Below are positions 1-64,000 of a stretch of 64,000 nucleotides of DNA, one piece after another. Position numbers and translations under genes: made by a program. The stretch is taken from NCBI RefSeq assembly GCF_001542625.1, contig NZ_CP016279.1:1612001-1676000 (forward strand), in the 5' to 3' direction. The DNA is from Streptomyces griseochromogenes. GTDB lineage: Bacteria > Actinomycetota > Actinomycetes > Streptomycetales > Streptomycetaceae. The notes beneath the pieces were generated by a model. The model did no database searches and had not been told where the DNA came from. It was given only the letters and a program-made list of their open reading frames with translations. How positions within the stretch are numbered: position 1 is the stretch's first letter; each line of letters begins with the position of its first letter.

Positions 1-2
1 GC

Positions 3-218
3 GAGGAGACGGGCGCGGCCGACGACGACGAGCTGCCGAACCTGATGGCCGGTCAGATCGGCTGGGCGCACAGTACGGTCATGGCGGTCATCGGGCGCGA
101 GATGGTCAAGGGGCGCGAACCGCGCGAAGTATCACGAGAGGTACTCGTCCTGCTGGACGACATCGAGGACCTGTTGAGCGAAAAGGTCCTCAACTACGCC
201 GTCCGTGGCGCACCCTGA
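3..218 (+). CDS. C-terminal end of a truncated upstream protein (possibly TetR family)
   Basis: An open frame runs in from the left edge and stops with TGA at 216-218, giving 71 residues of a C-terminus that begins EETGAADDDELPNL and ends YAVRGAP. The composition is helical and mildly acidic (GREMVKGREPREVSREV, then LLDDIEDLLSEKVL). The helical character would fit the ligand-binding domain of a TetR-type regulator, but no DNA-binding part is visible, so that is a guess. The next gene starts 122 bases downstream on the same strand. The full gene lies outside the window. Confidence 0.55.
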   Translation, partial: EETGAADDDELPNLMAGQIGWAHSTVMAVIGREMVKGREPREVSREVLVLLDDIEDLLSEKVLNYAVRGAP

Positions 219-340
219 CCCCTGCCGGTGTGATGTCCGTCAATTGAGACGTGACGCGCGTTACTTACCGGTCACACAGCGGCTCCAGAGCGCTATGGTC
301 CGCCGAAGAGGCAGACGTCACCAGCGTTCAGGGAGTGGGA

Positions 341-1189
341 GTGGCAGGGAAGCTCGCCGTCATCGGAGCCGGTCTCATGGGATCCGGTATCGCCCAGGTC
401 GCCGCACAGGCGGGCTGGGACGTCGCCCTGCGCGACGTCACCGACGAGGCACTCAAGCGTGGCACCGACGGCATCAAGGCCTCCTACGACAAGTTCGTCG
501 GCAAGGGCAGGCTGGAGGCGGCCGAGGCCGAAGCCGCCCTCGGTCGCATCACCGCGACCACCGACCTGGACGCCGCCGCCGACGCCGACATCGTCGTGGA
601 GGCCGTCTTCGAGAAGCTGGAGGTCAAGCACGAGATCTTCCGCGCGCTCGACAAGATCGTGCGCCCGGAGGCCGTGCTCGCCTCCAACACCTCCGCCATC
701 CCGATCACCAAGATCGCGGCGGCCACCGAGCACCCCGAGCGGGTCGTCGGTGTGCACTTCTTCTCGCCGGTGCCGATGATGCAGCTGGTCGAGCTCGTCC
801 GCGGCTACAAGACCAGCGACGAAACCCTCGCCACCGCGCGGGAGTTCGCCGAGTCCGTCGGCAAGACCTGCATCGTCGTCAACCGGGACGTGGCCGGCTT
901 CGTCACGACCCGGCTCATCTCGGCCCTGGTGGTCGAGGCCACCAAGCTCTACGAGTCCGGCGTCGCCACGGCCGAGGACATCGACCTCGCCTGCAAGCTG
1001 GGCTTCGGCCACGCCATGGGTCCGCTCGCCACCGCGGACCTGACCGGCGTGGACATCCTGCTGCACGCCACCAGCAACATCTACACCGAGTCCCAGGACG
1101 AGAAGTTCGCCCCGCCGGAGCTGATGCGCCGGATGGTGGATGCCGGTGACATCGGGCGCAAGAGCGGGCAGGGCTTCTACAAGTACTGA
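341..1189 (+). CDS. 3-hydroxybutyryl-CoA dehydrogenase (3-hydroxyacyl-CoA dehydrogenase family)
   Basis: Oxidises (S)-3-hydroxybutyryl-CoA to acetoacetyl-CoA with NAD(P)+, or the reverse, in cytosolic short-chain acyl-CoA metabolism. The N-terminus holds the Rossmann loop (VIGAGLMGSGIA), followed by the family motifs SNTSAIPI and VGVHFFSPVPMMQLVE with the catalytic His, and a C-terminal helical dimer domain ending KSGQGFYKY. I chose the GTG at 341 because a GGGAG Shine-Dalgarno sits about 7 bases upstream and the resulting 282 residues is the usual length for stand-alone HBDH. An ATG at 251 is in frame but would add 30 atypical residues. The thiolase and epimerase genes at 17 kb act in the same metabolic area. 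Confidence 0.92.
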   Translation: MAGKLAVIGAGLMGSGIAQVAAQAGWDVALRDVTDEALKRGTDGIKASYDKFVGKGRLEAAEAEAALGRITATTDLDAAADADIVVEAVFEKLEVKHEIFRALDKIVRPEAVLASNTSAIPITKIAAATEHPERVVGVHFFSPVPMMQLVELVRGYKTSDETLATAREFAESVGKTCIVVNRDVAGFVTTRLISALVVEATKLYESGVATAEDIDLACKLGFGHAMGPLATADLTGVDILLHATSNIYTESQDEKFAPPELMRRMVDAGDIGRKSGQGFYKY

Positions 1190-1344
1190 TCCGTCCAGAC
1201 CGGAGGCACGCCCCGGGGGGATCACTCCCGGGGATGAATTCGGTATCGGTTCGCTTACAAGCAGCAACCGCACTGCCACCCAGGCAGTCAGACGTTGCAC
1301 AGCACCGTCACGGAGTACGCCACCGCATTCAACGGGGAGCGCAT

Positions 1345-1668
1345 ATGTACATCAGGGGCGACCACGCCGAGCTGGTCGTCGGGGGCCGCCTCGACGTCCG
1401 CAGCGCGGCGGACGCCCGTACGGCCCTGCACTCGGCGGTCGACGACGGAGTCGGCGACCTGGTGCTCGACCTGTCCGAACTGGACTCCTGGGACGCCACC
1501 GGACTCGGGGTGATCATGGGAGCCCACCGGCGGGCCGGCCGCTGCGGTCGCCGCCTGGTGCTGCGCGGCGTCCCGCCGCAGATGCAGCGCCTCCTGGTGG
1601 CCACGCGGCTGCACCGCATCCTCGCCATCGAGGGCGGCATCGGGGCGGAGTCGGCGCCCCGCGTGTAA
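1345..1668 (+). CDS. STAS-domain anti-sigma factor antagonist
   Basis: A 107-residue protein consisting of one STAS domain: beta strands with the pattern LDVRSAADARTAL, then LVLDLSELDSWDATGLGVIMG. This corresponds to the DLS-x-V-x-F-x-DSSGLG phosphosite region of SpoIIAA/BldG-type antagonists. The residue at the usual Ser/Thr phosphorylation position is in DATGLG (Thr). Such proteins bind a serine-kinase anti-sigma factor and are switched by phosphorylation. No anti-sigma factor or sigma factor gene is adjacent, so the partner must be elsewhere. The ATG at 1345 follows a GGGGAG ribosome binding site at about 8 bases. The following 270 bases hold no gene I can support. Confidence 0.85.
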   Translation: MYIRGDHAELVVGGRLDVRSAADARTALHSAVDDGVGDLVLDLSELDSWDATGLGVIMGAHRRAGRCGRRLVLRGVPPQMQRLLVATRLHRILAIEGGIGAESAPRV

Positions 1669-1940
1669 GGCGACGATCGGGTGTGAACCGGGCGACGGGT
1701 GAGACCCGGACGCAGCCGCCGAACCGTACCTCGGGGGCAATCCTCACCGGACTGTGACGTCTCGGACGGCGTGGCACCCCGCCCTGTCGGAGATACTGTG
1801 CGAAGGTTTAGGGTTCGCTCGCCCGCTGCCTCGCGACCCTCGATCGAGCGGGCCCGGACCAGAAGCGACAGCGCGGTGTGCAGCAAGGCCGGGAGGGGCC
1901 GGTATGTCAGGGCACACGACGCTTTTGGGGGCTTGAACCT

Positions 1941-4442
1941 ATGGACCCGATCACTCCGGGACCCGAGGAGCACGGCCAGGCTCCGGGCCGCCGCCCTCCT
2001 CGGGAATCCCTCACCTCCGACTTCGGCCAGAGCGCACCCGCGCTCGCCCGTACGGCGCAGCTCGTCACCGGCGACTTCCTGCTGACCATCAACCCCGTCG
2101 ACGGCAGCGAGATAGAGCCCTGCCCGCCCGGGGACACCTCCCGCTCGAGCGGATTCGAGAGCGGGGGAGAACGGCCGGGCCGGCCCCGCAAGCGCACCGC
2201 CGCCGAGCGCGCCGAGACCGAGCGCGCCGCCCGGCCGCCCGTACCGCCGGGCCCGGCCCAGCCGACGCTCGCTCTCCTCGAACGCCAGGACGAGCGCGAA
2301 CGCCTGGTCCGGCTGCTCGCCCGCGGCCGCTCCGTGCGGCTCACCGGCCCCGGCGGCTCCGGCCGCACCGCCCTGCTCGACCTCGTCGCCGAGGACTGCT
2401 TCGACCTCGCCCCCGACGGCGTGGTCCGGCTGAGCGGCTTCCACCGCACGGCCTCCGACCTCCTCCACGACCTCTTCCACGCCGTCTACGAGGCCCCCCG
2501 GTACCGGCCCGAACGGGACCGACTGCTCGAACTGGTCCGTGAGATCGGTGCGGTCGTGGTCGTGGACGACCTGGAGCTCGGCGGCGCCGCCCTGGACGAA
2601 CTGCTCGACGCCACCCCCGAGTGCGCCCTCCTGCTCGGCGCCACCCCGGACGTCCCCGCGCCCTCCGCCGACTCCGAGGTCGAGGAGATCTTCCTCGCCG
2701 GCCTGGACCGCGCCTCCGGTGTGGAGATCCTGGAACGGGCCGTGGGCCGTGTCCTCACCGAGGAGGAGGCCAACTGGGCGGGCGACCTGTGGTTCGAGTC
2801 CGAGGGGCTGCCCCTGCGCTTCGTACAGGCCGGTGCCCTGCTCCGGCAGCGCGACCAGCTGCGGGCCAGCACCGGGGCGGTGGACGAGTACGGCGTCTTC
2901 GAGGACGTACGCCCGCCCGTCGAGGAGCCCCTGGACGCGGCGCAGGCGCAGGACGTTCCGCTGCCCTCCCTCGGCGAGGCGGCGGCGCCCGCCCCGCTGC
3001 TGGCCTCCCGGCTCAGCGCCTCCGCCCGCGCGACCCTGCGCTTCGCGGTCGCCCTCGGCGGCGAGGTGCCGCACCAGGCACACTTGCCCGCGCTGGTCGG
3101 CGACACCCACGCGGATGCCGCGCTCGGCGAACTCGCGGGCTGCGGACTGGTCTCCCCGGTCGGCTGCCGCTACCGCCTCGCGTCCGGCGTACTGACCCAG
3201 CTGGAGGCCGCCGGCTACGACGCCGAGGCCACCGCCGAGGCCCACACCGCCGCCGAGCACTACGCCTGGTGGGCCGGCCACCCCTCGGTCGCTCCGGAGC
3301 GGGTGTGCGCCGAGGCCGACGCGGTCCTCGCCGCGCTCGCCCTGGTCGTGCCCGGCACGACTCCTCCCGTCGAGGGCGAGGAGAGCGGTACCGTACGGCT
3401 CGCCCGCACGGCCGCGCCCGCCTTCGCCGCCGGACTGCACTGGAGCGCCTGGGAACGGGCGCTGCGCTGCGGCGCGGAGGCTTCCCGGCTGTCCGGCGAG
3501 GTCTCGGAACAGGCCTACTTCCACCATGAGTTGGGCATCCTCGCGCTGTGCGGAGGGCAGCTCGACCGGGCCCGTGCCGAGCTGGAGACATCCGGCGGCC
3601 TGCGCGGCGCGCTCGCCGACAAGCGCGGCGGTGTCGCCGGGCGCCGCGCCCTGGCGCTGGTCGCCGACCTCGCGGGCGACGTGCCCGGGCCGATGGCGGG
3701 CGAGGAGATGCCGGACGCCCGCCACGAGGAGTCGGCGCCGCCTTTCGGCGGCACGCCCTACCAGCCGCTGTACGGCATCCCCGACGAGACCCTGGTCACC
3801 CACCAGCCCCCGCCGCCCAAGTCCATGGGCGGCATCCGCCGTCTGGCCCGCCGCAACATGGTCGCGGCCGGCTCCGGGGCCCTGCTCGCCGCCGTCCTCG
3901 GCACGGTCGTCACGCTCGGCATGACGTCCCACCAGGACGCGGACAAGAACCCGGCCGGCACGGTCGGCGTCAACCCGTCCGCGAGCCAGGGCCTGGGCGA
4001 CGGCAGCCTGGGAGCGGATCCGAAGAAGGACGACGGCTCGGGCGGCCGCACCCACACCCCCGCGGGTACCCCGACGGATCCGGGCCCCGACGGCAGCTAC
4101 GGCACCTCGGACGACCCGACACCGCCGGCGACGACGCCTTCGGCGGGCCCGAGCGGTACGAAGAGCACGGGCGGCGGGGCTACGACTCCGACACCGACGA
4201 GGTCCAGGCCGACGAGGCCGGGCACACCGTCCCCGAGCAAGTCGAGCCCGTCCAGCCCGCCGTCCCACTCCTCGCCCCCGCCCACGCCCTCGACGACCCC
4301 CACACCGTCCCCGAGCCAGTCGGCATCCACCAGTCCGTCCACCACCGACACGGCCGGCGGTCCGACGACGTCGACCAGCTCGGCGGGCGCGACGCGCAGC
4401 GGCGGCACCGGGTCACCCGGCAGCTCCGGCGCGGTCGTCTGA
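1941..4442 (+). CDS. Membrane-anchored P-loop ATPase-like protein with Pro/Ser/Thr-rich tail
   Basis: A protein of 833 residues with an N-terminal extension followed by a nucleotide-binding region (Walker A LTGPGGSGRTALLDLV, about residues 130-145; a Walker-B-like VVVDDLELGG), resembling the NB-ARC/AAA part of Streptomyces regulatory ATPases but without a recognisable DNA-binding domain. A helical, Ala-rich TPR-like middle follows. A single hydrophobic segment (AAGSGALLAAVLGTVVTLGM) near residue 645 is followed by about 170 residues of low-complexity Gly/Ser/Thr/Pro. This predicts a cytosolic ATPase domain and an extracytoplasmic disordered tail. The start at ATG 1941 is the first good Met before conserved-looking sequence, but its Shine-Dalgarno is weak. 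Function unknown. Confidence 0.75.
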   Translation: MDPITPGPEEHGQAPGRRPPRESLTSDFGQSAPALARTAQLVTGDFLLTINPVDGSEIEPCPPGDTSRSSGFESGGERPGRPRKRTAAERAETERAARPPVPPGPAQPTLALLERQDERERLVRLLARGRSVRLTGPGGSGRTALLDLVAEDCFDLAPDGVVRLSGFHRTASDLLHDLFHAVYEAPRYRPERDRLLELVREIGAVVVVDDLELGGAALDELLDATPECALLLGATPDVPAPSADSEVEEIFLAGLDRASGVEILERAVGRVLTEEEANWAGDLWFESEGLPLRFVQAGALLRQRDQLRASTGAVDEYGVFEDVRPPVEEPLDAAQAQDVPLPSLGEAAAPAPLLASRLSASARATLRFAVALGGEVPHQAHLPALVGDTHADAALGELAGCGLVSPVGCRYRLASGVLTQLEAAGYDAEATAEAHTAAEHYAWWAGHPSVAPERVCAEADAVLAALALVVPGTTPPVEGEESGTVRLARTAAPAFAAGLHWSAWERALRCGAEASRLSGEVSEQAYFHHELGILALCGGQLDRARAELETSGGLRGALADKRGGVAGRRALALVADLAGDVPGPMAGEEMPDARHEESAPPFGGTPYQPLYGIPDETLVTHQPPPPKSMGGIRRLARRNMVAAGSGALLAAVLGTVVTLGMTSHQDADKNPAGTVGVNPSASQGLGDGSLGADPKKDDGSGGRTHTPAGTPTDPGPDGSYGTSDDPTPPATTPSAGPSGTKSTGGGATTPTPTRSRPTRPGTPSPSKSSPSSPPSHSSPPPTPSTTPTPSPSQSASTSPSTTDTAGGPTTSTSSAGATRSGGTGSPGSSGAVV

Positions 4443-4476
4443 CAAGGCAGCACCACAGCCCGACGGCATACACGTG

Positions 4477-4526
4477 TCCGCCGCGGCGGTGCCCGACCCA
4501 TCGTGGTCGGGCACCGCCGCGGCGGA
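4477..4526. terminator. Bidirectional terminator between convergent genes
   Basis: A perfect 22-bp inverted repeat (arms 4477-4498 and 4505-4526) with a six-base loop CATCGT lies between the stop of the rightward P-loop gene at 4442 and the stop of leftward nucS at 4553. There is no T-tract, which is normal for Streptomyces terminators. Confidence 0.85.
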
Positions 4527-4552
4527 TGTAGAGGTGCGGGTCGGCGTGAAGG

Positions 4553-5224
4553 TCAGAACAGGCGGAGCTTGTCGTCCTCGATACCGCGCAGGGCGTCGTA
4601 GTCCAGGATCTGGCAGTTGATGCCGCGGTCCGTGGCGAGGACTCGGGCCTGCGGCTTGATCTCCTGGGCGGCGAAGACGCCGCGGACCGGCGCCAGGTGC
4701 GGGTCACGGTTGAGGAGTTCGAGGTAGCGGGTGAGCTGCTCCACGCCGTCGATCTCGCCGCGTCGCTTGATCTCGATGGCGACGGTCCGGCCCTCGGCGT
4801 CCCGGCACAGGATGTCCACCGGCCCGATCGCCGTCATGTACTCGCGGCGGATGAGCGTGTAGCCCTCGCCGAGGGTCTCGATGCGGTCGGCGAGCAGTTC
4901 CTGGAGGTGCGCTTCCACGCCGTCCTTGATCAGACCGGGATCCACGCCGAGTTCGTGCGAGGAGTCGTGGAGGATCTCCTCCATGGTGATGATCAGTTTC
5001 TCGCCCGCCTTGTTGACGACGGTCCAGACGCCCTCGTCCTCGCCCGTGCCCTCCTTCAACGTGCAGGGCGGCGACATCCAGTTGAGGGGCTTGTAGGCCC
5101 GGTCGTCCGCGTGGATGGAGACGCTGCCGTCCGCCTTGACCAGGATCAGGCGGGGCGCCGAGGGCAGGTGGGCGGTGAGCCGGCCAGCGTAGTCGACCGA
5201 GCATCGGGCAATGACGAGACGCAT
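4553..5224 (-). CDS. nucS: NucS/EndoMS mismatch-specific endonuclease
   Basis: The 223-residue protein matches NucS, the single-protein mismatch-cutting endonuclease that replaces MutS/MutL repair in actinobacteria. The N-terminal half is the beta-sandwich DNA-binding/dimerisation domain. The C-terminal half is a RecB-like nuclease with the catalytic set D137 (GPVDILCRD), E151 and K153 ([12 protein letters not shown]). The protein ends in DDKLRLF, the type of C-terminal tail that docks onto the beta sliding clamp. The ATG at 5224 gives the family length. The gene is monocistronic and shares the hairpin at 4477-4526 with the convergent gene. Confidence 0.93.
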
Positions 5225-5523
5225 GGTCGGCAACGCTACTCGACACACGCGGGTGGGCGCGATTCGCCCTCGCCCCGCCCCTCCCCGACAGCCCCCGGCG
5301 CCCACTGGGCCACCCCATTTATCCCTGGAAACTCTTGTTCATCCCTGGCCGATTGTGCGCCTAAAGGGACCGTTCCATATACGCATTCTGCTGGTGCCGT
5401 CACCGACGGTTGCCTACCGTAGGGAACGGGAGGTCGCGATGTGTGTACTGAGCGTGTTCGATATCGCGAACTCCCCCGTCTGTCCGGCAACCCCTGCTCA
5501 TCGGGGGTGCGAGAGGAGAACCC

Positions 5524-5916
5524 ATGTCGCTCGACGTCTCACCGGCCCTACTCGAACAGGCCGAGCGAGGCGAGGTCGACGAAGCAGCATTCGTCGACTG
5601 CGTCCGGACCTCCCTGCCCTACGCGTGGGAGATGATCAGCTCTTTGGTGGCCCAGCTGAAGGTGGACGGCGGACCCTTCGCCGACAACCAGACGCCCCCG
5701 CCGGACGAGCAGGCACGCGGTCAGCTGCTGCGTGCGCTCGCGAGTGACGCCATCCGCGGCGCGCTGCAGCGGCACTTCGGGGTGCGGCTGGCCTTCCAGA
5801 ACTGCCACCGGGTGGCGGTGTTCCCTCTGGACGCCTCGGTGGACGAGACGCTCGCCCGCTTCACCTCGGTGCGCGGCCAGCTGCTGAACCAGTCGCCGGA
5901 GCTCCGGGACTGCTGA
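5524..5916 (+). CDS. SCO5389-family small conserved protein
   Basis: A 130-residue acidic cytosolic protein, beginning MSLDVSPALLEQAERGEVDE, with no signal or membrane segment. It matches what I recall as the SCO5389 family of Streptomyces, which has no assigned function. A very good ribosome binding site (GAGAGGAG) precedes the ATG by 6 bases. The 299 bases between it and nucS are a divergent promoter region in which I identify no further gene. I cannot infer a role from motifs. The conserved position next to nucS is the only contextual clue. Confidence 0.8.
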   Translation: MSLDVSPALLEQAERGEVDEAAFVDCVRTSLPYAWEMISSLVAQLKVDGGPFADNQTPPPDEQARGQLLRALASDAIRGALQRHFGVRLAFQNCHRVAVFPLDASVDETLARFTSVRGQLLNQSPELRDC

Positions 5917-6033
5917 CGCGCGGCGTCCACGCTGCCCGGGCAGCGGGCCGCTTGCTTGCCGCTCCATCTCGCGGGAGGTGCATTCAGTACTGGGGCGGCA
6001 AGCCCTGCATGAGGAAAGGGAGTCGGCGACCGG

Positions 6034-7062
6034 TCAACGCAGCTGGGGCAGCACCTCGGCACCCAGGCGCCGCAGGTTCTCCTCCGTCGCCGCGAGGTCG
6101 CCCGAGCCCTCGACGAGCAGGGCGAAGCGGGAGATGCCGGTGCGCTCCGACGTGGCCGCGAGCCGGTCGGCGCACAGCCGCGGTGTGCCCACCGGGTGCA
6201 GGCCGCAGAGCAGTTCGGTGTAGGCGAGAGGGTCGCGCATCGCGCGCGTGCGGCCGTCCACGGTCACATGGGCCTGGAGGCCCTGCCTCAGCCAGCCCGG
6301 CATCGCCTTCAGCAGCGTCTCCGCCGCGTCGGTGCGCCGGTCCGCGATCTGGCAGACCCCGGCGGAGACATGGGCCGCGTCCGCGATCTCCTCGGGCGAG
6401 TGGCCCGCGGCCCGCGCGAACTGCCGCCACAGGGCGACCATCTCGGCCTTTTCCTCGTCCCCGACGTGCATGCCCAGCAGCATCGGCAGTCCGCGCTCGG
6501 CGGCCAGCCGGACGCTGGCCGGAGAGGTACAGGCCACCACGACCTCGGGACCTGGCATCTCCGTCAGCGCCTCCGAGGGGCGGGGCACGACGGGCACCTC
6601 ACGGAAGGAGAACCGTTCACCCGAGGCCGACACGGACGGTTCGCGCAGCCAGCGCACCAGCAGATCGAGTGATTCCGGGAACCCGTGCTCGTACGCGCCG
6701 AGGCCCGCGCCGAACACCTCCAGGTCCACCCAGGGCCCGCCGCGTCCGACGCCCAGCGTGAACCGTCCGCCGCTCGTCACATGCAGCAGTGCGGCCTGTT
6801 CGCCGAGGGCCACCGGGTGCACGGTGGGCAGTACGCTGACCGCCGTGCCGACGCGGATGCGCCGGGTGCGGCCGAGCAGTAAGGCGGCCAGGGTGACCGC
6901 GGACGGACATGTGCCGTACGGCACGAAGTGGTGCTCGGCCAGCCATACCGTGTCCAGCCCGGACTCCTCGGCGACCTCTGCCGAACGGACCGCCCGGTAC
7001 AGGGCTTCCCCGGGGCCCTGGCCCGGGAACTGGGCCGCCAGCACAAAACTTCCTACGCGCAT
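6034..7062 (-). CDS. LLM-class flavin-dependent oxidoreductase (luciferase-like)
   Basis: The 342-residue protein is a bacterial-luciferase-like TIM-barrel monooxygenase: LDTVWLAEHHFVPYG near residue 38, then RIRVGTAVSVLPTVHPVALGEQAA and GRFTLGVGRGGPW, which are typical of F420- or FMNH2-dependent members. The substrate cannot be told from sequence. The ATG at 7062 has an AGGA motif 7 bases upstream. It stands alone on the minus strand, divergent from the small zinc-ribbon protein gene at 7285, with about 220 bases of promoter region between them. Confidence 0.85.
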   Translation of the reverse strand: MRVGSFVLAAQFPGQGPGEALYRAVRSAEVAEESGLDTVWLAEHHFVPYGTCPSAVTLAALLLGRTRRIRVGTAVSVLPTVHPVALGEQAALLHVTSGGRFTLGVGRGGPWVDLEVFGAGLGAYEHGFPESLDLLVRWLREPSVSASGERFSFREVPVVPRPSEALTEMPGPEVVVACTSPASVRLAAERGLPMLLGMHVGDEEKAEMVALWRQFARAAGHSPEEIADAAHVSAGVCQIADRRTDAAETLLKAMPGWLRQGLQAHVTVDGRTRAMRDPLAYTELLCGLHPVGTPRLCADRLAATSERTGISRFALLVEGSGDLAATEENLRRLGAEVLPQLR

Positions 7063-7284
7063 CGCATTTCCTGCTTCCTTGGCTCCGACCCGGAGCTCCC
7101 CCAACCCGCATAACCGTCTGACACGTGCCGAGGACACGGCCTGGCGGGGAGATTTGCGGATTGTCTGCAGAATGGGCCGCCCCGAGAGGGGACTTGTACG
7201 GGTTGGTGCGCTACGCGTACCCCTGCGGGTGCCGCGTACGCTGGATACGGCCCGTGCTTCCTGTATAGCTCCGAGAGGTGTCCC

Positions 7285-7617
7285 GTGTCCCCGCGTCGCA
7301 ACCGACCGAAGGCAGCCGGATCGTTCGGCCGCAGCGCCGAGGACGACCCGGCCGGCCGGTACGGCGGCTGGCAGTCCACGGAGAGCTGGCAGGGCGAGGA
7401 GTGGAGTGTGCGCCATGTCGCCGGGACGAGCGCCGAGGGCAAGACCTACCGCTGCCCCGGCTGCGACCAGCTGATCCCCTCCGGTGTCCCGCACGTGGTG
7501 GCCTGGCCGGGGCGCGCGGGCGTCGACGACCGACGCCACTGGCACAAGGCCTGCTGGAACGCGAAGGACCGCCGCACCACGAGGGTGCAGCGGTCCCGTA
7601 ACGCGCCGAAGTACTGA
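7285..7617 (+). CDS. Small zinc-ribbon-like conserved protein
   Basis: A basic 110-residue protein starting MSPRRNRPKAAGSFG. Its only clear motif is YRCPGCDQLIPSG followed by HWHKACW, a CxxC...HxxxC arrangement that could bind one zinc, similar to the small treble-clef/HNH-like proteins annotated in Streptomyces as ATP/GTP-binding without evidence. It starts with GTG behind GAGAGGTG. Its stop is one base from the stop of the convergent ABC permease gene (7619), with no obvious terminator between. Function unknown; a nucleic-acid role is a guess from the basic charge and zinc motif. Confidence 0.7.
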   Translation: MSPRRNRPKAAGSFGRSAEDDPAGRYGGWQSTESWQGEEWSVRHVAGTSAEGKTYRCPGCDQLIPSGVPHVVAWPGRAGVDDRRHWHKACWNAKDRRTTRVQRSRNAPKY

Positions 7618-7618
7618 G

Positions 7619-8497
7619 CTAGACGTCCCGGCTCTGCAGCAGCGCGTAGGCACCCGCGAACGCGGCGGCCGTCACGCCCAGCATGATCCACAGCGGGTCC
7701 CAGCCGGACGGGCCGGAGTCGCTGAGGGAGTTGGCGTAGAACACGCTGAGCTGGTTCGGGATCGAGTACTCGAGGAGCGCCTGGCGCACGCTCTCCAGCG
7801 ACGAGGCGAACATGAACATGGCGATCACCAGCGGGGCGAGCACCGTGGCGATCATGATGGTGATGGCGCCCGCCGAGTGCCGGATGATCGAGCCGACGAG
7901 CAGCGAGAGCAGCCCGAGCAGCGCGATGTAGAAGCTGACGCCGACCGTGCCCTTCAGCCACTCCCCGGTGGTCGGGGTGCGCGCGCCCTGGCCCTCCAGC
8001 AGGGACGTCTGGACCATCGCCACGAAGGAGGCACAGGCCAGGGTCACCACGAAGGCGAGGGCGAAGAACACGATCGCCTTGGCGGCCAGCACCCGCCCGC
8101 GGCTCGGGCACGCGGTCATCGTCGTACGGATCATGCCGGTGCCGTACTCGGAGGCGGTCGTCAGCACGCCGAGCGTGATGATGCACATGTTGCCGAGCAG
8201 CAGGCCGAAGAAGCCGAGGGACAGCGGATTCTGGCCGGACAGGTCGCCGGAGCCGCGCACCGCCACGCCGGCCATGATGCCGATGCCGACCACGAGCAGG
8301 ATGAACACGCCGAGCGTCCACATCGTCGAACGCACCGACTTGATCTTGGTCCACTCGGAGGCCAGCGCGTGTCCGAGGTGGGTGCGCACGATCGGGATCG
8401 GCGAGTGGTAGCCGGAAGGCATCCCGCCGGGCGCCGCCTGCCAGCCGGGCGCGGACGGGGAGGGTGCCTGCGGCATCGGGGGCTGCTGGGTGCTCAT
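7619..8497 (-). CDS. ABC-2 type transporter permease (first pair)
   Basis: A membrane subunit of 292 residues. A Pro-rich cytosolic N-terminus of about 40 residues is followed by SEWTKIKSVRSTMW, the usual entry motif of ABC-2/DUF3533-like permeases in Streptomyces, and about six hydrophobic segments (for example GVFILLVVGIGIMAGVAV and FFALAFVVTLACASFV). It overlaps the ATPase gene by four bases (ATGA at 8494-8497), so the two are translationally coupled. The substrate is unknown; ABC-2 systems of this kind commonly export drugs or lipids. Confidence 0.88.
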   Translation of the reverse strand: MSTQQPPMPQAPSPSAPGWQAAPGGMPSGYHSPIPIVRTHLGHALASEWTKIKSVRSTMWTLGVFILLVVGIGIMAGVAVRGSGDLSGQNPLSLGFFGLLLGNMCIITLGVLTTASEYGTGMIRTTMTACPSRGRVLAAKAIVFFALAFVVTLACASFVAMVQTSLLEGQGARTPTTGEWLKGTVGVSFYIALLGLLSLLVGSIIRHSAGAITIMIATVLAPLVIAMFMFASSLESVRQALLEYSIPNQLSVFYANSLSDSGPSGWDPLWIMLGVTAAAFAGAYALLQSRDV

Positions 8498-9735
8498 CGG
8501 GCGTCCTCGGGCTGGGTCGGGTCGGCGGGGGCAGGGGCGGCGGGCGGCTGCGCCGGAGCGGCCACCGGGGGCTGCCCCTGCGGGGCCTGCGGCGCGGCGT
8601 ACGGGTTGGGGGCTCCCGCGCCGGGAGCGCCCGGAGCGCCGTACGCGCCCCCGGGAGCGCCGCCGTACGGGCCCGAGGGCGGCGTCGGCATCGCGAACGG
8701 CTGCCCGCCCTGCTGGGGCGGCGGCGGGGCGTACCAGCCCGGCTGGCCCTGGCCGGGGACCGGCATGGGCGGTTGGGCACCCGGCGGCAGGGGCTGCTGG
8801 AGGCCCGCCTTCTGGTCGATGGTCGAGCGGTAGTCGACGGCGCCCTGCGTCATCCGCATGTACGCCTCCTCCAGCGAGGCCTGGTGCGGCGACAGCTCCC
8901 ACAGCCGTACGTCCGCCTCGTGCGCCAGGTCGCTGATGCGGGGCAGCGGCAGCCCGGTCACCCGCAGCGCGCCGTCCTGCTCCGGCAGCACATGGCCGCC
9001 CGCCTCGGTGAGCGCGGAGGACAGCTTCTCGCGCAGCTGGGGCTCGGTGTCGGGCGTGCGCACGCGCGCGAAGTCGGCGGAGTTGGCCGAGATGAAGTCG
9101 GTCACACTCATGTCGGCGAGCAGCTGTCCGCGCCCGATCACGATGAGGTGGTCGGCGGTCAGCGCCATCTCGCTCATCAGGTGCGAGGAGACGAAGACCG
9201 TACGGCCCTCGGCCGCGAGGGCCTTCATCAGGTTGCGGACCCAGAGGATGCCCTCGGGGTCGAGGCCGTTGACCGGCTCGTCGAACAGCAGCACCTGGGG
9301 GTCGCCGAGCAGCGCGGCGGCGATGCCGAGGCGCTGGCCCATGCCGAGCGAGAAGCCCTTGGAGCGCTTTCTGGCCACGTCCTGGAGGCCGACGACCCCG
9401 AGCACCTCGTCCACCCGGCGGGCCGGGATGCCCGAGAGCTGGGCGAGGCTGAGCAGGTGATTGCGCGCGGCCCGGCCGCCGTGCACCGCCTTGGCGTCGA
9501 GCAGCGCGCCGACCTGGCGGGGGGCGTTGGGCAGCTTGCGGTACGGGTAGCCGCCGATGGTGACCGTGCCGGACGTCGGGTTGTCCAGCCCGAGGATCAT
9601 CCGCATGGTCGTCGACTTGCCCGAGCCGTTGGGCCCGAGGAAGCCGGTCACGGCTCCCGGCCGCACCTGGAAGGAAAGGTTGTGCACGGCGGTCTTGTCG
9701 CCGTAGCGCTTCGTCAGGCCTACAGCCTCGATCAT
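8494..9735 (-). CDS. ABC transporter ATP-binding protein with Pro/Gly-rich tail (first pair)
   Basis: About 413 residues. The first 300 are a DrrA-like ATPase: Walker A GPNGSGKS near residue 33, the degenerate signature SLGMGQRLG, and Walker B VLLFDEPVNGLD. The last roughly 100 residues are a low-complexity Pro/Gly/Ala tail (GQPGWYAPPPPQQGG and similar), which the paralogue at 10643 lacks. I prefer the ATG at 9735 by analogy with the paralogue (MIELEGLTKRYG); a GTG at 9744 is in frame. It energises the permease downstream in the same operon. Confidence 0.9.
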   Translation of the reverse strand: MIEAVGLTKRYGDKTAVHNLSFQVRPGAVTGFLGPNGSGKSTTMRMILGLDNPTSGTVTIGGYPYRKLPNAPRQVGALLDAKAVHGGRAARNHLLSLAQLSGIPARRVDEVLGVVGLQDVARKRSKGFSLGMGQRLGIAAALLGDPQVLLFDEPVNGLDPEGILWVRNLMKALAAEGRTVFVSSHLMSEMALTADHLIVIGRGQLLADMSVTDFISANSADFARVRTPDTEPQLREKLSSALTEAGGHVLPEQDGALRVTGLPLPRISDLAHEADVRLWELSPHQASLEEAYMRMTQGAVDYRSTIDQKAGLQQPLPPGAQPPMPVPGQGQPGWYAPPPPQQGGQPFAMPTPPSGPYGGAPGGAYGAPGAPGAGAPNPYAAPQAPQGQPPVAAPAQPPAAPAPADPTQPEDAR

Positions 9736-9865
9736 GCTCCGCACCCATCGAAAGGTTCAGGACAGCGGGGCACACGCCCCCGTAAGGGTTAGGAGGATAT
9801 CCGGGCGCTGACGGTTCCGCCCAAGAGAATGCAAAGCCAGAGCAATACGCAGCGTGGACGGCCCC

Positions 9866-10639
9866 TCACTGGGCGTCCCGGCGCTTGAGCAGGACGTAAC
9901 CGCCCGCGATCGCGGCGACCACCCACAGCGCCATGATCCCCAGCCCGCCCCAAGGGCCGTAGGGGGTGTCGTCACCGATCCTGGGCACCACCTGCATGAT
10001 CCGGTTGCCGGCCTGGTCGGGCAGGAAACGGCCGATCTTCTTCGTGGCGTCCACGTTGCCGAGGATGCTGGAGATCAGGAAGAAGAACGGCATCAGGATG
10101 CCGAGCGACAGCATCGGCGAGCGCAGCATCGCGGCCACGCCCATGGAGAACATCGCGATGAGCGTCATGTAAAGCCCGCCGCCGATCACCGCGCGCAGCA
10201 CCCCGGGGTCGCTGATCCGGGTGCCCAGGGAGCCGAGCATCGCCTGGCCGAGGAAGAACGCCGCGAAGCTGGTGACCATGCCGACGGCCAGCGCGAGCGC
10301 GCCGGCCACGGCGATCTTGCTGAACAGGAAGGTGCCGCGCTGCGGTACGGCGGCCAGCGAGACGCGGATCATGCCGGTGCTGTACTCGTTCGACACCACC
10401 AGCACCCCGAACACGATCATGGCGAGCTGGCCGAGCGTCATGCCCGCGAAGCTGATGACGGTGGGGTCGAAGGAGAGCCGCTCCCGGATGGGCATCCTGT
10501 CGTACTGACTCCTCGACAGCGCGGAGATGAGCGTTCCGAGGGCGACGGTGACCACCACGGCCAGCGACAGCGTCCAGACCGTGGACGCCACGGACCGGAT
10601 CTTGGTCCACTCGGACCGGATGACCTGTACGGCCGCCAT
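9866..10639 (-). CDS. ABC-2 type transporter permease (second pair)
   Basis: A 257-residue integral membrane protein with the entry motif RSEWTKIRSVASTVWTL and about six transmembrane helices, ending GYVLLKRRDAQ. It is paralogous to the permease at 7619-8497 but lacks the Pro-rich N-terminal extension. It lies three bases downstream of the ATPase stop at 10643. The two permease/ATPase pairs sit head to tail on the same strand and look like an old tandem duplication. No nearby regulator or biosynthetic gene points to a substrate. Confidence 0.88.
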   Translation of the reverse strand: MAAVQVIRSEWTKIRSVASTVWTLSLAVVVTVALGTLISALSRSQYDRMPIRERLSFDPTVISFAGMTLGQLAMIVFGVLVVSNEYSTGMIRVSLAAVPQRGTFLFSKIAVAGALALAVGMVTSFAAFFLGQAMLGSLGTRISDPGVLRAVIGGGLYMTLIAMFSMGVAAMLRSPMLSLGILMPFFFLISSILGNVDATKKIGRFLPDQAGNRIMQVVPRIGDDTPYGPWGGLGIMALWVVAAIAGGYVLLKRRDAQ

Positions 10640-10642
10640 GGC

Positions 10643-11596
10643 TCAGGCCCCCTTCCAGCCGGCGCCCCAGTCCTGCGGGGCGGGAGCGGGTGCGGCGTGC
10701 GCGTGGTACTCCACCGACTCCGCCGTCAGCTGCATGAACGCCTCCTCCAGCGAGGCCTGCTGGGGGCTCAGCTCGTGCAGCACGATCCCGGACCGCGCGG
10801 CCAGCTCCCCGATCCGTTCCGCCTTGCCGCCCTCCACCTCCAGCGTGCCGCCGCCCGCCTCGACGACGGTGATCCCGGCCTCGTGCAGCACATCCATGAG
10901 CCGCTCGCGCTGCGGGGAGCGGATCCGTACATAACTGCGCGAGTTCTTCCGGATGAATCCGGCCATGGAGGTGTCGGCCAGCAGCCGTCCCTGTCCGATG
11001 ACCACCAGGTGATCGGCGGTCAGCGCCATCTCGCTCATCAGATGGCTCGACACGAACACCGTCCGGCCCTGCGCGGCCAGCGATTTCATCAGGTTCCGGA
11101 TCCAGTGGATGCCCTCGGGGTCGAGGCCGTTGACCGGCTCGTCGAACATCAGGATCCGTGGATCGCCGAGCAGCGCGCCCGCGATGCCGAGCCGCTGGCC
11201 CATGCCGTACGAGAAGCCCTTGGCCTTCTTCCGCGCCACGGCGCTGAGCCCGACGGTGTCCAGCACCTCGGCGACCCGCCGCTCCGGGATCCCGTTGCTC
11301 TGCGCGAGGCACAGCAGATGGTTGTAGGCGCTGCGCCCTCCGTGCACGGCCTTCGCGTCCAGCAGCGCCCCGATGTACTTCAGCGGGTCCTTCAGATGGT
11401 CGTAGTGCCTGCCGTCGATCCGGACGTCACCGGCGGTGGGCCGGTCGAGCCCGAGGATCATCCGCATGGTGGTGGACTTCCCGGCGCCGTTGGGCCCGAG
11501 GAATCCGGTCACGATGCCGGGCCGCACGGAGAAGGTGAGGCCGTCGACCGCCACCTTCTCGCCGTACCGTTTGGTCAGCCCCTCCAGCTCGATCAT
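10643..11596 (-). CDS. ABC transporter ATP-binding protein (second pair)
   Basis: A 317-residue DrrA-like ATPase with Walker A GPNGAGKS (residues 33-40), signature-like SYGMGQRLG, Walker B ILMFDEPVNGLDPEG and switch His in FVSSHLMSEM. The C-terminal regulatory stretch ends in a short Ala/Pro tail. It is closely related to the ATPase at 8494-9735, including the shared phrase GALLDAKAVHGGR, which supports duplication. It forms a two-gene operon with the permease at 9866-10639. Confidence 0.9.
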   Translation of the reverse strand: MIELEGLTKRYGEKVAVDGLTFSVRPGIVTGFLGPNGAGKSTTMRMILGLDRPTAGDVRIDGRHYDHLKDPLKYIGALLDAKAVHGGRSAYNHLLCLAQSNGIPERRVAEVLDTVGLSAVARKKAKGFSYGMGQRLGIAGALLGDPRILMFDEPVNGLDPEGIHWIRNLMKSLAAQGRTVFVSSHLMSEMALTADHLVVIGQGRLLADTSMAGFIRKNSRSYVRIRSPQRERLMDVLHEAGITVVEAGGGTLEVEGGKAERIGELAARSGIVLHELSPQQASLEEAFMQLTAESVEYHAHAAPAPAPQDWGAGWKGA

Positions 11597-11790
11597 GCGG
11601 TCACGCTAAGACGGCGGCCGGTGACCTGCCACTCGGACGGGGCGCCCCGCTCACCGGGACGCGGGGGAAGCGGCAGCGTGACGCAGACGGCGAGCAGGGT
11701 GAGGACCATCGTCCACAGGAAGGTGTGGGCGAAGGCCCGCATCCCCGAAGAGGGATGCGGGCCTCGGTCGTACTGCCGTGCCGCAGCCGT

Positions 11791-12726
11791 TTACCGGGTC
11801 TGCTGCGCCGGAACGCCCCGGGAGATCGGCTCGTCCTCGGCGGGGGAGCCGGCCGCGGCCACCGCGGCACCGGTCAGCGTGGCGAGCATCTCGCGGACGT
11901 TCGTCAGCTGGGCGTTGATGCTGTCGCGACGGTTGGTGAGGGCCGCGAGCTCGCGCTCGGATTCCGAGCGGATGCGGTCGGCCTTGGCGTTGGCGTCGGC
12001 CACGATGTCCTCGGCCTGGCGCTGGGCCGTCTCCACCGTCTGGCGGGCGCGGCGCTCGGCGTCGGTGCGCAGCTTCTCGGCCTCCAGGCGCAGCTGCTCG
12101 GCGCGGTGCTCGATCTCGGCGAGGCGCTTCTCGGCCTTCTGCTGACGCGAGGCCAGGTCGCGCTCGGACTGCTCGCGGCGCTTGGCCAGGTTCGTCTCGA
12201 AGTCGGCGGCGGCCTGCGCGGCCTTGGCGCGGGTCTCCTCGAAGAGGGCGTCCGCCTCCTCGCGCTTGGACTGCGCGTCCTTCTGGGCCTCGGCACGCAG
12301 CTGCGAGGCGTCACTCTTGGCCTTCTCGACGATCCGGACGCCCTCGTCCTCGGCCTTGGCCTTGCGCTCCGCAGCGAACGATTCTGCGTCGTTGCGTACC
12401 TGCTGGGCCGCCGACTCGGCGAGCTCGCGGTGCTGCTCGGCCGCGCGCCTGGCCTCCTCGCGCAGATCCTTGGCCTCTTCCTCGGCGAGGCGCAGGATCT
12501 TCTCGACACGCGCACCGAGACCGGCGTACGACGGCTCGGCGTCGGTCACCTGGGCCTGGGCGTTCTGCGTCTCGAGGTGGAGCTCCTCGATGCGCTTTTC
12601 CAGAGCGGTGATGCGGGCGAGAGCGCTGTCACGGTCGGAGACGAGCTTGGAGATCCGTTCGTCCACCTGAGCGCGGTCGTACCCACGCCGCACAAGCTCG
12701 AAGCCGTAGGGGGAAGTGTCGCTCAT
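11791..12726 (-). CDS. filP: FilP-like filament-forming coiled-coil protein
   Basis: A 311-residue, almost entirely coiled-coil protein rich in Ala, Glu, Arg and Lys. It has a short DivIVA-like N-terminus (YGFELVRRGYDRAQVDERIS) and a Pro/Ala-ended tail. Length and sequence style fit FilP of Streptomyces (about 310 residues), which forms an intermediate-filament-like network near hyphal tips, gives mechanical strength and interacts with DivIVA. Older annotations call it a cellulose-binding protein. It is immediately downstream of scy on the same strand with a 182-base gap, the arrangement known in S. coelicolor. Confidence 0.9.
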   Translation of the reverse strand: MSDTSPYGFELVRRGYDRAQVDERISKLVSDRDSALARITALEKRIEELHLETQNAQAQVTDAEPSYAGLGARVEKILRLAEEEAKDLREEARRAAEQHRELAESAAQQVRNDAESFAAERKAKAEDEGVRIVEKAKSDASQLRAEAQKDAQSKREEADALFEETRAKAAQAAADFETNLAKRREQSERDLASRQQKAEKRLAEIEHRAEQLRLEAEKLRTDAERRARQTVETAQRQAEDIVADANAKADRIRSESERELAALTNRRDSINAQLTNVREMLATLTGAAVAAAGSPAEDEPISRGVPAQQTR

Positions 12727-12908
12727 GGGGTTCCTGTCGAAAGAGACCGGTGAGGTGATAGGGGGAATCCTAGGGGCCGAAGCGGTGTGTCATCGAGCGG
12801 ATACGTGTTTGATCTGGAGAATGAGACCCCTTTTGAGTGGCTGACGGCTGGATAGCTTGCAAAGAGTCGGGCAAAGCCCCCAGAAGACACCGGAAACCGG
12901 TTCGACCG

Positions 12909-15900
12909 CTAGCCCTCTGGCGACTTGCCACCCGATCGGGGGGCGCCCACCGTGGCGCCCGCCTTGACTCCGCCGTCCTTGCCGGACGACGGTGCCTCGA
13001 AGGACTCCAACGCTTCCAGGACGTCCTGGACACGGGAGATCTCGGCGTTGATGTCCTCGCGCCGGCGCACCAGGATCTCCAGTTCGCGCTTGCCCTCCTC
13101 GACCGTGCGCCGGGCCTCGCGGATCGCCTCGGCCTTCAGCTCCTCGGCCTCCCTGACCAGGCTGGCCTTCTTCAGCTCGGCCTCCTTGAGCAGCCCCTCC
13201 GCCTTCTTGACGGCGGCGATGCGGACCTTGCCCGCCTCGGAGTTGGCATCCGACACCAGTTCCTTGGCCTTCGCCTCCGCCTTGGCCAGCTGCTCCTCGG
13301 CGGCCACGATGAGCGCGTCGCAGCGATCGCCGGTGGACTTCATCGTCTCGGCGACCTCGCGGCGGGCCCGCTCGTGCAGCTCCTCGATCTCGGTCGTGAT
13401 GCGCTCGCGCAGCTCCTCCGCGCGCTCCCTTATGGCGGTCGCGTCCCGGCGGGCGCCGACCAGCAGCTCGTCCGCGTCCGTACGGGCCTTCTCCACCAGA
13501 GTGTTGCCCTCGACGGTCGACTCGGAGACGATCCGCTCGGCCTCGCTGCGGGCCGCGCCCACCATCGTGTCGGCCTGCGACTCGGCGTCCGCGGTGGTCT
13601 TCAGCGCCTGCTGCTGGGCCTCGGTGAGCAGCTTGTCCGCCTCGGCGGTGGTCTCCGTGATCAGCGTGTCGACCTGCTCGGCCGCTTCCGAACGCCGCTT
13701 GTTGGCGTCCTTGCGGGCCTCGTCCAGGGTCCGCTCGGTCTCCTCGCGCGCGGAGTTGACGAGCCGCTCGGCCTCCGCCTGCGCATCGGCCTTGACCCGC
13801 TCGGCCTCGCCGCGCAGCCGCTCGGCGTGCTGCTGGGCGGAGCCGACCGTCTCGGCGGCCTCGGCGCGCAGCCGCTCGGCGCCCGCCAGTGCCTCGGCAC
13901 GGACCCGGTCGGCCTCGGCGACGGTCTCCGTCTGCAGCCGCTCCGCCTCGGTACGGGCCTCGGTGATGAGCGTGTCCGCCTGGGTCGCCGCGTCCGAACG
14001 GATGCGATTGGCGTCCTCGCGGGCGTCCGCCCGGGTGCGGGACGCGGCCTGGTCGGCCTCGGCCAGCGCGTCCGACGCCTCCGTACGCACCCGCTGGGCG
14101 TACTCGGCCGTGTCCGAGCGCAGCCGCTCGGACTCCGCGATCGCCTCGGCGACCGTGCGCTCGGCGAGCGTCCTGGCGGCCTCGGCCTCCTCGTTCGCCT
14201 CCCGCCGGGTCCGCGAGGCGTCCTCGCTCGCCCGCTCCCGCTCGGCGTAGGCGTCGGTGCGGACCCGGTCCGCCTCCTCCTCGGCCTCCCTGCGGGTACG
14301 GTCCGCCGCGTGCTCGGCGGCCGAGCGCAGCCCGGTGATCTCCTCCTGCGCCTGCTCGTGCAGCCCGGCGACCGAGTCCCGTACCTGCTGGGCGTGCTGC
14401 TCGGCGGCGGACACCATCTCGGTGGCACGCCGGTCGGCCTCCTCGACCAGCCGGACCGCCTCGGCCTGCGCGTCCTCCACCCGCTTGCGCGCCGAGGCCA
14501 GCAGCTCCTCGCTCTGCTCGCGGGCCCGCTCGCGCTCCTGGTCGGCCTCGGCGCGAGCGGCACCGAGGAGTTCCTCGGCCTCGCGGCGGCGCCGGGCCGC
14601 CTCCTCCTGGGCGGCGGCCAGCGTCTCGGACGCCTCGGCGCCGAGCCGCTCGGCGGCGGCCTGCGCCTCGGCGCGGACCCGGTCGGCGGTGTCCTGGGCC
14701 TCCGCCTTGAGCCGCTCGGCCTCGGCGGCGGCCTCCGAACGCAGCCGTACGGCGAGGGCCTCGCCCTCGGCCCGCGAGGCGGACGCGTCCGACGCGGCCT
14801 CCGTACGCAGCCGTTCGGCCTCGTCCTCGGCCTGCTGCTGGAGCGTACGGATCCGGTCGGCGGCCTCGGCGCGCTGGCGCTCGCTCTCCTCGGCGGCCTC
14901 CCGGCGGATCCGGGACGCCTCCTCGCGGGCGTCGGCGAGCGCCTGCTCGGCCGCCGCCAGCCGCTCCTGGGTCTCGGACTGCAGCCGGGACAGGTCCTCG
15001 GCCGCCTCGGTGCGGCGCGCCTCGACGGCCCGCTCGGTCTCCTCGCGCAGCTCGCGCGCGGCCGTCTCGGCGTCCGCCTTGACCGCCTCGGCCTGCTCGG
15101 TGGCCTCGGCGCGGTGCCGCTCGGCCTCCTTGCGGGTGCGCTCCAGGGTCTCCTCGGCCTGCCGGCGCAGGGTGGTGGCCCGCTCGATGGCCTCGGTGCG
15201 GACCTTCTCGCTGTCCGTCGTCGCGGTCTTGCGCAGCTCGTCGGCGTCCGCCTTGGCCTTGGCCAGCAGCTCCTCGGCGGACTTGGCCGCCTCCTCGATC
15301 TGCGCCACCGCCTCGCGGCGGGCCTCGGCGCGGATCGACTCGCCCTCGGCGACCGCGTCGGCGCGCAGCTGCTCGGCCTCGCCGCGCAGCCGACGGGCCT
15401 CCTCCTGCAGCTCGACCGTCTTGGCGCGGTACTCCTTGGTGTCGTCCTTCGCCGCGCCCTTGAGCTGCTCGGCGATGTCGTGCGCCTCGGCGCGCAGCCG
15501 GTCCGCCTCGGCCTCGGCCTCCGTGCGGATCCGTTCGGCCTCCTCGGCGGCGGCCTTGGTGGTGTTCTTGGCTTCCTCGGACGCCTTGTTCAGGACGTCC
15601 TCGGCGGTCTTGGCGGCCTTGGAGAGCTGGGTCGCGCTCTCCTCGGCGGTGACCGTGCGGGCCTTCTCGGAGGCCTCCGCGACGATCTTCTCGGCCTCGG
15701 CGCGCGCGTCGGCGACCAGCTGCTCGGCCTCGGACTTGGTGTTCTCGGCCTCCTTGGTGGCCTCTTCGACCAGCCGGGCGACCTGCTCCTTGGCGGTGCG
15801 GGTACGGGTCTCGTTGGCGGCCTCGGCGCTCGACAGCGCCTTGGTGGCGGCCTGCTCGGCCTCGGTGACCAGCTTCTCGGCCTCGGACTGCGCCTTGCGC

Positions 15901-16754
15901 AGCGCCTCCTCGGCCTGCGCCATGCGCTCCTCGGCGGCCCGGCTCAGCTCGGCGGCCTGGCGGCGGGCGGCGTCCGACTCCGTGACGGTGCTGCTGCGCA
16001 GCTGCTCGGCGTGGTCGGTGGCCTCCTGGGCCTGGGTGGAGGCGGCGTTCAGCAGCCGCTCGGCGTCCGTGCGGGCGCGGCGCAGGATCTGGTCGGCCTC
16101 GGTGCGGGCCGTCTCGGCGTCGCTCTGCAGCCGCTCCCGGGCCTCCCGGGTCAGCCGCTCGGCCTCCGCGCGGGCGGTGGCCATCGCCTGCTCGGACTCG
16201 GCGCGGGACTCGTCCAGCAGCCTGCGTGCCTGGGACTCCGTGCGGGCGCGCAGCTGCTCGGCCCACGCCACGTTCTCGTTGACGTGCGACTCGACGGTCT
16301 GCCGGCGCTCGGCCAGCTCCTGGTCCAGCTGCTGGCGGCGGGTGACCGCCTCCTGGTGCAGTTCGGCCTGGAGCCGGGCCGCCTGTTCGGCGTGCTCCTG
16401 CAGGATGCGCTGGGTCTGCGCGCGGGCCTGGCTCAGCTCCCGCTCGGCGTCCTGGCGCAGCTGGTCGGCCTGGATCTGGGCATTACGCAGCAACTGTTCG
16501 GCCTGATAGCCGATGTCACCGCCGTCGTAGGCGGGCCTGGTCATCAGGGTGCGGCGCGCCTCGTGCAGCTTGGCGCGCAGCACCTCGACCTGGTAGCCGA
16601 GGTCCTCGGCGTGCTGGATCGCCTTTTCCCGCTCGGTCTTCAGCCGTTTCATCTCGGCCTCGAACCGAGAGAGGTGGTCGACGTCAGCCGCCGGCTCTCG
16701 CTCCTGGCTCTCGTAGCCCCGCACTGCGCGGTCCCATCCGTCCCCTGGTCGCAA
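12909..16754 (-). CDS. scy: Scy-like polarity scaffold coiled-coil protein
   Basis: A giant coiled-coil protein of up to 1281 residues built from many degenerate repeats of the type EAERLRAEA / EEAERIRTEA, with Ala, Glu and Arg dominating. It matches Scy (Streptomyces cytoskeletal element), the scaffold that with DivIVA and FilP organises tip polarity and branching. The N-terminus includes DHLSRFEAEMKRLKTERE and a short non-helical stretch (RPAYDGGDIGYQAEQLL). Two starts are possible: a TTG at 16754 behind GGAG, or a GTG at 16724. The mRNA is highly repetitive, so internal deletions between strains are likely. It is the first gene before filP. Confidence 0.9.
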   Translation of the reverse strand: MRPGDGWDRAVRGYESQEREPAADVDHLSRFEAEMKRLKTEREKAIQHAEDLGYQVEVLRAKLHEARRTLMTRPAYDGGDIGYQAEQLLRNAQIQADQLRQDAERELSQARAQTQRILQEHAEQAARLQAELHQEAVTRRQQLDQELAERRQTVESHVNENVAWAEQLRARTESQARRLLDESRAESEQAMATARAEAERLTREARERLQSDAETARTEADQILRRARTDAERLLNAASTQAQEATDHAEQLRSSTVTESDAARRQAAELSRAAEERMAQAEEALRKAQSEAEKLVTEAEQAATKALSSAEAANETRTRTAKEQVARLVEEATKEAENTKSEAEQLVADARAEAEKIVAEASEKARTVTAEESATQLSKAAKTAEDVLNKASEEAKNTTKAAAEEAERIRTEAEAEADRLRAEAHDIAEQLKGAAKDDTKEYRAKTVELQEEARRLRGEAEQLRADAVAEGESIRAEARREAVAQIEEAAKSAEELLAKAKADADELRKTATTDSEKVRTEAIERATTLRRQAEETLERTRKEAERHRAEATEQAEAVKADAETAARELREETERAVEARRTEAAEDLSRLQSETQERLAAAEQALADAREEASRIRREAAEESERQRAEAADRIRTLQQQAEDEAERLRTEAASDASASRAEGEALAVRLRSEAAAEAERLKAEAQDTADRVRAEAQAAAERLGAEASETLAAAQEEAARRRREAEELLGAARAEADQERERAREQSEELLASARKRVEDAQAEAVRLVEEADRRATEMVSAAEQHAQQVRDSVAGLHEQAQEEITGLRSAAEHAADRTRREAEEEADRVRTDAYAERERASEDASRTRREANEEAEAARTLAERTVAEAIAESERLRSDTAEYAQRVRTEASDALAEADQAASRTRADAREDANRIRSDAATQADTLITEARTEAERLQTETVAEADRVRAEALAGAERLRAEAAETVGSAQQHAERLRGEAERVKADAQAEAERLVNSAREETERTLDEARKDANKRRSEAAEQVDTLITETTAEADKLLTEAQQQALKTTADAESQADTMVGAARSEAERIVSESTVEGNTLVEKARTDADELLVGARRDATAIRERAEELRERITTEIEELHERARREVAETMKSTGDRCDALIVAAEEQLAKAEAKAKELVSDANSEAGKVRIAAVKKAEGLLKEAELKKASLVREAEELKAEAIREARRTVEEGKRELEILVRRREDINAEISRVQDVLEALESFEAPSSGKDGGVKAGATVGAPRSGGKSPEG

Positions 16755-16935
16755 GCTTCTCCAAACGAGCTCCGTCCATCCGCCGAACGGGGCCCCCGGG
16801 GAATGGTGTCAGATCAACGGCGGAGCACGGGCTGCTGCCCCGACGCTCGTCCCCCGAAACCCGGACCCCGGCATGCGGCCACCCGGCCTTGCGAGGGCGA
16901 CCGCCCCCAACCCTACCGGCCCTTATGTACGGGGG

Positions 16936-17376
16936 TCAGTGCTCGGGCGACTCAACCGGGGCCGAAGTGACCAGTTCTGTCAGGACACCGTGGCAATCCT
17001 TGGGGTGCAGGAAGGTGATCCGCGACCCCATGGAACCGATCCTCGGCTCCTCGTACAGAACGCGTACGCCCTTCTCGCGGATGTCCGCGGCGACCCCGTC
17101 GACGTCCGCCGTACCGAAGGCGATGTGGTGGACGCCCTCCCCGTTCTTCGCCAGCCACTTGCCGACCGCGGAGTCCTCCCGGGTCGGCTCCAGCAGCTGG
17201 AGGTAGGAGGCGCCGCCGTCGGACGTCTCGTTGATCTTGAGCATGGCCTCGCGCACGCCCTGCTCCTCGTTGACCTCGGTGTGGAACACCTCGAAGCCGT
17301 ACGTGGCCCGGTAGAACTCGATCGTCGCGTCCAGGTCGCGGCAGGCGATCCCGATGTGGTCGATTCGCGTCAGCAT
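16936..17376 (-). CDS. Methylmalonyl-CoA epimerase
   Basis: A 146-residue vicinal-oxygen-chelate enzyme that interconverts (2R)- and (2S)-methylmalonyl-CoA. Metal ligands are visible at H7 ([11 protein letters not shown]), Q60 (SYLQLLEP), H83/H84 (GVHHIAFGT) and E134 (VLTELV), in the two-module VOC order. It stands apart from the methylmalonyl-CoA mutase genes but beside thiolase and meaB (divergently transcribed, 149 bases apart), and icmA is 13 kb away, so it belongs to a dispersed propionate/butyrate interconversion cluster that also feeds polyketide extender units. Confidence 0.93.
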
Positions 17377-17524
17377 GGATTCAGTGCAGCGCTCCCGGGG
17401 TGGTTACGCAACGTGCGCGCGATCACACCGAAGGGCCGATGACGCGTGCAGTACCGGTCAGTACATTCGAAGTAAACCCTCGTTCACTCCTCGGCTGTGC
17501 AGGCCGGTAAGGGGATCGCAGCTC

Positions 17525-18733
17525 ATGTCTTCTGGAACTTCCGGTTCGACCAGCTCGGTGATCGTCGCGGGCGCGCGCACGCCCATGGGACGACTTCTGG
17601 GATCGCTGAAGTCCTTCTCCGGAGCCGACCTCGGCGGCTTCGCGATCAAGGCCGCCCTCGACCGTGCGGGGATCGGCGGCGACCAGGTGCAGTACGTGAT
17701 CATGGGCCAGGTGCTGCAGGCCGGGGCGGGGCAGATCCCGGCCCGCCAGGCCGCGGTCAAGGCCGGCATCCCGATGAGCGTCCCGGCGCTCACCGTCAAC
17801 AAGGTGTGTCTGTCCGGTCTGGACGCGATCGCGCTGGCCGACCAGCTGATCCGCGCCGGCGAGTTCGACATCGTGGTCGCGGGCGGCCAGGAGTCCATGA
17901 CCAACGCCCCCCACCTGCTGCCGAAGTCCCGCGAGGGCTACAAGTACGGCGCCGTCGAGATGCTCGACGCGATGGCCCACGACGGCCTGACCGACGCCTT
18001 CGAGGGCATCGCCATGGGCGAGTCCACGGAGAAGCACAACACCCGCCTCGGCATCCGGCGCCCCGAGCAGGACGAGATCGCCGCCCTGTCCCACCAGCGT
18101 GCCGCCGCCGCGCAGAAGAACGGCATCTTCGAGGCCGAGATCACCCCGATCGAGATCCCGCAGCGCAAGGGCGAGCCCGTCGTCTTCAGCAAGGACGAGG
18201 GCGTGCGCGGCGACACCACCGCGGAGTCGCTGGGCAAGCTGCGCCCGGCCTTCGCCGAGGACGGCACGATCACCGCCGGCTCCGCCTCGCAGATCTCGGA
18301 CGGTGCGGCGGCCGTGGTCGTGATGAGCAAGGCCAAGGCCGAGGAGCTGGGCCTCACCTGGCTCGCCGAGATCGGCGCGCACGGCAACGTGGCCGGCCCG
18401 GACAACTCCCTGCAGTCGCAGCCGTCCAACGCGATCCAGCACGCCCTCGGCAAGGAGGGCCTCGAGGTCGCCGACCTCGACCTGATCGAGATCAACGAGG
18501 CCTTCGCCGCGGTCGCCGTGCAGTCAATGAAGGACCTGGGCGTTTCCACGGAAAAGGTGAACGTCAACGGGGGCGCGATCGCCCTGGGTCACCCGATCGG
18601 TATGTCCGGCGCCCGTCTCGTGCTCCACTTGGCGCTGGAGCTCAAGCGCCGGGGCGGCGGTGTCGGCGCGGCCGCGCTGTGCGGTGGCGGCGGCCAGGGT
18701 GACGCACTCATCGTGCGGGTACCCAAGGCCTGA
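17525..18733 (+). CDS. Acetyl-CoA C-acetyltransferase (thiolase)
   Basis: A 402-residue type II thiolase. The acyl-binding Cys is C95 ([15 protein letters not shown]), the His base lies in [17 protein letters not shown] and the second Cys is C386 ([13 protein letters not shown]). It condenses two acetyl-CoA to acetoacetyl-CoA or runs the reverse, supplying or draining C4 acyl-CoA together with the hydroxybutyryl-CoA dehydrogenase at 341-1189. The ATG at 17525 opens a conventional N-terminus (a Ser/Thr-rich lead, then [16 protein letters not shown]). meaB follows 54 bases downstream, probably on the same transcript. Confidence 0.94.
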
Positions 18734-18787
18734 GCTCTGCGTACGCCTGAGTTCTCTGTACGTCGGTGAAGTGAACGGAGCTGTTTG

Positions 18788-19744
18788 ATGCAGGACGTCT
18801 CCTCTCTGGTGGCCCAGGCGAGGGAAGGCCGGCCGCGGGCCGTCGCCCGGCTGATCTCCCTGGTGGAGGGGGCGTCCCCGCAGCTCAGGGAGGTCATGGC
18901 GACGCTGGCCCCGCTGACCGGCAACGCCTACGTGGTCGGCCTGACCGGCTCGCCCGGTGTCGGCAAGTCCACCTCCACCTCCGCCCTCGTCACGGCCTAC
19001 CGCAAGCAGGGCAAGCGGGTCGGCGTCCTGGCCGTCGACCCGTCGTCGCCGTTCTCCGGCGGCGCCCTGCTCGGCGACCGGGTCCGTATGTCGGAGCACT
19101 CCTCCGACCCCGGCGTCTACATCCGCTCCATGGCCACGCGCGGCCACCTCGGCGGCCTGGCCTGGGCCGCGCCCCAGGCGATCCGCGTCCTGGACGCGGC
19201 GGGCTGCGACGTGGTCCTGGTGGAGACCGTCGGTGTCGGCCAGTCGGAGGTGGAGATCGCCTCCCAGGCCGACACGTCGGTGGTCCTGCTGGCCCCGGGC
19301 ATGGGCGACGGCATCCAGGCGGCGAAGGCCGGCATCCTGGAGATCGGCGACGTGTACGTCGTCAACAAGGCGGACCGGGACGGAGCCGACGCCACCGCCC
19401 GCGAGCTGAACCACATGCTGGGCCTGGGCGAGGCCCGAGGCCCCGGCGACTGGCGCCCGCCCATCGTCAAGACGGTCGCGGCCCGCGCCGAGGGTGTCGA
19501 CGAGGTCGTCGAGGCCCTGGAGAAGCACCGTGCCTGGATGGAGGAGCACGGCGTCCTCGCCGAGCGCCGCCTGGCCCGCGCGGCCCGCGAGGTGGAGACC
19601 ATCGCGGTCACGGCCCTGCGTGAACGCATCGGCGACCTGCACGGCGACCGCCACCTGGGCGCGCTCGCCGAACGCATCGTGGCGGGCGAACTGGACCCCT
19701 ACCGGGCCGCGGACGAGCTGGTGGCGGGGCTGACCGAGGGCTGA
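18788..19744 (+). CDS. meaB: MeaB-type G-protein chaperone of acyl-CoA mutase
   Basis: A 318-residue GTPase of the MeaB/ArgK family. Walker A is GLTGSPGVGKSTSTSALV near residue 50, the Mg-binding Asp sits in VLAVDPSSPFSGGALLGDRVRM, and the base motif is VVNKADRDGAD. MeaB guards and reactivates adenosylcobalamin-dependent acyl-CoA mutases by gating B12 exchange. Its likely clients here are methylmalonyl-CoA mutase, encoded elsewhere, and the isobutyryl-CoA mutase whose large subunit is at 30519. It starts at the ATG at 18788 and follows thiolase. Confidence 0.93.
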   Translation: MQDVSSLVAQAREGRPRAVARLISLVEGASPQLREVMATLAPLTGNAYVVGLTGSPGVGKSTSTSALVTAYRKQGKRVGVLAVDPSSPFSGGALLGDRVRMSEHSSDPGVYIRSMATRGHLGGLAWAAPQAIRVLDAAGCDVVLVETVGVGQSEVEIASQADTSVVLLAPGMGDGIQAAKAGILEIGDVYVVNKADRDGADATARELNHMLGLGEARGPGDWRPPIVKTVAARAEGVDEVVEALEKHRAWMEEHGVLAERRLARAAREVETIAVTALRERIGDLHGDRHLGALAERIVAGELDPYRAADELVAGLTEG

Positions 19745-19768
19745 TCCCGGCCCTGTCGGAAAATGCCG

Positions 19769-19826
19769 TGGTCAGGCCGGGCCGCCCGCTGCTAGCTTGA
19801 TCCGCATGTTCCTCTCCATGGCGTAG
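19769..19826 (+). promoter_or_regulatory. Candidate promoter with leaderless six-codon upstream ORF
   Basis: A -35-like TGGTCA (19769-19774) and -10-like TAGCTT (19793-19798) are separated by 18 bases. An ATG begins exactly 8 bases after the -10 (19806) and opens a six-codon frame ending in TAG at 19826. If transcription starts at that ATG, the mRNA is leaderless and carries a minimal upstream ORF about 100 bases before the MFS gene at 19926. This was read by eye only. Confidence 0.35.
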
Positions 19827-19925
19827 AGCGCACACCCGCGCCCGCGCCCGCGACCGACGCACGCCCGTCGGCCGGCGCGGCGCTCCGGTGTCCCCTCTTC
19901 CCGCCTCCCGATGAGGAATTCACGC

Positions 19926-21137
19926 ATGTCCGCGTCCACTTCGTCGCGCCCTGCCCTGTCCGTGCGGCCCTCGTACGCCGCCGTCCTGCGCGTGCCGCAC
20001 GCGCGCCGCACCTTCACCGCCGCGCTGACGGCGCGCCTGTCCTACGGGACGGTCTCGCTCGCGGTGATGCTGTCCGTCACCCGGGCCACCGGGTCCTACG
20101 CCGTGTCCGGTGCCGTGATGTCCCTGTTCGGCGCCACGACGGTCTTCCTGATGCCGCTGCGGGCGTCCGTCGTCGACCGGTACGGTCCGCGCCGCGCCCT
20201 GCTTCCGATGGCGGCGCTCTACGGCACCCTGCTGTGTGCCCTGGCCGCCCTGACCTGGCGACCCGGGGCCCCGGTGGCGGCCATCGGCACGGCCGCGGCC
20301 CTCGCGGGCGCCTGCGCGCCCCCGGTGGGCCCCACCATGCGTGCCGTGTGGTCCGAACTGATCGCCGACCGGCGCCTGTTGCAGCGCGCCTACAGTCTGG
20401 ACGGCGTCGCCGAGGAACTGCTCTTCGTCTCCGGCCCGGTCCTGGTCGGCGTGCTCGTGGGCGTCGCGCCGCCGGCCTTCGGCATCGTGCTCAGCGCGCT
20501 GCTGATCGTCTCCGGCACGGCCGCCTTCGTCACCTCTCCGGTGATGACCGGCCCGCGCCCCAGGCCCCGAAGGGAGAAGCGGGGCGGCTTCCGTGGCCTG
20601 CCGGCACCGGTCGCCGGCGCCGCGGGCGTCGGTCTGGCCCTCGGCGGCATCGACCTGCTGGTGATGGCCTTCGCCGCCGAGTCCCAGGACACGGCTCTGG
20701 TGCCGTGGATCCTCGGGGCGCTGTCGGCGGGCAGCGCGCTGGGCGGCCTCGTGGGCGGGGCCATCGACTGGCGCCGGCCCGCCCGCACACGGCTGGCCGC
20801 CTTCGCGGCGGGCCTCGGCCTGGTGATCGCCGCGGCGGGCCTGGCCCCTGGCCTGTGGACCCTGACGGTGGCCATGGCCTGCGCGGGGGCGTTCATCGCC
20901 CCGACCCTGACGACGGCGTACCTGCTGGCCGACGAGACGGCCCCGGAAGACTCCCGCACCCAGGCCGGCGCCTGGGTGAACGCAGCGGTGAACGCGGGCG
21001 ACTCGGCCGGCGCCCTGGCCACGGGTCTGCTGATCGGCGGGCTGCCGCTGGGGGTGTGCTTCGCCCTGGCGGGAGGTACCGCGCTGGTAGCCGCGGCCGC
21101 AGCGGCCGCGAGCGGGCGTGGCCGCCTCAGTGCCTGA
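19926..21137 (+). CDS. MFS transporter
   Basis: A 403-residue major-facilitator protein with about 12 hydrophobic segments (for example GTVSLAVMLSVTRATG and GVGLALGGIDLLVMAFAAE) and the loop-2-like DRYGPRRALLP motif. It resembles the small Streptomyces efflux-type MFS proteins; the substrate is unknown. The ATG at 19926 has GAGGA 8 bases upstream; an in-frame ATG at 19911 would add five residues. It is convergent with the MarR gene at 21255. The upstream leader carries the short ORF described separately. Confidence 0.85.
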   Translation: MSASTSSRPALSVRPSYAAVLRVPHARRTFTAALTARLSYGTVSLAVMLSVTRATGSYAVSGAVMSLFGATTVFLMPLRASVVDRYGPRRALLPMAALYGTLLCALAALTWRPGAPVAAIGTAAALAGACAPPVGPTMRAVWSELIADRRLLQRAYSLDGVAEELLFVSGPVLVGVLVGVAPPAFGIVLSALLIVSGTAAFVTSPVMTGPRPRPRREKRGGFRGLPAPVAGAAGVGLALGGIDLLVMAFAAESQDTALVPWILGALSAGSALGGLVGGAIDWRRPARTRLAAFAAGLGLVIAAAGLAPGLWTLTVAMACAGAFIAPTLTTAYLLADETAPEDSRTQAGAWVNAAVNAGDSAGALATGLLIGGLPLGVCFALAGGTALVAAAAAAASGRGRLSA

Positions 21138-21254
21138 AGGGCCTGAGGACCCCCGGGCGGCACGGGCGGGCAGTGAGTGGGGGAGGCACCCCGCCGGCGC
21201 GGGCAAGCGCCCCCACCCCCGCCCAGCCGCAACTCGTGAGGCTCCCGGCAGGCC

Positions 21255-21731
21255 TCAGGGACGTCCCCGCTGCCCCCTCAGATGATCAGCGATCGGCTTC
21301 AGAGCCTTGTCCAGCTCGGTCATCGCCTCCGGCGACAACAGATCGATGAAGTGGCGCCGCACCGACGCCACATGGTGCGGCGCGACCTTCTTCATCGTGT
21401 CCAGCCCATGCTCGGTCAGCACCGCGTACAGCCCCCGCCGGTCCGACTCGCAGTTCTCCCGGCGCACCAGGTTCGCGTTCTCCATGCGTGTGATCTGGTG
21501 CGAGAGCCGGCTCTTGGACTGCAGGGTCGCCGAGGCCAGATCGCTCATCCGCATCCGGACGTCGTCCGACTCGGACAGATTTACGAGGATCTCGTAGTCG
21601 TTCATCGTCAGGCCGAACGGCTGCAGATCCTTTTCGAGCTGGTACGTCAACAGCCTGTTGACCTCCAGGTGGGTGCGCCAGGCGCACTGCTCCGCATCGG
21701 TCAGCCAGCGCGTGGCCGTCTCGGTCTCCAT
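21255..21731 (-). CDS. MarR-family transcriptional regulator
   Basis: A 158-residue winged-helix protein with the MarR layout: N-terminal dimer helix (WRTHLEVNRLLTYQLEKDL), recognition helix region (ATLQSKSRLSHQITRMENANLV) and wing with ENCESDRRGLYAVLTEHG. MarR proteins normally repress their own gene and a neighbour until a ligand or oxidant binds. Just upstream of its ATG, 21750-21770 contains an imperfect inverted repeat (AAGTTG...CTACTT), a possible operator overlapping the promoter. The target is not evident; the convergent MFS gene does not share this control region. Confidence 0.88.
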   Translation of the reverse strand: METETATRWLTDAEQCAWRTHLEVNRLLTYQLEKDLQPFGLTMNDYEILVNLSESDDVRMRMSDLASATLQSKSRLSHQITRMENANLVRRENCESDRRGLYAVLTEHGLDTMKKVAPHHVASVRRHFIDLLSPEAMTELDKALKPIADHLRGQRGRP

Positions 21732-21823
21732 GAATGAAGTCTACCTAAGAAGTTGAATGACGAACTACTTCGGGTGGTGTGACAGTGCGCACGCGTTCGA
21801 CGTCACACTCCGCAGACTACCGC

Positions 21824-22630
21824 TCACAGCCCGAAGCGACGCTGGAGGTCCCCCAGCTGTCCGGGAAGGCGCGGTGTGCCCGACGATTGCGGACCGTGTC
21901 CACCCGGTACCGCTGAGCCACCGCCGGGCACCCCCGGCTCGGCCGGAACCGCCCCCGTTTCCGGTTCGGCCATGAGGGTCTCGCTGGACTGCAGCAGGAC
22001 CGTCCCGGCGCCCACGAACTCGAACTGATGCTCCTCGCCGGAGACCCCTCCGAGGCCTGTCATCGCACGTAGACCGCCCAGGACACCCGTCAGGTACCCG
22101 TGGTCGTAGTGATGGCAGGGGGACGGGCAGTCGGCCCACCCGACCAGTGCCTGAGGGTCCACCCGGATGGGAGGTTCCATGAACACCACCGGGCCGTTAG
22201 ATGCGGCCACAAACTTTCCGGTTCCGATAAGGGTCAGAAAACCCGGCACGATCGATTGTTTGAGCGCGAGACTTGGCTGAAAAGCGAGCAGGTTGCCCGC
22301 GCGAATGGTCAAGTTCCCGTCGTCCAGGTCGTAGGAGTTGACGTCGAAGGCCCGGTCGGCCAGCAACATCTTCCCCGAGCCGGCCGCCACGACCCAGTCG
22401 CTCGCGTGCAGTGGCGAATGAAACGAGGTGCGGACAAGTCGGTCGAGTCGCCCGTGCCCGATGCCGTTGAACTCGATCGCCCCGTAGTAGGCGATCATCT
22501 TCCCCTTCTGCAGGAACCACTCCCCGCTCTTGAGCTCGACACAGAACGTGTACTTGTTCACGTTGTCGTCGGCGGGCAGCGTCATCGGGTCGAACACCAC
22601 CGGGCCGCCGGGGGTTCCGTACGCGCTCAC
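21824..22630 (-). CDS. AIM24-family protein (third of three)
   Basis: A 268-residue protein of the AIM24/TIGR00266 beta-helix-like family. It contains repeated short beta strands (GEWFLQKGKMIAYYGAIEFNG, GAGTVLLQSSETLM) and a Gly/Pro-rich C-terminal tail of about 40 residues that its neighbours lack. It has no signal peptide. The family is widespread and poorly understood (the yeast member is mitochondrial; bacterial roles are unknown). It overlaps the preceding AIM24 gene by four bases, forming a three-gene operon of paralogues read leftward from 23911. Confidence 0.85.
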   Translation of the reverse strand: MSAYGTPGGPVVFDPMTLPADDNVNKYTFCVELKSGEWFLQKGKMIAYYGAIEFNGIGHGRLDRLVRTSFHSPLHASDWVVAAGSGKMLLADRAFDVNSYDLDDGNLTIRAGNLLAFQPSLALKQSIVPGFLTLIGTGKFVAASNGPVVFMEPPIRVDPQALVGWADCPSPCHHYDHGYLTGVLGGLRAMTGLGGVSGEEHQFEFVGAGTVLLQSSETLMAEPETGAVPAEPGVPGGGSAVPGGHGPQSSGTPRLPGQLGDLQRRFGL

Positions 22631-23277
22631 AGCTTCTCCTCCGAGGCCTGGACGTACACCGTGCCGCTGCCGCTGAGCTCCAGCTGGAACGCCTCGCCGG
22701 AGCCTCGGCCCACCATGTCGCGCCAGCCGAGCGCGGTGGACAGCTTGTTGCGGACCTCGCCGTGGTGGGCGACGTACGCCTGCGGGTCCACATGGACCGG
22801 GCGCTGGGGGGTGATCGGGATCTCGAAGACGCCGCCGTGCGCCATCACGGCCACGGACCCGTGGCCCTTCAGGGTGGTGGTGAACAGCCCCTGCCCGGTG
22901 ACCTGCCCCCGCACCAGGCCCATGACCCCGCCCTGCGACCCCATGAACATCGTGCCCTGCTGGAGGGTGCCCTCGAAGGCGAGCAGCCGGTCGGCCTCCA
23001 CGTACAGGGTGTCCCCGGTGAGGCCGATGACGTGTACGTGGTGGCCGCCGTGCCCGAAGAAGACGGTGCCGCTGCCCTCGACGGTCATCAGCGGAGTCGC
23101 CTCGCCGGCCGCCCGCCGCCCGATCATGGACATCAGGCCGCCCTGGCCGCCCTGGATGTTGGGCGTGAAGGACACGTCCCCCTTGTAGGCGAGCATCGCC
23201 CCGCGCTGGCTGAACAGCCGCTGCCCGGGCAGCACGGTCGCCTCGACCATCTTGGAGTTGATCTCCCGGAAGCTCAT
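22627..23277 (-). CDS. AIM24-family protein (second of three)
   Basis: A 216-residue member of the AIM24 family. Diagnostic stretches are QRLFSQRGAMLAYKGDVSF, QGLFTTTLKGHGSVAVMAHGG and the HVDPQAYVAHHGEV element that recurs in all three paralogues. The ATG at 23277 follows the first AIM24 gene by one base, and its end overlaps the third. No catalytic residues are known for this family. Co-translation of three copies suggests they form a hetero-oligomer, which is inference. Confidence 0.87.
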   Translation of the reverse strand: MSFREINSKMVEATVLPGQRLFSQRGAMLAYKGDVSFTPNIQGGQGGLMSMIGRRAAGEATPLMTVEGSGTVFFGHGGHHVHVIGLTGDTLYVEADRLLAFEGTLQQGTMFMGSQGGVMGLVRGQVTGQGLFTTTLKGHGSVAVMAHGGVFEIPITPQRPVHVDPQAYVAHHGEVRNKLSTALGWRDMVGRGSGEAFQLELSGSGTVYVQASEEKL

Positions 23278-23278
23278 C

Positions 23279-23911
23279 TCACAGATCCCCCGCGATCGTG
23301 TTCCGCTCGCTCGGCTGCACATAGACCAGTCCGTCGCCCTCGAAACGGATCTGGAAGGCCTCGCCGCCGCCCTCCCCGAAGAACGTGCGGAACGTCACAC
23401 CGGACTGGAAGGACTGCCGTACGTTCCCCTGATGGGCGATGTACGCGCCCGGGTCGACGGTCAGCGGATACTGCGGACTGACCCGGAGCACCACGGCCGG
23501 GCCGTCCGACATGATGGCCGCCTGCCCGTGTCCTTCGACGGTCGTGGTGAACAGTCCGTTGCCCTGCGAGGCGCCGCGCAGCCCGGTGAACGTCGTGCCC
23601 GTTCTCAGTCCCGCGTCGGTCACGAGGAGATTGCTCGACTCCACGTAGAGCTTGTCCCCCTGGAGCTGGACGAGATTGATCTCCGAGGCGCGGTCCGCGA
23701 ACCAGCAGGTCCCCCGTCCTCTCACCTCCATCACCGTCATCTGTTCGCCGGTGAGCCGCCGGGTCACCATCCCGCGCAGCCCCTCGCCGCCGCCTGTCAG
23801 CTTCTTGAAGGCCATCTGCCCGTCGTACGCGACCATCGAGCCGTTCTTCGCCTTCACGGCGTCCCCGGTCATGTCGACGGCGAGCACCTTGCTCCCTTGG
23901 AGTCGGAACAT
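23279..23911 (-). CDS. AIM24-family protein (first of three)
   Basis: A 210-residue AIM24 protein beginning MFRLQGSKVLAVDMTGD and including KNGSMVAYDGQMAFKK, GNGLFTTTVEGHGQAAIMSDG and VDPGAYIAHQGNV. A GTG two codons upstream is an alternative start. It is first in the leftward three-gene operon. The divergent DUF3817 gene begins 194 bases away, so the spacer (23912-24104) probably holds both promoters; I saw no clear operator in it. Confidence 0.87.
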   Translation of the reverse strand: MFRLQGSKVLAVDMTGDAVKAKNGSMVAYDGQMAFKKLTGGGEGLRGMVTRRLTGEQMTVMEVRGRGTCWFADRASEINLVQLQGDKLYVESSNLLVTDAGLRTGTTFTGLRGASQGNGLFTTTVEGHGQAAIMSDGPAVVLRVSPQYPLTVDPGAYIAHQGNVRQSFQSGVTFRTFFGEGGGEAFQIRFEGDGLVYVQPSERNTIAGDL

Positions 23912-24104
23912 CGCCACGCAGCGAAAGTAACGGCGGGACGGGTGGGCGGAACAGAGCCCCCGGGTGGAGAGCGACCCTGAGCGCACCCCTAGGGATGTCG
24001 TTTGCCACAATGGGCGAACGCTTGTGCTTCCGTTCACAAAGCGGATCACGAAGCCGATCGGCGAAGCGACCCGCCCTCAGCGACTCTCCCACCGAAGGTG
24101 ACCC

Positions 24105-24449
24105 GTGGACATCAAGACCGCATCCGCCCTCCGCCGCCTCCGCCTGGTCTCGGCGCCCGAGGCCGTGTCCTTCCTCATCCTGCTCGTGTGCTCGGTCCTG
24201 AAGCGGACCACGGACTTCAATGCGGCGCCCGTGATGGGCGCGATCCACGGTGTGCTGTTCGTCCTGTACGTCATCTTCTGGGCGGACGCCTGGAACCGCA
24301 CGAAGTGGGGCTTCGGCACGGCGGCCCTCTACTTCGTCCTCTCTGTGCTGCCCACCGGCGGCTTCTTCGCCGAGCGCAAGCTGCGCCGCGAGGCCGAGGA
24401 CGCCGTCATCGCCGCCCGCGCCCGCAAGGAAGGGGTCGTGAACGCGTGA
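24105..24449 (+). CDS. DUF3817 small membrane protein
   Basis: A 114-residue protein with three hydrophobic helices: [34 protein letters not shown] and [21 protein letters not shown]. This is the DUF3817 pattern, including the conserved HG in the second helix and the PTGGFFAE exit. The C-terminal tail is charged and cytosolic. It starts with GTG and overlaps the next gene by four bases (GTGA). A second DUF3817 gene is at 30039. Function unknown. Confidence 0.85.
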
Positions 24450-24739
24450 TCGTCGCCTTCTCCGTGACGCCCCTGGGTGTCGGCGAGGACGTGGGGGAGT
24501 ACGTCGCCGACGCCGTCCGGGTGGTCCGTGAGTCGGGCCTGCCCAACCGCACCGACGCCATGTTCACCTCCGTCGAGGGGGAGTGGGACGAGGTCATGGA
24601 CGTCGTCAGGCGGGCCGTCGCCGCCGTCGAGGAGCGCGCGCCGCGCGTGTCCCTCGTCCTCAAGGCCGACATCCGGCCCGGCGTGAGCGACGGGCTCACC
24701 TCCAAGGTCGAGACGGTCGAGCGGCACCTGGCGCGGTAG
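24446..24739 (+). CDS. MTH1187-family thiamine-binding-like protein
   Basis: A 97-residue ferredoxin-like-fold protein, beginning with the strand [23 protein letters not shown] and ending [14 protein letters not shown]. The pattern fits the MTH1187/YkoF-type family, in which related proteins bind thiamine or act as small ligand-binding oligomers. No enzymatic residues are expected. Translation starts at the GTG overlapping the stop of the DUF3817 gene. A terminator hairpin follows 23 bases after the stop, so this is a two-gene operon. Confidence 0.82.
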
Positions 24740-24761
24740 CGCCGGCCGTCAACCGCCCGTG

Positions 24762-24788
24762 AACCCCGGCCCCATGAGGGCCGGGGTT
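24762..24788 (+). terminator. Rho-independent-type terminator
   Basis: An 11-bp perfect stem (arms 24762-24772 and 24778-24788, AACCCCGGCCC type) with loop CATGA is followed by TTCTC. It ends the DUF3817-MTH1187 operon, just before the TetR-type operators. Confidence 0.85.
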
Positions 24789-24803
24789 TTCTCAAGCCCT
24801 TTC

Positions 24804-24821
24804 TTTGAGCGATCGCTCAAA
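24804..24821. promoter_or_regulatory. Palindromic operator, copy 1 (TTTGAGCG-AT-CGCTCAAA)
   Basis: A perfect 18-bp palindrome with 8-bp arms TTTGAGCG/CGCTCAAA and centre AT. The same arms recur at 24848-24865, with centres 44 bp apart, in the promoter region of an operon whose third gene encodes a TetR-family regulator. TetR-family repressors typically bind operators of this form, so autoregulation is likely. Confidence 0.8.
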
Positions 24822-24847
24822 GGGGTGTACTTTTCCCTCCCAGACAG

Positions 24848-24865
24848 TTTGAGCGCTCGCTCAAA
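24848..24865. promoter_or_regulatory. Palindromic operator, copy 2 (TTTGAGCG-CT-CGCTCAAA)
   Basis: The second copy has identical 8-bp arms and centre CT, and lies 25 bases before the ATG of the first gene at 24891. Between the two copies is the probable core promoter (AT-rich GTGTACTTTTCCC). Two sites flanking a promoter would block RNA polymerase from both sides. Confidence 0.8.
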
Positions 24866-24890
24866 CGCCACTCTGACGTGGGGGAACATC

Positions 24891-25643
24891 ATGGGTCTCT
24901 ACATAGAGACACATATCCGCGCCGACCTGGACGACCTCTGGACGCGCACCCAGGACCCCGCCCAGCACCAGCGCTGGGACCTCAGGTTCACGGAGATCCG
25001 GTACCTCCCGCGCACCGAGGGCGAGCCGCAGCGCTTCCGGTACGCCACGCGCCTGCTGCCGTTCCTCACCGTCTCGGGCACCGGAGTCGCCGCCGGCGAG
25101 AAGGAGCGCCCCGACGGCACCCGCACCTCCGCCCTGCGCTTCGCCTCCCCTCACCCCCTCTCCCCACTCGCCAAGGGCTACGGCTACTGGCGGTACGTGC
25201 CCGACGCGCACGGCGTCCGCTTCCTCACCGGTTACGACTACCGTCCCCGCTGGGGCGCCTTCGGCACGGTCGCCGACCGGCTGGTGTTCCGGCCGCTGAT
25301 GGGCTGGGCCACCGCCTGGTCCTTCGACCGGCTGCGGCTGTGGCTGGAGCGGGGCATCACACCCGAGCGGGCCCTGGCCAACTGGCTGGCCGAACTCGCG
25401 GTCCGCGCGCTGGTGCTCACCGTGTGCTGCACGGGTCTGGGACTGGAGTCGGCCATTCGCGTCTTCGGCCGGTTCGCGGCCACCGTGGCCTTCCTGTGCC
25501 CGCTGCTGCTCATGGTCGCGATCTCGCTCGCCCTCCTCAAGGCGCCGCTCGCCTGCACCCCGGCCGCCCGGCGCTGTCTGCGCGCCCCGGTCACCCAGGC
25601 GCGCGCACCCCGTGTCCTGAGCACCCTGGAGAAGCACGGATGA
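24891..25643 (+). CDS. SRPBCC-like protein with C-terminal membrane segments
   Basis: A 250-residue protein. The first 155 residues look like a START/SRPBCC hydrophobic-ligand fold (THIRADLDDLWTRTQDPAQH, then WRYVPDAHGVRFLTGYDY). The last 95 hold two hydrophobic helices (ALVLTVCCTGLGLESAIRVF and ATVAFLCPLLLMVAISLALL) and a basic tail. It probably binds or moves a lipid-like ligand at the membrane, which is inference. It is the first gene of a three-gene operon with a DUF4166-like protein and a TetR regulator, each overlapping the next by four bases. Confidence 0.72.
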   Translation: MGLYIETHIRADLDDLWTRTQDPAQHQRWDLRFTEIRYLPRTEGEPQRFRYATRLLPFLTVSGTGVAAGEKERPDGTRTSALRFASPHPLSPLAKGYGYWRYVPDAHGVRFLTGYDYRPRWGAFGTVADRLVFRPLMGWATAWSFDRLRLWLERGITPERALANWLAELAVRALVLTVCCTGLGLESAIRVFGRFAATVAFLCPLLLMVAISLALLKAPLACTPAARRCLRAPVTQARAPRVLSTLEKHG

Positions 25644-26350
25644 CCCGCACACAAGCACGTGCGACCGCCGCGGCCTCGATGTTCCGCACCGTGATGGGCG
25701 ACGCCTTCGACCGCCTCCACCCCCAACTCCAGCGCCGGTTCTCGGTGGGCCTGGCGAGCGGGGAGGCCTGCACGGGCCGGGGCGTCATGCACCGGATCTG
25801 GCACGGCCCGGCGTTCGTGAAGCCGTTCCTGGCCCTCGGCGCCACCCGCAACATCCTGCTTCCGCGCCCCGGCCGTGACATCCCGTTCGTCATCGAGAAC
25901 GTGCCGTACACGGACACCCACGGGCGTGAGACGGTGACCTTCGTGCGCACCTTCGACCTGCCCGGCCGGCCCCGCCGCTTCGACGCCCAGATGGTGCTCA
26001 GCCCCAAGGGGGACCGCATCCTCGACTATCTGGGCACCCATCAGCACCTCGCCAGCGAACTCCACTTCAGCGCCGAGCCCGACGGCTCGCTGCTCATCCG
26101 CTCCGGTGAGCACCGCTTCCGGGAGGGCCCGGTGGACGTCCGGGTGCCCGGACTCGTCGGCGCCACGGCCGAGGTGCGCGAGTCCTACGACGACACCGCG
26201 GGCCGCTTCCGCGTCCGGGTGAGCGTGGTGAACCGCTATGCCGGACCGCTCTTCGGCTACGAGGGCTCCTTCACGGCGTCGTACACGGACATCCGCGCCA
26301 GCGGGGTACGGCCGGGGCTGCGCCCGGTGCGGGAGGAGGCGCGCGCATGA
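25640..26350 (+). CDS. DUF4166-like protein
   Basis: A 236-residue cytosolic protein with the features I associate with DUF4166: MFRTVMGDAFDRLHPQLQRRF at the start, a central GRGVMHRIWHGP, and a C-terminal VRVSVVNRYAGPLFGYEGSF. No catalytic motif is obvious. It overlaps the SRPBCC-like gene before and the TetR gene after (ATGA at both junctions), so it is co-expressed with them and under the same palindromic operators. The shared context suggests lipid or membrane modification, but that is weak. Confidence 0.72.
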   Translation: MTRTQARATAAASMFRTVMGDAFDRLHPQLQRRFSVGLASGEACTGRGVMHRIWHGPAFVKPFLALGATRNILLPRPGRDIPFVIENVPYTDTHGRETVTFVRTFDLPGRPRRFDAQMVLSPKGDRILDYLGTHQHLASELHFSAEPDGSLLIRSGEHRFREGPVDVRVPGLVGATAEVRESYDDTAGRFRVRVSVVNRYAGPLFGYEGSFTASYTDIRASGVRPGLRPVREEARA

Positions 26351-27003
26351 GCGCGGAGACGGCGAAGTCCCTGGAGACGAAGAACAAACTCCTGGAGGGC
26401 GCCCTGCGCACCCTCACCGAGCAGGGCATCGCCAAGACGTCGGCCCGTTCGGTCGCGTCGGCGGCCGGAGTCAACCAGGCGCTGGTCTTCTACCACTTCG
26501 GATCGGTGGACGAACTGCTCGCGGCCGCCTGCCGTTATGGCGCGGAGCAGGCCGTGGCCAGGTACCGCACCCGGCTCGCCGCCGTCGGCTCGCTCTCCGA
26601 ACTCCTCGCCGTCGGCCGCGAGATCCATGAGCAGGAACGCGCCGGCGGCCATGTGGCGCTGCTCGGCCAGCTCCTGGCCGGCGCCCAGACCCATGCCGCC
26701 CTCGGCCCGGCCACGGCCGCCGGGCTCGACCTGTGGATCGCCGAGATCGAGCAGGTGCTGCGGCGGGTGCTCGCCACGACCCCGCTGGGCGAGTTCGCCG
26801 ACCCGGCCGGGTTCGCCCGCGCCCTCGCCGCGTCCTTCGTCGGCATCGAACTGTACGAGGGGGTCGACGAGGGCGGCGCCCATGCGGCGCTGGACGCGCT
26901 CGAGCAGCTCGGGGCGCTGGTCGCGGCGCTGGAGGAGCTGGGGCCCGTGGCTCAGCGGGCGGTGCGGCATCGTCTGCGGCGCGTGGGCAGGGGGGCGCCG
27001 TAG
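26347..27003 (+). CDS. TetR-family transcriptional regulator (likely autorepressor of this operon)
   Basis: A 218-residue protein with the TetR N-terminal HTH (LLEGALRTLTEQGIAKTSA, then VASAAGVNQALVFYHFGSVDELL) and a helical ligand domain. It is the last gene of the operon at 24891-27003, whose promoter carries two TTTGAGCG-nn-CGCTCAAA operators. The inducer is unknown; the companions suggest a lipophilic one. Confidence 0.88.
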   Translation: MSAETAKSLETKNKLLEGALRTLTEQGIAKTSARSVASAAGVNQALVFYHFGSVDELLAAACRYGAEQAVARYRTRLAAVGSLSELLAVGREIHEQERAGGHVALLGQLLAGAQTHAALGPATAAGLDLWIAEIEQVLRRVLATTPLGEFADPAGFARALAASFVGIELYEGVDEGGAHAALDALEQLGALVAALEELGPVAQRAVRHRLRRVGRGAP

Positions 27004-27049
27004 GGGTGCGGGTGCTTTGCCGGGTGCGGGTGCGTTGTGGCTTGTCGCG

Positions 27050-27071
27050 CCCACGCGGCGGAGCCGCATAT
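27050..27071. repeat. Dispersed repeat copy 1 (CACGCGGCGGAGCCGCATAT)
   Basis: A 22-base stretch here is identical to 39434-39455. Its core, GCGGC-GGA-GCCGC, is a small hairpin. The flank here (GTTGTGGCTTGTCGCG before, CCCCGCGCCCCTGGGGCG after) resembles a palindromic element that I recall as scattered through intergenic regions of Streptomyces genomes. It follows the TetR operon and may serve as its 3' end. Confidence 0.7.
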
Positions 27072-27139
27072 CGATACGGCCCCGCGCCCCTGGGGCGGCC
27101 GCTCTGCCCGGCGTCGACCTCGTGCCCGGCGCGTCAGGT

Positions 27140-28120
27140 TCAGCCCCCTGACGCCAGAGCCATCCCCAGCGGTGTCCGCTCGTACAAGACCTGGTGGCCG
27201 TAGCGTCGTGCCGTCAGCAGGCCCGCGTCCCGCAGGACCGTCAGGTGTGCCGACACCGACGAGGGGGCCAGACGCAGGCGGTGGGCCAGGGCGGTGGTCG
27301 TCGCCGGTTCGTCGAGTGCGCAGAGTACGGCGGCGCGGTTGGGGCCGAGCAGGCGGACGAGTGCCTGCGGGGTCCGGTCGGCGGGCTCGGCCCACAGTCC
27401 GGCGATGCCCCGGGCGGGGTAGACGACCGTGGGCTGCCACGGGGGCTCGAAGCCCGTGATCACGTCGGGCCAGGAGAACACGCTCGGCATCAGCACCAGG
27501 CCCTGGCCGCCGAGGTCGCGCGCGTACTCGCCGTGCCGCGCCAGCGTCAGCGTCCGGCCGTTGAAGGACAGCCGTGCGTCGAGCTCCGGCAGCAGCGTGC
27601 CGAGCCCCACCTCGGCCAGCCGCCGCGAGTGGAAGGCCACGTCCGCCTCCAGCAGCGCCCGCAGCCGGGGCCACTCGGGCTCGACCAGGACCCGCCAGGC
27701 CTCCTGCATCGCGTCCGCCAGCTCCCGGACCATCCGCGCCGGATCGGCGAGCCATGCCCGGCCCCGCGCCGACTCCAGGGCGCCCGGGGTGCAGGCGAGC
27801 GAGAGGGCGGTGTCCTCCCGGGCCGCGTCCGGGTCGGCCCCGCGCACGGCCGCGATCTCCTCCTCGAAGGTGGCCGCGGGGCCGATCGGCGGCGGGCCGA
27901 GCCAGTCGGGGGAGTGTCCCCGGCGGGGCATGAGCAGCCACAGCGGTGTCAGGTCGAGACCCGCCGCGGCCGCACGGATCCGGCGCAGCCAGGGCACGTG
28001 ATAGCCCTGCCGGTCGGGCCGCTTCAGGGTGCGCACCGCCTCCTGCGTCTCCCACAGGGGCGAGACGGCGAACCGGCAGCGCAGAAAGTCGTCCTCACCG
28101 AAGTGGAGACGTGAGGCCAC
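27140..28120 (-). CDS. ArsR-type winged-helix regulator with large N-terminal domain
   Basis: A 326-residue protein. The C-terminal 80 residues are an ArsR-like HTH (LVRLLGPNRAAVLCALDEP, then LAHRLRLAPSSVSAHLTVLRDAGLLTARRYGHQVLYERT). The first 240 residues match the DUF5937-type domain of Streptomyces ArsR proteins (LRCRFAVSPLWETQEAV). The start is the GTG at 28120. It diverges from an MFS gene at 28221, and the 100-base spacer contains a 16-bp palindrome. The usual logic would be repression of the exporter and of its own gene. Confidence 0.85.
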   Translation of the reverse strand: MASRLHFGEDDFLRCRFAVSPLWETQEAVRTLKRPDRQGYHVPWLRRIRAAAAGLDLTPLWLLMPRRGHSPDWLGPPPIGPAATFEEEIAAVRGADPDAAREDTALSLACTPGALESARGRAWLADPARMVRELADAMQEAWRVLVEPEWPRLRALLEADVAFHSRRLAEVGLGTLLPELDARLSFNGRTLTLARHGEYARDLGGQGLVLMPSVFSWPDVITGFEPPWQPTVVYPARGIAGLWAEPADRTPQALVRLLGPNRAAVLCALDEPATTTALAHRLRLAPSSVSAHLTVLRDAGLLTARRYGHQVLYERTPLGMALASGG

Positions 28121-28163
28121 GGCGATCCCCCCGGTCGGACACAGGCACCTTGAGCCTCGGACA

Positions 28164-28179
28164 TTCGGCCTGGGCCGAA
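28164..28179. promoter_or_regulatory. Palindrome in divergent ArsR/MFS spacer (TTCGGCC-TG-GGCCGAA)
   Basis: Seven-base arms TTCGGCC/GGCCGAA with centre TG lie midway between the divergent starts at 28120 and 28221. The position and symmetry suit an operator for the ArsR-like protein. Confidence 0.6.
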
Positions 28180-28220
28180 ACTCTACGCCGCACGGTGCCG
28201 GCGCGGGCACGCTGCCCGGC

Positions 28221-29474
28221 ATGTCCACATCGCCCGAGGCCACCTCCGAAGCCCCGGCGCCCGCGCGCGCCGGGTACGGCGGCGTCCTCGCCGTACCCGA
28301 GTTCCGGGCCGTCTTCGCCGCCCACATCCTGTCCATGTTCGGCGTGATCGTCAGCGAGATCGCGCTGTCCGTCCTCGTCTACGACCTCACCCGCTCGCCC
28401 CTGATGAGCGCCCTCACCTTCGCGCTCGGTTTCCTGCCCTACGCGGTGGGCGGCACCCTGCTCGCCCCGCTCGCCGACCGCTTCCCGGCCCGGCGGGTGC
28501 TCGTGACCTGCGACCTGGTGTGCGCGGGGTGCGTGGCGCTGATGGTGGCCCCGGGCGCGGACGTCGGCGTCCTGCTCGCGCTGCGCTGCTGCCTCGCCGT
28601 CGTCGCCCCGGTGTTCGCCGGGACCCGGATGGCCACCCTCGCGGACGTCCTCGGCGACGGCGAGCCGTTCGTGCTGGGCCGCTCCCTGCTGCGGATCGTC
28701 GCGCAGAGCGCGCTGCTCGTGGGATACGGCCTCGGCGGTCTGCTCCTGACGGTCGTCGGCCCGCGGCACGCGCTGCTGATCACCGTCGGCACCTTCCTCG
28801 CCTCGGCCGCGCTGCTGCGCTTCGGCACCCGCGGCCGCCCCGCCCGCGCCCGGCGGCCGGGGGAGCCCCTGCCCGGCGCCCGCCGCCTCTTCGCCGACCG
28901 GCGCGTCCACGTGCTGCTCCTCCTGTTCTGGGTGCCCGCGATGTTCTCCGTCGTCCCCGAGGCACTGGCCGCCCCCTACGCCGACACGCTCGGCGCCGGA
29001 TCCGCGGGTCTCGGCCTGCTGATGTGCGCCCTGCCCGTCGGCACGGTGGCCGGGGAGCTGTACGCCGGGGCGCGGCTCGGCCCCGCCGGCCGGGAACGGA
29101 TCGCGCTGCCGCTGCTCTGTCTGACCCTGCTGCCGTACCTCGGCTACGCGTTCCACCCCGGTCTCGCGCTCTCCCTGCTGCTCCTGCTGCTGTCCGGGGC
29201 GGGATCGGCGTACACCCTGGGCCTGGACCAGTGGTTCGTCCGGGCCGTGCCCGAGGAGCTGCGCGGGCGGGCCATGACCGTGCTCAGCGCGGGGCTGATG
29301 ACGATCCAGGGCGTCGGCATGACGCTGGCGGGCGTCGCGGCCCAGGTCATGGGGGTGCGGGCGGCCGTCGCGGGGGCCGGGGTGCTCGGCGTGCTGTGCT
29401 GCGGCGGGCTCGCGCTGGCCTGCCGGGCGACCGAAAGCCGAGACGGGGCTGACCGGCATATGACCGGCCGGTAG
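28221..29474 (+). CDS. MFS transporter (ArsR-linked efflux type)
   Basis: A 417-residue 12-helix MFS protein (MFS_3/enterobactin-exporter-like) with LADRFPARRVLVTCDLVCAG as the loop-2 region. The start at ATG 28221 gives the cytosolic N-terminus MSTSPEATSEAPAP, then VLAVPEFRAVFAAHILSMFG. The gene pair with a divergent ArsR/DUF5937 regulator is a common Streptomyces drug-exporter arrangement. The substrate is unknown. Confidence 0.87.
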   Translation: MSTSPEATSEAPAPARAGYGGVLAVPEFRAVFAAHILSMFGVIVSEIALSVLVYDLTRSPLMSALTFALGFLPYAVGGTLLAPLADRFPARRVLVTCDLVCAGCVALMVAPGADVGVLLALRCCLAVVAPVFAGTRMATLADVLGDGEPFVLGRSLLRIVAQSALLVGYGLGGLLLTVVGPRHALLITVGTFLASAALLRFGTRGRPARARRPGEPLPGARRLFADRRVHVLLLLFWVPAMFSVVPEALAAPYADTLGAGSAGLGLLMCALPVGTVAGELYAGARLGPAGRERIALPLLCLTLLPYLGYAFHPGLALSLLLLLLSGAGSAYTLGLDQWFVRAVPEELRGRAMTVLSAGLMTIQGVGMTLAGVAAQVMGVRAAVAGAGVLGVLCCGGLALACRATESRDGADRHMTGR

Positions 29475-29485
29475 GGTCTGATGAC

Positions 29486-29995
29486 GTGCCCAAGCCTCTC
29501 AGCCTTCCCTTCGACCCCATCGCCCGTGCCGACGAGCTCTGGAAACAGCGCTGGGGAAGCGTGCCCTCGATGGCCGCGATCACCTCGATCATGCGGGCGC
29601 AGCAGATCCTGCTGGCCGAGGTCGACGCCGTGGTCAAGCCGTACGGCCTGACCTTCGCGCGCTACGAGGCACTGGTGCTGCTCACCTTCTCCAAGGCCGG
29701 TGAGCTGCCGATGTCCAAGATCGGCGAGCGGCTGATGGTGCACCCCACGTCCGTGACGAACACCGTGGACCGGCTGGTGAAGTCCGGGCTGGTGGCCAAG
29801 CGTCCCAACCCCAACGACGGCCGCGGCACCCTCGCCGTCATCACCGACAAGGGCCGCGAGGTGGTCGACGCGGCCACCCGCGACCTGATGGCGATGGACT
29901 TCGGCCTCGGGGTCTACGACGCCGAGGAGTGCGCGGAGATCTTCGCGATGTTCCGTCCGCTGCGGATCGCGGCGCACGATTTCGACGAGGATTGA
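29486..29995 (+). CDS. absC: MarR-family regulator, AbsC-like
   Basis: A 169-residue MarR protein starting with GTG 12 bases after the MFS stop. The sequence, from PKPLSLPFDPIARADELWKQ through MSKIGERLMVHPTSVTNTVD, agrees with what I remember of AbsC of S. coelicolor (SCO5405), a zinc-responsive MarR repressor that affects antibiotic production and controls the coelibactin (zincophore) cluster. The wing is RPNPNDGRGTLAVITDKG. Identity rests on recall plus conserved neighbours (thiolase/meaB and icmA), so the symbol is probable, not proven. Confidence 0.82.
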   Translation: MPKPLSLPFDPIARADELWKQRWGSVPSMAAITSIMRAQQILLAEVDAVVKPYGLTFARYEALVLLTFSKAGELPMSKIGERLMVHPTSVTNTVDRLVKSGLVAKRPNPNDGRGTLAVITDKGREVVDAATRDLMAMDFGLGVYDAEECAEIFAMFRPLRIAAHDFDED

Positions 29996-30038
29996 CCCGG
30001 GGCAAGATCTCCCGGAACGGACGGTTACGCTCGACCGC

Positions 30039-30377
30039 ATGAAGAAGAGCGTGCTGACCCGCTACCGCGTCCTGGCCTATGTCACCGGTGTGCTGCTGGT
30101 CCTGCTGTGCTTGAGCATGATCGCGAAGTACGGGTTCCACATCGACGGTGCCGCCGACGTCACCCGGGTCGTCGCCATCGCGCACGGCTGGCTGTATGTC
30201 GTCTACCTGATCTTCGCCTTCGACCTGGGCTCCAAGGCGAAGTGGCCGGTCGGCAAGCAGCTGTGGGTGCTGCTGGCGGGCACGATCCCGACCGCCGCCT
30301 TCTTCGTCGAGCGGAAGATCAGCCGCGAGCTGGAGGCCAAGGCCGCCGGTCCGGCCCCGGCCGTCGCCAAGGTCTAG
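30039..30377 (+). CDS. DUF3817 small membrane protein (second copy)
   Basis: A 112-residue, three-helix membrane protein: VLAYVTGVLLVLLCLSMIAKYG, VVAIAHGWLYVVYLIFAFDLG and LWVLLAGTIPTAAFFVERKISREL. The AHG motif and the PTAAFFVE exit mark it as DUF3817, related to the protein at 24105. It lies 43 bases after absC on the same strand and may be co-transcribed with it. A tandem repeat follows its stop codon directly. Confidence 0.83.
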   Translation: MKKSVLTRYRVLAYVTGVLLVLLCLSMIAKYGFHIDGAADVTRVVAIAHGWLYVVYLIFAFDLGSKAKWPVGKQLWVLLAGTIPTAAFFVERKISRELEAKAAGPAPAVAKV

Positions 30378-30378
30378 G

Positions 30379-30455
30379 TTCCACCGCGCTTCCACCGCGC
30401 TTCCACCGCGCTTCCACCGCGCTTCCACCGCGCTTCCACCGCGGTTCCACCGCCG
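30379..30455 (+). repeat. Tandem array of seven 11-bp units (TTCCACCGCGC)
   Basis: Five perfect copies of TTCCACCGCGC (30379-30433) are followed by two variants ending CGG and CCG (30434-30455). The array starts one base after the stop of the DUF3817 gene and ends 63 bases before icmA. The unit length of 11 is not a multiple of three and the array is non-coding. Confidence 0.95.
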
Positions 30456-30518
30456 TACGGCCCCCGTACGGCGGTTGCCCATCGACATTTACTAGGACGT
30501 CCAAGTAAATTCGAGGGT

Positions 30519-32219
30519 ATGGACGCTCACGCCATCGAGGAGGGCCGCCGGCGCTGGCAGGCCCGCTACGACGCCGCGCGCAAGCGCGACGCAGACTTCA
30601 CCACGCTCTCCGGCGATCCCGTGGAGCCGATGTACGGGCCCCGACCCGGGGACACGTACGAGGGATTCGAGCGGATCGGCTGGCCCGGGGAGTACCCCTT
30701 CACGCGCGGGCTCCATCCGACCGGCTACCGCGGGCGTACCTGGACGATCCGGCAGTTCGCCGGGTTCGGCAACGCCGAGCAGACCAACGAGCGCTACAAG
30801 ATGATCCTCGCCGCGGGCGGCGGTGGTCTGTCCGTGGCCTTCGACATGCCCACGCTCATGGGCCGCGACTCCGACGACCCGCGCTCGCTCGGCGAGGTCG
30901 GGCACTGCGGAGTGGCCATAGACTCCGCCGCCGACATGGAGGTCCTGTTCAAGGACATCCCGCTCGGCGACGTCACGACCTCCATGACCATCAGCGGGCC
31001 CGCCGTGCCCGTCTTCTGTATGTACCTGGTCGCCGCCGAGCGGCAGGGCGTGGACCCGTCGGTGCTCAACGGCACGCTGCAGACCGACATCTTCAAGGAG
31101 TACATCGCCCAGAAGGAGTGGCTCTTCCAGCCCGAGCCGCACCTGCGCCTCATCGGCGACCTCATGGAGCACTGCGCGGCCGGCATCCCCGCCTACAAGC
31201 CGCTGTCCGTCTCCGGCTACCACATCCGCGAGGCCGGGGCGACGGCCGCGCAGGAGCTGGCGTACACGCTCGCGGACGGATTCGGGTACGTCGAGCTGGG
31301 GCTGTCGCGCGGCCTCGACGTGGACGTGTTCGCGCCCGGCCTCTCCTTCTTCTTCGACGCGCACGTCGACTTCTTCGAGGAGATCGCCAAGTTCCGTGCG
31401 GCGCGGCGCATCTGGGCCCGCTGGATGCGGGACGTGTACGGCGCGAAGAGCGACAAGGCGCAGTGGCTGCGCTTCCACACCCAGACCGCGGGTGTGTCGC
31501 TGACCGCACAGCAGCCGTACAACAACGTGGTGCGTACGGCCGTGGAGGCGCTGGCCGCGGTGCTCGGCGGGACCAACTCGCTGCACACCAACGCCCTGGA
31601 CGAGACCCTCGCGCTGCCGAGCGAGCAGGCGGCGGAGATCGCGCTGCGCACGCAGCAGGTGCTGATGGAGGAGACCGGGGTCGCCAACGTGGCCGATCCG
31701 CTCGGCGGCGCCTGGTACGTCGAGCAGCTGACGGACCGGATCGAGGCGGACGCGGAGAAGATCTTCGAGCAGATCAAGGAGCGGGGCCTCAGGGCGCACC
31801 CGGACGGGCGGCACCCGATCGGGCCGATCACCTCCGGGATCCTGCGCGGGATCGAGGACGGCTGGTTCACCGGGGAGATCGCCGAGTCCGCCTTCCGCTA
31901 CCAGCAGGCGCTGGAGAAGGGCGAGAAGCGGGTCGTGGGCGTCAACGTCCACACCGGGTCGGTCACCGGGGATCTGGAGATCCTGCGGGTCAGCCATGAA
32001 GTGGAGCGGGAGCAGGTCCGCATCCTGCGCGAGCGCAAGGGGGCGCGCGACGACGCCGCGGTGCGGGGCGCGCTCGACGCGATGCTCGCCGCCGCCCGGG
32101 ACGGCTCCAACATGATCGAGCCGATGCTGGACGCGGTACGCGCGGAGGCGACACTCGGCGAGATCTGCGACGCGCTGCGGGACGAGTGGGGCGTGTACAC
32201 GGAGCCGGCCGGCTTCTGA
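30519..32219 (+). CDS. icmA: Isobutyryl-CoA mutase large subunit
   Basis: The 566-residue substrate-binding subunit of coenzyme-B12-dependent isobutyryl-CoA mutase, which interconverts isobutyryl-CoA and n-butyryl-CoA. Length and sequence fit IcmA of Streptomyces. The diagnostic residues that separate it from methylmalonyl-CoA mutase are present: Phe80 (RTWTIRQF) in place of Tyr and Gln198 (EYIAQKE) in place of Arg. There is no B12-binding domain, so the small IcmB subunit must be encoded elsewhere. A strong hairpin follows the stop. Together with MeaB, thiolase and the dehydrogenase it links valine and butyrate catabolism to polyketide precursors. Confidence 0.95.
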
Positions 32220-32231
32220 CGGCGTTCACCG

Positions 32232-32271
32232 ACGTGCCGCGCACCGGCCCGGGGGCCGGCGCGCGGCACGT
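32232..32271 (+). terminator. Terminator hairpin after icmA
   Basis: A 19-bp stem with one mismatch (arms 32232-32250 and 32253-32271, beginning ACGTGCCGCGC) and a GG loop starts 12 bases after the icmA stop. Confidence 0.85.
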
Positions 32272-32304
32272 TGTCGTGGTGCGAGGGCGCGGGACCGAAG
32301 GGGG

Positions 32305-32694
32305 ATGGCTGCAGTGGGGTACGAGTTCACCGTCCGTGAGAACGACGACGAGTGGGTGTGGGCGCCGGGAGCGATGACCGGCGGGCTGTTCATGGGGGCC
32401 GCCACCGCGCTCGGCTCGGTCCTGAACATGCCGACCGGGCTGCGGGAAGTGCCCTTCAACTGGGTGAAGATCGACCCCGGCCCGTACGCCGCGTTCGTCG
32501 ACACGGCCCTGGAGATGAGGTGCGAGCGTCCCCACGGCGAACTGGGCTCTCTGCTGGGCGGTGTCGTCCCGCTGATGATCATGCTGGCGGACAACGCGGG
32601 AGTCCGGCTGACCGTCGACACCGAGGAGAAGCACTCCTACGTGGAATGGGTCCGCATCCAGCCGTTCGGCGAACGGGGACGCCGCAAGACGTGA
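32305..32694 (+). CDS. Hypothetical protein (DUF6086-like)
   Basis: A 129-residue protein beginning MAAVGYEFTVRENDDEWVWA, with a central hydrophobic alpha stretch (MTGGLFMGAATALGSVLNM) and an acidic/aromatic C-terminal half ending EWVRIQPFGERGRRKT. The pattern W-x-P...LF...LPTGL...F-x-D resembles the DUF6086 family of small Streptomyces proteins, but this is from memory and tentative. It has no signal peptide or catalytic motif. It lies alone between icmA's terminator and a convergent TetR gene. Confidence 0.55.
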   Translation: MAAVGYEFTVRENDDEWVWAPGAMTGGLFMGAATALGSVLNMPTGLREVPFNWVKIDPGPYAAFVDTALEMRCERPHGELGSLLGGVVPLMIMLADNAGVRLTVDTEEKHSYVEWVRIQPFGERGRRKT

Positions 32695-32719
32695 CTCCCC
32701 GAACGGAGGGGCGCCGGGC

Positions 32720-33346
32720 CTAGGGCTCGGCCGGTGCCGCGGTGAGGCCGAGCAGCAGCACCCTGGTGAAGCTGCGCACCCATTCCTCGTCCGCCGGCTT
32801 CCCGCTCACCAGCGTGCGGTGGACGACGGCTCCCGCCACCATGTCGAAGATCAGGTCGACCGTGCGGGCGGCCTCCGCCTGGTCCGGTTCCGGCGGGAGC
32901 TCGCCGCGGCACTGGGCCCGGGCGCGGCCCTCCAGGACCAGGCGCATCTGGCGGTCCACGATGGACGCACGAATGCGCTCGCGCAGCGCGTCGTCGCGGG
33001 TCGACTCCGCGACCACCGCCATCAGGCCGCTCCTGGCCTCCGGACGCGCCAGGATCGCCGCGAACTGCAGGACCACACCCTCGATATCGGCGGCCAGGCT
33101 GCCGCGGTCCGGCAGCTCCAGCTCGTCGAAGAGTTCGGCGACCGCGTCCACCACCAGCTCGTGCTTGCCGGCCCAGCGGCGGTAGAGCGTCGTCTTCGCA
33201 ACCCCGGCCCGCGTGGCCACGTCCCCCAGGGTGAGCCTGGACCAGCCCAGCTCCACCAGCGCCTGCCGCGTCGCCGCCAGGATCGCGGCGTCCGCGGCCG
33301 CGCTGCGCGGGCGTCCGGTACGGGTGGCGGGGGTGCGGCTCTGCAT
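32720..33346 (-). CDS. TetR-family transcriptional regulator
   Basis: A 208-residue protein with a canonical TetR HTH (AILAATRQALVELGWSRLTLG, then VATRAGVAKTTLYRRWAGKHELVVDAV) and a TetR_C-type helical domain. I placed the start at ATG 33346, giving the basic lead MQSRTPATRTGRPRSAA. It is divergent from the thioredoxin/TPR gene at 33556, with 209 bases between. I did not find a convincing palindrome there. Confidence 0.87.
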   Translation of the reverse strand: MQSRTPATRTGRPRSAAADAAILAATRQALVELGWSRLTLGDVATRAGVAKTTLYRRWAGKHELVVDAVAELFDELELPDRGSLAADIEGVVLQFAAILARPEARSGLMAVVAESTRDDALRERIRASIVDRQMRLVLEGRARAQCRGELPPEPDQAEAARTVDLIFDMVAGAVVHRTLVSGKPADEEWVRSFTRVLLLGLTAAPAEP

Positions 33347-33555
33347 CCCACGACCATAACCGGCCGTTCTCGCGGAGTCGTGAGAGAGATCACCGGGGTG
33401 TGGTGTCGCGGGAGCCCCGCATGGCATTACGCTACGACTCGTAGCGAAAGCTCGCGAGGGACGTACGCGAGCGAAGAACACCGGCGTGGGGTGGGGACCC
33501 GGCGCCGTCCACCACGCTTTTTCCTTCATACGCGGGAACGGGGGAGGATAGACGC

Positions 33556-34527
33556 ATGCAGCCACGGAACATGTCCATGAGCGGCGTCGTCGACCTCGCC
33601 GCGGTGAAGGCGGCCCAGGAGGCCAAGACCAAGGCCGAGCAGGTACGCGCCGAAGCCGCCCGGCAGGGCGGGGCGGGGGCCGTCTCCCCGGCCGATCTCG
33701 TCATCGACGTCGATGAGGCGGGATTCGAGCGCGATGTCCTGCAGCGCTCCGCCGAAGTACCCGTCGTCATCGACTTCTGGGCCGAGTGGTGTCAGCCCTG
33801 CAAGCAGCTGAGCCCGGTCCTGGAGCGCCTGGCCGTCGAGTACAGCGGGCGCTTCCTGCTCGCCAAGATCGACGTCGACGCCAACCAGATGTTGATGCAG
33901 CAGTTCGGGGTACAGGGGATCCCGGCCGTCTTCGCCGTAGTCGCGGGGCAGGCGCTGCCGCTCTTCCAGGGGGCCGCCGGCGAACAGCAGATCCGGCAGA
34001 CCCTCGACCAGCTGGTGCAGGTCGCCGAGGAGCGCTTCGGCCTGACCGGCCTGACCGTCGACCCGGACGCGCAGCCGGGCGAGGGCCCGCGCGAGGCGGT
34101 GCCGGCCGGACCGTACGACGCCCTGCTGGAGGCCGCCGTCCAGGCGCTGGACGCGGGAGACCTGGGCGGTGCCGTCCAGGCCTACCGGAACGTGCTGAGC
34201 GACGATCCGGCCAACACGGAGGCCAAGCTGGGTCTCGCGCAGGCCGAACTGCTCCAGCGGGTGCAGGGAATGGACCCGCAGCAGGTGCGCAAGGAGGCGG
34301 CCGAGAAGCCGGCCGACGCCGCCGCGCAGATCGCCGCCGCCGACCTCGACCTGGTGGGCGGTCATGTCGAGGACGCCTTCGGGCGGCTCATCGAGACCGT
34401 GCAGCGCACGGTGGGTGACGACCGGGATGCCGTACGCCGTCGGCTCCTTGAGCTGTTCGAGGTCGTAGGACCCGAGGACCCGCGCGTGGTCGGGGCGCGC
34501 CGGGCGCTGGCGCGGGCGCTGTTCTGA
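33556..34527 (+). CDS. Thioredoxin-domain protein with TPR-like C-terminus (CnoX/YbbN-like)
   Basis: A 323-residue protein. After a 45-residue helical lead comes a thioredoxin domain with active site WAEWCQPCKQLSPVL near residue 80 (CxPC, both cysteines present) and cis-Pro in VQGIPAVFAV. The C-terminal 150 residues are helical repeats (ALDAGDLGGAVQAYRNVLSDDPANTEAKLGLAQAEL). This is the layout of YbbN/CnoX, a chaperone-holdase linking thioredoxin and GroEL. Unlike E. coli CnoX the CxxC is intact, so redox activity is possible. A later stretch of more than 600 bases has no gene. Confidence 0.85.
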   Translation: MQPRNMSMSGVVDLAAVKAAQEAKTKAEQVRAEAARQGGAGAVSPADLVIDVDEAGFERDVLQRSAEVPVVIDFWAEWCQPCKQLSPVLERLAVEYSGRFLLAKIDVDANQMLMQQFGVQGIPAVFAVVAGQALPLFQGAAGEQQIRQTLDQLVQVAEERFGLTGLTVDPDAQPGEGPREAVPAGPYDALLEAAVQALDAGDLGGAVQAYRNVLSDDPANTEAKLGLAQAELLQRVQGMDPQQVRKEAAEKPADAAAQIAAADLDLVGGHVEDAFGRLIETVQRTVGDDRDAVRRRLLELFEVVGPEDPRVVGARRALARALF

Positions 34528-35145
34528 CCAGTTACTAAACGCCACGGCTTGTGATGCCGGGGTGAAAGATTTGCCGACGAGACGTCAGGGCGGCTTCGCT
34601 TTACCAAATCTTGGTAATCGCGACTGCTGTTACTCGGAGTAAATCAGGGCCGTTGATCTGTCTGGTTTTGTCCAGGGGTCAACGGCTTTGCTCTGCCCTT
34701 AGGTGACACCGAGTGTGTCACTCCGAGACCGCTGGGTCGTTGTTCGGTTATCCGGCCGTTACTAGCCAGTAACGAACCCCCTTGTGCCCGGCGCGAGAAT
34801 GCACCACGATCGGCGACGCTCGGTCCATTCCCGCACCCCGGCAACCGGTCGGGTCACGGGAGACTCTGGGTCCCCACCGAGCAGAGCCGACGGCAGTGGC
34901 GCCGGCTCTAGGGCAGGGGGGTCTTTGCCGAAAGGCGAAGCCTGTCCAGGTTGTGCGTGATGCGTGTCAGGCGCGACCAGTGGTTGTCGCTCGGGGGTGA
35001 TCGCCGGTGATTCGGGCGCGGTTCGCGCCTGCGAGTACGGGCGCTCTCCTTACCGAGGACGTAGCACTTCTCCCATCCCTGCCTGGCTGAGCCGCCGACT
35101 GGGGCGAGTCCGGGCCAGGAGATGTACGTCCGAGAAGGAGGAAAT
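34528..35145 (+). promoter_or_regulatory. Palindrome-rich intergenic control region
   Basis: No gene is supported in these 618 bases. They hold four inverted repeats within 175 bp: TTACCAA-ATC-TTGGTAA (34601-34617), TTACTC-G-GAGTAA (34630-34642), GTGACAC-CGAGT-GTGTCAC (34703-34721) and CGTTACT-AGCC-AGTAACG (34757-34774). Two of them share TTACT...AGTAA arms. The region also has lower GC than its surroundings. It precedes the DUF6230 operon and probably contains its promoter and operators. Confidence 0.65.
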
Positions 35146-35784
35146 ATGGAGTCCCAGGTGCGTGGCGGGACCAGATGGAAGCGGTTCGCTGTGGTCATGG
35201 TGCCCAGCGTCGCCGCTACGGCCGCGATAGGTGTCGCCCTCGCGCAGGGCGCTCTCGCCGCTTCGTTCAGCGTCTCCGGGCAGTCGTTCAAAGTGTCGGC
35301 CGATGAACTGGTCGGTACCGGCTTCGAGCAGTACGGCGCCATCGACAGCGGTTACACGCTGGACGGCAAGAAGACGGCTCACCCGGTGGCCGTCTCGGCG
35401 TTCAAGCACGCCGACATCACCAACCTGTGCCAGTCCGTGGTCACCCCGGACGTGCCGATCTTCGGTTCGGTCAGCCTGATCCTGAGGGCCGGCGGCGAGG
35501 GTCACGACAAGGTCCAGGCCGACAACATCTACATCGATGTCGCCGACCTCAACGCCGACGCGACGTTCGACAACATCGACATCGGTGTGGCTGCCAAGGA
35601 CGCCGCCAAGGGTCCGGGTATGAAGGGCGGGGGCGAGCAGTCCAACCCGTACGGCTTCGCGCAGCAGGCCGACAAGGCCACGCTGGTGGGCGTGAAGCAG
35701 ACGGCGTGGGCCACCACCGCCGGAACCTTCAAGCTGAGCGGCCTGAAGATGTCTCTGTCGACGGGATCGCACGAGTGCTACTGA
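35146..35784 (+). CDS. DUF6230-family membrane-anchored/secreted protein
   Basis: A 212-residue protein with an N-terminal signal-like segment (RFAVVMVPSVAATAAIGVALAQGALA, residues about 14-38) followed by a beta-rich extracytoplasmic domain (FSVSGQSFKVSADELVGTGF, then DNIYIDVADLNADATFDNIDIG) and a C-terminal Cys (SHECY). The family, DUF6230, is common in Streptomyces and unassigned. The ATG at 35146 has a near-perfect AAGGAGGAA Shine-Dalgarno, so strong translation is expected. It is the first gene of a module with DUF6114 and a Ser/Thr-rich secreted protein. Confidence 0.83.
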   Translation: MESQVRGGTRWKRFAVVMVPSVAATAAIGVALAQGALAASFSVSGQSFKVSADELVGTGFEQYGAIDSGYTLDGKKTAHPVAVSAFKHADITNLCQSVVTPDVPIFGSVSLILRAGGEGHDKVQADNIYIDVADLNADATFDNIDIGVAAKDAAKGPGMKGGGEQSNPYGFAQQADKATLVGVKQTAWATTAGTFKLSGLKMSLSTGSHECY

Positions 35785-35901
35785 GCGCTCGCTGATGGGC
35801 GGGGGAGCCGGTGGCGCCCCCGCCCGTCCACACTCCGGCCGCGTCTTCGCGAGCCGCACACATCACCACCACAGCAACGCCGCACCAGGGAGCTGTTTTC
35901 C

Positions 35902-36459
35902 ATGAGCGCCGAGACTCCTGCCGCAACCGGCCAGTTCACCGCCCGGAGGCTGCAGTTCCGCGCATGGCGGGGCACCCGTCCGTTCTGGGCCGGTCTGTAC
36001 GTCCTGCTCAGCGGTCTGCCGATCATGTACTTCCCGTACTTCCATCTCCAGCTCGGTCATCTGACGCTGGCGATGGCGACCACCGCCGGAGCGGGATCCC
36101 TGATCATCGGCGTGCTGCTCATCGTCCTCGGCGTCAGCCTCTGGTTCCAGAAGCACGTACGGACCTTCGCGGGCGTCGCCGCGATCCTGCTGGCGCTGGT
36201 GTCCCTGCCCGTGTCCAACTTCGGCGGTTTCGTCATGGGCTTTCTGCTCGCCCTCATCGGCGGAGCGATGGCCGTGGCCTGGGCGCCGGGCGCCCCGCCC
36301 CAGCCGGAGCCGCCGGCGAGTGCCGCACCGGGCGAGGGCGGTGCCCCCGAGACCGCACCGCTGCCGTACCAGGACGCGGACGGGGTGAGCGCGACGACGA
36401 GTGACCTGTCAGGAACGAGCCCGGCCAACGGGGCGAACGGGAGGCACAGTGCCGGCTGA
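35902..36459 (+). CDS. DUF6114-family integral membrane protein
   Basis: A 185-residue protein with four hydrophobic segments between residues 28 and 128 (for example FWAGLYVLLSGLPIMYFPYF and GVAAILLALVSLPVSNFGGF) and a Pro/Ala/Gly-rich cytosolic tail. It matches the DUF6114 pattern, whose genes usually sit beside DUF6230 genes in Streptomyces. It follows DUF6230 by 117 bases, and its end overlaps the start of the next gene by 11 bases, so the downstream gene is translationally coupled. Function unknown; a membrane partner for its secreted neighbours is inference. Confidence 0.82.
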   Translation: MSAETPAATGQFTARRLQFRAWRGTRPFWAGLYVLLSGLPIMYFPYFHLQLGHLTLAMATTAGAGSLIIGVLLIVLGVSLWFQKHVRTFAGVAAILLALVSLPVSNFGGFVMGFLLALIGGAMAVAWAPGAPPQPEPPASAAPGEGGAPETAPLPYQDADGVSATTSDLSGTSPANGANGRHSAG

Positions 36460-37804
36460 CGAGGTGGCCCACGGGACCGATGTGGACGGGTCCCGTGCGA
36501 GAACCGGGCCCCGCCACGCGGCACCCAAGAAGCCGCTGTTCACCAGGTTCCATATGCCGGCCGGCAAGGCGATAGCCTCCGTGGCGATGCCCACGGCGGT
36601 ACTCATGGGCATGGGCTTCACATCGAGCCTCGCCCTCGCCGACAACGGCGGCTCGGCGACGTCCAACAGCCAGAAGGCCGCGGAGTACAAGGACTGCGTC
36701 AAGGCGCTGGACGGCTCCAAGGACGCCTCGGCCTCGCCGTCGCCGTCCGCGAGCGAGTCCACCGGCACGGCCACGCCGACCCCCACGGCCTCCGCCGACG
36801 GCCAGGACGCGAAGGACACCACCGGCTCGGGCAAGGCCTCTTCGTCGGATTCAGGTTCCGGCGACACGGCCACGCCCAAGCCCACGCCGTCCTCCGGTTC
36901 GGGCTCCGGCTCGGGCTCCGGTTCGTCGGACTCCGGCAGCGGCGGCACGGCCACGCCGGCCCCGTCGGCGAGCCAGAGCGGCGGTGGCGGCCTGCTGGAC
37001 ACCATCGGCGACACGATCGGTGACATCGGCAACGTGCTCACCGGCGGCACGAAGGACTCCGGCACGTCCGCGAGCCCGGCACCGTCGGCGTCCTCGTCGC
37101 CTTCGCCGTCCTCGTCGGGTACGCCGTCCTCCTCGGGCGGCTCCGGGGCCTCCGACACCGCCAAGAAGGCCACGGACACCGTCAAGGACACGGTCGACAA
37201 GGCCACGGACACCGTGAAGGACACCACCGGCACGGTCTCCAAGACGGCGGGGGACGCCACCCAGGCGGCCAAGGACGCGGCCGCGTCGGCCACGCCCAGC
37301 CCCTCCGCGAGCTCCACGAAGTCCGCGGACGACTGCCAGGCGGCCACCGACGACGAGGGCGGTGTCGACAACAAGGTCCCGGTGGCGGACGACCCCTGGT
37401 ACCTGAACGCCAGCTCGCTGCTGCTCAAGGGCGCCGACTACCAGGGCATCGTCGAGGTGAAGACGGCCGACGGCACCAAGAAGAAGGTGCTGAAGTACGT
37501 CATCTCCGGCGGCACGGACATCGGTGACCTGCACCAGACGGTGAACGACAAGCAGTCCGGCAAGGTCTATCACGTGCAGGCCTCCAAGGGCTCGACGTCC
37601 ACCATCCGCAACGGCGACACCGTGATGTACACCCAGAGCATCTCGGGCAACCTGTTCGGCCTGATCCCGGTGACGTTCAGCCCGGACAGCCCGCCCCCGC
37701 TCAACATCCCGCTGATCTACTTCACCAATGTGAAGGTGGTCCAGGCGGCTCAGTTCGGCGGATCGCTGCACGTGCCCGGCATGCACGTGTACACCACCGA
37801 CTGA
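36449..37804 (+). CDS. Secreted Ser/Thr/Pro-rich protein with conserved C-terminal domain
   Basis: A 451-residue protein starting at GTG 36449 (GGGAGG, 5 bases before). A basic cytosolic lead of about 35 residues is followed by a hydrophobic signal (AIASVAMPTAVLMGMGFTSS, then LALA). About 220 residues of low-complexity Ser/Gly/Thr/Pro follow, including LEA-like helical repeats of the form ATDTVKDT. The last 110 residues form a compact domain (WYLNASSLLLKGADYQGIVE, ending HVPGMHVYTTD) that carries the likely function. The Ser-rich stalk suggests a wall-spanning or extracellular spacer. It is the last gene of the module, followed by a strong terminator. Confidence 0.8.
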   Translation: MPADEVAHGTDVDGSRARTGPRHAAPKKPLFTRFHMPAGKAIASVAMPTAVLMGMGFTSSLALADNGGSATSNSQKAAEYKDCVKALDGSKDASASPSPSASESTGTATPTPTASADGQDAKDTTGSGKASSSDSGSGDTATPKPTPSSGSGSGSGSGSSDSGSGGTATPAPSASQSGGGGLLDTIGDTIGDIGNVLTGGTKDSGTSASPAPSASSSPSPSSSGTPSSSGGSGASDTAKKATDTVKDTVDKATDTVKDTTGTVSKTAGDATQAAKDAAASATPSPSASSTKSADDCQAATDDEGGVDNKVPVADDPWYLNASSLLLKGADYQGIVEVKTADGTKKKVLKYVISGGTDIGDLHQTVNDKQSGKVYHVQASKGSTSTIRNGDTVMYTQSISGNLFGLIPVTFSPDSPPPLNIPLIYFTNVKVVQAAQFGGSLHVPGMHVYTTD

Positions 37805-37838
37805 GCGGCCGCACAAGCCCGTTCGGGAGCCGCACAGA

Positions 37839-37874
37839 CTGAGGGCGCCCCCTGAAACCAGGGGGCGCCCTCAG
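37839..37874. terminator. Bidirectional terminator between secreted-protein gene and pyk
   Basis: A perfect 16-bp stem (arms 37839-37854 and 37859-37874, containing GAGGGCGCCCCC) with loop AAAC lies between convergent genes ending at 37804 and 37901. Confidence 0.9.
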
Positions 37875-37900
37875 CGCCGTACAGGGCCCTTGCGGGGCCG

Positions 37901-39328
37901 TCAGTCGGACTGGCCGCCCAGGTGGTGCACCCGGACCATGTTGGTGGTGCCGGGGACACCGGGGGGCGAGCCGGCGGTGATGATCAACGTGTCACCGGGG
38001 TTGAAGCGGCCCAGCTTGCCCAGCTCCTGGTCGACCATGTCCACCATCTCGTCGGTGCTGTTCACGAACGGCACGACGTTCGGCTCCACGCCCCAGCTGA
38101 GGGTCAGCTGGTTGCGGGTGCCTTCGTCGGTGGTGAAGGCAAGGATCGGCTGGGCCGCGCGGTAGCGGGACAGCCGGCGGGCGGTGTCACCGGACTGGGT
38201 GAAGGCGATCAGGCCCTTGCCGCCGAGGAAGTCGGCGATCTCGCAGGCCGCGCGGGCGACCGAACCGCCCTGCGTGCGCGGCTTCTTGCCGGGGACGAGG
38301 GGCTGGAGGCCCTTGGAGAGCAGCTCCTCCTCGGCCGCCTTCACGATCTTCGACATCGTCTTGACGGTCTCGACCGGGTACGCGCCCACGCTCGACTCGG
38401 CCGACAGCATGACCGCGTCCGCGCCGTCCAGGATCGCGTTGGCCACGTCGGAGGCCTCGGCGCGGGTCGGACGGGAGTTGGTGATCATCGACTCCATCAT
38501 CTGGGTCGCCACGATCACCGGCTTGGCGTTGCGCCGGCACATCTCCACCAGGCGCTTCTGCACCATCGGGACCTTCTCCAGCGGGTACTCGACGGCGAGG
38601 TCACCACGGGCGACCATGACGGCGTCGAACGCCGCGACGACTTCCTCCATGTTCTCGACCGCCTGCGGCTTCTCCACCTTGGCGATCACCGGGACCCGGC
38701 GGCCCTCCTCGTCCATCACGCGGTGGACGTCCTGCACGTCCTTGGCGTCCCGGACGAAGGACAGCGCGACCATGTCGCAGCCCATGCGGAGGGCGAAACG
38801 CAGGTCCTCGATGTCCTTCTCGGACAGCGCGGGGACGTTGACCGCAGCGCCCGGCAGGTTGATGCCCTTGTGGTCGGAGACGACGCCGCCCTCGATGACG
38901 ATCGTCTTCACCCGCGGGCCGTCGACGTCCAGGACCTTCAATTCGACGTTGCCGTCGTTGATCAGGACCTGGTCACCGCGCGAGACGTCGCCCGGCAGCC
39001 CCTTGTACGTCGTACCGCAGATCTGCTTGTCACCCGGCACGTCCTCGGTCGTGATGACGAACTCGTCACCGCGCTCCAGCTCGACCGGACCCTCGGCGAA
39101 GGTCTCCAGACGGATCTTGGGGCCCTGCAGGTCGGCGAGGACACCGATGGCCCGGCCGGTCTCCTTCGACGCGGCCCGGACGCGGTCGTACCGCGTCTGG
39201 TGCTCGGCGTGGGTGCCGTGGCTGAAGTTGAACCGGGCCACGTTCATGCCGGCCTCGATCATCGAGACGAGCATCTCGTGGGAGTCGACCGCGGGGCCGA
39301 GAGTACAGACGATTTTCGAACGGCGCAT
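37901..39328 (-). CDS. pyk: Pyruvate kinase
   Basis: A 475-residue glycolytic enzyme that transfers phosphate from phosphoenolpyruvate to ADP. It opens RRSKIVCTLGPAVDS; the catalytic Lys lies in IAKVEKPQAVENMEEV; the Mg/PEP site in MVARGDLAVEYPLEKV; and the signature MMESMITNSRPTRAEASDVANA is complete. The C-terminal allosteric domain is present (FTTDEGTRNQLTLSWGV). It is transcribed alone towards the shared terminator at 37839 and lies in a small central-carbon group with ackA, pta and pfkA. Confidence 0.96.
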   Translation of the reverse strand: MRRSKIVCTLGPAVDSHEMLVSMIEAGMNVARFNFSHGTHAEHQTRYDRVRAASKETGRAIGVLADLQGPKIRLETFAEGPVELERGDEFVITTEDVPGDKQICGTTYKGLPGDVSRGDQVLINDGNVELKVLDVDGPRVKTIVIEGGVVSDHKGINLPGAAVNVPALSEKDIEDLRFALRMGCDMVALSFVRDAKDVQDVHRVMDEEGRRVPVIAKVEKPQAVENMEEVVAAFDAVMVARGDLAVEYPLEKVPMVQKRLVEMCRRNAKPVIVATQMMESMITNSRPTRAEASDVANAILDGADAVMLSAESSVGAYPVETVKTMSKIVKAAEEELLSKGLQPLVPGKKPRTQGGSVARAACEIADFLGGKGLIAFTQSGDTARRLSRYRAAQPILAFTTDEGTRNQLTLSWGVEPNVVPFVNSTDEMVDMVDQELGKLGRFNPGDTLIITAGSPPGVPGTTNMVRVHHLGGQSD

Positions 39329-39433
39329 GGGGCGATCCTATCGGTTTGTTTCGCTGCGGAATATTCCGTCTGGCGGAAGATACAAATGGGCGGACATGCG
39401 CTCAGGCGTGTTACTGCCGTGTATTACTCAGTT

Positions 39434-39455
39434 CCCACGCGGCGGAGCCGCATAT
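39434..39455. repeat. Dispersed repeat copy 2 (CACGCGGCGGAGCCGCATAT)
   Basis: Identical over 22 bases to 27050-27071, with the GCGGC-GGA-GCCGC hairpin core. It lies three bases beyond the ackA stop, in the ackA-pyk spacer, and may contribute to ackA 3'-end formation. Confidence 0.75.
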
Positions 39456-39457
39456 TG

Positions 39458-40663
39458 TCACTGCCCGACCAGCGCGTACGTCTGTGTGGCGATCTCCAGT
39501 TCCTCGTCGGTCGGCACCACGGCGACCGCCACCCGCGCGGAATCGGGCGAGATCAGCCGCGGCTCGTCGCTGCGCACGGCGTTCAGCTCGCCGTCGACCG
39601 CCAGGCCGAGCGCCTCCAGGCCCGCGATCGCAGCCTCCCGCACCGGGGCCGCGTTCTCACCGACCCCCGCCGTGAACGCGACCGCGTCCACCCGGCCGAG
39701 CACCGCGTAATAGGCGCCGATGTACTTCTTGAGCCGGTGAATGTAAATGTCGAAGGCGAGCCGGGCCTGCTCGTCGCCCTCGTCGATCCGGCGGCGGATC
39801 TCGCGCATGTCATTGTCCCCGCACAGGCCGAACAGACCGCTCGTCTTGTTGAGAAGAGTGTCGATCTCGTCCATGGACATTCCGCCAACACGCGCCAAAT
39901 GGAAGATGACCGCCGGATCCAGATCACCGGATCGCGTCCCCATCACCAGCCCCTCCAAAGGCGTCAGCCCCATGGAGGTGTCCACGCACCGGCCCTTCTC
40001 GACCGCCGACGCCGAGGCGCCGTTGCCGAGGTGCAGCACGATCACGTTCACCTCCGACGGGTCCTTGCCCAGCAGCCGCGCCGTCCGACGCGAGACGTAC
40101 GCGTGCGAGGTGCCGTGGAAACCGTAGCGGCGGATGCGGTGCCGGTCCGCGATCTTCGGGTCGATCGCGTAGCGCGCCGCGGACTCCGGCATGGTCGTGT
40201 GGAACGCCGTGTCGAAGACGGCGACCTGCGGCAGATCGGGGCGCAGCGCCCGCGCGGTGCGGATGCCCGTGAGGTTGGCCGGGTTGTGCAGCGGCGCGAC
40301 CGGGATCAGCCGCTCGATCTCGGTGAGCACCTCGTCGTCGACGACGGTGGGCTCGGTGAAGAACAGGCCGCCGTGCACCACCCGGTGCCCGACCGCGGCC
40401 AGCTCCGGCGAGTCCAGGCCCAGGCCGTCCCGGGACAGCTCCTCGGCGACCGCCTTGAGGGCCGCGTCGTGGTCGGCGATCGGGCCGGTGTGCTCACGGG
40501 TGTCGCCCGTCGTGACGAGGGTGTGCCTGAGCCGCGAGGTCTGCTCGCCGATGCGCTCGACCAGACCCACCGCCAGCCGGCTGCTGTCCCGCATGTCCAG
40601 CAGCTGGTACTTCACCGACGACGAGCCGGAGTTGAGGACGAGGACACGGGTGGGGGAGGTCAC
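39458..40663 (-). CDS. ackA: Acetate kinase
   Basis: A 401-residue enzyme converting acetyl phosphate and ADP to acetate and ATP. Signature 1 is VLVLNSGSSSVKYQLL and signature 2 includes YGFHGTSHAYVSRR. The catalytic Arg and His are in LAAVGHRVVHGG and the nucleotide site in FTAGVGENAAPVRE. The GTG start at 40663 overlaps the pta stop by four bases, giving the classical pta-ackA operon, here with pta first. Confidence 0.96.
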   Translation of the reverse strand: MTSPTRVLVLNSGSSSVKYQLLDMRDSSRLAVGLVERIGEQTSRLRHTLVTTGDTREHTGPIADHDAALKAVAEELSRDGLGLDSPELAAVGHRVVHGGLFFTEPTVVDDEVLTEIERLIPVAPLHNPANLTGIRTARALRPDLPQVAVFDTAFHTTMPESAARYAIDPKIADRHRIRRYGFHGTSHAYVSRRTARLLGKDPSEVNVIVLHLGNGASASAVEKGRCVDTSMGLTPLEGLVMGTRSGDLDPAVIFHLARVGGMSMDEIDTLLNKTSGLFGLCGDNDMREIRRRIDEGDEQARLAFDIYIHRLKKYIGAYYAVLGRVDAVAFTAGVGENAAPVREAAIAGLEALGLAVDGELNAVRSDEPRLISPDSARVAVAVVPTDEELEIATQTYALVGQ

Positions 40664-42750
40664 TGCTCGGACGCCTTCTCGCTCGGGTTCTGGGCCTGGA
40701 TCGCCGTGATGGCGACGGTGTTGACGATGTCCTGGACGAGCGCGCCGCGGGACAGGTCGTTGACCGGCTTGCGCAGGCCCTGCAGGACCGGTCCGACGGC
40801 GATCGCGCCGGCCGAGCGCTGCACGGCCTTGTAGGTGTTGTTGCCGGTGTTGAGGTCGGGGAAGATCAGCACGCTGGCCTGTCCCGCGACCTCGGACCCG
40901 GGAAGCTTGGTCGCGGCCACCGAGGGCTCCACGGCCGCGTCGTACTGGATCGGCCCCTCGATCTTCAGATCCGGCCGCCGCGAGCGCGCCAGTTCGGTCG
41001 CCTCGCGCACCTTGTCGACATCGGCGCCCGAGCCCGACGTACCGGTGGAGTACGACAGCATCGCGATCCGCGGCTCCACGCCGAACTGCGCGGCGGTGCC
41101 CGCCGACTGGACGGCGATGTCCGCCAGCTGCTGGGCGTTCGGGTCCGGGTTGACCGCGCAGTCGCCGTAGACCAGCACCTTGTCGGCCAGGCACATGAAG
41201 AAGACCGAGGAGACGATCGAGGACTCCGGCTTGGTCTTGATGATCTCGAAGGCGGGCCGGATGGTGGCCGCGGTCGAGTGCACCGAGCCCGACACCATGC
41301 CGTCGGCCAGGCCCTCCTGGACCATCAGGGTGCCGAAGTAGTTCACGTCGGAGACGACGTCGTAGGCCAGCTCCACGGTCACGCCCTTGTGGGCGCGCAG
41401 CCCGGCGTACCGCTCGGCGAAGGAGTCGCGCAGCTCGCTGGTGGCCGGGTCGATCAGCTGGGTGTCGCCGAGGTCGATGCCCAGGTCGGCGGCCTTCTTG
41501 CGGATCTGGTCGAGGGGGCCGAGCAGGGTCAGGTCGCACACCCCGCGGCGCAGCAGCACCTCGGCCGCGTGCAGCACCCGCTCCTCGGTGCCCTCGGGGA
41601 GAACGACCCTGCGCCGGTCCGAGCGGGCCTGTTCGAGGAGCTTGTGCTCGAACATCATCGGGGTGACCCGGTCGCTGCTCGGCGTCGAGACCCGCCGGGC
41701 CAGGTCGGAGGTGTCGCTGTACCGCTCGAACAGACCGAGCGCGGTCTCCGCCTTGCGCGGGGTGGCCGCGGTCATCTTCCCCTCCATGGAGAAGAGGTGC
41801 TCGGCGGTGGGGAAGCTGGTGCCGGAGACCGAGATCACCGGGGTGCCGGGGGCGAGGCGGGCGGCCAGCGTGAGGATCTCCTCGCGCGGCACCTCGTCCA
41901 GGGTGAGCAGCACACCGGCTATCGGCGGGGTGCCGGCACTGTGCGCGGCCAGCGAACCGACGACCAGGTCGGCGCGGTCGCCCGGGGTCACGACCAGGCA
42001 GCCCGGGGTCAGGGCGCCCAGGAAGTTCGGCAGCATCGCCCCGCCGAAGACGAAGCCCAGCGCGTCCCGGGCGAGCCCGGAGTCGTCGCCGAGCAGCACC
42101 CTGGCGTCGAGGGCCTGGGCTATCTGGGCGACCGTCGGCGCGGACAGCGCGGGCTCGTCGGGCAGCACGTACGTGGGCACCGGCAGACGGTTCGCGACCC
42201 GCTCGGCGATCTCGTCGCGGTCCTCGCGGGCCACCCGGTTGGCGAACATCGCGAGCACGTCGCAGCCCAGCCCGTCGTAGGCCCGGTAGGCGTTGCGCGT
42301 CTCGGCCTGCACGGACTCGGCCGTCTGCCCGCGGCCGCCCACCACCGGGATCACGGAGGCGCCGAACTCGTTGGCCAGGCGGGCGTTCAGGGACAGCTCG
42401 TCGGGCAGCTGGGTGTCGGCGAAGTCGGTGCCGAGGACGAGGACGACGTCGTAGTCCCGGGCCACCAGATGGAAGCGGTCGACCAGCGTGGAGACCAGCT
42501 CGTCCGTGCCCTGCTCGGCCTGGAGCGCGGACGCCTCGTGGTAGTCCATGCCGTAGACGGTCGCCGGATCCTGGGAGAGGCGGTACCGGGCCCGCAACAG
42601 TTCGAAGAGCCGATCGGGAACGTGGTGCACGAGCGGACGGAACACCCCCACCCGGTCGACCTGCCGGGTCAGGAGTTCCATGACTCCCAGCTCGACGACC
42701 TGGCGGCCGTCGCCGCGGTCGATCCCGGTCACGTACACGCTGCGCGTCAC
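40660..42750 (-). CDS. pta: Phosphate acetyltransferase (long form)
   Basis: A 696-residue three-domain Pta: an N-terminal BioD-like/P-loop-derived domain (SVYVTGIDRGDGRQVVELGV), a central DRTGG domain, and the C-terminal catalytic domain from about residue 370 (RRVVLPEGTEERVLHAAEVL, then SYSTGTSGSGADVDKVREAT). It converts acetyl-CoA and phosphate to acetyl phosphate and CoA. The GTG at 42750 with GGAG upstream gives the expected N-terminus. It is divergent from pfkA, with 197 bases between, and translationally coupled to ackA. Confidence 0.95.
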   Translation of the reverse strand: MTRSVYVTGIDRGDGRQVVELGVMELLTRQVDRVGVFRPLVHHVPDRLFELLRARYRLSQDPATVYGMDYHEASALQAEQGTDELVSTLVDRFHLVARDYDVVLVLGTDFADTQLPDELSLNARLANEFGASVIPVVGGRGQTAESVQAETRNAYRAYDGLGCDVLAMFANRVAREDRDEIAERVANRLPVPTYVLPDEPALSAPTVAQIAQALDARVLLGDDSGLARDALGFVFGGAMLPNFLGALTPGCLVVTPGDRADLVVGSLAAHSAGTPPIAGVLLTLDEVPREEILTLAARLAPGTPVISVSGTSFPTAEHLFSMEGKMTAATPRKAETALGLFERYSDTSDLARRVSTPSSDRVTPMMFEHKLLEQARSDRRRVVLPEGTEERVLHAAEVLLRRGVCDLTLLGPLDQIRKKAADLGIDLGDTQLIDPATSELRDSFAERYAGLRAHKGVTVELAYDVVSDVNYFGTLMVQEGLADGMVSGSVHSTAATIRPAFEIIKTKPESSIVSSVFFMCLADKVLVYGDCAVNPDPNAQQLADIAVQSAGTAAQFGVEPRIAMLSYSTGTSGSGADVDKVREATELARSRRPDLKIEGPIQYDAAVEPSVAATKLPGSEVAGQASVLIFPDLNTGNNTYKAVQRSAGAIAVGPVLQGLRKPVNDLSRGALVQDIVNTVAITAIQAQNPSEKASEQ

Positions 42751-42832
42751 GTGTGCACTCCGTTTCCTGTGTCTCGGCGGTGGTGTCTCGTCTGCGGCAT
42801 AAAAATCGCCCACCAAGGTGAGCAGAACCCTC

Positions 42833-42861
42833 TTGACAATACCCCCGGTGCCGGATAAGGC
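42833..42861 (+). promoter_or_regulatory. Candidate pfkA promoter (TTGACA-17-TAAGGC)
   Basis: A perfect -35 TTGACA at 42833-42838 is followed after 17 bases by TAAGGC (42856-42861), about 86 bases before the pfkA ATG. The -10 is a weak match, so this is a by-eye prediction. Confidence 0.45.
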
Positions 42862-42947
42862 GCCCGTCAGGACCTCACCTCCCCGGCGGACGTGGAACAA
42901 TCGGCAATGGCTCACCGGCACCGACAGCGAGCAGGAGACACAGCACG

Positions 42948-43973
42948 ATGCGCATCGGAGTTCTCACCGCAGGCGGCGACTGCCCCGGCCTGAACGCCGT
43001 GATCCGGTCGGTGGTGCACCGGGCGGTGGCGCAGTACGGCGACGAGGTCATCGGCTTCGAGGACGGCTACCGGGGTCTGCTCGACCGTCACTACCGCTCC
43101 CTCGACCTGGACGCGGTCAGCGGCATCCTGGCCCGCGGCGGCACCATCCTCGGCTCCTCCCGTCTGGAGCGCGACCGGCTGCGCGAGGCCTGCGAAGGCG
43201 CCGCCGACATGGTCGAGGAGTTCGGCATCGACGCGCTGATCCCGATCGGCGGCGAGGGCACCCTGACCGCGGCCCGCATGCTCTCCGACGCCGGCCTGCC
43301 GGTCGTCGGCGTCCCGAAGACCATCGACAACGACATCTCCTCCACCGACCGCACCTTCGGCTTCGACACCGCGGTCGGTGTCGCCACCGAGGCCATGGAC
43401 CGCCTGAAGACGACGGCCGAGTCGCACCAGCGCGTGATGGTCGTCGAGGTCATGGGCCGGCACGCCGGCTGGATCGCCCTGGAGTCCGGCATGTCCGCCG
43501 GCGCCCACGGCATCTGCCTGCCCGAGCGTCCCTTCGACCCCGCCGACCTGGTCAAGATGGTCGAGGAGCGCTTCGCCCGCGGCAAGAAGTTCGCGGTCGT
43601 CTGCGTCGCCGAGGGCGCCCACCCCGTCGAGGGCACCATGGACTACGGCAAGGGCGAGATCGACCAGTACGGCCACGAGCGCTTCCAGGGCATCGGCACC
43701 GCGCTCGCCTACGAGCTGGAGCGGCGCCTCGGCAAGGAGGCCAAGCCGGTCATCCTCGGCCACGTCCAGCGCGGCGGCGTCCCGACCGCCTACGACCGCG
43801 TCCTCGCCACCCGCTTCGGCTGGCACGCGGTCGAGGCCGCGCACCGCGGCGACTTCGGCAGGATGACCGCACTGCGCGGCACCGACGTCGTGATGGTGCC
43901 GCTCGCGGAGGCGGTCACCGAGCTGAAGACGGTCCCCAAGGACCGGATGGACGAGGCGGAGTCGGTCTTCTAG
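42948..43973 (+). CDS. pfkA: 6-phosphofructokinase
   Basis: A 341-residue phosphofructokinase starting MRIGVLTAGGDCPGLNAVIR. The nucleotide/diphosphate loop reads IPIGGEGTLTAA and the catalytic base motif is VPKTIDNDI. The Lys in PKTIDND and the GGEGT variant are shared with PPi-dependent and mixed enzymes of actinomycetes. From memory, the S. coelicolor enzyme with these residues is nevertheless ATP-dependent, so ATP is the default call. FBP/F6P motifs (MGRHAGWIALESG, VQRGGVPTAYDR) are intact. The stop overlaps that of the convergent XRE gene by four bases. Confidence 0.94.
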   Translation: MRIGVLTAGGDCPGLNAVIRSVVHRAVAQYGDEVIGFEDGYRGLLDRHYRSLDLDAVSGILARGGTILGSSRLERDRLREACEGAADMVEEFGIDALIPIGGEGTLTAARMLSDAGLPVVGVPKTIDNDISSTDRTFGFDTAVGVATEAMDRLKTTAESHQRVMVVEVMGRHAGWIALESGMSAGAHGICLPERPFDPADLVKMVEERFARGKKFAVVCVAEGAHPVEGTMDYGKGEIDQYGHERFQGIGTALAYELERRLGKEAKPVILGHVQRGGVPTAYDRVLATRFGWHAVEAAHRGDFGRMTALRGTDVVMVPLAEAVTELKTVPKDRMDEAESVF

Positions 43974-44668
43974 CCGTCCCCGCTCTCGACGGCCGCCCAG
44001 AAGTTCTCGACGATCCGGTCGAGGAAGTCCCGCCCGGACTCACTGGCACCGCTGCTGCCGCCACCCCAGCTCAGGGTGGCGGCCATGTGCCCCTGGTAGT
44101 CCTTGTGTAGCTCCTGCAGCACGTCCTCCACGACGGCTTTGTCCAGGGGCGCCACCTTCATCACCGGTCGCACATAGGCCTGCCAGCGGGTGGTCACGGC
44201 GCTGTGCAGCAGTTCGGCGAGTTTCGCCTCGCGGCCCGTGACGGCGACGAAGTCGGGCAGGGCCAGCTCCAGTACACGCGCGAGCGCGGCCGACTGACGT
44301 TCGCTCCCCGGCCACTGCTCGCTCTCCTCCGCCCGCAGGTACGCCCGCAGGTCCATGCCGACGGCGTGGGCGACGTCCTCGGGTGCGACGGCCCGGGTGA
44401 TCCGGTGTTCGCGCAGGCTCCGGGGCCGGCCGAGGAGTTCTCCCGGCGAACACCACAACACGCCGGCGAGGGCGGTGAGTTCGGGGTTGCTGGGGGCGGT
44501 GACCCCGCGTTCCCAGGCGATGACGAGGTCCGGGGTGACGTACGGCAGCCCGTACGAGGCACGCATGCCGTAGGCGACGTGCTCGGGCCCCATGCCGAGG
44601 GCGGCGCGGAGCCTGCGGGCGGCCGGGGCGTTGAACGGGGGAGCTGAGGGTTGGCGCACCCCGCACAA
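43970..44668 (-). CDS. XRE-type helix-turn-helix regulator
   Basis: A 232-residue protein with an N-terminal HTH_3-like region (RRLRAALGMGPEHVAYGM, then VTPDLVIAWERGVTAPSNPELTALAGVL) and a second, degenerate HTH-like stretch around VAHAVGMDLRAYLRAEE. The C-terminal half is helical with no known domain. The start at 44668 and the convergent overlap with pfkA suggest antisense effects but no common function. It is a stand-alone regulator of unknown target. Confidence 0.8.
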   Translation of the reverse strand: MCGVRQPSAPPFNAPAARRLRAALGMGPEHVAYGMRASYGLPYVTPDLVIAWERGVTAPSNPELTALAGVLWCSPGELLGRPRSLREHRITRAVAPEDVAHAVGMDLRAYLRAEESEQWPGSERQSAALARVLELALPDFVAVTGREAKLAELLHSAVTTRWQAYVRPVMKVAPLDKAVVEDVLQELHKDYQGHMAATLSWGGGSSGASESGRDFLDRIVENFWAAVESGDG

Positions 44669-44796
44669 GCTAGGGGCGCCGCGACCCCGTGGCTACGGTC
44701 TGTTCGGACAGGATCACAGGTTGTAGGAACGTACGGTTCCGGCCGTTCGGTATGTACCGGCCGTTCGGAATGTAACGGACGTATCACCCCGGCACC

Positions 44797-45624
44797 TCAT
44801 CCCTTGACCGCCCCGCCCAGCGCGAACCCACCCCCCAGCCGCCGCGCCACCAGCACGTACAACAGGATCACCGGCGTCGAGTAGATCACCGAGAAGGCGG
44901 CGAGCTGCCCGTACGCCACCATCCCCCGGTTGCCGAAGAACTCGTTGATGCTGACCGAGGCCGGCATCTGGTCCGGCGTGAGCAGGAGCATGAAGGGGAC
45001 GAAGAAGTTCCCCCACATCATCACGAACGAGAACACGGTGACGACGGCGAGGCCCGGCCCCATCAGCGGCAGCACGATCCGCACGAGGGACTGCAGCGAC
45101 GATGCCCCGTCCGTCCAGGCCGCCTCCTCCAGCTCCTTCGGGACCCCGTCCATGAAGTTCTTCATCAGCCAGATGGCGAAGGGCAGCTGGGAGGCGGCGA
45201 AGAAGAAGATCGTCCCCTGCGGGGTGTCGATCAGATCCACGCGGACGAACAGCGCGTAGACCGGCACCATGATCGCGGTGATCGGCAGACTCGTCGCGAA
45301 CAGGATCGTCAGCAGGAACGGCCGGTTCAGCCGGGACCGGAAACGGGACAGCGGATAGGCGGCGAGGGCCGCGCAGACGACGGTCAGCGCGGTGGCTCCC
45401 CCGCACAGGATCAAGCTGTTGAGCAGCGGGGTGTACAGGATGTCCGGGGTCAGGACCGCGTCGAAGTTGCCGAAGGTGAGCCCGTCGGGAACCTTGACCT
45501 TCAGATCGGGGTGCGGGTCCACGCAGGACAGCAGCACCCAGGCGAGCGGCAGCGCGAAGGCGAGGGCCACGGCGATCAGCTCGGCATCGGCGGCGAGCCG
45601 GCGGGAGGGACGGCTGCGGGACAT
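44797..45624 (-). CDS. Sugar ABC transporter permease (MalG/LacG type)
   Basis: A 275-residue CUT1-family inner-membrane permease with about six helices and the EAA loop (EEAAWTDGASSLQSLVRIVLPLMGPG). It opens MSRSRPSRRLAADAEL; the ATG at 45624 lies 8 bases after the stop of the preceding permease. It works with the permease at 45633 and the lipoprotein at 46493; no ATPase is in the operon. Streptomyces CUT1 importers usually share the global MsiK ATPase, which explains this. The sugar is not identified. Confidence 0.9.
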   Translation of the reverse strand: MSRSRPSRRLAADAELIAVALAFALPLAWVLLSCVDPHPDLKVKVPDGLTFGNFDAVLTPDILYTPLLNSLILCGGATALTVVCAALAAYPLSRFRSRLNRPFLLTILFATSLPITAIMVPVYALFVRVDLIDTPQGTIFFFAASQLPFAIWLMKNFMDGVPKELEEAAWTDGASSLQSLVRIVLPLMGPGLAVVTVFSFVMMWGNFFVPFMLLLTPDQMPASVSINEFFGNRGMVAYGQLAAFSVIYSTPVILLYVLVARRLGGGFALGGAVKG

Positions 45625-45632
45625 GGCTGCTC

Positions 45633-46496
45633 CTACACCTCCGTCCGCAGCAGACGCAGATAGACGACGGAGAACAGGGAGCCGACGAGCAGCAGGAGCA
45701 GGGCGACGGCGGTGCCGTACCCGATCATGCTGTTCTGGAAGGCCTGTTCGTACATGAACAGCGGCAGGGTCTGGCTCTTGTCGCCGGGCCCGCCCCTGGT
45801 CATCACCCAGATCAGCCCGAACACGGAGAGCGTCTGCAGGGTGTTCAGCATGAGGTTGGTGCCGATCGACCGGCGGATCATCGGCAGGGTGATGTGCCAC
45901 AGCCGCCGCCACCCGCCCGCCCCGTCCACCTCGGCGGCCTCCGTGATCTCGCTCGGGATCTCGTCCAGCGCGGCGGAGTAGACGAGCATCGAGAACGCCG
46001 TACCGCGCCAGACGTTGGCGAAGGAGACGGCGAGGATGGGCAGGGTGAACAGCCAGTTCTGCCGCGGGAGATGGAGCCAGTGCAGGATGGCGTTCAGGGT
46101 CCCCTCACGCCGGAAGAACGCGTACAGCAGAAAGCCCGCGACGACCTCCGGCAGCACCCAGGCGGTGATCACGACCCCGCCCGTCAGGGTGCGCACGGGC
46201 TTGGAGGCGCGCTTCATCAGCGCCGCGAGGGCCAGCCCCAGCGTGTTCTGCCCGACCAGCGAGGACAGCACGGTGAACACCAGGGTCAGCCAGACGGCGT
46301 TCAGGAACGCGTCGTCCCGCAACGCCCTGCGGAAGTTGGCGAAGCCGACGAACGAGGAGTGCGCCTGGCCGGTGAGCTGCAGATCGGTGAAGGCGATGTA
46401 GACGCAGTAGGCGATGGGGCCGGCGAGGAAGAGGAGCAGCAGGACCAGGGCAGGGGCGACGGGCAGGGCCCTGCTGATCCGCCGGTGCGGCCTCAT
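45633..46496 (-). CDS. Sugar ABC transporter permease (MalF/MsmF type)
   Basis: A 287-residue CUT1 permease with six transmembrane segments, starting with a basic lead, then LPVAPALVLLLLFLAGPIAYC. The EAA loop is TEAAEVDGAGGWRRLWHITLPMI. Its ATG overlaps the stop of the binding-protein gene by four bases. It pairs with the MalG-type permease downstream to form the membrane pore of the importer. Confidence 0.9.
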   Translation of the reverse strand: MRPHRRISRALPVAPALVLLLLFLAGPIAYCVYIAFTDLQLTGQAHSSFVGFANFRRALRDDAFLNAVWLTLVFTVLSSLVGQNTLGLALAALMKRASKPVRTLTGGVVITAWVLPEVVAGFLLYAFFRREGTLNAILHWLHLPRQNWLFTLPILAVSFANVWRGTAFSMLVYSAALDEIPSEITEAAEVDGAGGWRRLWHITLPMIRRSIGTNLMLNTLQTLSVFGLIWVMTRGGPGDKSQTLPLFMYEQAFQNSMIGYGTAVALLLLLVGSLFSVVYLRLLRTEV

Positions 46497-47866
46497 TTCC
46501 GGATCACTTGGCCGTCGGTGACGTCCTTCAGTGTGGCGTCGTAGCCGCTCGCCGCCTTCTCGGCGGACTGATCACCGGTGGTCACTCCCTCCATGGCCTC
46601 CTGGACGGCGGTCGACACCTTCGGGTACGCGGGATAGGCGGGCCGGTAATGCGTGCTCGCGACCAGATCGGTGAAGAACTTGATGCCGGGCTGGGCGGTC
46701 GCGTACGCCGGGTCCTCCGCCACGTCCTCGCGTACGGAGATCCCGGAGTCGGCGACGTACCAGGCGCGGGCGTTGTCCTTCGTCTGCAGGGTCCTGACGA
46801 AGTCGAAGGCGAGGTCGGGATGGGCCGCCTTGGCCGGGACGGCCCAGGTCCAGCCGCCGGACATGCTCACCTTGCCGGGGGCCTGGCCGTGCTGGGTGGG
46901 CATGTAGGCCAGTCCGAGCCGCTTGGACCAGTCCTTCCACTCGTGCCCGCTGCCCGGCAGCCAGGCCTGCGGGAGCCAGGAGCCGTCGAGGTCGATGCCG
47001 AGCTTGCCCTGGGGGAGCAGCTCGCCGTTGACGGTGGTGGCGAAGTTGGGATCGAGGGCGTCGGAGACGTCGGGGCCGAGCTTCTCCTTGTACACGGTTT
47101 CGACGAACTTCAGCGAGTCCTCGAAGCCCTGGCTCCCGGCGATCCACTTCTTGCCGCCGCTGTCGTACAGGGGGTCCGACGTCCCGTCACCGGTGCCGTA
47201 CAGGAGCATTTCGAACCCCTGCATGGTGGCCCGCTCACCCGCCGGTTTGCCGGTGTAGACGTTGAGGGGGGTGACGCCCGGGACCCTCTTCTTGATGGTC
47301 CGGGCGGCGGCGAGGACGTCGTCCCAGGTTCTGGGCTGCCAGTCGGCGGGCAGGCCGGCCTTCGCGAAGACGCGCCTGTCGAACCACAGCCCCCGGGTGT
47401 CGGTGCCGTCCGGGACGCCGTACGTCTTCCCGTCCGCGCCCTTGGCGGAGTTCTTGGCGGTGCCGATGAACCGCTGCCAGTCCGGCCACTTGGCGAGGTA
47501 GGGGTCGAGGGGCTTCAAGTAGCCGCTCGTGATGTCCGAGTTGATGAGGAAGGTGTCCTCGTAGACCAGGTCCGGCGCGGTCCTCGGCGAGCGCAGCATC
47601 TGCTGCAGCTTGGTGTAGTACTCCGAGTCCGGTGCCTTGATCGGGACGAACTCCACCTTCTTGCCGGGGTACTTCTTCTCGAACTGCTTCTTGATGCCGG
47701 CGAGATAGGTGTCCATCACCTTGATGGAGTTGTCGGTCGACTGCTTGTAGGAGACCTTGAGGGTGTTCGGACTGCTGCCGGATCCGTTGCCGCAGGCGGT
47801 GAGGGCGGTGGCGGCGAGAGCGGCGGTGAGGAGGGTGGTGAGGGCGGCGGTGGGGCGCACGGGCAT
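46493..47866 (-). CDS. Sugar-binding lipoprotein of ABC importer
   Basis: A 457-residue extracellular solute-binding protein (SBP family 1). The signal is followed by a lipobox, TALTAC, with the lipidated Cys at about residue 25. The mature part shows NTLKVSYKQSTDNSIKVMD, then PDLVYEDTFLINSDITSGYLKPLDPYL and a C-terminal MSGGWTWAVPAKAAHPDLAFDF, typical of disaccharide/oligosaccharide binders. I use ATG 47866, which has AGGAGGT just upstream; a GTG at 47884 is in frame. A DasR-like operator lies 66-81 bases upstream of the ATG, so amino-sugar control is plausible. Confidence 0.9.
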   Translation of the reverse strand: MPVRPTAALTTLLTAALAATALTACGNGSGSSPNTLKVSYKQSTDNSIKVMDTYLAGIKKQFEKKYPGKKVEFVPIKAPDSEYYTKLQQMLRSPRTAPDLVYEDTFLINSDITSGYLKPLDPYLAKWPDWQRFIGTAKNSAKGADGKTYGVPDGTDTRGLWFDRRVFAKAGLPADWQPRTWDDVLAAARTIKKRVPGVTPLNVYTGKPAGERATMQGFEMLLYGTGDGTSDPLYDSGGKKWIAGSQGFEDSLKFVETVYKEKLGPDVSDALDPNFATTVNGELLPQGKLGIDLDGSWLPQAWLPGSGHEWKDWSKRLGLAYMPTQHGQAPGKVSMSGGWTWAVPAKAAHPDLAFDFVRTLQTKDNARAWYVADSGISVREDVAEDPAYATAQPGIKFFTDLVASTHYRPAYPAYPKVSTAVQEAMEGVTTGDQSAEKAASGYDATLKDVTDGQVIRK

Positions 47867-47931
47867 GACCTCCTGCGGGCGCACTTCTTGGTGGCGTGGC
47901 GTGGAGATGGCTGCCGAGTGAACGTAAGAGG

Positions 47932-47947
47932 AGTGGTCTAGTCAGGT
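47932..47947. promoter_or_regulatory. Candidate DasR-responsive element (dre)
   Basis: AGTGGTCTAGTCAGGT matches the GntR/DasR consensus ASTGGTCTAGACCAST at 13 of 16 positions, with the first ten all matching. It lies 66-81 bases upstream of the sugar-binding lipoprotein start, where repressor sites are usual. DasR is the N-acetylglucosamine-6-phosphate-sensing regulator of Streptomyces. The second half-site is poor, so this may be a weak site or chance. Confidence 0.45.
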
Positions 47948-48410
47948 CAATGCGTGTGCGACAGATCGGGCCTCGGCGCGAGCCCGGGGCCGGACTCGGC
48001 GAGCTGGTAGTACTCGTCGTCGAGGAGGGGCTGAGCCAGGCCGTTGGAGAGTGCGAAACAGCCGTCGGCGACCAGGTCTATGCGGCACCGAGGTCCAAAC
48101 GGAATTCCGGCTGAGCCGCCCGCCGGTATGCGAGCGTGGCGATCCGGTGTGCCTGCACATGGTCCGGGTGTCCGTAACCACCGGTGGGATCGTATGTGAC
48201 CAGCGCCTCGGGGCGGATCTCCCGTATGACGCCCACGAGATGTGTCGCGGCCTCTTCGACGTCGGCCCGGCAGAGGGCCTTCGGATGCCGGCCCGCGGCC
48301 GAACCCGTCATTCCCGAGTCGCGATAACGTCCTGAGCCGCCCAGGAACCTGTGGTCTCGCACGCCCAGTTCGTCCATGGCGGCGGCGAGTTCATGTGTCA
48401 TACGCTTCAT
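47947..48410 (-). pseudogene. Decayed MshB/PIG-L-type deacetylase remnant
   Basis: Two stretches in different frames resemble MshB, the GlcNAc-inositol deacetylase of mycothiol synthesis. The first (48078-48410) reads [15 protein letters not shown], then [20 protein letters not shown] and [16 protein letters not shown], and stops after FRLDLGAA. The second, in another frame up to TGA at 47947-47949, reads DGCFALSNGLAQPLLDDEYY, an MshB-like C-terminus. The N-terminal third with the AHPDDE metal motif is missing, and the segment between the two pieces is deleted or frameshifted. A working mshB must be elsewhere. The remnant marks the left edge of the accessory locus. Confidence 0.75.
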
Positions 48411-48454
48411 AAACCCCTGCTCCTCCGGGGTAGGTGTGCGGGTAGATTTCGCTG

Positions 48455-49093
48455 GTGTTTGACTATCTCTCGCGGACTCTCGCCGCCTACGAGCACAGCC
48501 CCCTCAAGTACGAGACGGCCACGCGGGGCATGATTCCGGACAGGGAACTCGACCGGTTCACCTCGATGCTGCCGGAAGAGACGGGACCCGTTCTGGACGC
48601 CGGGTGTGCTTTCGGCCGTGACACGGCTCTCCTTGCCGACCGGGGTGTGACGGTGATCGGCATCGACCTCAGCGACTCCTTTCTCTCCCGGGCCCGTGAA
48701 CTGCATCCGCGACTCGACTTCCGGCGCATGGATGTGTGCGCACTGGACTTCCCCGGGCGGAGCTTCGCAGGCGTCTGGTGCCAGGCGACGCTTCTCCACC
48801 TCAGGGACGACCATGTGCGGGTGGCCCTGTCCGAGTTCCATCGCGTGCTCCGGCCCGGCGGAGCCCTCTTCGTCAGCTTCAAGGAGGGCGAGGGAGAGGA
48901 GGAATTCGTGGAGTCCTTCAGCGCGGACGCGGCCCGGTTCTTCCGCTACCAGACAGCCGACCGGGTCCACGGCCTGCTGGCCGATGCCGGGTTCGTCCGG
49001 CCCGTGGTCCGCGCGGTCAACGAACGCGAGCGGTACGGCGAGGGCCATCGCGATCTCACCTGGCTGACGGCCTACGCGCACAAGACCTCCTGA
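48455..49093 (+). CDS. Class I SAM-dependent methyltransferase
   Basis: A 212-residue Methyltransf_11/25-type enzyme: motif [20 protein letters not shown], motif [19 protein letters not shown] and post-[32 protein letters not shown]. It starts with GTG 48455, close to the truncated end of the MshB remnant, and converges on the leftward biosynthetic operon (stop to stop 26 bases). The methyl acceptor is unknown. It may belong to the accessory locus as a tailoring enzyme or simply flank it. Confidence 0.8.
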
Positions 49094-49118
49094 CCGCCTC
49101 TCGGGGCCGCCGTCGTAC

Positions 49119-50132
49119 TCAGCCCCCGGGGGAGTGCCCGACGGGCGCGAGTTCTCCTCCGGCGACGGCCGCCAGCCGGGCCACCCGGTCGGCGGCCAGC
49201 GCGGCTTCCCGCGCGTCGAGGCCGGTGAACGCCAGGCGCACCGATCCCTCCGCCGCGTCGAAGGCGGAACCCGGTCCCACCTTCAGTCCCTGTTCGGCGA
49301 ACCGGGCCGTCACGCATTCCTCGGAGGCACCCCGCCAGTGCAGCACCAGTGACATGCCTCCGCCCGTGAACCGCCATCCGAGCAGCTCACCGAGACGGCC
49401 GGTGAAGGCCCGCCGGGCCTCCAGCGTGGGTTCCACACACCCCTGGCGCAGCGCGGCGAGCGTGCGCCCGTCCAGGAAGCCGGCCCAGGTCCGCTGCCAG
49501 ACGGTGGCGGGCCCGCCCGCGCGCAGGGGCGTCGGCAGCTCCTCGCCCTCCGGCATGACGGCCCAGCCGATGCGGCTGCCGCCACCGCACAGCTTGGCCA
49601 GCGATGTGACCGACCAGCAGCCGGCAGGCGGGTTCTCGGGAGGGGCGAACCATCGATAGACCTGGTTGACCACCACCTGGTGGCCTTCACCGGCCAACGC
49701 CGCCAGGGCCGCCCGCTCGGCGTCGTTCAGCGACCGCCCGTCCGGATTGCGCTGCGGGCTGGTCACCCACACCGTGACCGGTTCGGCGTGGCCGCGTGCC
49801 GCGCCGGGCAGCTCCTCCCAGAACACGGGACGTACCGCACAGGCTCCGGACAGGACCGTCTCGATGTCGGCGAAGCCGGGCCGCTCCACCAGCGTGGTGC
49901 GGGTACGCCCCGACCACGCACCGGCGAACTGGCGTACCCCGCCGGTGATCACCGTGCGCTCCGCCGGGGCGGCGAACAGCTCCTCCAGCGCCGCCCGCAG
50001 GGCCGGATCGCCCTGGGGCGGCGGCGTGTCCCAGCACCCCGGCCGGTTCAGCGAACGGTCGTGGGCCTCGGCGAACCGGCGGACCAGGCCCTGCGGCCAC
50101 GGGCGGGGCGGACCGGAGAGATCCAGCATCAT
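49119..50132 (-). CDS. PLP-dependent aminotransferase-like protein with altered active site
   Basis: A 337-residue fold-type I (class I/II aminotransferase-like) protein, short for the family. The PLP-binding Lys is K180 (SVTSLAKLCGGGSRIGWAVM), the phosphate/carboxylate Arg is R187, and the NP-G turn (QRNPDGRSL, N129) is kept. The Asp that normally contacts the pyridine nitrogen (D-x-x-Y) is Asn156 in VVVNQVYRWF. Loss of that Asp usually changes or abolishes transamination, so it could be a lyase-like or regulatory variant. It is the last gene of the ten-gene leftward operon and overlaps the preceding gene by four bases. Confidence 0.78.
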   Translation of the reverse strand: MMLDLSGPPRPWPQGLVRRFAEAHDRSLNRPGCWDTPPPQGDPALRAALEELFAAPAERTVITGGVRQFAGAWSGRTRTTLVERPGFADIETVLSGACAVRPVFWEELPGAARGHAEPVTVWVTSPQRNPDGRSLNDAERAALAALAGEGHQVVVNQVYRWFAPPENPPAGCWSVTSLAKLCGGGSRIGWAVMPEGEELPTPLRAGGPATVWQRTWAGFLDGRTLAALRQGCVEPTLEARRAFTGRLGELLGWRFTGGGMSLVLHWRGASEECVTARFAEQGLKVGPGSAFDAAEGSVRLAFTGLDAREAALAADRVARLAAVAGGELAPVGHSPGG

Positions 50133-51496
50133 GCGGAGGGCGCCGCGACCCGGCGGGCCCCGGAGATGAGCTGCTCGGGCAGCTCGTAGCCGACCGTCGC
50201 CAGGAAGGTCTCGTCCTCGATCCGGACGTACTGCCCCGACGGGACGTCGATCCGCTGAATGCCGGGGTCGATCCTCAGCGCCTTGGGACGCGCGGGCGCT
50301 GCCGCGGCTGTGCCGGGCCGGCCGGCGAGGAGGCCCTCGGCGATGTCCACGGGCACCAGACGGACACAGGTCCACGGGTTCAGGGCGAACGGAGCGGCGT
50401 CTTCCGGGCCCTGCCACGGCACCGCACCGAGCGCGAGCCGGTCCCGGTAGTAACCGTAGGCGTCGACGGCCTCCCGTACCGCGGAGACGAACCCGCCCCG
50501 CCGCCACCCCGTCCCGAAGGCGTGCACCGTGGTTCCCCGGCAGCGCCGGGTCCAGTCCGGCTCCCGCGGATCGGGCACCGGCTCCAGGGTCCGCACGGCG
50601 GGCATGCGGCACAGCCGCTCCTCCTGCGCCGCGGTCAGGGCCGTACCCGCCCGGAGCTGGTCCACGATGAAGCCGAAGAACCCTTCCAGACCGGCCCGGC
50701 GCAGCCGCGCGGCGAAGCGCGGGACGTCGAACTCCGCAAGGGTCAGCGCCATGAGGAGGTCGTTGGTGTCCTTGGCCGTCACGAAGTAGTCGCCGGCCGC
50801 GTTGTTCACCACACAGGCGAGGTTCTCCTCCGGGGCCAGCACCCGCAGCCCCGGATCCCCGGCGGGCAGGTGCGCGGTCAGGCCCAGCCGGCTGCTGTGC
50901 CGGACCGAGTAGTCGCCGAAGTGGATGTCCACGTTCAGCAGGTCGTCCGCGCCCTCCGGGACCACCAGCGGGAACTGGCCGTAGACGAGTTCCTCACTGG
51001 GGTCGTACTTGATCCAGGGGAGCTCCGCCTTCAGGTACTGGTAGCCGAACTCCCGGCGCAGCGCACGGACCAGCACACTCGCCTCGGCCCGGGTCCGGAC
51101 GAACACGTCCAGGTCGCTGAAGTCCCGGACACCCGGGTCGGAGTAGGTCACGCGGGCGCCCAGGCCCTTGATCGCGAAGAACTGGAGTCCCGCGTCACGG
51201 GCGATCCGGTCGAGCATGCCCAGATTGGCATCCAGCACCTTGTGCATGTGCCGGATGCTCTCGGCCTTCGGCCGCATCACCTCCATGCACTGCCGCACAC
51301 CCGGCTGGTCCTCGTACGGCGCCAGCCTGGACATCACGAGCGTGCGCATGCGCAGCGTCTCCAGGAAGCGGCCCGCCGCCTGGGCTCCCAACGACGCGAT
51401 GGCGGCCAGCGACCGCTCCATGGTGTACAGCGGTTGCAGGCTGGACAGGCTGCGCAAGGCCGCCAGATCGTCCAGGATGGATGACTCAAAGCCCAT
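50129..51496 (-). CDS. NTP_transf_5-type nucleotidyltransferase-like protein
   Basis: A 455-residue protein with the nucleotidyltransferase core FFAIKGLGARVTY (K110, G111), DFSDLDVFV (D128, D130) and a third acidic residue D190 (LLNVDIHFGDY). This is the NTP_transf_5 (PF14907) pattern, whose members occur in lasso-peptide and other RiPP clusters. The N-terminal 90 residues are helical, and the C-terminal 150 are of unknown fold. I use ATG 51496. It presumably transfers a nucleotidyl group to a cluster intermediate (inference). It overlaps the CYTH gene by 11 bases and the PLP gene by four. Confidence 0.8.
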   Translation of the reverse strand: MGFESSILDDLAALRSLSSLQPLYTMERSLAAIASLGAQAAGRFLETLRMRTLVMSRLAPYEDQPGVRQCMEVMRPKAESIRHMHKVLDANLGMLDRIARDAGLQFFAIKGLGARVTYSDPGVRDFSDLDVFVRTRAEASVLVRALRREFGYQYLKAELPWIKYDPSEELVYGQFPLVVPEGADDLLNVDIHFGDYSVRHSSRLGLTAHLPAGDPGLRVLAPEENLACVVNNAAGDYFVTAKDTNDLLMALTLAEFDVPRFAARLRRAGLEGFFGFIVDQLRAGTALTAAQEERLCRMPAVRTLEPVPDPREPDWTRRCRGTTVHAFGTGWRRGGFVSAVREAVDAYGYYRDRLALGAVPWQGPEDAAPFALNPWTCVRLVPVDIAEGLLAGRPGTAAAAPARPKALRIDPGIQRIDVPSGQYVRIEDETFLATVGYELPEQLISGARRVAAPSA

Positions 51497-51986
51497 GATG
51501 GTGTGTCCTCGTCGTCTTCTCGTGCCGGGGCGTTCCGTGTGCGGCCAGCGACTGGTTGAGGTAAGCGGCCACTCCGGTGACTTCCTCGCCCAGCCAGGCG
51601 GGCGGCGCGTACCGCCGCGCGTGTTCGGCGGTGGGGAACTCGACCTCGGCGGTGCACAGGCCGCTGAGCGCACCGCCGTACACGTCGACGACGACCGTGT
51701 GCGGCCCGTCCGGGATCCGGTAGCGGTCCTTGGTGAGCCGCGCCGCCTCGGTCGCGGGCCACAGCGCGTCGAACTCCTCGGCGCTGATCTCCCGCTCCAC
51801 CTCCACCCGTGTGAGGCCGAGTCCGTGTTTGACCGTCAGGGTGTGCCGGCCGGAGGCCCGTCGCACCCGTACCTCGGTGCCGTCCTCGGTGATGGCGGCG
51901 TACCCCTGCTGGACGCGTTGCGCGGTCGCGCTCGCGGGCGGCACGAAGCCGTGAACGAGGAACTTCCGCTCAATCTCGTAGATCAT
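51486..51986 (-). CDS. CYTH-domain protein (triphosphate tunnel fold)
   Basis: A 166-residue CYTH protein with the signature ExExK at E4-E6-K8 (IYEIERKFLV), RVRRASGRHTLTVKHG and VEVEREISAEEFDALWP; the core ends EEVTGVAAYLNQSLA. These proteins bind triphosphorylated substrates inside a beta barrel and act as triphosphatases or adenylate/thiamine-triphosphate enzymes. Its presence among phosphoryl- and nucleotidyl-transfer genes suggests it handles a polyphosphorylated or nucleotide intermediate or by-product, which is inference. It overlaps the HAD gene by 17 bases. Confidence 0.88.
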   Translation of the reverse strand: MIYEIERKFLVHGFVPPASATAQRVQQGYAAITEDGTEVRVRRASGRHTLTVKHGLGLTRVEVEREISAEEFDALWPATEAARLTKDRYRIPDGPHTVVVDVYGGALSGLCTAEVEFPTAEHARRYAPPAWLGEEVTGVAAYLNQSLAAHGTPRHEKTTRTHHHGL

Positions 51987-52680
51987 CGTCGCTCCTTGTG
52001 CCGGCGCCGGCCCCGGCCAGCAGCCGGGGCAGCTCCCGCATGTCGTCGAACACCACGGCGCCCGCCTGCCGCAGGCGCTCCGGTGGCGTCAGCCCGCCGC
52101 CGTATCCGAAGCAGCGCATTCCGGCGGCACGGGCCGCCTGCACCCCGAAACCGCTGTCCTCCACCACGGCGCAGGCTTCGGGCGCCACTCCCACCCGCGC
52201 CGCCGCGTGCAGGAACAGGTCCGGCGCAGGCTTGCCCCGGGACACGTCGCCGGCGCTGAAGACACGGCCCGCGAAGCGCTCGTACAGACCCACGTGGCGC
52301 AGCGAGTGGCGCAGTTTGGCGTGGGTGCCGCTGGATGCCACACAGATGGGCAGCCGAAGCCGGTCGAGGGCCTCGACCACTCCGTCCACCGGGCGCAGTC
52401 CGGTCTCGAAGGCGTCCCTCAACCGGCGGTGGAACTCCTCGTCCCACGCGGTCGCGGTGGCCTCCCCGAGCCGGTCGGCGATGATGGTCCTGATCGACGC
52501 CGCCGACTTCCCCATGAAGAGGTCCACGACCTCCGACGGACCGAGGGGCCAGCCGAACTCGGCGCCGAGCCGGGTGTGGATCCGGACCGCGATGCGCTCA
52601 CTGTCGACCAGCACCCCGTCGCAGTCGAAGATGACCAGTTCGACGGGGACGGGCACCGGGTGGTGTCGTTCCTTGTCCAT
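51970..52680 (-). CDS. HAD-family phosphatase / beta-phosphoglucomutase-like hydrolase
   Basis: A 236-residue HAD protein: motif I FDCDGVLVDS (nucleophile D19, acid/base D21), motif II CVASSGTH, motif III RGKPAPD and motif IV VEDSGFG, with a four-helix cap. The cap and length fit small-phosphate-ester phosphatases (beta-PGM/GPP type). The ATG at 52680 lies two bases after the cupin stop. It probably removes a phosphate from an intermediate of the cluster. No residue pattern identifies the substrate. Confidence 0.88.
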   Translation of the reverse strand: MDKERHHPVPVPVELVIFDCDGVLVDSERIAVRIHTRLGAEFGWPLGPSEVVDLFMGKSAASIRTIIADRLGEATATAWDEEFHRRLRDAFETGLRPVDGVVEALDRLRLPICVASSGTHAKLRHSLRHVGLYERFAGRVFSAGDVSRGKPAPDLFLHAAARVGVAPEACAVVEDSGFGVQAARAAGMRCFGYGGGLTPPERLRQAGAVVFDDMRELPRLLAGAGAGTRSDDDLRD

Positions 52681-52682
52681 GG

Positions 52683-53339
52683 TCAGCGGATGACGCCCTG
52701 ACGCACGAGCAGGTCGCGGATGCCGGTGACCTTCTCCGCGCCGAGCCGGCGCCGGGCGATCTCCGCCTCGTCCTCGACCTGGTGTCCGTACTGCCACCAG
52801 GCGTCGCCCGTCTCGTTGTTCATCACCACGAATCGGTCCTTGGCCGCCGGACCGCGGACGATCAGCGACGTGGTGTCCGGCACCGCGGCGACCGAGTGCA
52901 CCAGGGTGTGACGGATCACGTAGCCGGTGCCGGGCGTCTCGTCCCGCACCAGACAGGGCCGGCCGATCTTGGTGTGGGTGGTCAGGTCCTCGTAGTCCCC
53001 GTAGAGATAGTGGCGGTAGCTGCCTGCCAGCACCCGGTTGCCGAAGGTCCAGCGGTGGTTGTGCGGGCGGTCGAACTCCCGCTGCCGGAAGACGTGGAGC
53101 CGCACCCGTACGCCGCTCGCCGCGTCGTTGACCAGGACCACCCGGTCCAGTTCCTGCAGCCGCTCGCTCTGCACCAGCAGCTCGGGCGTCGCCAGCACCT
53201 GGTCGAAGGCGGCGCTGAGCCACTCGGACGTGGCCAGCTCGTCCAGCAGTCCCGAGAGCTGGTCGTGCAGGACCGCGAGATCCTCCCAGTCGAGTTTGGC
53301 CAGCCGGGCCGGATCAATCAGTTCGTTGCCTGCGGTCAT
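52683..53339 (-). CDS. Cupin-like putative metalloenzyme
   Basis: A 218-residue protein whose centre looks like a cupin: REFDRPHNHRWTFGNRVLAG gives the H93-x-H95 metal motif, and RHTLVHSV gives H148 for the second motif. The first 60 residues are helical. It resembles the uncharacterised cupins found in natural-product operons, which may be Fe(II) dioxygenases, epimerases or binding proteins. Its start overlaps the MOSC stop by four bases (ATGA). It is the sixth gene of the leftward operon. No specific reaction can be assigned. Confidence 0.7.
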   Translation of the reverse strand: MTAGNELIDPARLAKLDWEDLAVLHDQLSGLLDELATSEWLSAAFDQVLATPELLVQSERLQELDRVVLVNDAASGVRVRLHVFRQREFDRPHNHRWTFGNRVLAGSYRHYLYGDYEDLTTHTKIGRPCLVRDETPGTGYVIRHTLVHSVAAVPDTTSLIVRGPAAKDRFVVMNNETGDAWWQYGHQVEDEAEIARRRLGAEKVTGIRDLLVRQGVIR

Positions 53340-54046
53340 GCGATCTCCTCCACTCTCTCCGCGGCCGTCGCGCGGGGGTCGCCTTGTTCGTGCACGCGGT
53401 GCGTCCGCCGTTGCAGTTCGATCCAGTCCCGCGCCTTCTGCTGGATCTTGGGGAGCATCTCGGGGGCCTCCAGCATCCGGGGCAGCAGCTCGCGCTCCGT
53501 GGTGATGGCCCGGAGCATCAGATTCACCGTGATGCCGTGCCCCGGCCGCTTGATCACCTCGATGGCCTCACCGGGTGACACGGCCCCCTCGGTGAGGACC
53601 CGTAGGTAGGCACCCGGAGCGCCGTGTGCGATGAACCGTTTCACCAGGTCGGGGACGTCCCAGAAGCCGGCGAAGACCCGGCAGGGCTTGCGCGGGCGGA
53701 TCACCTCGAACACGGCTTCCCCGATCCGCCACTGTTCGCCGATCTCGGCGCCGGTGATGTCGATGCCGACGGTGGAGAAGTTCTCGCCGAAGTTTCCGGG
53801 GCCGACGGTCCGGCCCAGCTCCTTCTCCCAGAAGACCGCGTCCTCGCGCGCGAACGCGTACACCGCCTTGTCGACACCGCCGTGGGCCTTCGTGTTGACG
53901 ATCAGATCCCCGTCCAGGCCCGTCGCCCGAGCCCACACGGGACCCGGCACCGGCCGCTTGTCGATGCCGCTGCGCCCGTTGGAGGTCCAGGGTCCGGTGC
54001 GCTCCACGCCGAGGTTGACGGTGAGCAGCCGGGCCTGGCCCGTCAT
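53336..54046 (-). CDS. MOSC-domain protein, YiiM-like
   Basis: A 236-residue MOSC protein with the core DGDLIVNTKAHGGVDKAVYA, FGENFSTVGIDI and the Mo-cofactor-binding Cys C122 (IRPRKPCRVF), plus a C-terminal 3-alpha extension as in YiiM. YiiM proteins are molybdoenzymes that reduce N-hydroxylated compounds such as 6-hydroxylaminopurine. In an operon headed by an AurF-like N-oxygenase, such a reductase could trim over-oxidised nitrogen or protect the producer (inference). It overlaps the NDK-like gene before it and the cupin gene after it by four bases each. Confidence 0.87.
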   Translation of the reverse strand: MTGQARLLTVNLGVERTGPWTSNGRSGIDKRPVPGPVWARATGLDGDLIVNTKAHGGVDKAVYAFAREDAVFWEKELGRTVGPGNFGENFSTVGIDITGAEIGEQWRIGEAVFEVIRPRKPCRVFAGFWDVPDLVKRFIAHGAPGAYLRVLTEGAVSPGEAIEVIKRPGHGITVNLMLRAITTERELLPRMLEAPEMLPKIQQKARDWIELQRRTHRVHEQGDPRATAAERVEEIA

Positions 54047-54999
54047 CGGGGTCCGCCCCACTCGGCCGTCACGTTCGGCACACTCGGGCTGAGCCCGGGG
54101 ACGTTCATGACCTTCAGCAGGTGTGTGATCACCGTCAACAGGTCCCAGCGGTGGGGGTCTTCGTACGACACACCCTGCGTGACGGTCATCACATCGGTCA
54201 CGGTGATGTCCTCGCCGGCTGCCCGGCGCGCCGCGAGCCGGCCCGGGGCTCCGGGCGCCCCCGCCAGCCGTTTCCAGCTCAGCCCGTAGTCGAAGTCGTG
54301 CGCCGGATGCCTGCGTTCCAGAGCGTCGAACAGGGCCAGGACCTCGGGAAGGGCGTCGTGGTCGCCGAGGATCCGCTCGCGCATGAGGTCCCGCCGTGCG
54401 TCGTCGCACAGGACCGCGATCTCCCGGAACACGTCGATCGGCTCGTCCGAGCAGTGCATGAAGTTGAACAGGCCGTTGACCACGCCCAGTTGATGCCGCA
54501 GGTGCTGGGGCAGGCGCTCGCCCGGGTCGGCCGGTCCCTTCAGGGAGTTGAGCCGGATGGCGGCGGGCATGCGTCCCGGCTGCCACTCGGTGTCCTTCAG
54601 GACCAGGCACACGGTGTCGGTGGTGGGAAGGATCAGGTCCATCGCCTCGACCCGTTCCGGTGTCGCGAGGTTGAAGTGATGGCGCCACACTTCCCGGATG
54701 GTCAGCCGGTCGTGGCGGAAGGCCACCACGTCGACGGGCCGAAAGCCCGCGCCGGCGAGCGCCCGGACCGCGGGGCGCAGGCGCCGGCCCGCGGTGGCCT
54801 CGGCCTTGAGCATGCACAGAGTGATGCCCAGCATCCGTGGAAGATCCCCGCCGAAGGTCCAGCACGCCTCGCGGAAGTACTGTTCCACGGCGTACATCCG
54901 GGCCTTCTCGGACGACCAGGTGACCTGTTCCAGAATGTCCTGGCCGACCTCGCTCAGGGGCTCCTGGTCCGGCAACACGTCGGACAGCACGTACTCCAC
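54043..54999 (-). CDS. Nucleoside-diphosphate-kinase-like protein (copy 1)
   Basis: A 318-residue protein with an embedded NDPK-like core: K65 in LCMLKAEATAGRR (the KPD Lys region), LKGPADP (the nPadp motif), R168 in HLRHQLG, and NFMHCSDEP with N179, H182 and S184 matching the NxxHGSD active site that carries phospho-His. N- and C-terminal extensions of about 55 and 120 residues are not part of classical NDPKs. It is paralogous to the protein at 56030. It starts with GTG 54999. It may phosphorylate a nucleotide-like or other intermediate. The homology was read by eye. Confidence 0.7.
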   Translation of the reverse strand: MEYVLSDVLPDQEPLSEVGQDILEQVTWSSEKARMYAVEQYFREACWTFGGDLPRMLGITLCMLKAEATAGRRLRPAVRALAGAGFRPVDVVAFRHDRLTIREVWRHHFNLATPERVEAMDLILPTTDTVCLVLKDTEWQPGRMPAAIRLNSLKGPADPGERLPQHLRHQLGVVNGLFNFMHCSDEPIDVFREIAVLCDDARRDLMRERILGDHDALPEVLALFDALERRHPAHDFDYGLSWKRLAGAPGAPGRLAARRAAGEDITVTDVMTVTQGVSYEDPHRWDLLTVITHLLKVMNVPGLSPSVPNVTAEWGGPR

Positions 55000-55010
55000 T
55001 CCCTTTCTCT

Positions 55011-56033
55011 TCAGGACCTCGAAGCGCCCGCCGGCACACCACGGACACCCGCCGGGTCACCGAACGCCGCGAGGAGGAACGCCACCTCGGCCTGGCGGTG
55101 ATATCCGTTGGGCTCGGCGTGCCCGGCGTACGGCCACACACGGATCTGCTTCGGCCCCGCGTAGTGCTGATAGGCCGCCGCCACGGAGGCGGGCGAGCAG
55201 ACCTGATCCCGCAGCGCGAGCGAGAACAGTGCCGGGCATGCGGCGCGAGAGGCCATCGCGACCCCGTCGAAGTGGGCCAGCGTCGTGAGCGCCCGATCGG
55301 TGTGGTGCGGATGGAACTGGCAGAACCGCAACAGCTCGCGATAGGGCTGCCGGTCGGGAAACCTTGTGTGGTCGGCCACGTCGCACAGGAAGGGGGACTC
55401 CACGAGAGCCGCCGCCACCCTGCCGTGCAGCGCGGCTGCCGCGAGGGCCAGCAGACCACCCTGGCTGCACCCCGACACGGCGACGCGCTCCGGATCCACC
55501 GCCTCGTGCGCGAGGGCCGTCTCCACCGCCCGTACGGCGTCGACGTAGGCGTCCCGGTAGTAGTACGCGTCCGGATCGAGCAGGCCGCGGGTGATGAATC
55601 CGGGTACCTGCGGCGGCCGGACACCCACCGGGTCGGGGGTGTTTCCGGGCCGGAGGTTCGCCCCGCCCTGTCCGCGCGTGTCGACCACCAGGGTCGCCAT
55701 GCCGACGGCGGGCCACAGCAACCAGTCCAGCGCCGCGCCACGTCCTTCGCCGTAGCCCAGGAACTGGACCACGCACGGCACACGGGTCCGCGTGCCCGGG
55801 GCGGGCCCGGCGGGCCGGGGCACGATCAGCCAGGCCGCGATGCGATGGCCGTGCGCGCCCGCGAAGGACACATCGTGGACCGTGGCGGCCGCGAGGGGGC
55901 CGGGTGTCTCGGCGAAGACGGGATCCAGAGGGTGCGCCTCCGACGCCAGGGTCCGGCGCCAGAAGGCATCGAATCCGGCCGGCGTCCGGTGCGCGGCCCG
56001 CCTCGTGGCCAGTTCCTCCGGCAGCTCGTTCAT
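55011..56033 (-). CDS. Acetyl-xylan-esterase-like alpha/beta hydrolase
   Basis: A 340-residue AXE1/cephalosporin-C-deacetylase-type hydrolase. The triad is S190 (VAVSGCSQGG), D276 (ALRDQVCSP) and H305 (PYAGHAEPNG); the RGQGG element (DTRGQGGANLRPGN) that forms part of the oxyanion site is present. It has no signal peptide, so it acts inside the cell, most likely removing an acetyl or other acyl group from a cluster intermediate. It lies between the two NDK-like genes, overlapping the upstream one by four bases. Confidence 0.87.
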   Translation of the reverse strand: MNELPEELATRRAAHRTPAGFDAFWRRTLASEAHPLDPVFAETPGPLAAATVHDVSFAGAHGHRIAAWLIVPRPAGPAPGTRTRVPCVVQFLGYGEGRGAALDWLLWPAVGMATLVVDTRGQGGANLRPGNTPDPVGVRPPQVPGFITRGLLDPDAYYYRDAYVDAVRAVETALAHEAVDPERVAVSGCSQGGLLALAAAALHGRVAAALVESPFLCDVADHTRFPDRQPYRELLRFCQFHPHHTDRALTTLAHFDGVAMASRAACPALFSLALRDQVCSPASVAAAYQHYAGPKQIRVWPYAGHAEPNGYHRQAEVAFLLAAFGDPAGVRGVPAGASRS

Positions 56034-57001
56034 GCGCCGACCGCCGCGGTGTCCTGCCAGGCGGAGAGCAGCACGTTGGCGAAGATGCGGCCGATGCCGG
56101 GCTCGTTGAAGCGCAGGGTGTGCGTCAGCACGCTGAGCAGGTCCCAGTGGTGTGCGGGACCGGCCGAACCGTCCCTGACCGCCCGGGCCACGGCCCGCAC
56201 GGGGATCTCCTGTCCTGCGGCACGGGCCCGTGCCAGGTCACCGACGTGCCCAGGGGCCTGGGCGAGCCGCCGCCAGCTGTTCTCCAGGTCCAGATCGTGC
56301 TCGGCGACCTGCGCCTCCAGGTCGTCGAACGCGTCCGCGGCCTCGGGGAGGGCGTCGTACCCGTCCAGGACCCGGGCGCGCAGCAGCTCGCGGCGCTGCC
56401 CGTCGCACACGATGGCGATCTCCCGCATCACGTCGATGGGCTCGTCCGAGGTGTGGGTGAAGTTGAACAGGCCGTTGACGGCGCCGAGTCGGCTCCGCAG
56501 GTGTTCCGGCCTGCGCTGGGCGGGGTCGGAGGGCCCCTTCAGAGCGGTGAGCCGGACGGCGGCCGGCACCCGGCCCGGGGCCCACCGCTCGTCCTTCAGG
56601 ACCAGGAGCACGGAGTCCGCCGAGCCCAGGACCAGATCCATCGCGTCGATGCGCTCGCCGCTGGCGAAGTTCAGCTGGAAGCGCCAGGTCTCCCGGACGG
56701 TGAGCCGGTTGTGCCGGAAGCGGACCACGTCGACCGGTCTGAAGCCGTTGTCCCGCAGCGCTTCGAGCGCCCGGCGGTAGCGGCGGCCCGCCGCGGCCTC
56801 GGGCTTGAGCACGCACAGCGTGATGCCCAGCACCGCGTCCAGGTCGTTCCCGAAGAGCCGGCTGCTCTCGCGGAAGTAGTTGTCCACGCCGTACAGCCGC
56901 GCCTTCGTGGCCGAGCGGGTGACCGCCGCGATCAGTGCCGGGGGGATGTCGTGGAACGCGTCGGTCGCGTGCGCCGTGCCGAGGCTGGTCTGCGTGTTCA
57001 C
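56030..57001 (-). CDS. Nucleoside-diphosphate-kinase-like protein (copy 2)
   Basis: A 323-residue paralogue of the protein at 54043. NDPK-like features are K66 (VLKPEAAAGRR), LKGPSDP, R169 (EHLRSRLG) and NFTHTSDEP with N180, H183 and S185. Copy 2 keeps the KPE sequence closer to canonical KPD than copy 1. The shared C-terminal region (HHWDLLSVLTHTLRFNEPGIG here, HRWDLLTVITHLLKVMNVPG there) is a domain I do not recognise. It starts with GTG 57001 behind AAGGA and is second in the leftward operon after the N-oxygenase. Two copies may form a heteromer or act on successive intermediates. Confidence 0.7.
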   Translation of the reverse strand: MNTQTSLGTAHATDAFHDIPPALIAAVTRSATKARLYGVDNYFRESSRLFGNDLDAVLGITLCVLKPEAAAGRRYRRALEALRDNGFRPVDVVRFRHNRLTVRETWRFQLNFASGERIDAMDLVLGSADSVLLVLKDERWAPGRVPAAVRLTALKGPSDPAQRRPEHLRSRLGAVNGLFNFTHTSDEPIDVMREIAIVCDGQRRELLRARVLDGYDALPEAADAFDDLEAQVAEHDLDLENSWRRLAQAPGHVGDLARARAAGQEIPVRAVARAVRDGSAGPAHHWDLLSVLTHTLRFNEPGIGRIFANVLLSAWQDTAAVGA

Positions 57002-57033
57002 CGCGGTGCGGTCCTTCCGGTTCGGTCAGGTGC

Positions 57034-58014
57034 TTACAGTGCGAGCCCGGCGGTCAGCCCGGCGGCGTGAAAGGCTTCGCGGGTCGCCGGTTCGTCCAGG
57101 GCGCCGACCTCCGCGAAGTAGCGGATGGTGGTCCGGCTCGCCTCGGCGACGGACGCGCGCACGCTGTCGCCCGGATACGACTCGGCGAGCACCGTCTCCG
57201 CCTCGGTGCCGGTGAGCCCGGCCGTCAGCAGCGAGTCGCGGATCGCCCCGTAGTCCGGTTCGAGGAACGTGACGACCAGCTCCGGCAGCCACGGGCCGAG
57301 CCGGCTTCGCTGACGGGGACTCAGCGAGTGCCAGAAGTACTTGAGGACGCTGCGGAAGTAGGCGTGGTGCTTGCCCTCGTCCTCCGAGTGGTCGCGGACC
57401 ATCTCGCGCACGGCTTCGGGCAGTCTGCGGTCCTGCGGGAGGTCGGCGAGGATGGCCGAGATCAGCGTCTCGCTGACGATGCAGAAGGCCAGTGACTGGA
57501 CCCCGCGCAGCTCCGCCTCCATCGCCTCCCGGATGACATCGAGCCGCCGCACGAAGGAGGGCTCGGTCAGGTGGAGGGGGACCGCGGTCTCGGCGGCCAC
57601 CTGGGCCATCAGGTCGTAGGAGAACTGGGCGTGCCACGCCTCGTCGGTGGTGATCTTGAAAGCGTCCTCGCGCATGGCGGCGGTCAGCCGCAGGTCGTCC
57701 TGGCCACGGCTGAGGCTCAGCGTGACGGGCAGCACGGCGACGGACTCCAGCTCTGTTGTGAAATGCAAGTACTGGTAGAGCCGCTGCACGAGCAGGTGCC
57801 GCACCAGCCCCGGCTCGCCCGCCCGCACGATCGGATGCGACACCACAGGCACGAGTTCAGGCGGGAAATACACCTGCTCATCCGGCACCCGACCGAGTAC
57901 GCGGCGCGGTTTGACTCGTACGCTCGCTCGCCGGTCCCAGTTTGCAAATTTGCTTCTGTAGTCGTCGACGACTGCAGACTCCGGACCTGCAAATAGTGAC
58001 CGTTTTGCAGACAT
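57034..58014 (-). CDS. AurF-like di-iron N-oxygenase
   Basis: A 326-residue protein of the p-aminobenzoate N-oxygenase (AurF/CmlI) family. The ferritin-like di-iron ligands line up: E90 (TTELESVAV), E125 and H128 (TTDEAWHAQF), E182 (VSETLISAIL), and H209, E213 and H216 (DHSEDEGKHHAYF). Such enzymes oxidise an amine to hydroxylamine, nitroso or nitro. It is first in the ten-gene leftward operon, so N-oxygenation is probably central to the product. I use ATG 58014. There is no Shine-Dalgarno, but a TAGTGT -10-like element ends 8 bases before the ATG, so a leaderless message is possible. Confidence 0.87.
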   Translation of the reverse strand: MSAKRSLFAGPESAVVDDYRSKFANWDRRASVRVKPRRVLGRVPDEQVYFPPELVPVVSHPIVRAGEPGLVRHLLVQRLYQYLHFTTELESVAVLPVTLSLSRGQDDLRLTAAMREDAFKITTDEAWHAQFSYDLMAQVAAETAVPLHLTEPSFVRRLDVIREAMEAELRGVQSLAFCIVSETLISAILADLPQDRRLPEAVREMVRDHSEDEGKHHAYFRSVLKYFWHSLSPRQRSRLGPWLPELVVTFLEPDYGAIRDSLLTAGLTGTEAETVLAESYPGDSVRASVAEASRTTIRYFAEVGALDEPATREAFHAAGLTAGLAL

Positions 58015-58449
58015 GGCCAATGACACTAGGTCAAGCTCCGCGCGCAAGTAAAGGGAATTCCGGTGACCTGCTAATAACCCAGGAACCGGTATCCCCGATT
58101 CCGGGACTGCTCTCGATGAGTTTTTAGTCAAGGAGGTGGCGATTTTGGGAGGCCTGTGGCCAATCGGACATAAGGGCGTTGGTCGCGAATTTACCTCCCG
58201 GCAGGGTGTTGACTCCCCGCTTCGTGATCGAATAGAAAGGTAACGAAGCGAGTTCGGATATACCTCCGGACTTGCCAGGCACGGGGGTTAGGCCACCGCT
58301 GGTTCGCTCGTTCTCTGGGCGTTGCGGGTTGTGCTGATCGGTGTTGTTCGGACAAGGGTGAACTCCGCCCCTGACCCGGCTCGTTGACGGGCCGGCGACA
58401 CACCTGTGTGGATGAGCCCCCTCCGATTGAAATGGGGAGGTGAAGAGCC
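58015..58449. promoter_or_regulatory. Divergent promoter region of the biosynthetic operons
   Basis: No gene is firmly supported in this 435-base spacer between the N-oxygenase gene and the 22-residue peptide gene. Rightward, TTGACT (58209-58214)-18-TAGAAA (58233-58238) is the best promoter, implying a leader of about 200 bases. A nearer TTGACG at 58384 has a poorer -10 and overlaps a CACAC-CT-GTGTG palindrome (58399-58410). An AAGGAGG at 58130-58136 precedes a possible TTG-initiated 32-codon frame (58145-58243) of doubtful reality. Confidence 0.6.
58209..58238 (+). promoter_or_regulatory. Candidate promoter of the peptide/AsnB operon
   Basis: TTGACT and TAGAAA are separated by 18 bases, a good match to the Streptomyces vegetative consensus. 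It points at the peptide gene at 58450. Predicted by eye only. Confidence 0.5.
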
Positions 58450-58518
58450 ATGAAGAAGTACATCAAGCCGTCCGCCAAGAAGGTGGGCACGGGCACCATC
58501 CTGTCGAACGCCGTCTGA
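58450..58518 (+). CDS. 22-residue lasso-leader-like peptide without a core
   Basis: A very short gene with one of the best ribosome binding sites in the window (GGGGAGGTGA, 58434-58443, 9 bases from GGAGG to ATG). The peptide starts MKKYIKP and ends TILSNAV. It carries the YxxP motif (Y4, P7) followed by G13, with the Y-to-G spacing of 9 seen in lasso leaders that bind PqqD-like recognition elements (the usual Leu two residues after Pro is Ala). In lasso precursors a core of 15-25 residues would start about where this peptide ends; here the stop comes at residue 23. It has five Lys and no Asp, Glu or Cys. It is followed by a strong hairpin and then the AsnB-like gene, as precursor genes are. 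Confidence 0.82.
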   Translation: MKKYIKPSAKKVGTGTILSNAV

Positions 58519-58542
58519 TCTCGGATGACGCTTTGACAGTTG

Positions 58543-58572
58543 TGCGTCACGCCCGGAAACGGGCGTGACGCA
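58543..58572 (+). terminator. Attenuator/terminator hairpin after the peptide gene
   Basis: A perfect 13-bp stem (58543-58555 with 58560-58572, TGCGTCACGCCCG type) capped by a GAAA tetraloop starts 24 bases after the peptide stop and 74 bases before the AsnB-like start. It most likely gives partial termination and 3'-end protection, so that peptide mRNA exceeds enzyme mRNA, the usual arrangement in RiPP operons. Confidence 0.85.
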
Positions 58573-58645
58573 TCGCCGCGTGGTGGCTGGTTTGACGTGG
58601 CGGAAATTCGTGCCTTCGGTATTGCATGGGAGCGAGGTAAAAGGA

Positions 58646-60859
58646 GTGTGCGGCATTGCTGGCATAGCAAGGATTGATGGGAACGATCTGTCCCAGGAGG
58701 CCGACAGTCTCCTCGCGGCATTCGCGCACACACTCGCTCACCGAGGCCCCGACGACCGCCGCATCCTCCGCGAGGGGCCGGTGGGGATGGCGTTCAACCG
58801 ACTCTCCCTGGTCGACCCCGATAATGGCGCCCAGCCCCTGGTCAGCGCAGATGGAAAAGTCGTCCTCATCGCCAATGGTGAGGTGTACAACCATCGCGAA
58901 CTCGCCGCCGGTCTGCCGGGTGTCCGGCTGAGCACCGGTTCCGACTGCGAGGTCCTTCTCTACCTGTACCAGCGCGACGGTCTGCGCTTCCTGGACCAGG
59001 TGAACGGCATGTTCGCCTTCGTCCTGTGGGACAAGGAACGCCAGGTGCTGCTGCTGGGGCGCGACCGCTTCGGCATCAAGCCCCTGTACTTCCACCGCAA
59101 CCGTGCGCGCGTCGTCTTCGCCTCGGAGATCAAGGCCCTCTTCTCGGACGCCGCCACCCCGCGACGCCTGGACTGGAACCGTGCGCTCGGCGAGTACGAC
59201 ATGAACGCGACGCCCGTGTTCGCGCACGGCCGCGTCACCACCTGGTTCGAGGACATCGAACTCGTCCCGCCCGGCGTGATCGTCGAGCTGAGCCTCAAGG
59301 ACGGCACCTCCGCGGAGCACCGCTACTGGCAGCTGCCCCAGCCCGACGCGACGTCGGACCTGTCGGACGACGAGTACGCCACCGTCTTCCGGGACCTGCT
59401 CGCGGCCTCCGTCGCCGACTGCGCCACCGCCGACACCGATCTCGGCCTCTTCCTCAGCGGCGGCATCGACTCCGCCGCGGTGGCGGCGCTCGCCCCCGGC
59501 AGCACACTGCAGACCTTCACCGCCCTGACACCGGGCACCGTCCTCAACGGTGACGCACGCGGCGGCCACCGCACCGCCGAACTGCTGGGCCTGCCCAACC
59601 ACCAGGTGCTCATCGGATCCGACCGGCTTCCCGGACCGCAGGAATGGCGCGATCTGGTGTGGCTGGCCGAGACCCCCCTGGTCGGGCCGGAGATCTTCTA
59701 CAAGTCCGAGCTGCACCGGTTCGCCCGCCGGCACTTCCCGGACATCAAGGGCATGCTGCTCGGTGCCGCCGCGGACGAGATCAACGGCGGGTACACCCCG
59801 CAGTTCGCCGGCGAGGGCGGCGACTGGGACGACTTCGAGTCCAACCTCCGCGATCTCTACCGACGGCAGGCCCTGGAGCGCAACCCGAAGCTCGGACACT
59901 GGTGGGAGCACAACGGCGTTCCGCTCCTCAACGACGCGGCCATCGACCCCTCGACGCCCTACGCGGACGACCCCTACACCGGCTACTTCACCTGGCAGTA
60001 CCGCACGCTGGAGCAGTACAACGTCTGGCACGAGGACCGGACCGCCGCGGGCGTCGGGACCGAGGCCCGCGTCCCCTTCCTCGACCACCGCCTGGTCGAG
60101 CTCGTGGCCCGGATCCCCGCGCGGCGCAGGGCCGCGCTGGTGTGGGACAAGCGGATCCTCCGCGAAGCGATGAAGGGCGTCCTGCCCGAAGAGGTGCGCA
60201 CCCGGCCCAAGGGCTACTTCTTCTACGGCGAGGGCGCCCGCCACACCAACCGGTTCTTCACCCGTCTCCTCGCGCAGAACGGCGCCGAGTTGCTGGAGCA
60301 GGCCCTCTCCACCGAGAACGCCCGCCGTCACCTGGACGCCGACGGCATGCGCACGGCTCTCGGCGAGCTCTCCCGCAGCCCCAACACCAACAACGTGGAG
60401 CTGTTGCTCAGGCTCGTCAACCTCGGCCTGCTCGACGTCATGACCGCACAGCTGCCGGCGCCGCCCGTCGAGGCCGCCCCCCGTCCGCAGCCCGTGGAAC
60501 TCAGGGTGACCGACTGGGATCAGGAGGCGCGGGACATCGTCGCGCAGGTGGTCACGGAGCCGGAGATCCCCCGGCAGACCGTCTACGCGCTCGCCGACAA
60601 CGCTCTCCTGGTCACCGCGCCCACCCTGCCGGACACCTGGTTCGTCGTGGTCGACGGCGGCTTCGAGTACGAGATCTCCGCCACGGACGACGCCGCATGG
60701 CTCGCCCTTCTCCGGACTCTCGACGGCACCCTCACGCTGGCCGAGGCCCTGACGAAGACGGGCGTCGAGTTCACCGACGTGGCCGAGCTGTTCCACGAGG
60801 CCCTGGCCGTCGGTCTCGTCACGGCGCGGTCCGACGACGGGGAACCGGCGAAGCGATGA
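58646..60859 (+). CDS. Asparagine-synthetase-like amide-forming enzyme with PqqD-like C-terminus
   Basis: A 737-residue protein. The class II glutaminase domain is complete: Cys2 directly after the start (CGIAGIARIDG), HRGPDD, NGEVYNHREL, TGSDCEVLL and RDRFGIKPLYF. The synthetase domain has the ATP-binding SGGIDS (271-276), GAAADEINGGY and EARVPFLDHRLVE. The last 115 residues (from about 621) read like a PqqD/RRE winged helix (LRTLDGTLTLAEALTK, then ELFHEALAVGLV). The GTG at 58646 is chosen because it exposes Cys2. It adenylates a carboxylate and forms an amide with ammonia or an amine. Lasso cyclases belong to this family, but the adjacent peptide has no acidic side chain to activate. Confidence 0.88.
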   Translation: MCGIAGIARIDGNDLSQEADSLLAAFAHTLAHRGPDDRRILREGPVGMAFNRLSLVDPDNGAQPLVSADGKVVLIANGEVYNHRELAAGLPGVRLSTGSDCEVLLYLYQRDGLRFLDQVNGMFAFVLWDKERQVLLLGRDRFGIKPLYFHRNRARVVFASEIKALFSDAATPRRLDWNRALGEYDMNATPVFAHGRVTTWFEDIELVPPGVIVELSLKDGTSAEHRYWQLPQPDATSDLSDDEYATVFRDLLAASVADCATADTDLGLFLSGGIDSAAVAALAPGSTLQTFTALTPGTVLNGDARGGHRTAELLGLPNHQVLIGSDRLPGPQEWRDLVWLAETPLVGPEIFYKSELHRFARRHFPDIKGMLLGAAADEINGGYTPQFAGEGGDWDDFESNLRDLYRRQALERNPKLGHWWEHNGVPLLNDAAIDPSTPYADDPYTGYFTWQYRTLEQYNVWHEDRTAAGVGTEARVPFLDHRLVELVARIPARRRAALVWDKRILREAMKGVLPEEVRTRPKGYFFYGEGARHTNRFFTRLLAQNGAELLEQALSTENARRHLDADGMRTALGELSRSPNTNNVELLLRLVNLGLLDVMTAQLPAPPVEAAPRPQPVELRVTDWDQEARDIVAQVVTEPEIPRQTVYALADNALLVTAPTLPDTWFVVVDGGFEYEISATDDAAWLALLRTLDGTLTLAEALTKTGVEFTDVAELFHEALAVGLVTARSDDGEPAKR

Positions 60860-61647
60860 GCACCGCGCCCGCGACATCCCCCGCCGCCGACGGCACCGGT
60901 CCGCTCGCGCACGCCTTCGACCGCGCGGCCTGGCCGCCGCGTCCCGTCCGCCTGCTGTCGGCAGCCGTCATGGTCGCCTTCGCCGTTGCCCTGTGGCACC
61001 TCGGCGGCACCTGGCGGGCGGGTGCCGGGCTGGTCCTGGCGGACGCGCTGGCGGGGCTGTTGCCCTGGCGCATGCCGCGCACCCTGCGCAAAGGGGCCGC
61101 GTACTGGGGTGAGAACGCCATCGCCCTGGGCGTGCCGATCGCCTTCGTCGCCGTCGCCGCGGGCACCGGCGCTCCCTGGCTCACCCAGGGGACGGCCTGG
61201 TGGTGGTACGGCGTGGCACTCGCCCTGGCCGTGGTGCTGCTGCTCGCCGGCGGAATGAACTTCCGCCTGCTCTTCTCGGGGGATCTCGCCTTTCTGCTGG
61301 GGCCCAGCACTCCGCTGCAGGCCAGAACGCGGGCTCTCACGGGGACGCTGACCCCGTTCGGCGAGGAGGCGCTGTACCGGTCGCTGGCCGTCACCGCGTC
61401 CGGCCCCTTCGGCGTCCTTGCCTCGGTGCTGGGCGCCGCGGCCTTCATCGCCCGTCACCACGTCGGCGACAGCAAGTGGCGCACGGCCCCGCGGGTCCTG
61501 GCGACGGAGCTGCTGGCGGCCCTGTCCCTGCTGGCGCTGGTGGCGTTGTCGGGGTCGGTCTATCCGGCGCTCGTGGCCCACCTGATCAACAACGCGCCGT
61601 CCGTACTGCTCGAACTCCAGCGCTCACAGAAAGACAGCCATGACTGA
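60856..61647 (+). CDS. CPBP-family intramembrane metalloprotease
   Basis: A 263-residue membrane protein with about seven helices and the CPBP (Rce1-like) motifs: EExxxR at E170, E171 and R175 (FGEEALYRSLAV), FxxxH-like FIARHH (H201/H202) and HxxxN at H242-N246 (HLINN). These glutamyl-type proteases cut near C-termini or remove leaders at the membrane. In this operon it takes the place of the transglutaminase-like B2 leader protease of lasso clusters and may release the product from the peptide or act in export or immunity. It overlaps the AsnB-like gene by four bases and the next gene by eight. Confidence 0.87.
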   Translation: MSTAPATSPAADGTGPLAHAFDRAAWPPRPVRLLSAAVMVAFAVALWHLGGTWRAGAGLVLADALAGLLPWRMPRTLRKGAAYWGENAIALGVPIAFVAVAAGTGAPWLTQGTAWWWYGVALALAVVLLLAGGMNFRLLFSGDLAFLLGPSTPLQARTRALTGTLTPFGEEALYRSLAVTASGPFGVLASVLGAAAFIARHHVGDSKWRTAPRVLATELLAALSLLALVALSGSVYPALVAHLINNAPSVLLELQRSQKDSHD

Positions 61648-62416
61648 GACATCGTCATCCCAACTGGCCGAGTTGCGCGGCCAAGGGCTGCTCCCGGCGG
61701 AGCCTCTCTGTATCTTCCAGGCCGGCTCCATCGTGCGGGGCTGGGGGAATCCGACCAGCGACGTGGATCTGTTCGTCATCACCGACGGAGCATGGAGCGC
61801 ATCGGTCGACACCGCCCCGATCCCGCTGGGTGCCGGCTTCTTCCAGGCGGTGGAGGCGTACCTGGACGGGACCCGCTGCGACATCCGGCTGCTGACCGAT
61901 GATCAGATCGATGCCGTGCTGGCCAAGGTGTCCCACGAGGCGTTCGAAAGCGCCGTGGGGGAGGGCGTCCAGCTCGACCGCCAGGAAACGGTGCTCCTGG
62001 AATGGCTCCGGCACGGCGTGGCCGTGGAGAACGCGGAGTGGCTGAAGCGGCGCGCGGACCAGCTCACCTCCTCGGCCTTCGGCGCCGTACTGGTGCAGCG
62101 TGGCCTCAATTACGCCGACTCCCGCGTCGAGGACGCCGTCGGGCAGATGTCGGTCGGCGACCTGGAAAGCGCGGTGCTGTCGGCGCACGGGGCGCTCGGC
62201 TATGCCGTCGACGCGCTGCTCGCTTCCTACGGCGAATACGGCCAGAACCCGAAATGGCGGGCCAGGCGATTCCGCGCCGTGACGCAGTCCGTGCTCTCCT
62301 TCGACGCGTACTGGGCGCTGGAAACCATGCAGACCTTCGACCCCGCTGATCCGGCCGCCTGGGTCGACGAGGTCCTTCCCGTGTGCCGCAAGATCTCCAT
62401 GGAGGTGGTCCTCTGA
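61640..62416 (+). CDS. Minimal nucleotidyltransferase
   Basis: A 258-residue protein with the Pol-beta-type NTase motif GS(10)DxD: G29-S30 (FQAGSIVRGWGNPTSDVDLF), D41, D43, and a third Asp at D81 (TRCDIRLL). The C-terminal half is helical (HEPN-like in size, though without a clear RxxxxH). Genes of this kind accompany AsnB, PqqD and kinase genes in paeninodin-type lasso clusters. It could nucleotidylate the peptide, the growing product or a resistance target. It is the third enzyme gene in the rightward operon, coupled at both ends by overlaps. Confidence 0.83.
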   Translation: MTETSSSQLAELRGQGLLPAEPLCIFQAGSIVRGWGNPTSDVDLFVITDGAWSASVDTAPIPLGAGFFQAVEAYLDGTRCDIRLLTDDQIDAVLAKVSHEAFESAVGEGVQLDRQETVLLEWLRHGVAVENAEWLKRRADQLTSSAFGAVLVQRGLNYADSRVEDAVGQMSVGDLESAVLSAHGALGYAVDALLASYGEYGQNPKWRARRFRAVTQSVLSFDAYWALETMQTFDPADPAAWVDEVLPVCRKISMEVVL

Positions 62417-62697
62417 TGACGGACAACCCGGAACTCTCCGGCGACCAGGTCCCCTCGTGCCGCCCCGACGTCCGGGTGCGCAACGTACGGGGAACGTTCC
62501 TGGTGGCCGTGGCCAACAACGCGTTCGAGCTGTCCGAGAGCGCGGGCTTCATCTGGAAGCACATCGACGGGCGCCGATCGATAGCCGATATCGCCCGACT
62601 GCTGGCCGGCGAATACGGCATCGACGAAGAGGCGGCACTTCTCGACACCAAGGAGATGTTCGAGTTTCTCGCGGCCAACGGTTCGGTCCGGTTCTGA
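62416..62697 (+). CDS. PqqD-family RiPP recognition element protein
   Basis: A free-standing 93-residue PqqD/RRE protein: CRPDVRVRNVRGTFLVAV, then NNAFELSESAGFIWKHIDG, RSIADIARLLAGEYGI and EEAALLDTKEMFEFLAANGSV, the beta-winged-helix order of PqqD. RREs bind the YxxP region of leader peptides and hand them to the modifying enzymes. Its presence directly supports the 58450 peptide as a real substrate or carrier. The start is ATG 62416, sharing one base with the NTase stop (TGATG). Confidence 0.9.
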   Translation: MTDNPELSGDQVPSCRPDVRVRNVRGTFLVAVANNAFELSESAGFIWKHIDGRRSIADIARLLAGEYGIDEEAALLDTKEMFEFLAANGSVRF

Positions 62698-62749
62698 TGC
62701 CATCGGCCGGCCGCCACAGCAGCCGCGGCATTTGTTTGATTGGAGCACG

Positions 62750-64000
62750 ATGAAAACTTCCGTACTCACCGCACATGAATGGCTGACGCCACGTGGGACC
62801 GAATCCTCCTCCGTGATCTGGAACGAGGGACGGCTCACGGTCGCCGAGCCGGCCGCGGCCGACGTCGCGGGTTCCGACGGCTACTTCGTGCCGAGCCTGC
62901 CGGTCGAGGTCCACTGCCACGGCCTGGGCGACGTCGACTTCTCCGACTTCAGCCGGATGGACCTGAAGCAGCTCAACGAGGCCGCCCGGGGCGAAGGGAT
63001 CGTCTGCATCCCCACGCTCTACCTCCGGCAGGAGCGGCTCGACGACTTCGTCGTGTTCATGCGCGAGTTCTCGCAGATGCGCGACGACGGCACGCTTCCG
63101 TACGTGGGAGCCATGGCCCTCGAGGGGCCGCTGGTCGCCAGCTTCGGGGGCACCCCGGCCAGCTCCGTGTGGGCGCCGTCGCGCGAGGAGTGGGCCAAGC
63201 TGGCCTCCTGCGGTCCGCTCGGCCTCGTCTATCTGATGCTCTCGCCCGACGCCCTGACCCCGGGATCGTACGTCGCACCTTCGCTGCCGGCCGGCTACCC
63301 GGACCTGGAGTGGATCGTCACCACCCTGGTCGAGGCCGGAGTGCGTCCGGCGCTGGGCCACTTCACCCGCGAGGACCCCCAACTGGGCGCCGACTGCGTG
63401 GAGACGGCGATCGGCGCGGCGGAGGCCGCCGACTTCCCCGGCGACGGGGTCCGCGTGATCACGGACCACCTGTTCAACGAGATGCCGCTGCTGATCAAGC
63501 ACGCCTTCCGCACCTCCCGGGCCAAGGCCGAACGCGACCGCGTCATCGCCTCGTACGACCTTCCGTCGTGGAACCTCGCCGACCTGCACGAGCAGATCGG
63601 TCCGGTCCCCGCGACGATCATCCGGGCCGCACACGCCGGCCGGATCACCGCCTGCCTCAACTTCGACGGCGAGCACGTGGACTTCGCCATCGCACGACGA
63701 GCCGTCGAGCTGGCCGGGCCCTCGAACATGATGCTCATGACCGACCGCAGCGACACCGCGAACCTCGGCGGCCAGCACCTGCACCGCGAGGCGGAGAACT
63801 CGCTGTGGTACCAGCACGAGGGTGTCGTGGCCGCCGGTACGCAGCCCATCGACAAGCAGATCGCCAACGTCCGGAGCCTCGGTGTGCCGGAGTCCGACAT
63901 CTGGCACCTGGTCTCCTTCACGGCCCACCGCACCTTCTTCCCCGAGGCGGACCTGCTCAGCAAGGCCCCGGAGCGCGGCTGCTTCGTGCTGGGGGACGGC
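62750..64000 (+). CDS. NagA-like amidohydrolase (runs off the right edge)
   Basis: The first 417 residues of an amidohydrolase-superfamily protein resembling N-acetylglucosamine-6-phosphate deacetylase. Metal and catalytic residues are kept: H55-x-H57 (VEVHCHG), E125 (ALEGPL), H204 (LGHF), H240 (DHLFNEM) and D332 (MTDRSD). The general sequence is divergent from housekeeping NagA, so the substrate may be another N-acylated or cyclic-amide phosphate. GGAG lies 5 bases before ATG 62750; the gene is 52 bases downstream of the PqqD gene, on the same strand. No stop codon is reached by position 64000. Confidence 0.82.
   Translation, partial: MKTSVLTAHEWLTPRGTESSSVIWNEGRLTVAEPAAADVAGSDGYFVPSLPVEVHCHGLGDVDFSDFSRMDLKQLNEAARGEGIVCIPTLYLRQERLDDFVVFMREFSQMRDDGTLPYVGAMALEGPLVASFGGTPASSVWAPSREEWAKLASCGPLGLVYLMLSPDALTPGSYVAPSLPAGYPDLEWIVTTLVEAGVRPALGHFTREDPQLGADCVETAIGAAEAADFPGDGVRVITDHLFNEMPLLIKHAFRTSRAKAERDRVIASYDLPSWNLADLHEQIGPVPATIIRAAHAGRITACLNFDGEHVDFAIARRAVELAGPSNMMLMTDRSDTANLGGQHLHREAENSLWYQHEGVVAAGTQPIDKQIANVRSLGVPESDIWHLVSFTAHRTFFPEADLLSKAPERGCFVLGDG

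What the first reader, a model, noticed from the sequence alone, without database searches (positions are those of the whole stretch)
58450..58518. A leader-like RiPP peptide with no core
The 22-residue peptide has a near-ideal Shine-Dalgarno, the YxxP...G recognition pattern of lasso leaders, a hairpin after it, and RRE, AsnB-like and protease genes beside it. It ends where a core would begin; alignment by the Y-to-G spacing leaves at most two residues (Ala-Val) beyond the usual cleavage point. Neither alternative frame past the stop encodes a plausible core. I infer that the peptide is a reusable or sacrificial carrier on which a small molecule is built, not a precursor that is itself the product. 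I know of no lasso-type system described this way.
Basis: partly seen in the sequence, partly recalled or inferred. Interest (0 to 1): 0.95.

Follow-up and report, generated by a model that had tools for sequence, protein, structure and literature searches.

The report
Conserved 22-residue carrier peptide without core
In 34 of 36 related bacterial gene clusters a tiny gene encodes a peptide of 22 residues that stops where a product part would normally begin; it is likely a handle whose end a neighbouring enzyme is predicted to load with nitrogen, which would supply a missing step in making the antibiotic fosfazinomycin.

Summary
MKKYIKPSAKKVGTGTILSNAV (58450-58518) has a perfect GGAGGTGA site, a YxKP leader motif and a stop at codon 23. 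It is no truncation: 34 of 36 AsnB loci carry it (37 copies), every copy 22 residues, none with a core. Searched blind, it occurs in 12 of 13 AsnB-positive and 0 of 381 AsnB-negative genomes. A nucleotidyltransferase accompanies it in 34 of 34 loci and PqqD in 33. The nitrogen module differs: 29 loci, the window's included, have an AurF-type N-oxygenase; the other 5, whose peptides all end Val-Arg, have the fosfazinomycin-type hydrazine genes. The AsnB keeps both active sites, folds like the hydroxyamidotransferase TsnB9 and ends in an RRE-like domain. Published work could not make FzmA join hydrazine to free arginine. I infer that the AsnB adenylates the peptide's C-terminal carboxylate and loads it with ammonia, hydrazine or similar, and that the last one or two residues leave as a small product. 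It is not a lasso system. The chemistry is untested; conservation, strict length and the link to fosfazinomycin-type genes are shown by sequence.

The parts
58436..58443 (+). ribosome-binding site GGAGGTGA
   Evidence: sequence
58450..58518 (+). 22-codon carrier peptide gene (MKKYIKPSAKKVGTGTILSNAV)
   Evidence: 37 copies in 34 of 36 AsnB loci, all 22 aa; profile search
58542..58573 (+). hairpin between peptide and AsnB genes, probably a partial terminator or mRNA stabiliser (inferred)
   Evidence: a stem of 9 or more pairs in 23 of 32 loci, with different sequences
58646..60859 (+). AsnB-like amidotransferase, intact glutaminase and adenylation sites
60578..60826 (+). RRE-like C-terminal domain of the AsnB
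60856..61647 (+). CPBP/CAAX-type membrane protease (not a fixed part of the system)
   Evidence: PF02517, 29.6 bits against 22.4; present in 4 of 32 loci
61640..62416 (+). nucleotidyltransferase, a constant partner
   Evidence: PF01909 just under its cut-off; GS-D-D motif conserved in 19 sequences; in 34 of 34 peptide loci
62416..62697 (+). PqqD-type RRE protein, a near-constant partner
   Evidence: PF05402; in 33 of 34 peptide loci
62750..64000 (+). NagA-like protein, continues 21 bases past the window
   Evidence: weak NagA match; homologue in 8 of 33 loci
57034..58014 (-). AurF-type diiron N-oxygenase, the nitrogen module of this sub-type
   Evidence: PF11583 79.3 bits; metal-ligand pattern conserved; in 29 of 34 peptide loci

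Best explanation
The 22-residue peptide is a conserved carrier whose C-terminal carboxylate is likely the place where the adjacent asparagine-synthetase-like enzyme attaches a nitrogen nucleophile, so that a small nitrogen-containing molecule would be built on the peptide's end and then cut off. Shown by sequence: strict length, YxKP leader motif, linkage to AsnB, nucleotidyltransferase and PqqD, intact glutaminase and adenylation sites, two alternative nitrogen modules. Predicted: an RRE-like domain at the AsnB's end. Inferred: RRE domains hold the YxKP part; the AsnB adenylates the last residue and passes it ammonia (from Gln) or a ready-made N-nucleophile (hydrazine from glutamylhydrazine in the five Val-Arg loci), giving a C-terminal amide, hydrazide or similar; in the window's sub-type AurF oxygenates that nitrogen before or after loading; PqqD presents the peptide to the nucleotidyltransferase, which activates or caps it; proteolysis releases the last one or two residues (here Val or Ala-Val) as the modified product, for export. 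For the Val-Arg loci the arginine hydrazide of fosfazinomycin would thus be made on a ribosomal peptide.
For: 34 of 36 AsnB loci, 37 copies, all 22 aa, no core; blind profile search 12 of 13 against 0 of 381 genomes. Nucleotidyltransferase in 34 of 34 peptide loci and PqqD in 33; both are absent within 60 kb from the two AsnB loci that lack the 22-mer. The five Val-Arg loci have the glutamine-synthetase, amidase, acetyltransferase and lyase genes named for fosfazinomycin, with PqqD and the nucleotidyltransferase in the same stretch, in four of them directly upstream of the SARP-to-glutamine-synthetase row; 27 AurF-type loci examined over 23-60 kb lack four of the five and one has a 36% amidase match. 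The AsnB's Cys2, SGG[IVL]DS loop and Glu378/Tyr383 are kept in 34 of 34; best fold match TsnB9, a hydroxyamidotransferase. FzmA frees hydrazine from glutamylhydrazine but did not act on free arginine. AS-like enzymes amidate or nitrilate peptide C-termini elsewhere. Copies lie up to 6.3 kb from the AsnB and in tandem.
Against: No chemistry was tested. The last residue is not invariant. No release protease is conserved. The clusters called fosfazinomycin-type were identified by gene content; the deposited FzmA (U5YQM4) and its upstream DNA could not be compared. A FemAB-like gene lies in three of the five Val-Arg loci, with a weaker match in a fourth, and might add Val from tRNA, so Val need not come from the peptide. 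One AurF-type locus (L061) also ends Val-Arg. L116 has the AsnB and AurF but no peptide, nucleotidyltransferase or PqqD, so this AsnB-AurF pair may work without it there. What AurF and the nucleotidyltransferase act on is unknown. The RRE assignment is moderate: unrelated folds reach the same Z.
Confidence: 0.6

Rival explanations
1. Reusable scaffold: the whole 22-mer is an inert carrier, as in PEARL pathways; the product is built beyond residue 22 and hydrolysed off, so no residue of the peptide enters it.
For: No core; variable last residues; PEARL scaffolds are precedent (passages of PMC12715798).
Against: The last residue is limited to six kinds and is always Val-Arg in the 5 hydrazine loci, in a pathway that needs argininylhydrazine; AsnB residue 292 follows the class of the last residue in 33 of 34.
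Confidence: 0.2
2. Regulatory leader: the short ORF and its hairpin are a translational attenuator of the AsnB operon.
For: Short ORF with a strong ribosome-binding site, then a hairpin, then the enzyme gene.
Against: Copies sit about 5 and 6.3 kb upstream (L062, L115) and in tandem twos and threes (L062, L070); YxKP motif and constant length; PqqD in 33 of 34 loci.
Confidence: 0.04
3. The AsnB works on a free small molecule and the peptide is an allosteric or targeting partner, a signal or an immunity peptide.
For: Canonical AsnB-like enzymes act on small substrates; L116 has AsnB and AurF without the peptide.
Against: RRE-like AsnB tail and PqqD; fixed distance from motif to C-terminus; FzmA was inactive on free arginine.
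Confidence: 0.13
4. A truncated lasso precursor that has lost its core.
For: YxxP...G spacing like lasso leaders; AsnB and PqqD nearby.
Against: 0 of 37 copies has a core; lasso-cyclase cut-off not met.
Confidence: 0.01

Closest known systems
Fosfazinomycin pathway: FzmA and the FzmN-FzmR hydrazine genes (PMC6133997, introduction and passages)
   Same: AsnB homologue with working glutaminase; for the five Val-Arg relatives also the hydrazine gene set, PEP mutase (4 of 5) and methyltransferase (4 of 5)
   Different: No ribosomal peptide, PqqD or nucleotidyltransferase role is described in the passages seen; the window has AurF instead of the hydrazine genes
PEARL scaffold peptides (pearlins, ammosamide AmmA; PMC12715798 passages)
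   Same: A small molecule made at the C-terminus of a ribosomal peptide and then released
   Different: AsnB-type enzyme instead of an aminoacyl-tRNA ligase; 22 residues in all; last residues probably part of the product
AS-like C-terminal modifiers PesC, TsrC, ScdTA (PMC13060819 passages)
   Same: ATP- and Gln-dependent nitrogen transfer to a peptide C-terminus; same Glu-Tyr pair
   Different: Those peptides have real cores; here the peptide ends at the leader, with AurF or hydrazine genes
TsnB9 hydroxyamidotransferase (trichostatin), PDB 7ylz
   Same: Best fold match of the AsnB; transfers an N-O nucleophile from a glutamyl donor
   Different: Acts on a small molecule; the window AsnB has an additional RRE-like tail
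Lasso peptide systems
   Same: YxxP leader motif, PqqD-type RRE, AsnB-like enzyme
   Different: No core, no nearby B2-type protease, glutaminase Cys present, lasso-cyclase cut-off not met

Membership tests
lasso peptide system | precursor with a core after the leader | tested here: not met
   37 of 37 copies end at residue 22
lasso peptide system | lasso cyclase by curated model NF033535 | tested here: not met
   200.1 bits against 525
lasso peptide system | B2 transglutaminase-like leader protease (PF13471) in the cluster | tested here: not met
   three in the window's genome, nearest over 1 Mb away; not tested in the relatives
RRE-guided RiPP | RRE protein and YxxP-type recognition motif | tested here: met
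   PF05402 in the window, PqqD in 33 of 34 loci, Y4 and P7 invariant; binding not tested
RRE-guided RiPP | product made from the peptide | not testable with these tools
   needs chemistry
pearlin | PEARL (LanB-like aminoacyl-tRNA ligase, PF04738) in the cluster | not tested
   none seen among the genes sent to Pfam, but the family was not searched for
glutamine-dependent AsnB amidotransferase | TIGR01536 score, N-terminal Cys, PP-loop | tested here: met
   308.5 bits against 267.1; 34 of 34 aligned
fosfazinomycin-type cluster (the five Val-Arg relatives, not the window) | glutamine synthetase, amidase, hypothetical, acetyltransferase and lyase genes plus PEP mutase | tested here: met
   all six in 4 of 5; G589 lacks the hypothetical and the PEP mutase
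fosfazinomycin-type cluster (window) | the same gene set near the peptide | tested here: not met
   none in 60 kb around the window's peptide
AurF N-oxygenase family | family score and diiron ligands | tested here: met
   79.3 bits against 29.6; E, E-H, E, H-E-H kept in at least 95% of 23 sequences; ligand identity recalled and consistent with the alignment to 3chh

The most novel reading that the evidence does not exclude
A widespread Streptomyces chemistry in which an AsnB with its own RRE loads hydrazine, ammonia or hydroxylamine onto the C-terminus of a 22-residue ribosomal handle with a one- or two-residue core. Fosfazinomycin is then a RiPP in disguise, and the 29 AurF-type loci found here would make a family of unknown N-oxygenated amino-acid or dipeptide products programmed by the last codons of the handle.
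Probability: 0.58. Interest if true: 0.93.

Novelty: new variant of a known kind. Interest (0 to 1): 0.86.

Why it matters
It would explain why FzmA did not act on free arginine in the published assay and turn that open step into a one-tube test with a 22-residue synthetic peptide. It also defines a genome-mining handle (a 69-nt ORF, an AsnB with an RRE-like tail, PqqD and a nucleotidyltransferase) for pathways in which no core exists to be recognised, and it would add an AsnB-based route to the few systems known to build small molecules on a peptide scaffold.

Tried and rejected
Rejected: decay of a lasso precursor; chance ORF; the CAAX protease as a defining partner; cis attenuation as the main role. 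A split core elsewhere in the operon was not seen in the family clustering, but that used ORFs of 55 aa and more, so it is weak.

Mended on re-check: from 14-20 kb per locus I had read the nucleotidyltransferase and PqqD as missing from the five Val-Arg loci. With up to 60 kb both are there in 5 of 5. Only the nitrogen module (AurF or hydrazine genes) separates the sub-types. This raised my odds for the novel case slightly, from 0.55 to 0.58.

Limits: one search is no dN/dS test; the three codon positions are about equally conserved (0.735, 0.742, 0.763) in this GC-rich DNA. The pattern was derived from known copies and leaves only the length free. Shuffles keep base content only; 28 of 32 gaps had z of -2.5 or lower. 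Searches asked for the same sample (394 family genomes); I take them to be the same set. My ORF caller mis-called some genes, so presence was counted by tblastn. The co-variation of AsnB residue 292 (Ser in 11 of 12 with a basic last residue, Thr in 22 of 22 others; both traits change three times on the tree; best of 1787 traits) is post hoc.

Negative or weak results: one search gave one distant relative. L034 (AsnB 37-38%) has no 22-mer, only a 21-residue YxxP peptide 3.7 kb upstream, counted as a miss; L116 has none in 60 kb. Weak profile hits away from an AsnB: G203 E 0.011, G316:C61 E 0.032, and a cut-off hit at a contig edge in G112, E 1.1e-4. The nucleotidyltransferase had no solved relative below E 0.08. 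Foldseek gave no match with E <= 0.001 for the AsnB tail.

Literature: in the listings (titles and starts of abstracts) I saw no paper on a ribosomal peptide in fosfazinomycin biosynthesis or on a coreless precursor with AsnB and AurF. The library lacks most subscription journals, and two primary fosfazinomycin papers are not held. That fosfazinomycin A carries Val-Arg and B only Arg is recalled, from no call.

Full report
Check of the observation. The window lies at G000:C1:1612001-1676000 of a 10.76 Mb single-contig genome. ATG 58450 to TGA 58518 encodes MKKYIKPSAKKVGTGTILSNAV behind GGAGGTGA (58436-58443); a hairpin sits at 58542-58573 and the AsnB gene starts at 58646. Downstream on the same strand follow a CPBP protease, a nucleotidyltransferase, a PqqD-type protein, a NagA-like protein that runs past the window, and an MFS-type exporter; the divergent genes begin with an AurF-type N-oxygenase.

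Conservation. The AsnB was searched in samples of the family (13 of 394 genomes at E <= 1e-100), the genus (23 of 392 at E <= 1e-120, 24 places) and the class (3 of 394), and the AsnB of relative L030 in the order (11 of 391); each count includes the window's own genome. With repeats removed this gives 36 AsnB loci. A motif pattern with free length found 35 copies in 32 of the first 33 loci and none elsewhere in their 1,295,102 strand-bases; G1085 and G704 added one each. So 34 of 36 loci carry the peptide, in 37 copies, each exactly 22 residues from its ATG. The two misses are L034, whose AsnB is only 37-38% identical and which has a 21-residue YxxP peptide, and L116. In 31 of the 32 loci a copy starts 148-242 nt before the AsnB; L062 has two at about 5 kb, L070 three in tandem, and L115 one 6.3 kb away. 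This argues for a product that acts in trans.

Independent test. The profile of 31 distinct peptides (A1), searched without the AsnB over 394 family genomes, gave full-length hits in 12 genomes, all among the 13 with the AsnB; 12 of 13 against 0 of 381 gives p 5e-22. The thirteenth, G017, is the outlier L034. Weaker hits (E 1e-4 to 0.03) are listed under Tried and rejected. M1, Y4, K6 and P7 are invariant, K10 and V12 nearly so. Conservation ends at the stop codon, although the stop codon itself changes. Over 34 copies, position 22 is R 10, V 8, A 8, T 5, K 2, C 1, and position 21 is V 14, N 9, L 5, others 6 (tandem and near-identical copies are counted).

Constant partners and exchangeable nitrogen modules. 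The nucleotidyltransferase is present in 32 of 32 peptide loci examined over 23-60 kb and PqqD in 31 (L027 lacks it); L115 and L117 add both. The two AsnB loci without the 22-mer, L034 and L116, have neither within 60 kb. AurF is in 27 of those 32 and in L115 and L117, 29 of 34. The other five (L029, L030, L031, L069, L074) have no AurF match in up to 60 kb; all five peptides end Val-Arg, and all five loci carry a glutamine-synthetase-like, an amidase, an acetyltransferase and an adenylosuccinate-lyase-like gene; four also have the 592-aa-type hypothetical protein, a PEP mutase and a methyltransferase next to the AsnB. In these four the order is nucleotidyltransferase, PqqD, SARP, lyase, acetyltransferase, hypothetical, amidase, glutamine synthetase, in one row. 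Among 27 AurF-type loci examined over 23-60 kb none has the glutamine-synthetase, hypothetical, acetyltransferase or lyase gene at E <= 1e-15; one (L059) has a 36% amidase match and two (L033, L071) a PEP-mutase-like ORF of about 50% identity. This is the gene set described for fosfazinomycin (introduction and passages of PMC6133997; the SARP in passages of PMC12692060). One AurF-type locus, L061, also ends Val-Arg.

Mechanism. AS-like enzymes act on peptide C-termini (TsrC, ScdTA, PesC), and TsnB9 and Afn14 transfer hydroxylamine and hydrazine. FzmA released hydrazine from glutamylhydrazine, but neither condensation with nor adenylation of free arginine was seen, and a 2025 preprint calls the later fosfazinomycin pathway not yet confirmed (passages of PMC12154649). 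The simplest reading that joins these facts is that the acceptor is the C-terminal arginine of the ribosomal 22-mer, and that in the window the acceptor is Val22. PqqD lies beside the nucleotidyltransferase in both sub-types, which suggests that this enzyme acts on the peptide. What AurF oxidises, what the nucleotidyltransferase adds and what cuts the product off are not known; no protease is conserved. All of this paragraph except the cited results is inference.

Comparison. It works like the scaffold peptides of PEARL pathways (passages of PMC12715798) with another type of loading enzyme. It is not a lasso system. By motif and domains it is an RRE-guided, RiPP-like system with at most a two-residue core; product formation is untested.

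Noticed in passing
L034:5481-5546: A 21-residue peptide MKKYVAPRVVEVRQATVLGGH with a lasso-like YxxP motif and no core lies 3.7 kb upstream of a distant (37-38%) AsnB, without AurF, nucleotidyltransferase or PqqD; possibly a third kind of coreless leader.
   Followed up: partly
L116 (G869): AsnB (43%) and AurF (39%) side by side but no peptide, nucleotidyltransferase or PqqD in 60 kb.
   Followed up: partly
L023:3656-6865 and the matching gene in L055: A LanM-like protein (DUF4135 plus LANC_like) and a quinolinate phosphoribosyltransferase follow the AsnB and nucleotidyltransferase genes in two AurF-type clusters.
   Followed up: no
L071 and L033 neighbourhoods: PEP-mutase-like ORFs of about 50% identity in two AurF-type clusters, which hints at phosphonate products there too.
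   Followed up: no
L070 upstream of AsnB; L062: Three tandem copies of the peptide gene in L070 and two in L062, with (near-)identical C-termini in L070 and different ones in L062 (SGNA, VNGA).
   Followed up: partly
window 54043-54999 and 56030-57001: Two paralogous proteins (56% identical) with weak similarity to nucleoside diphosphate kinase; homologues in 11 of 33 loci at the chosen cut-off.
   Followed up: no
window 52683-53339: A cupin-like protein (PHNH motif by eye, no Pfam match) with homologues, often in two copies, in 12 of 33 loci.
   Followed up: no
just past the window end, L022 about 12050-12250: A short ORF with CxCH...CxxC cysteines that looks by eye like a BFD-type [2Fe-2S] ferredoxin follows the NagA-like gene (not run against a family library).
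   Followed up: no
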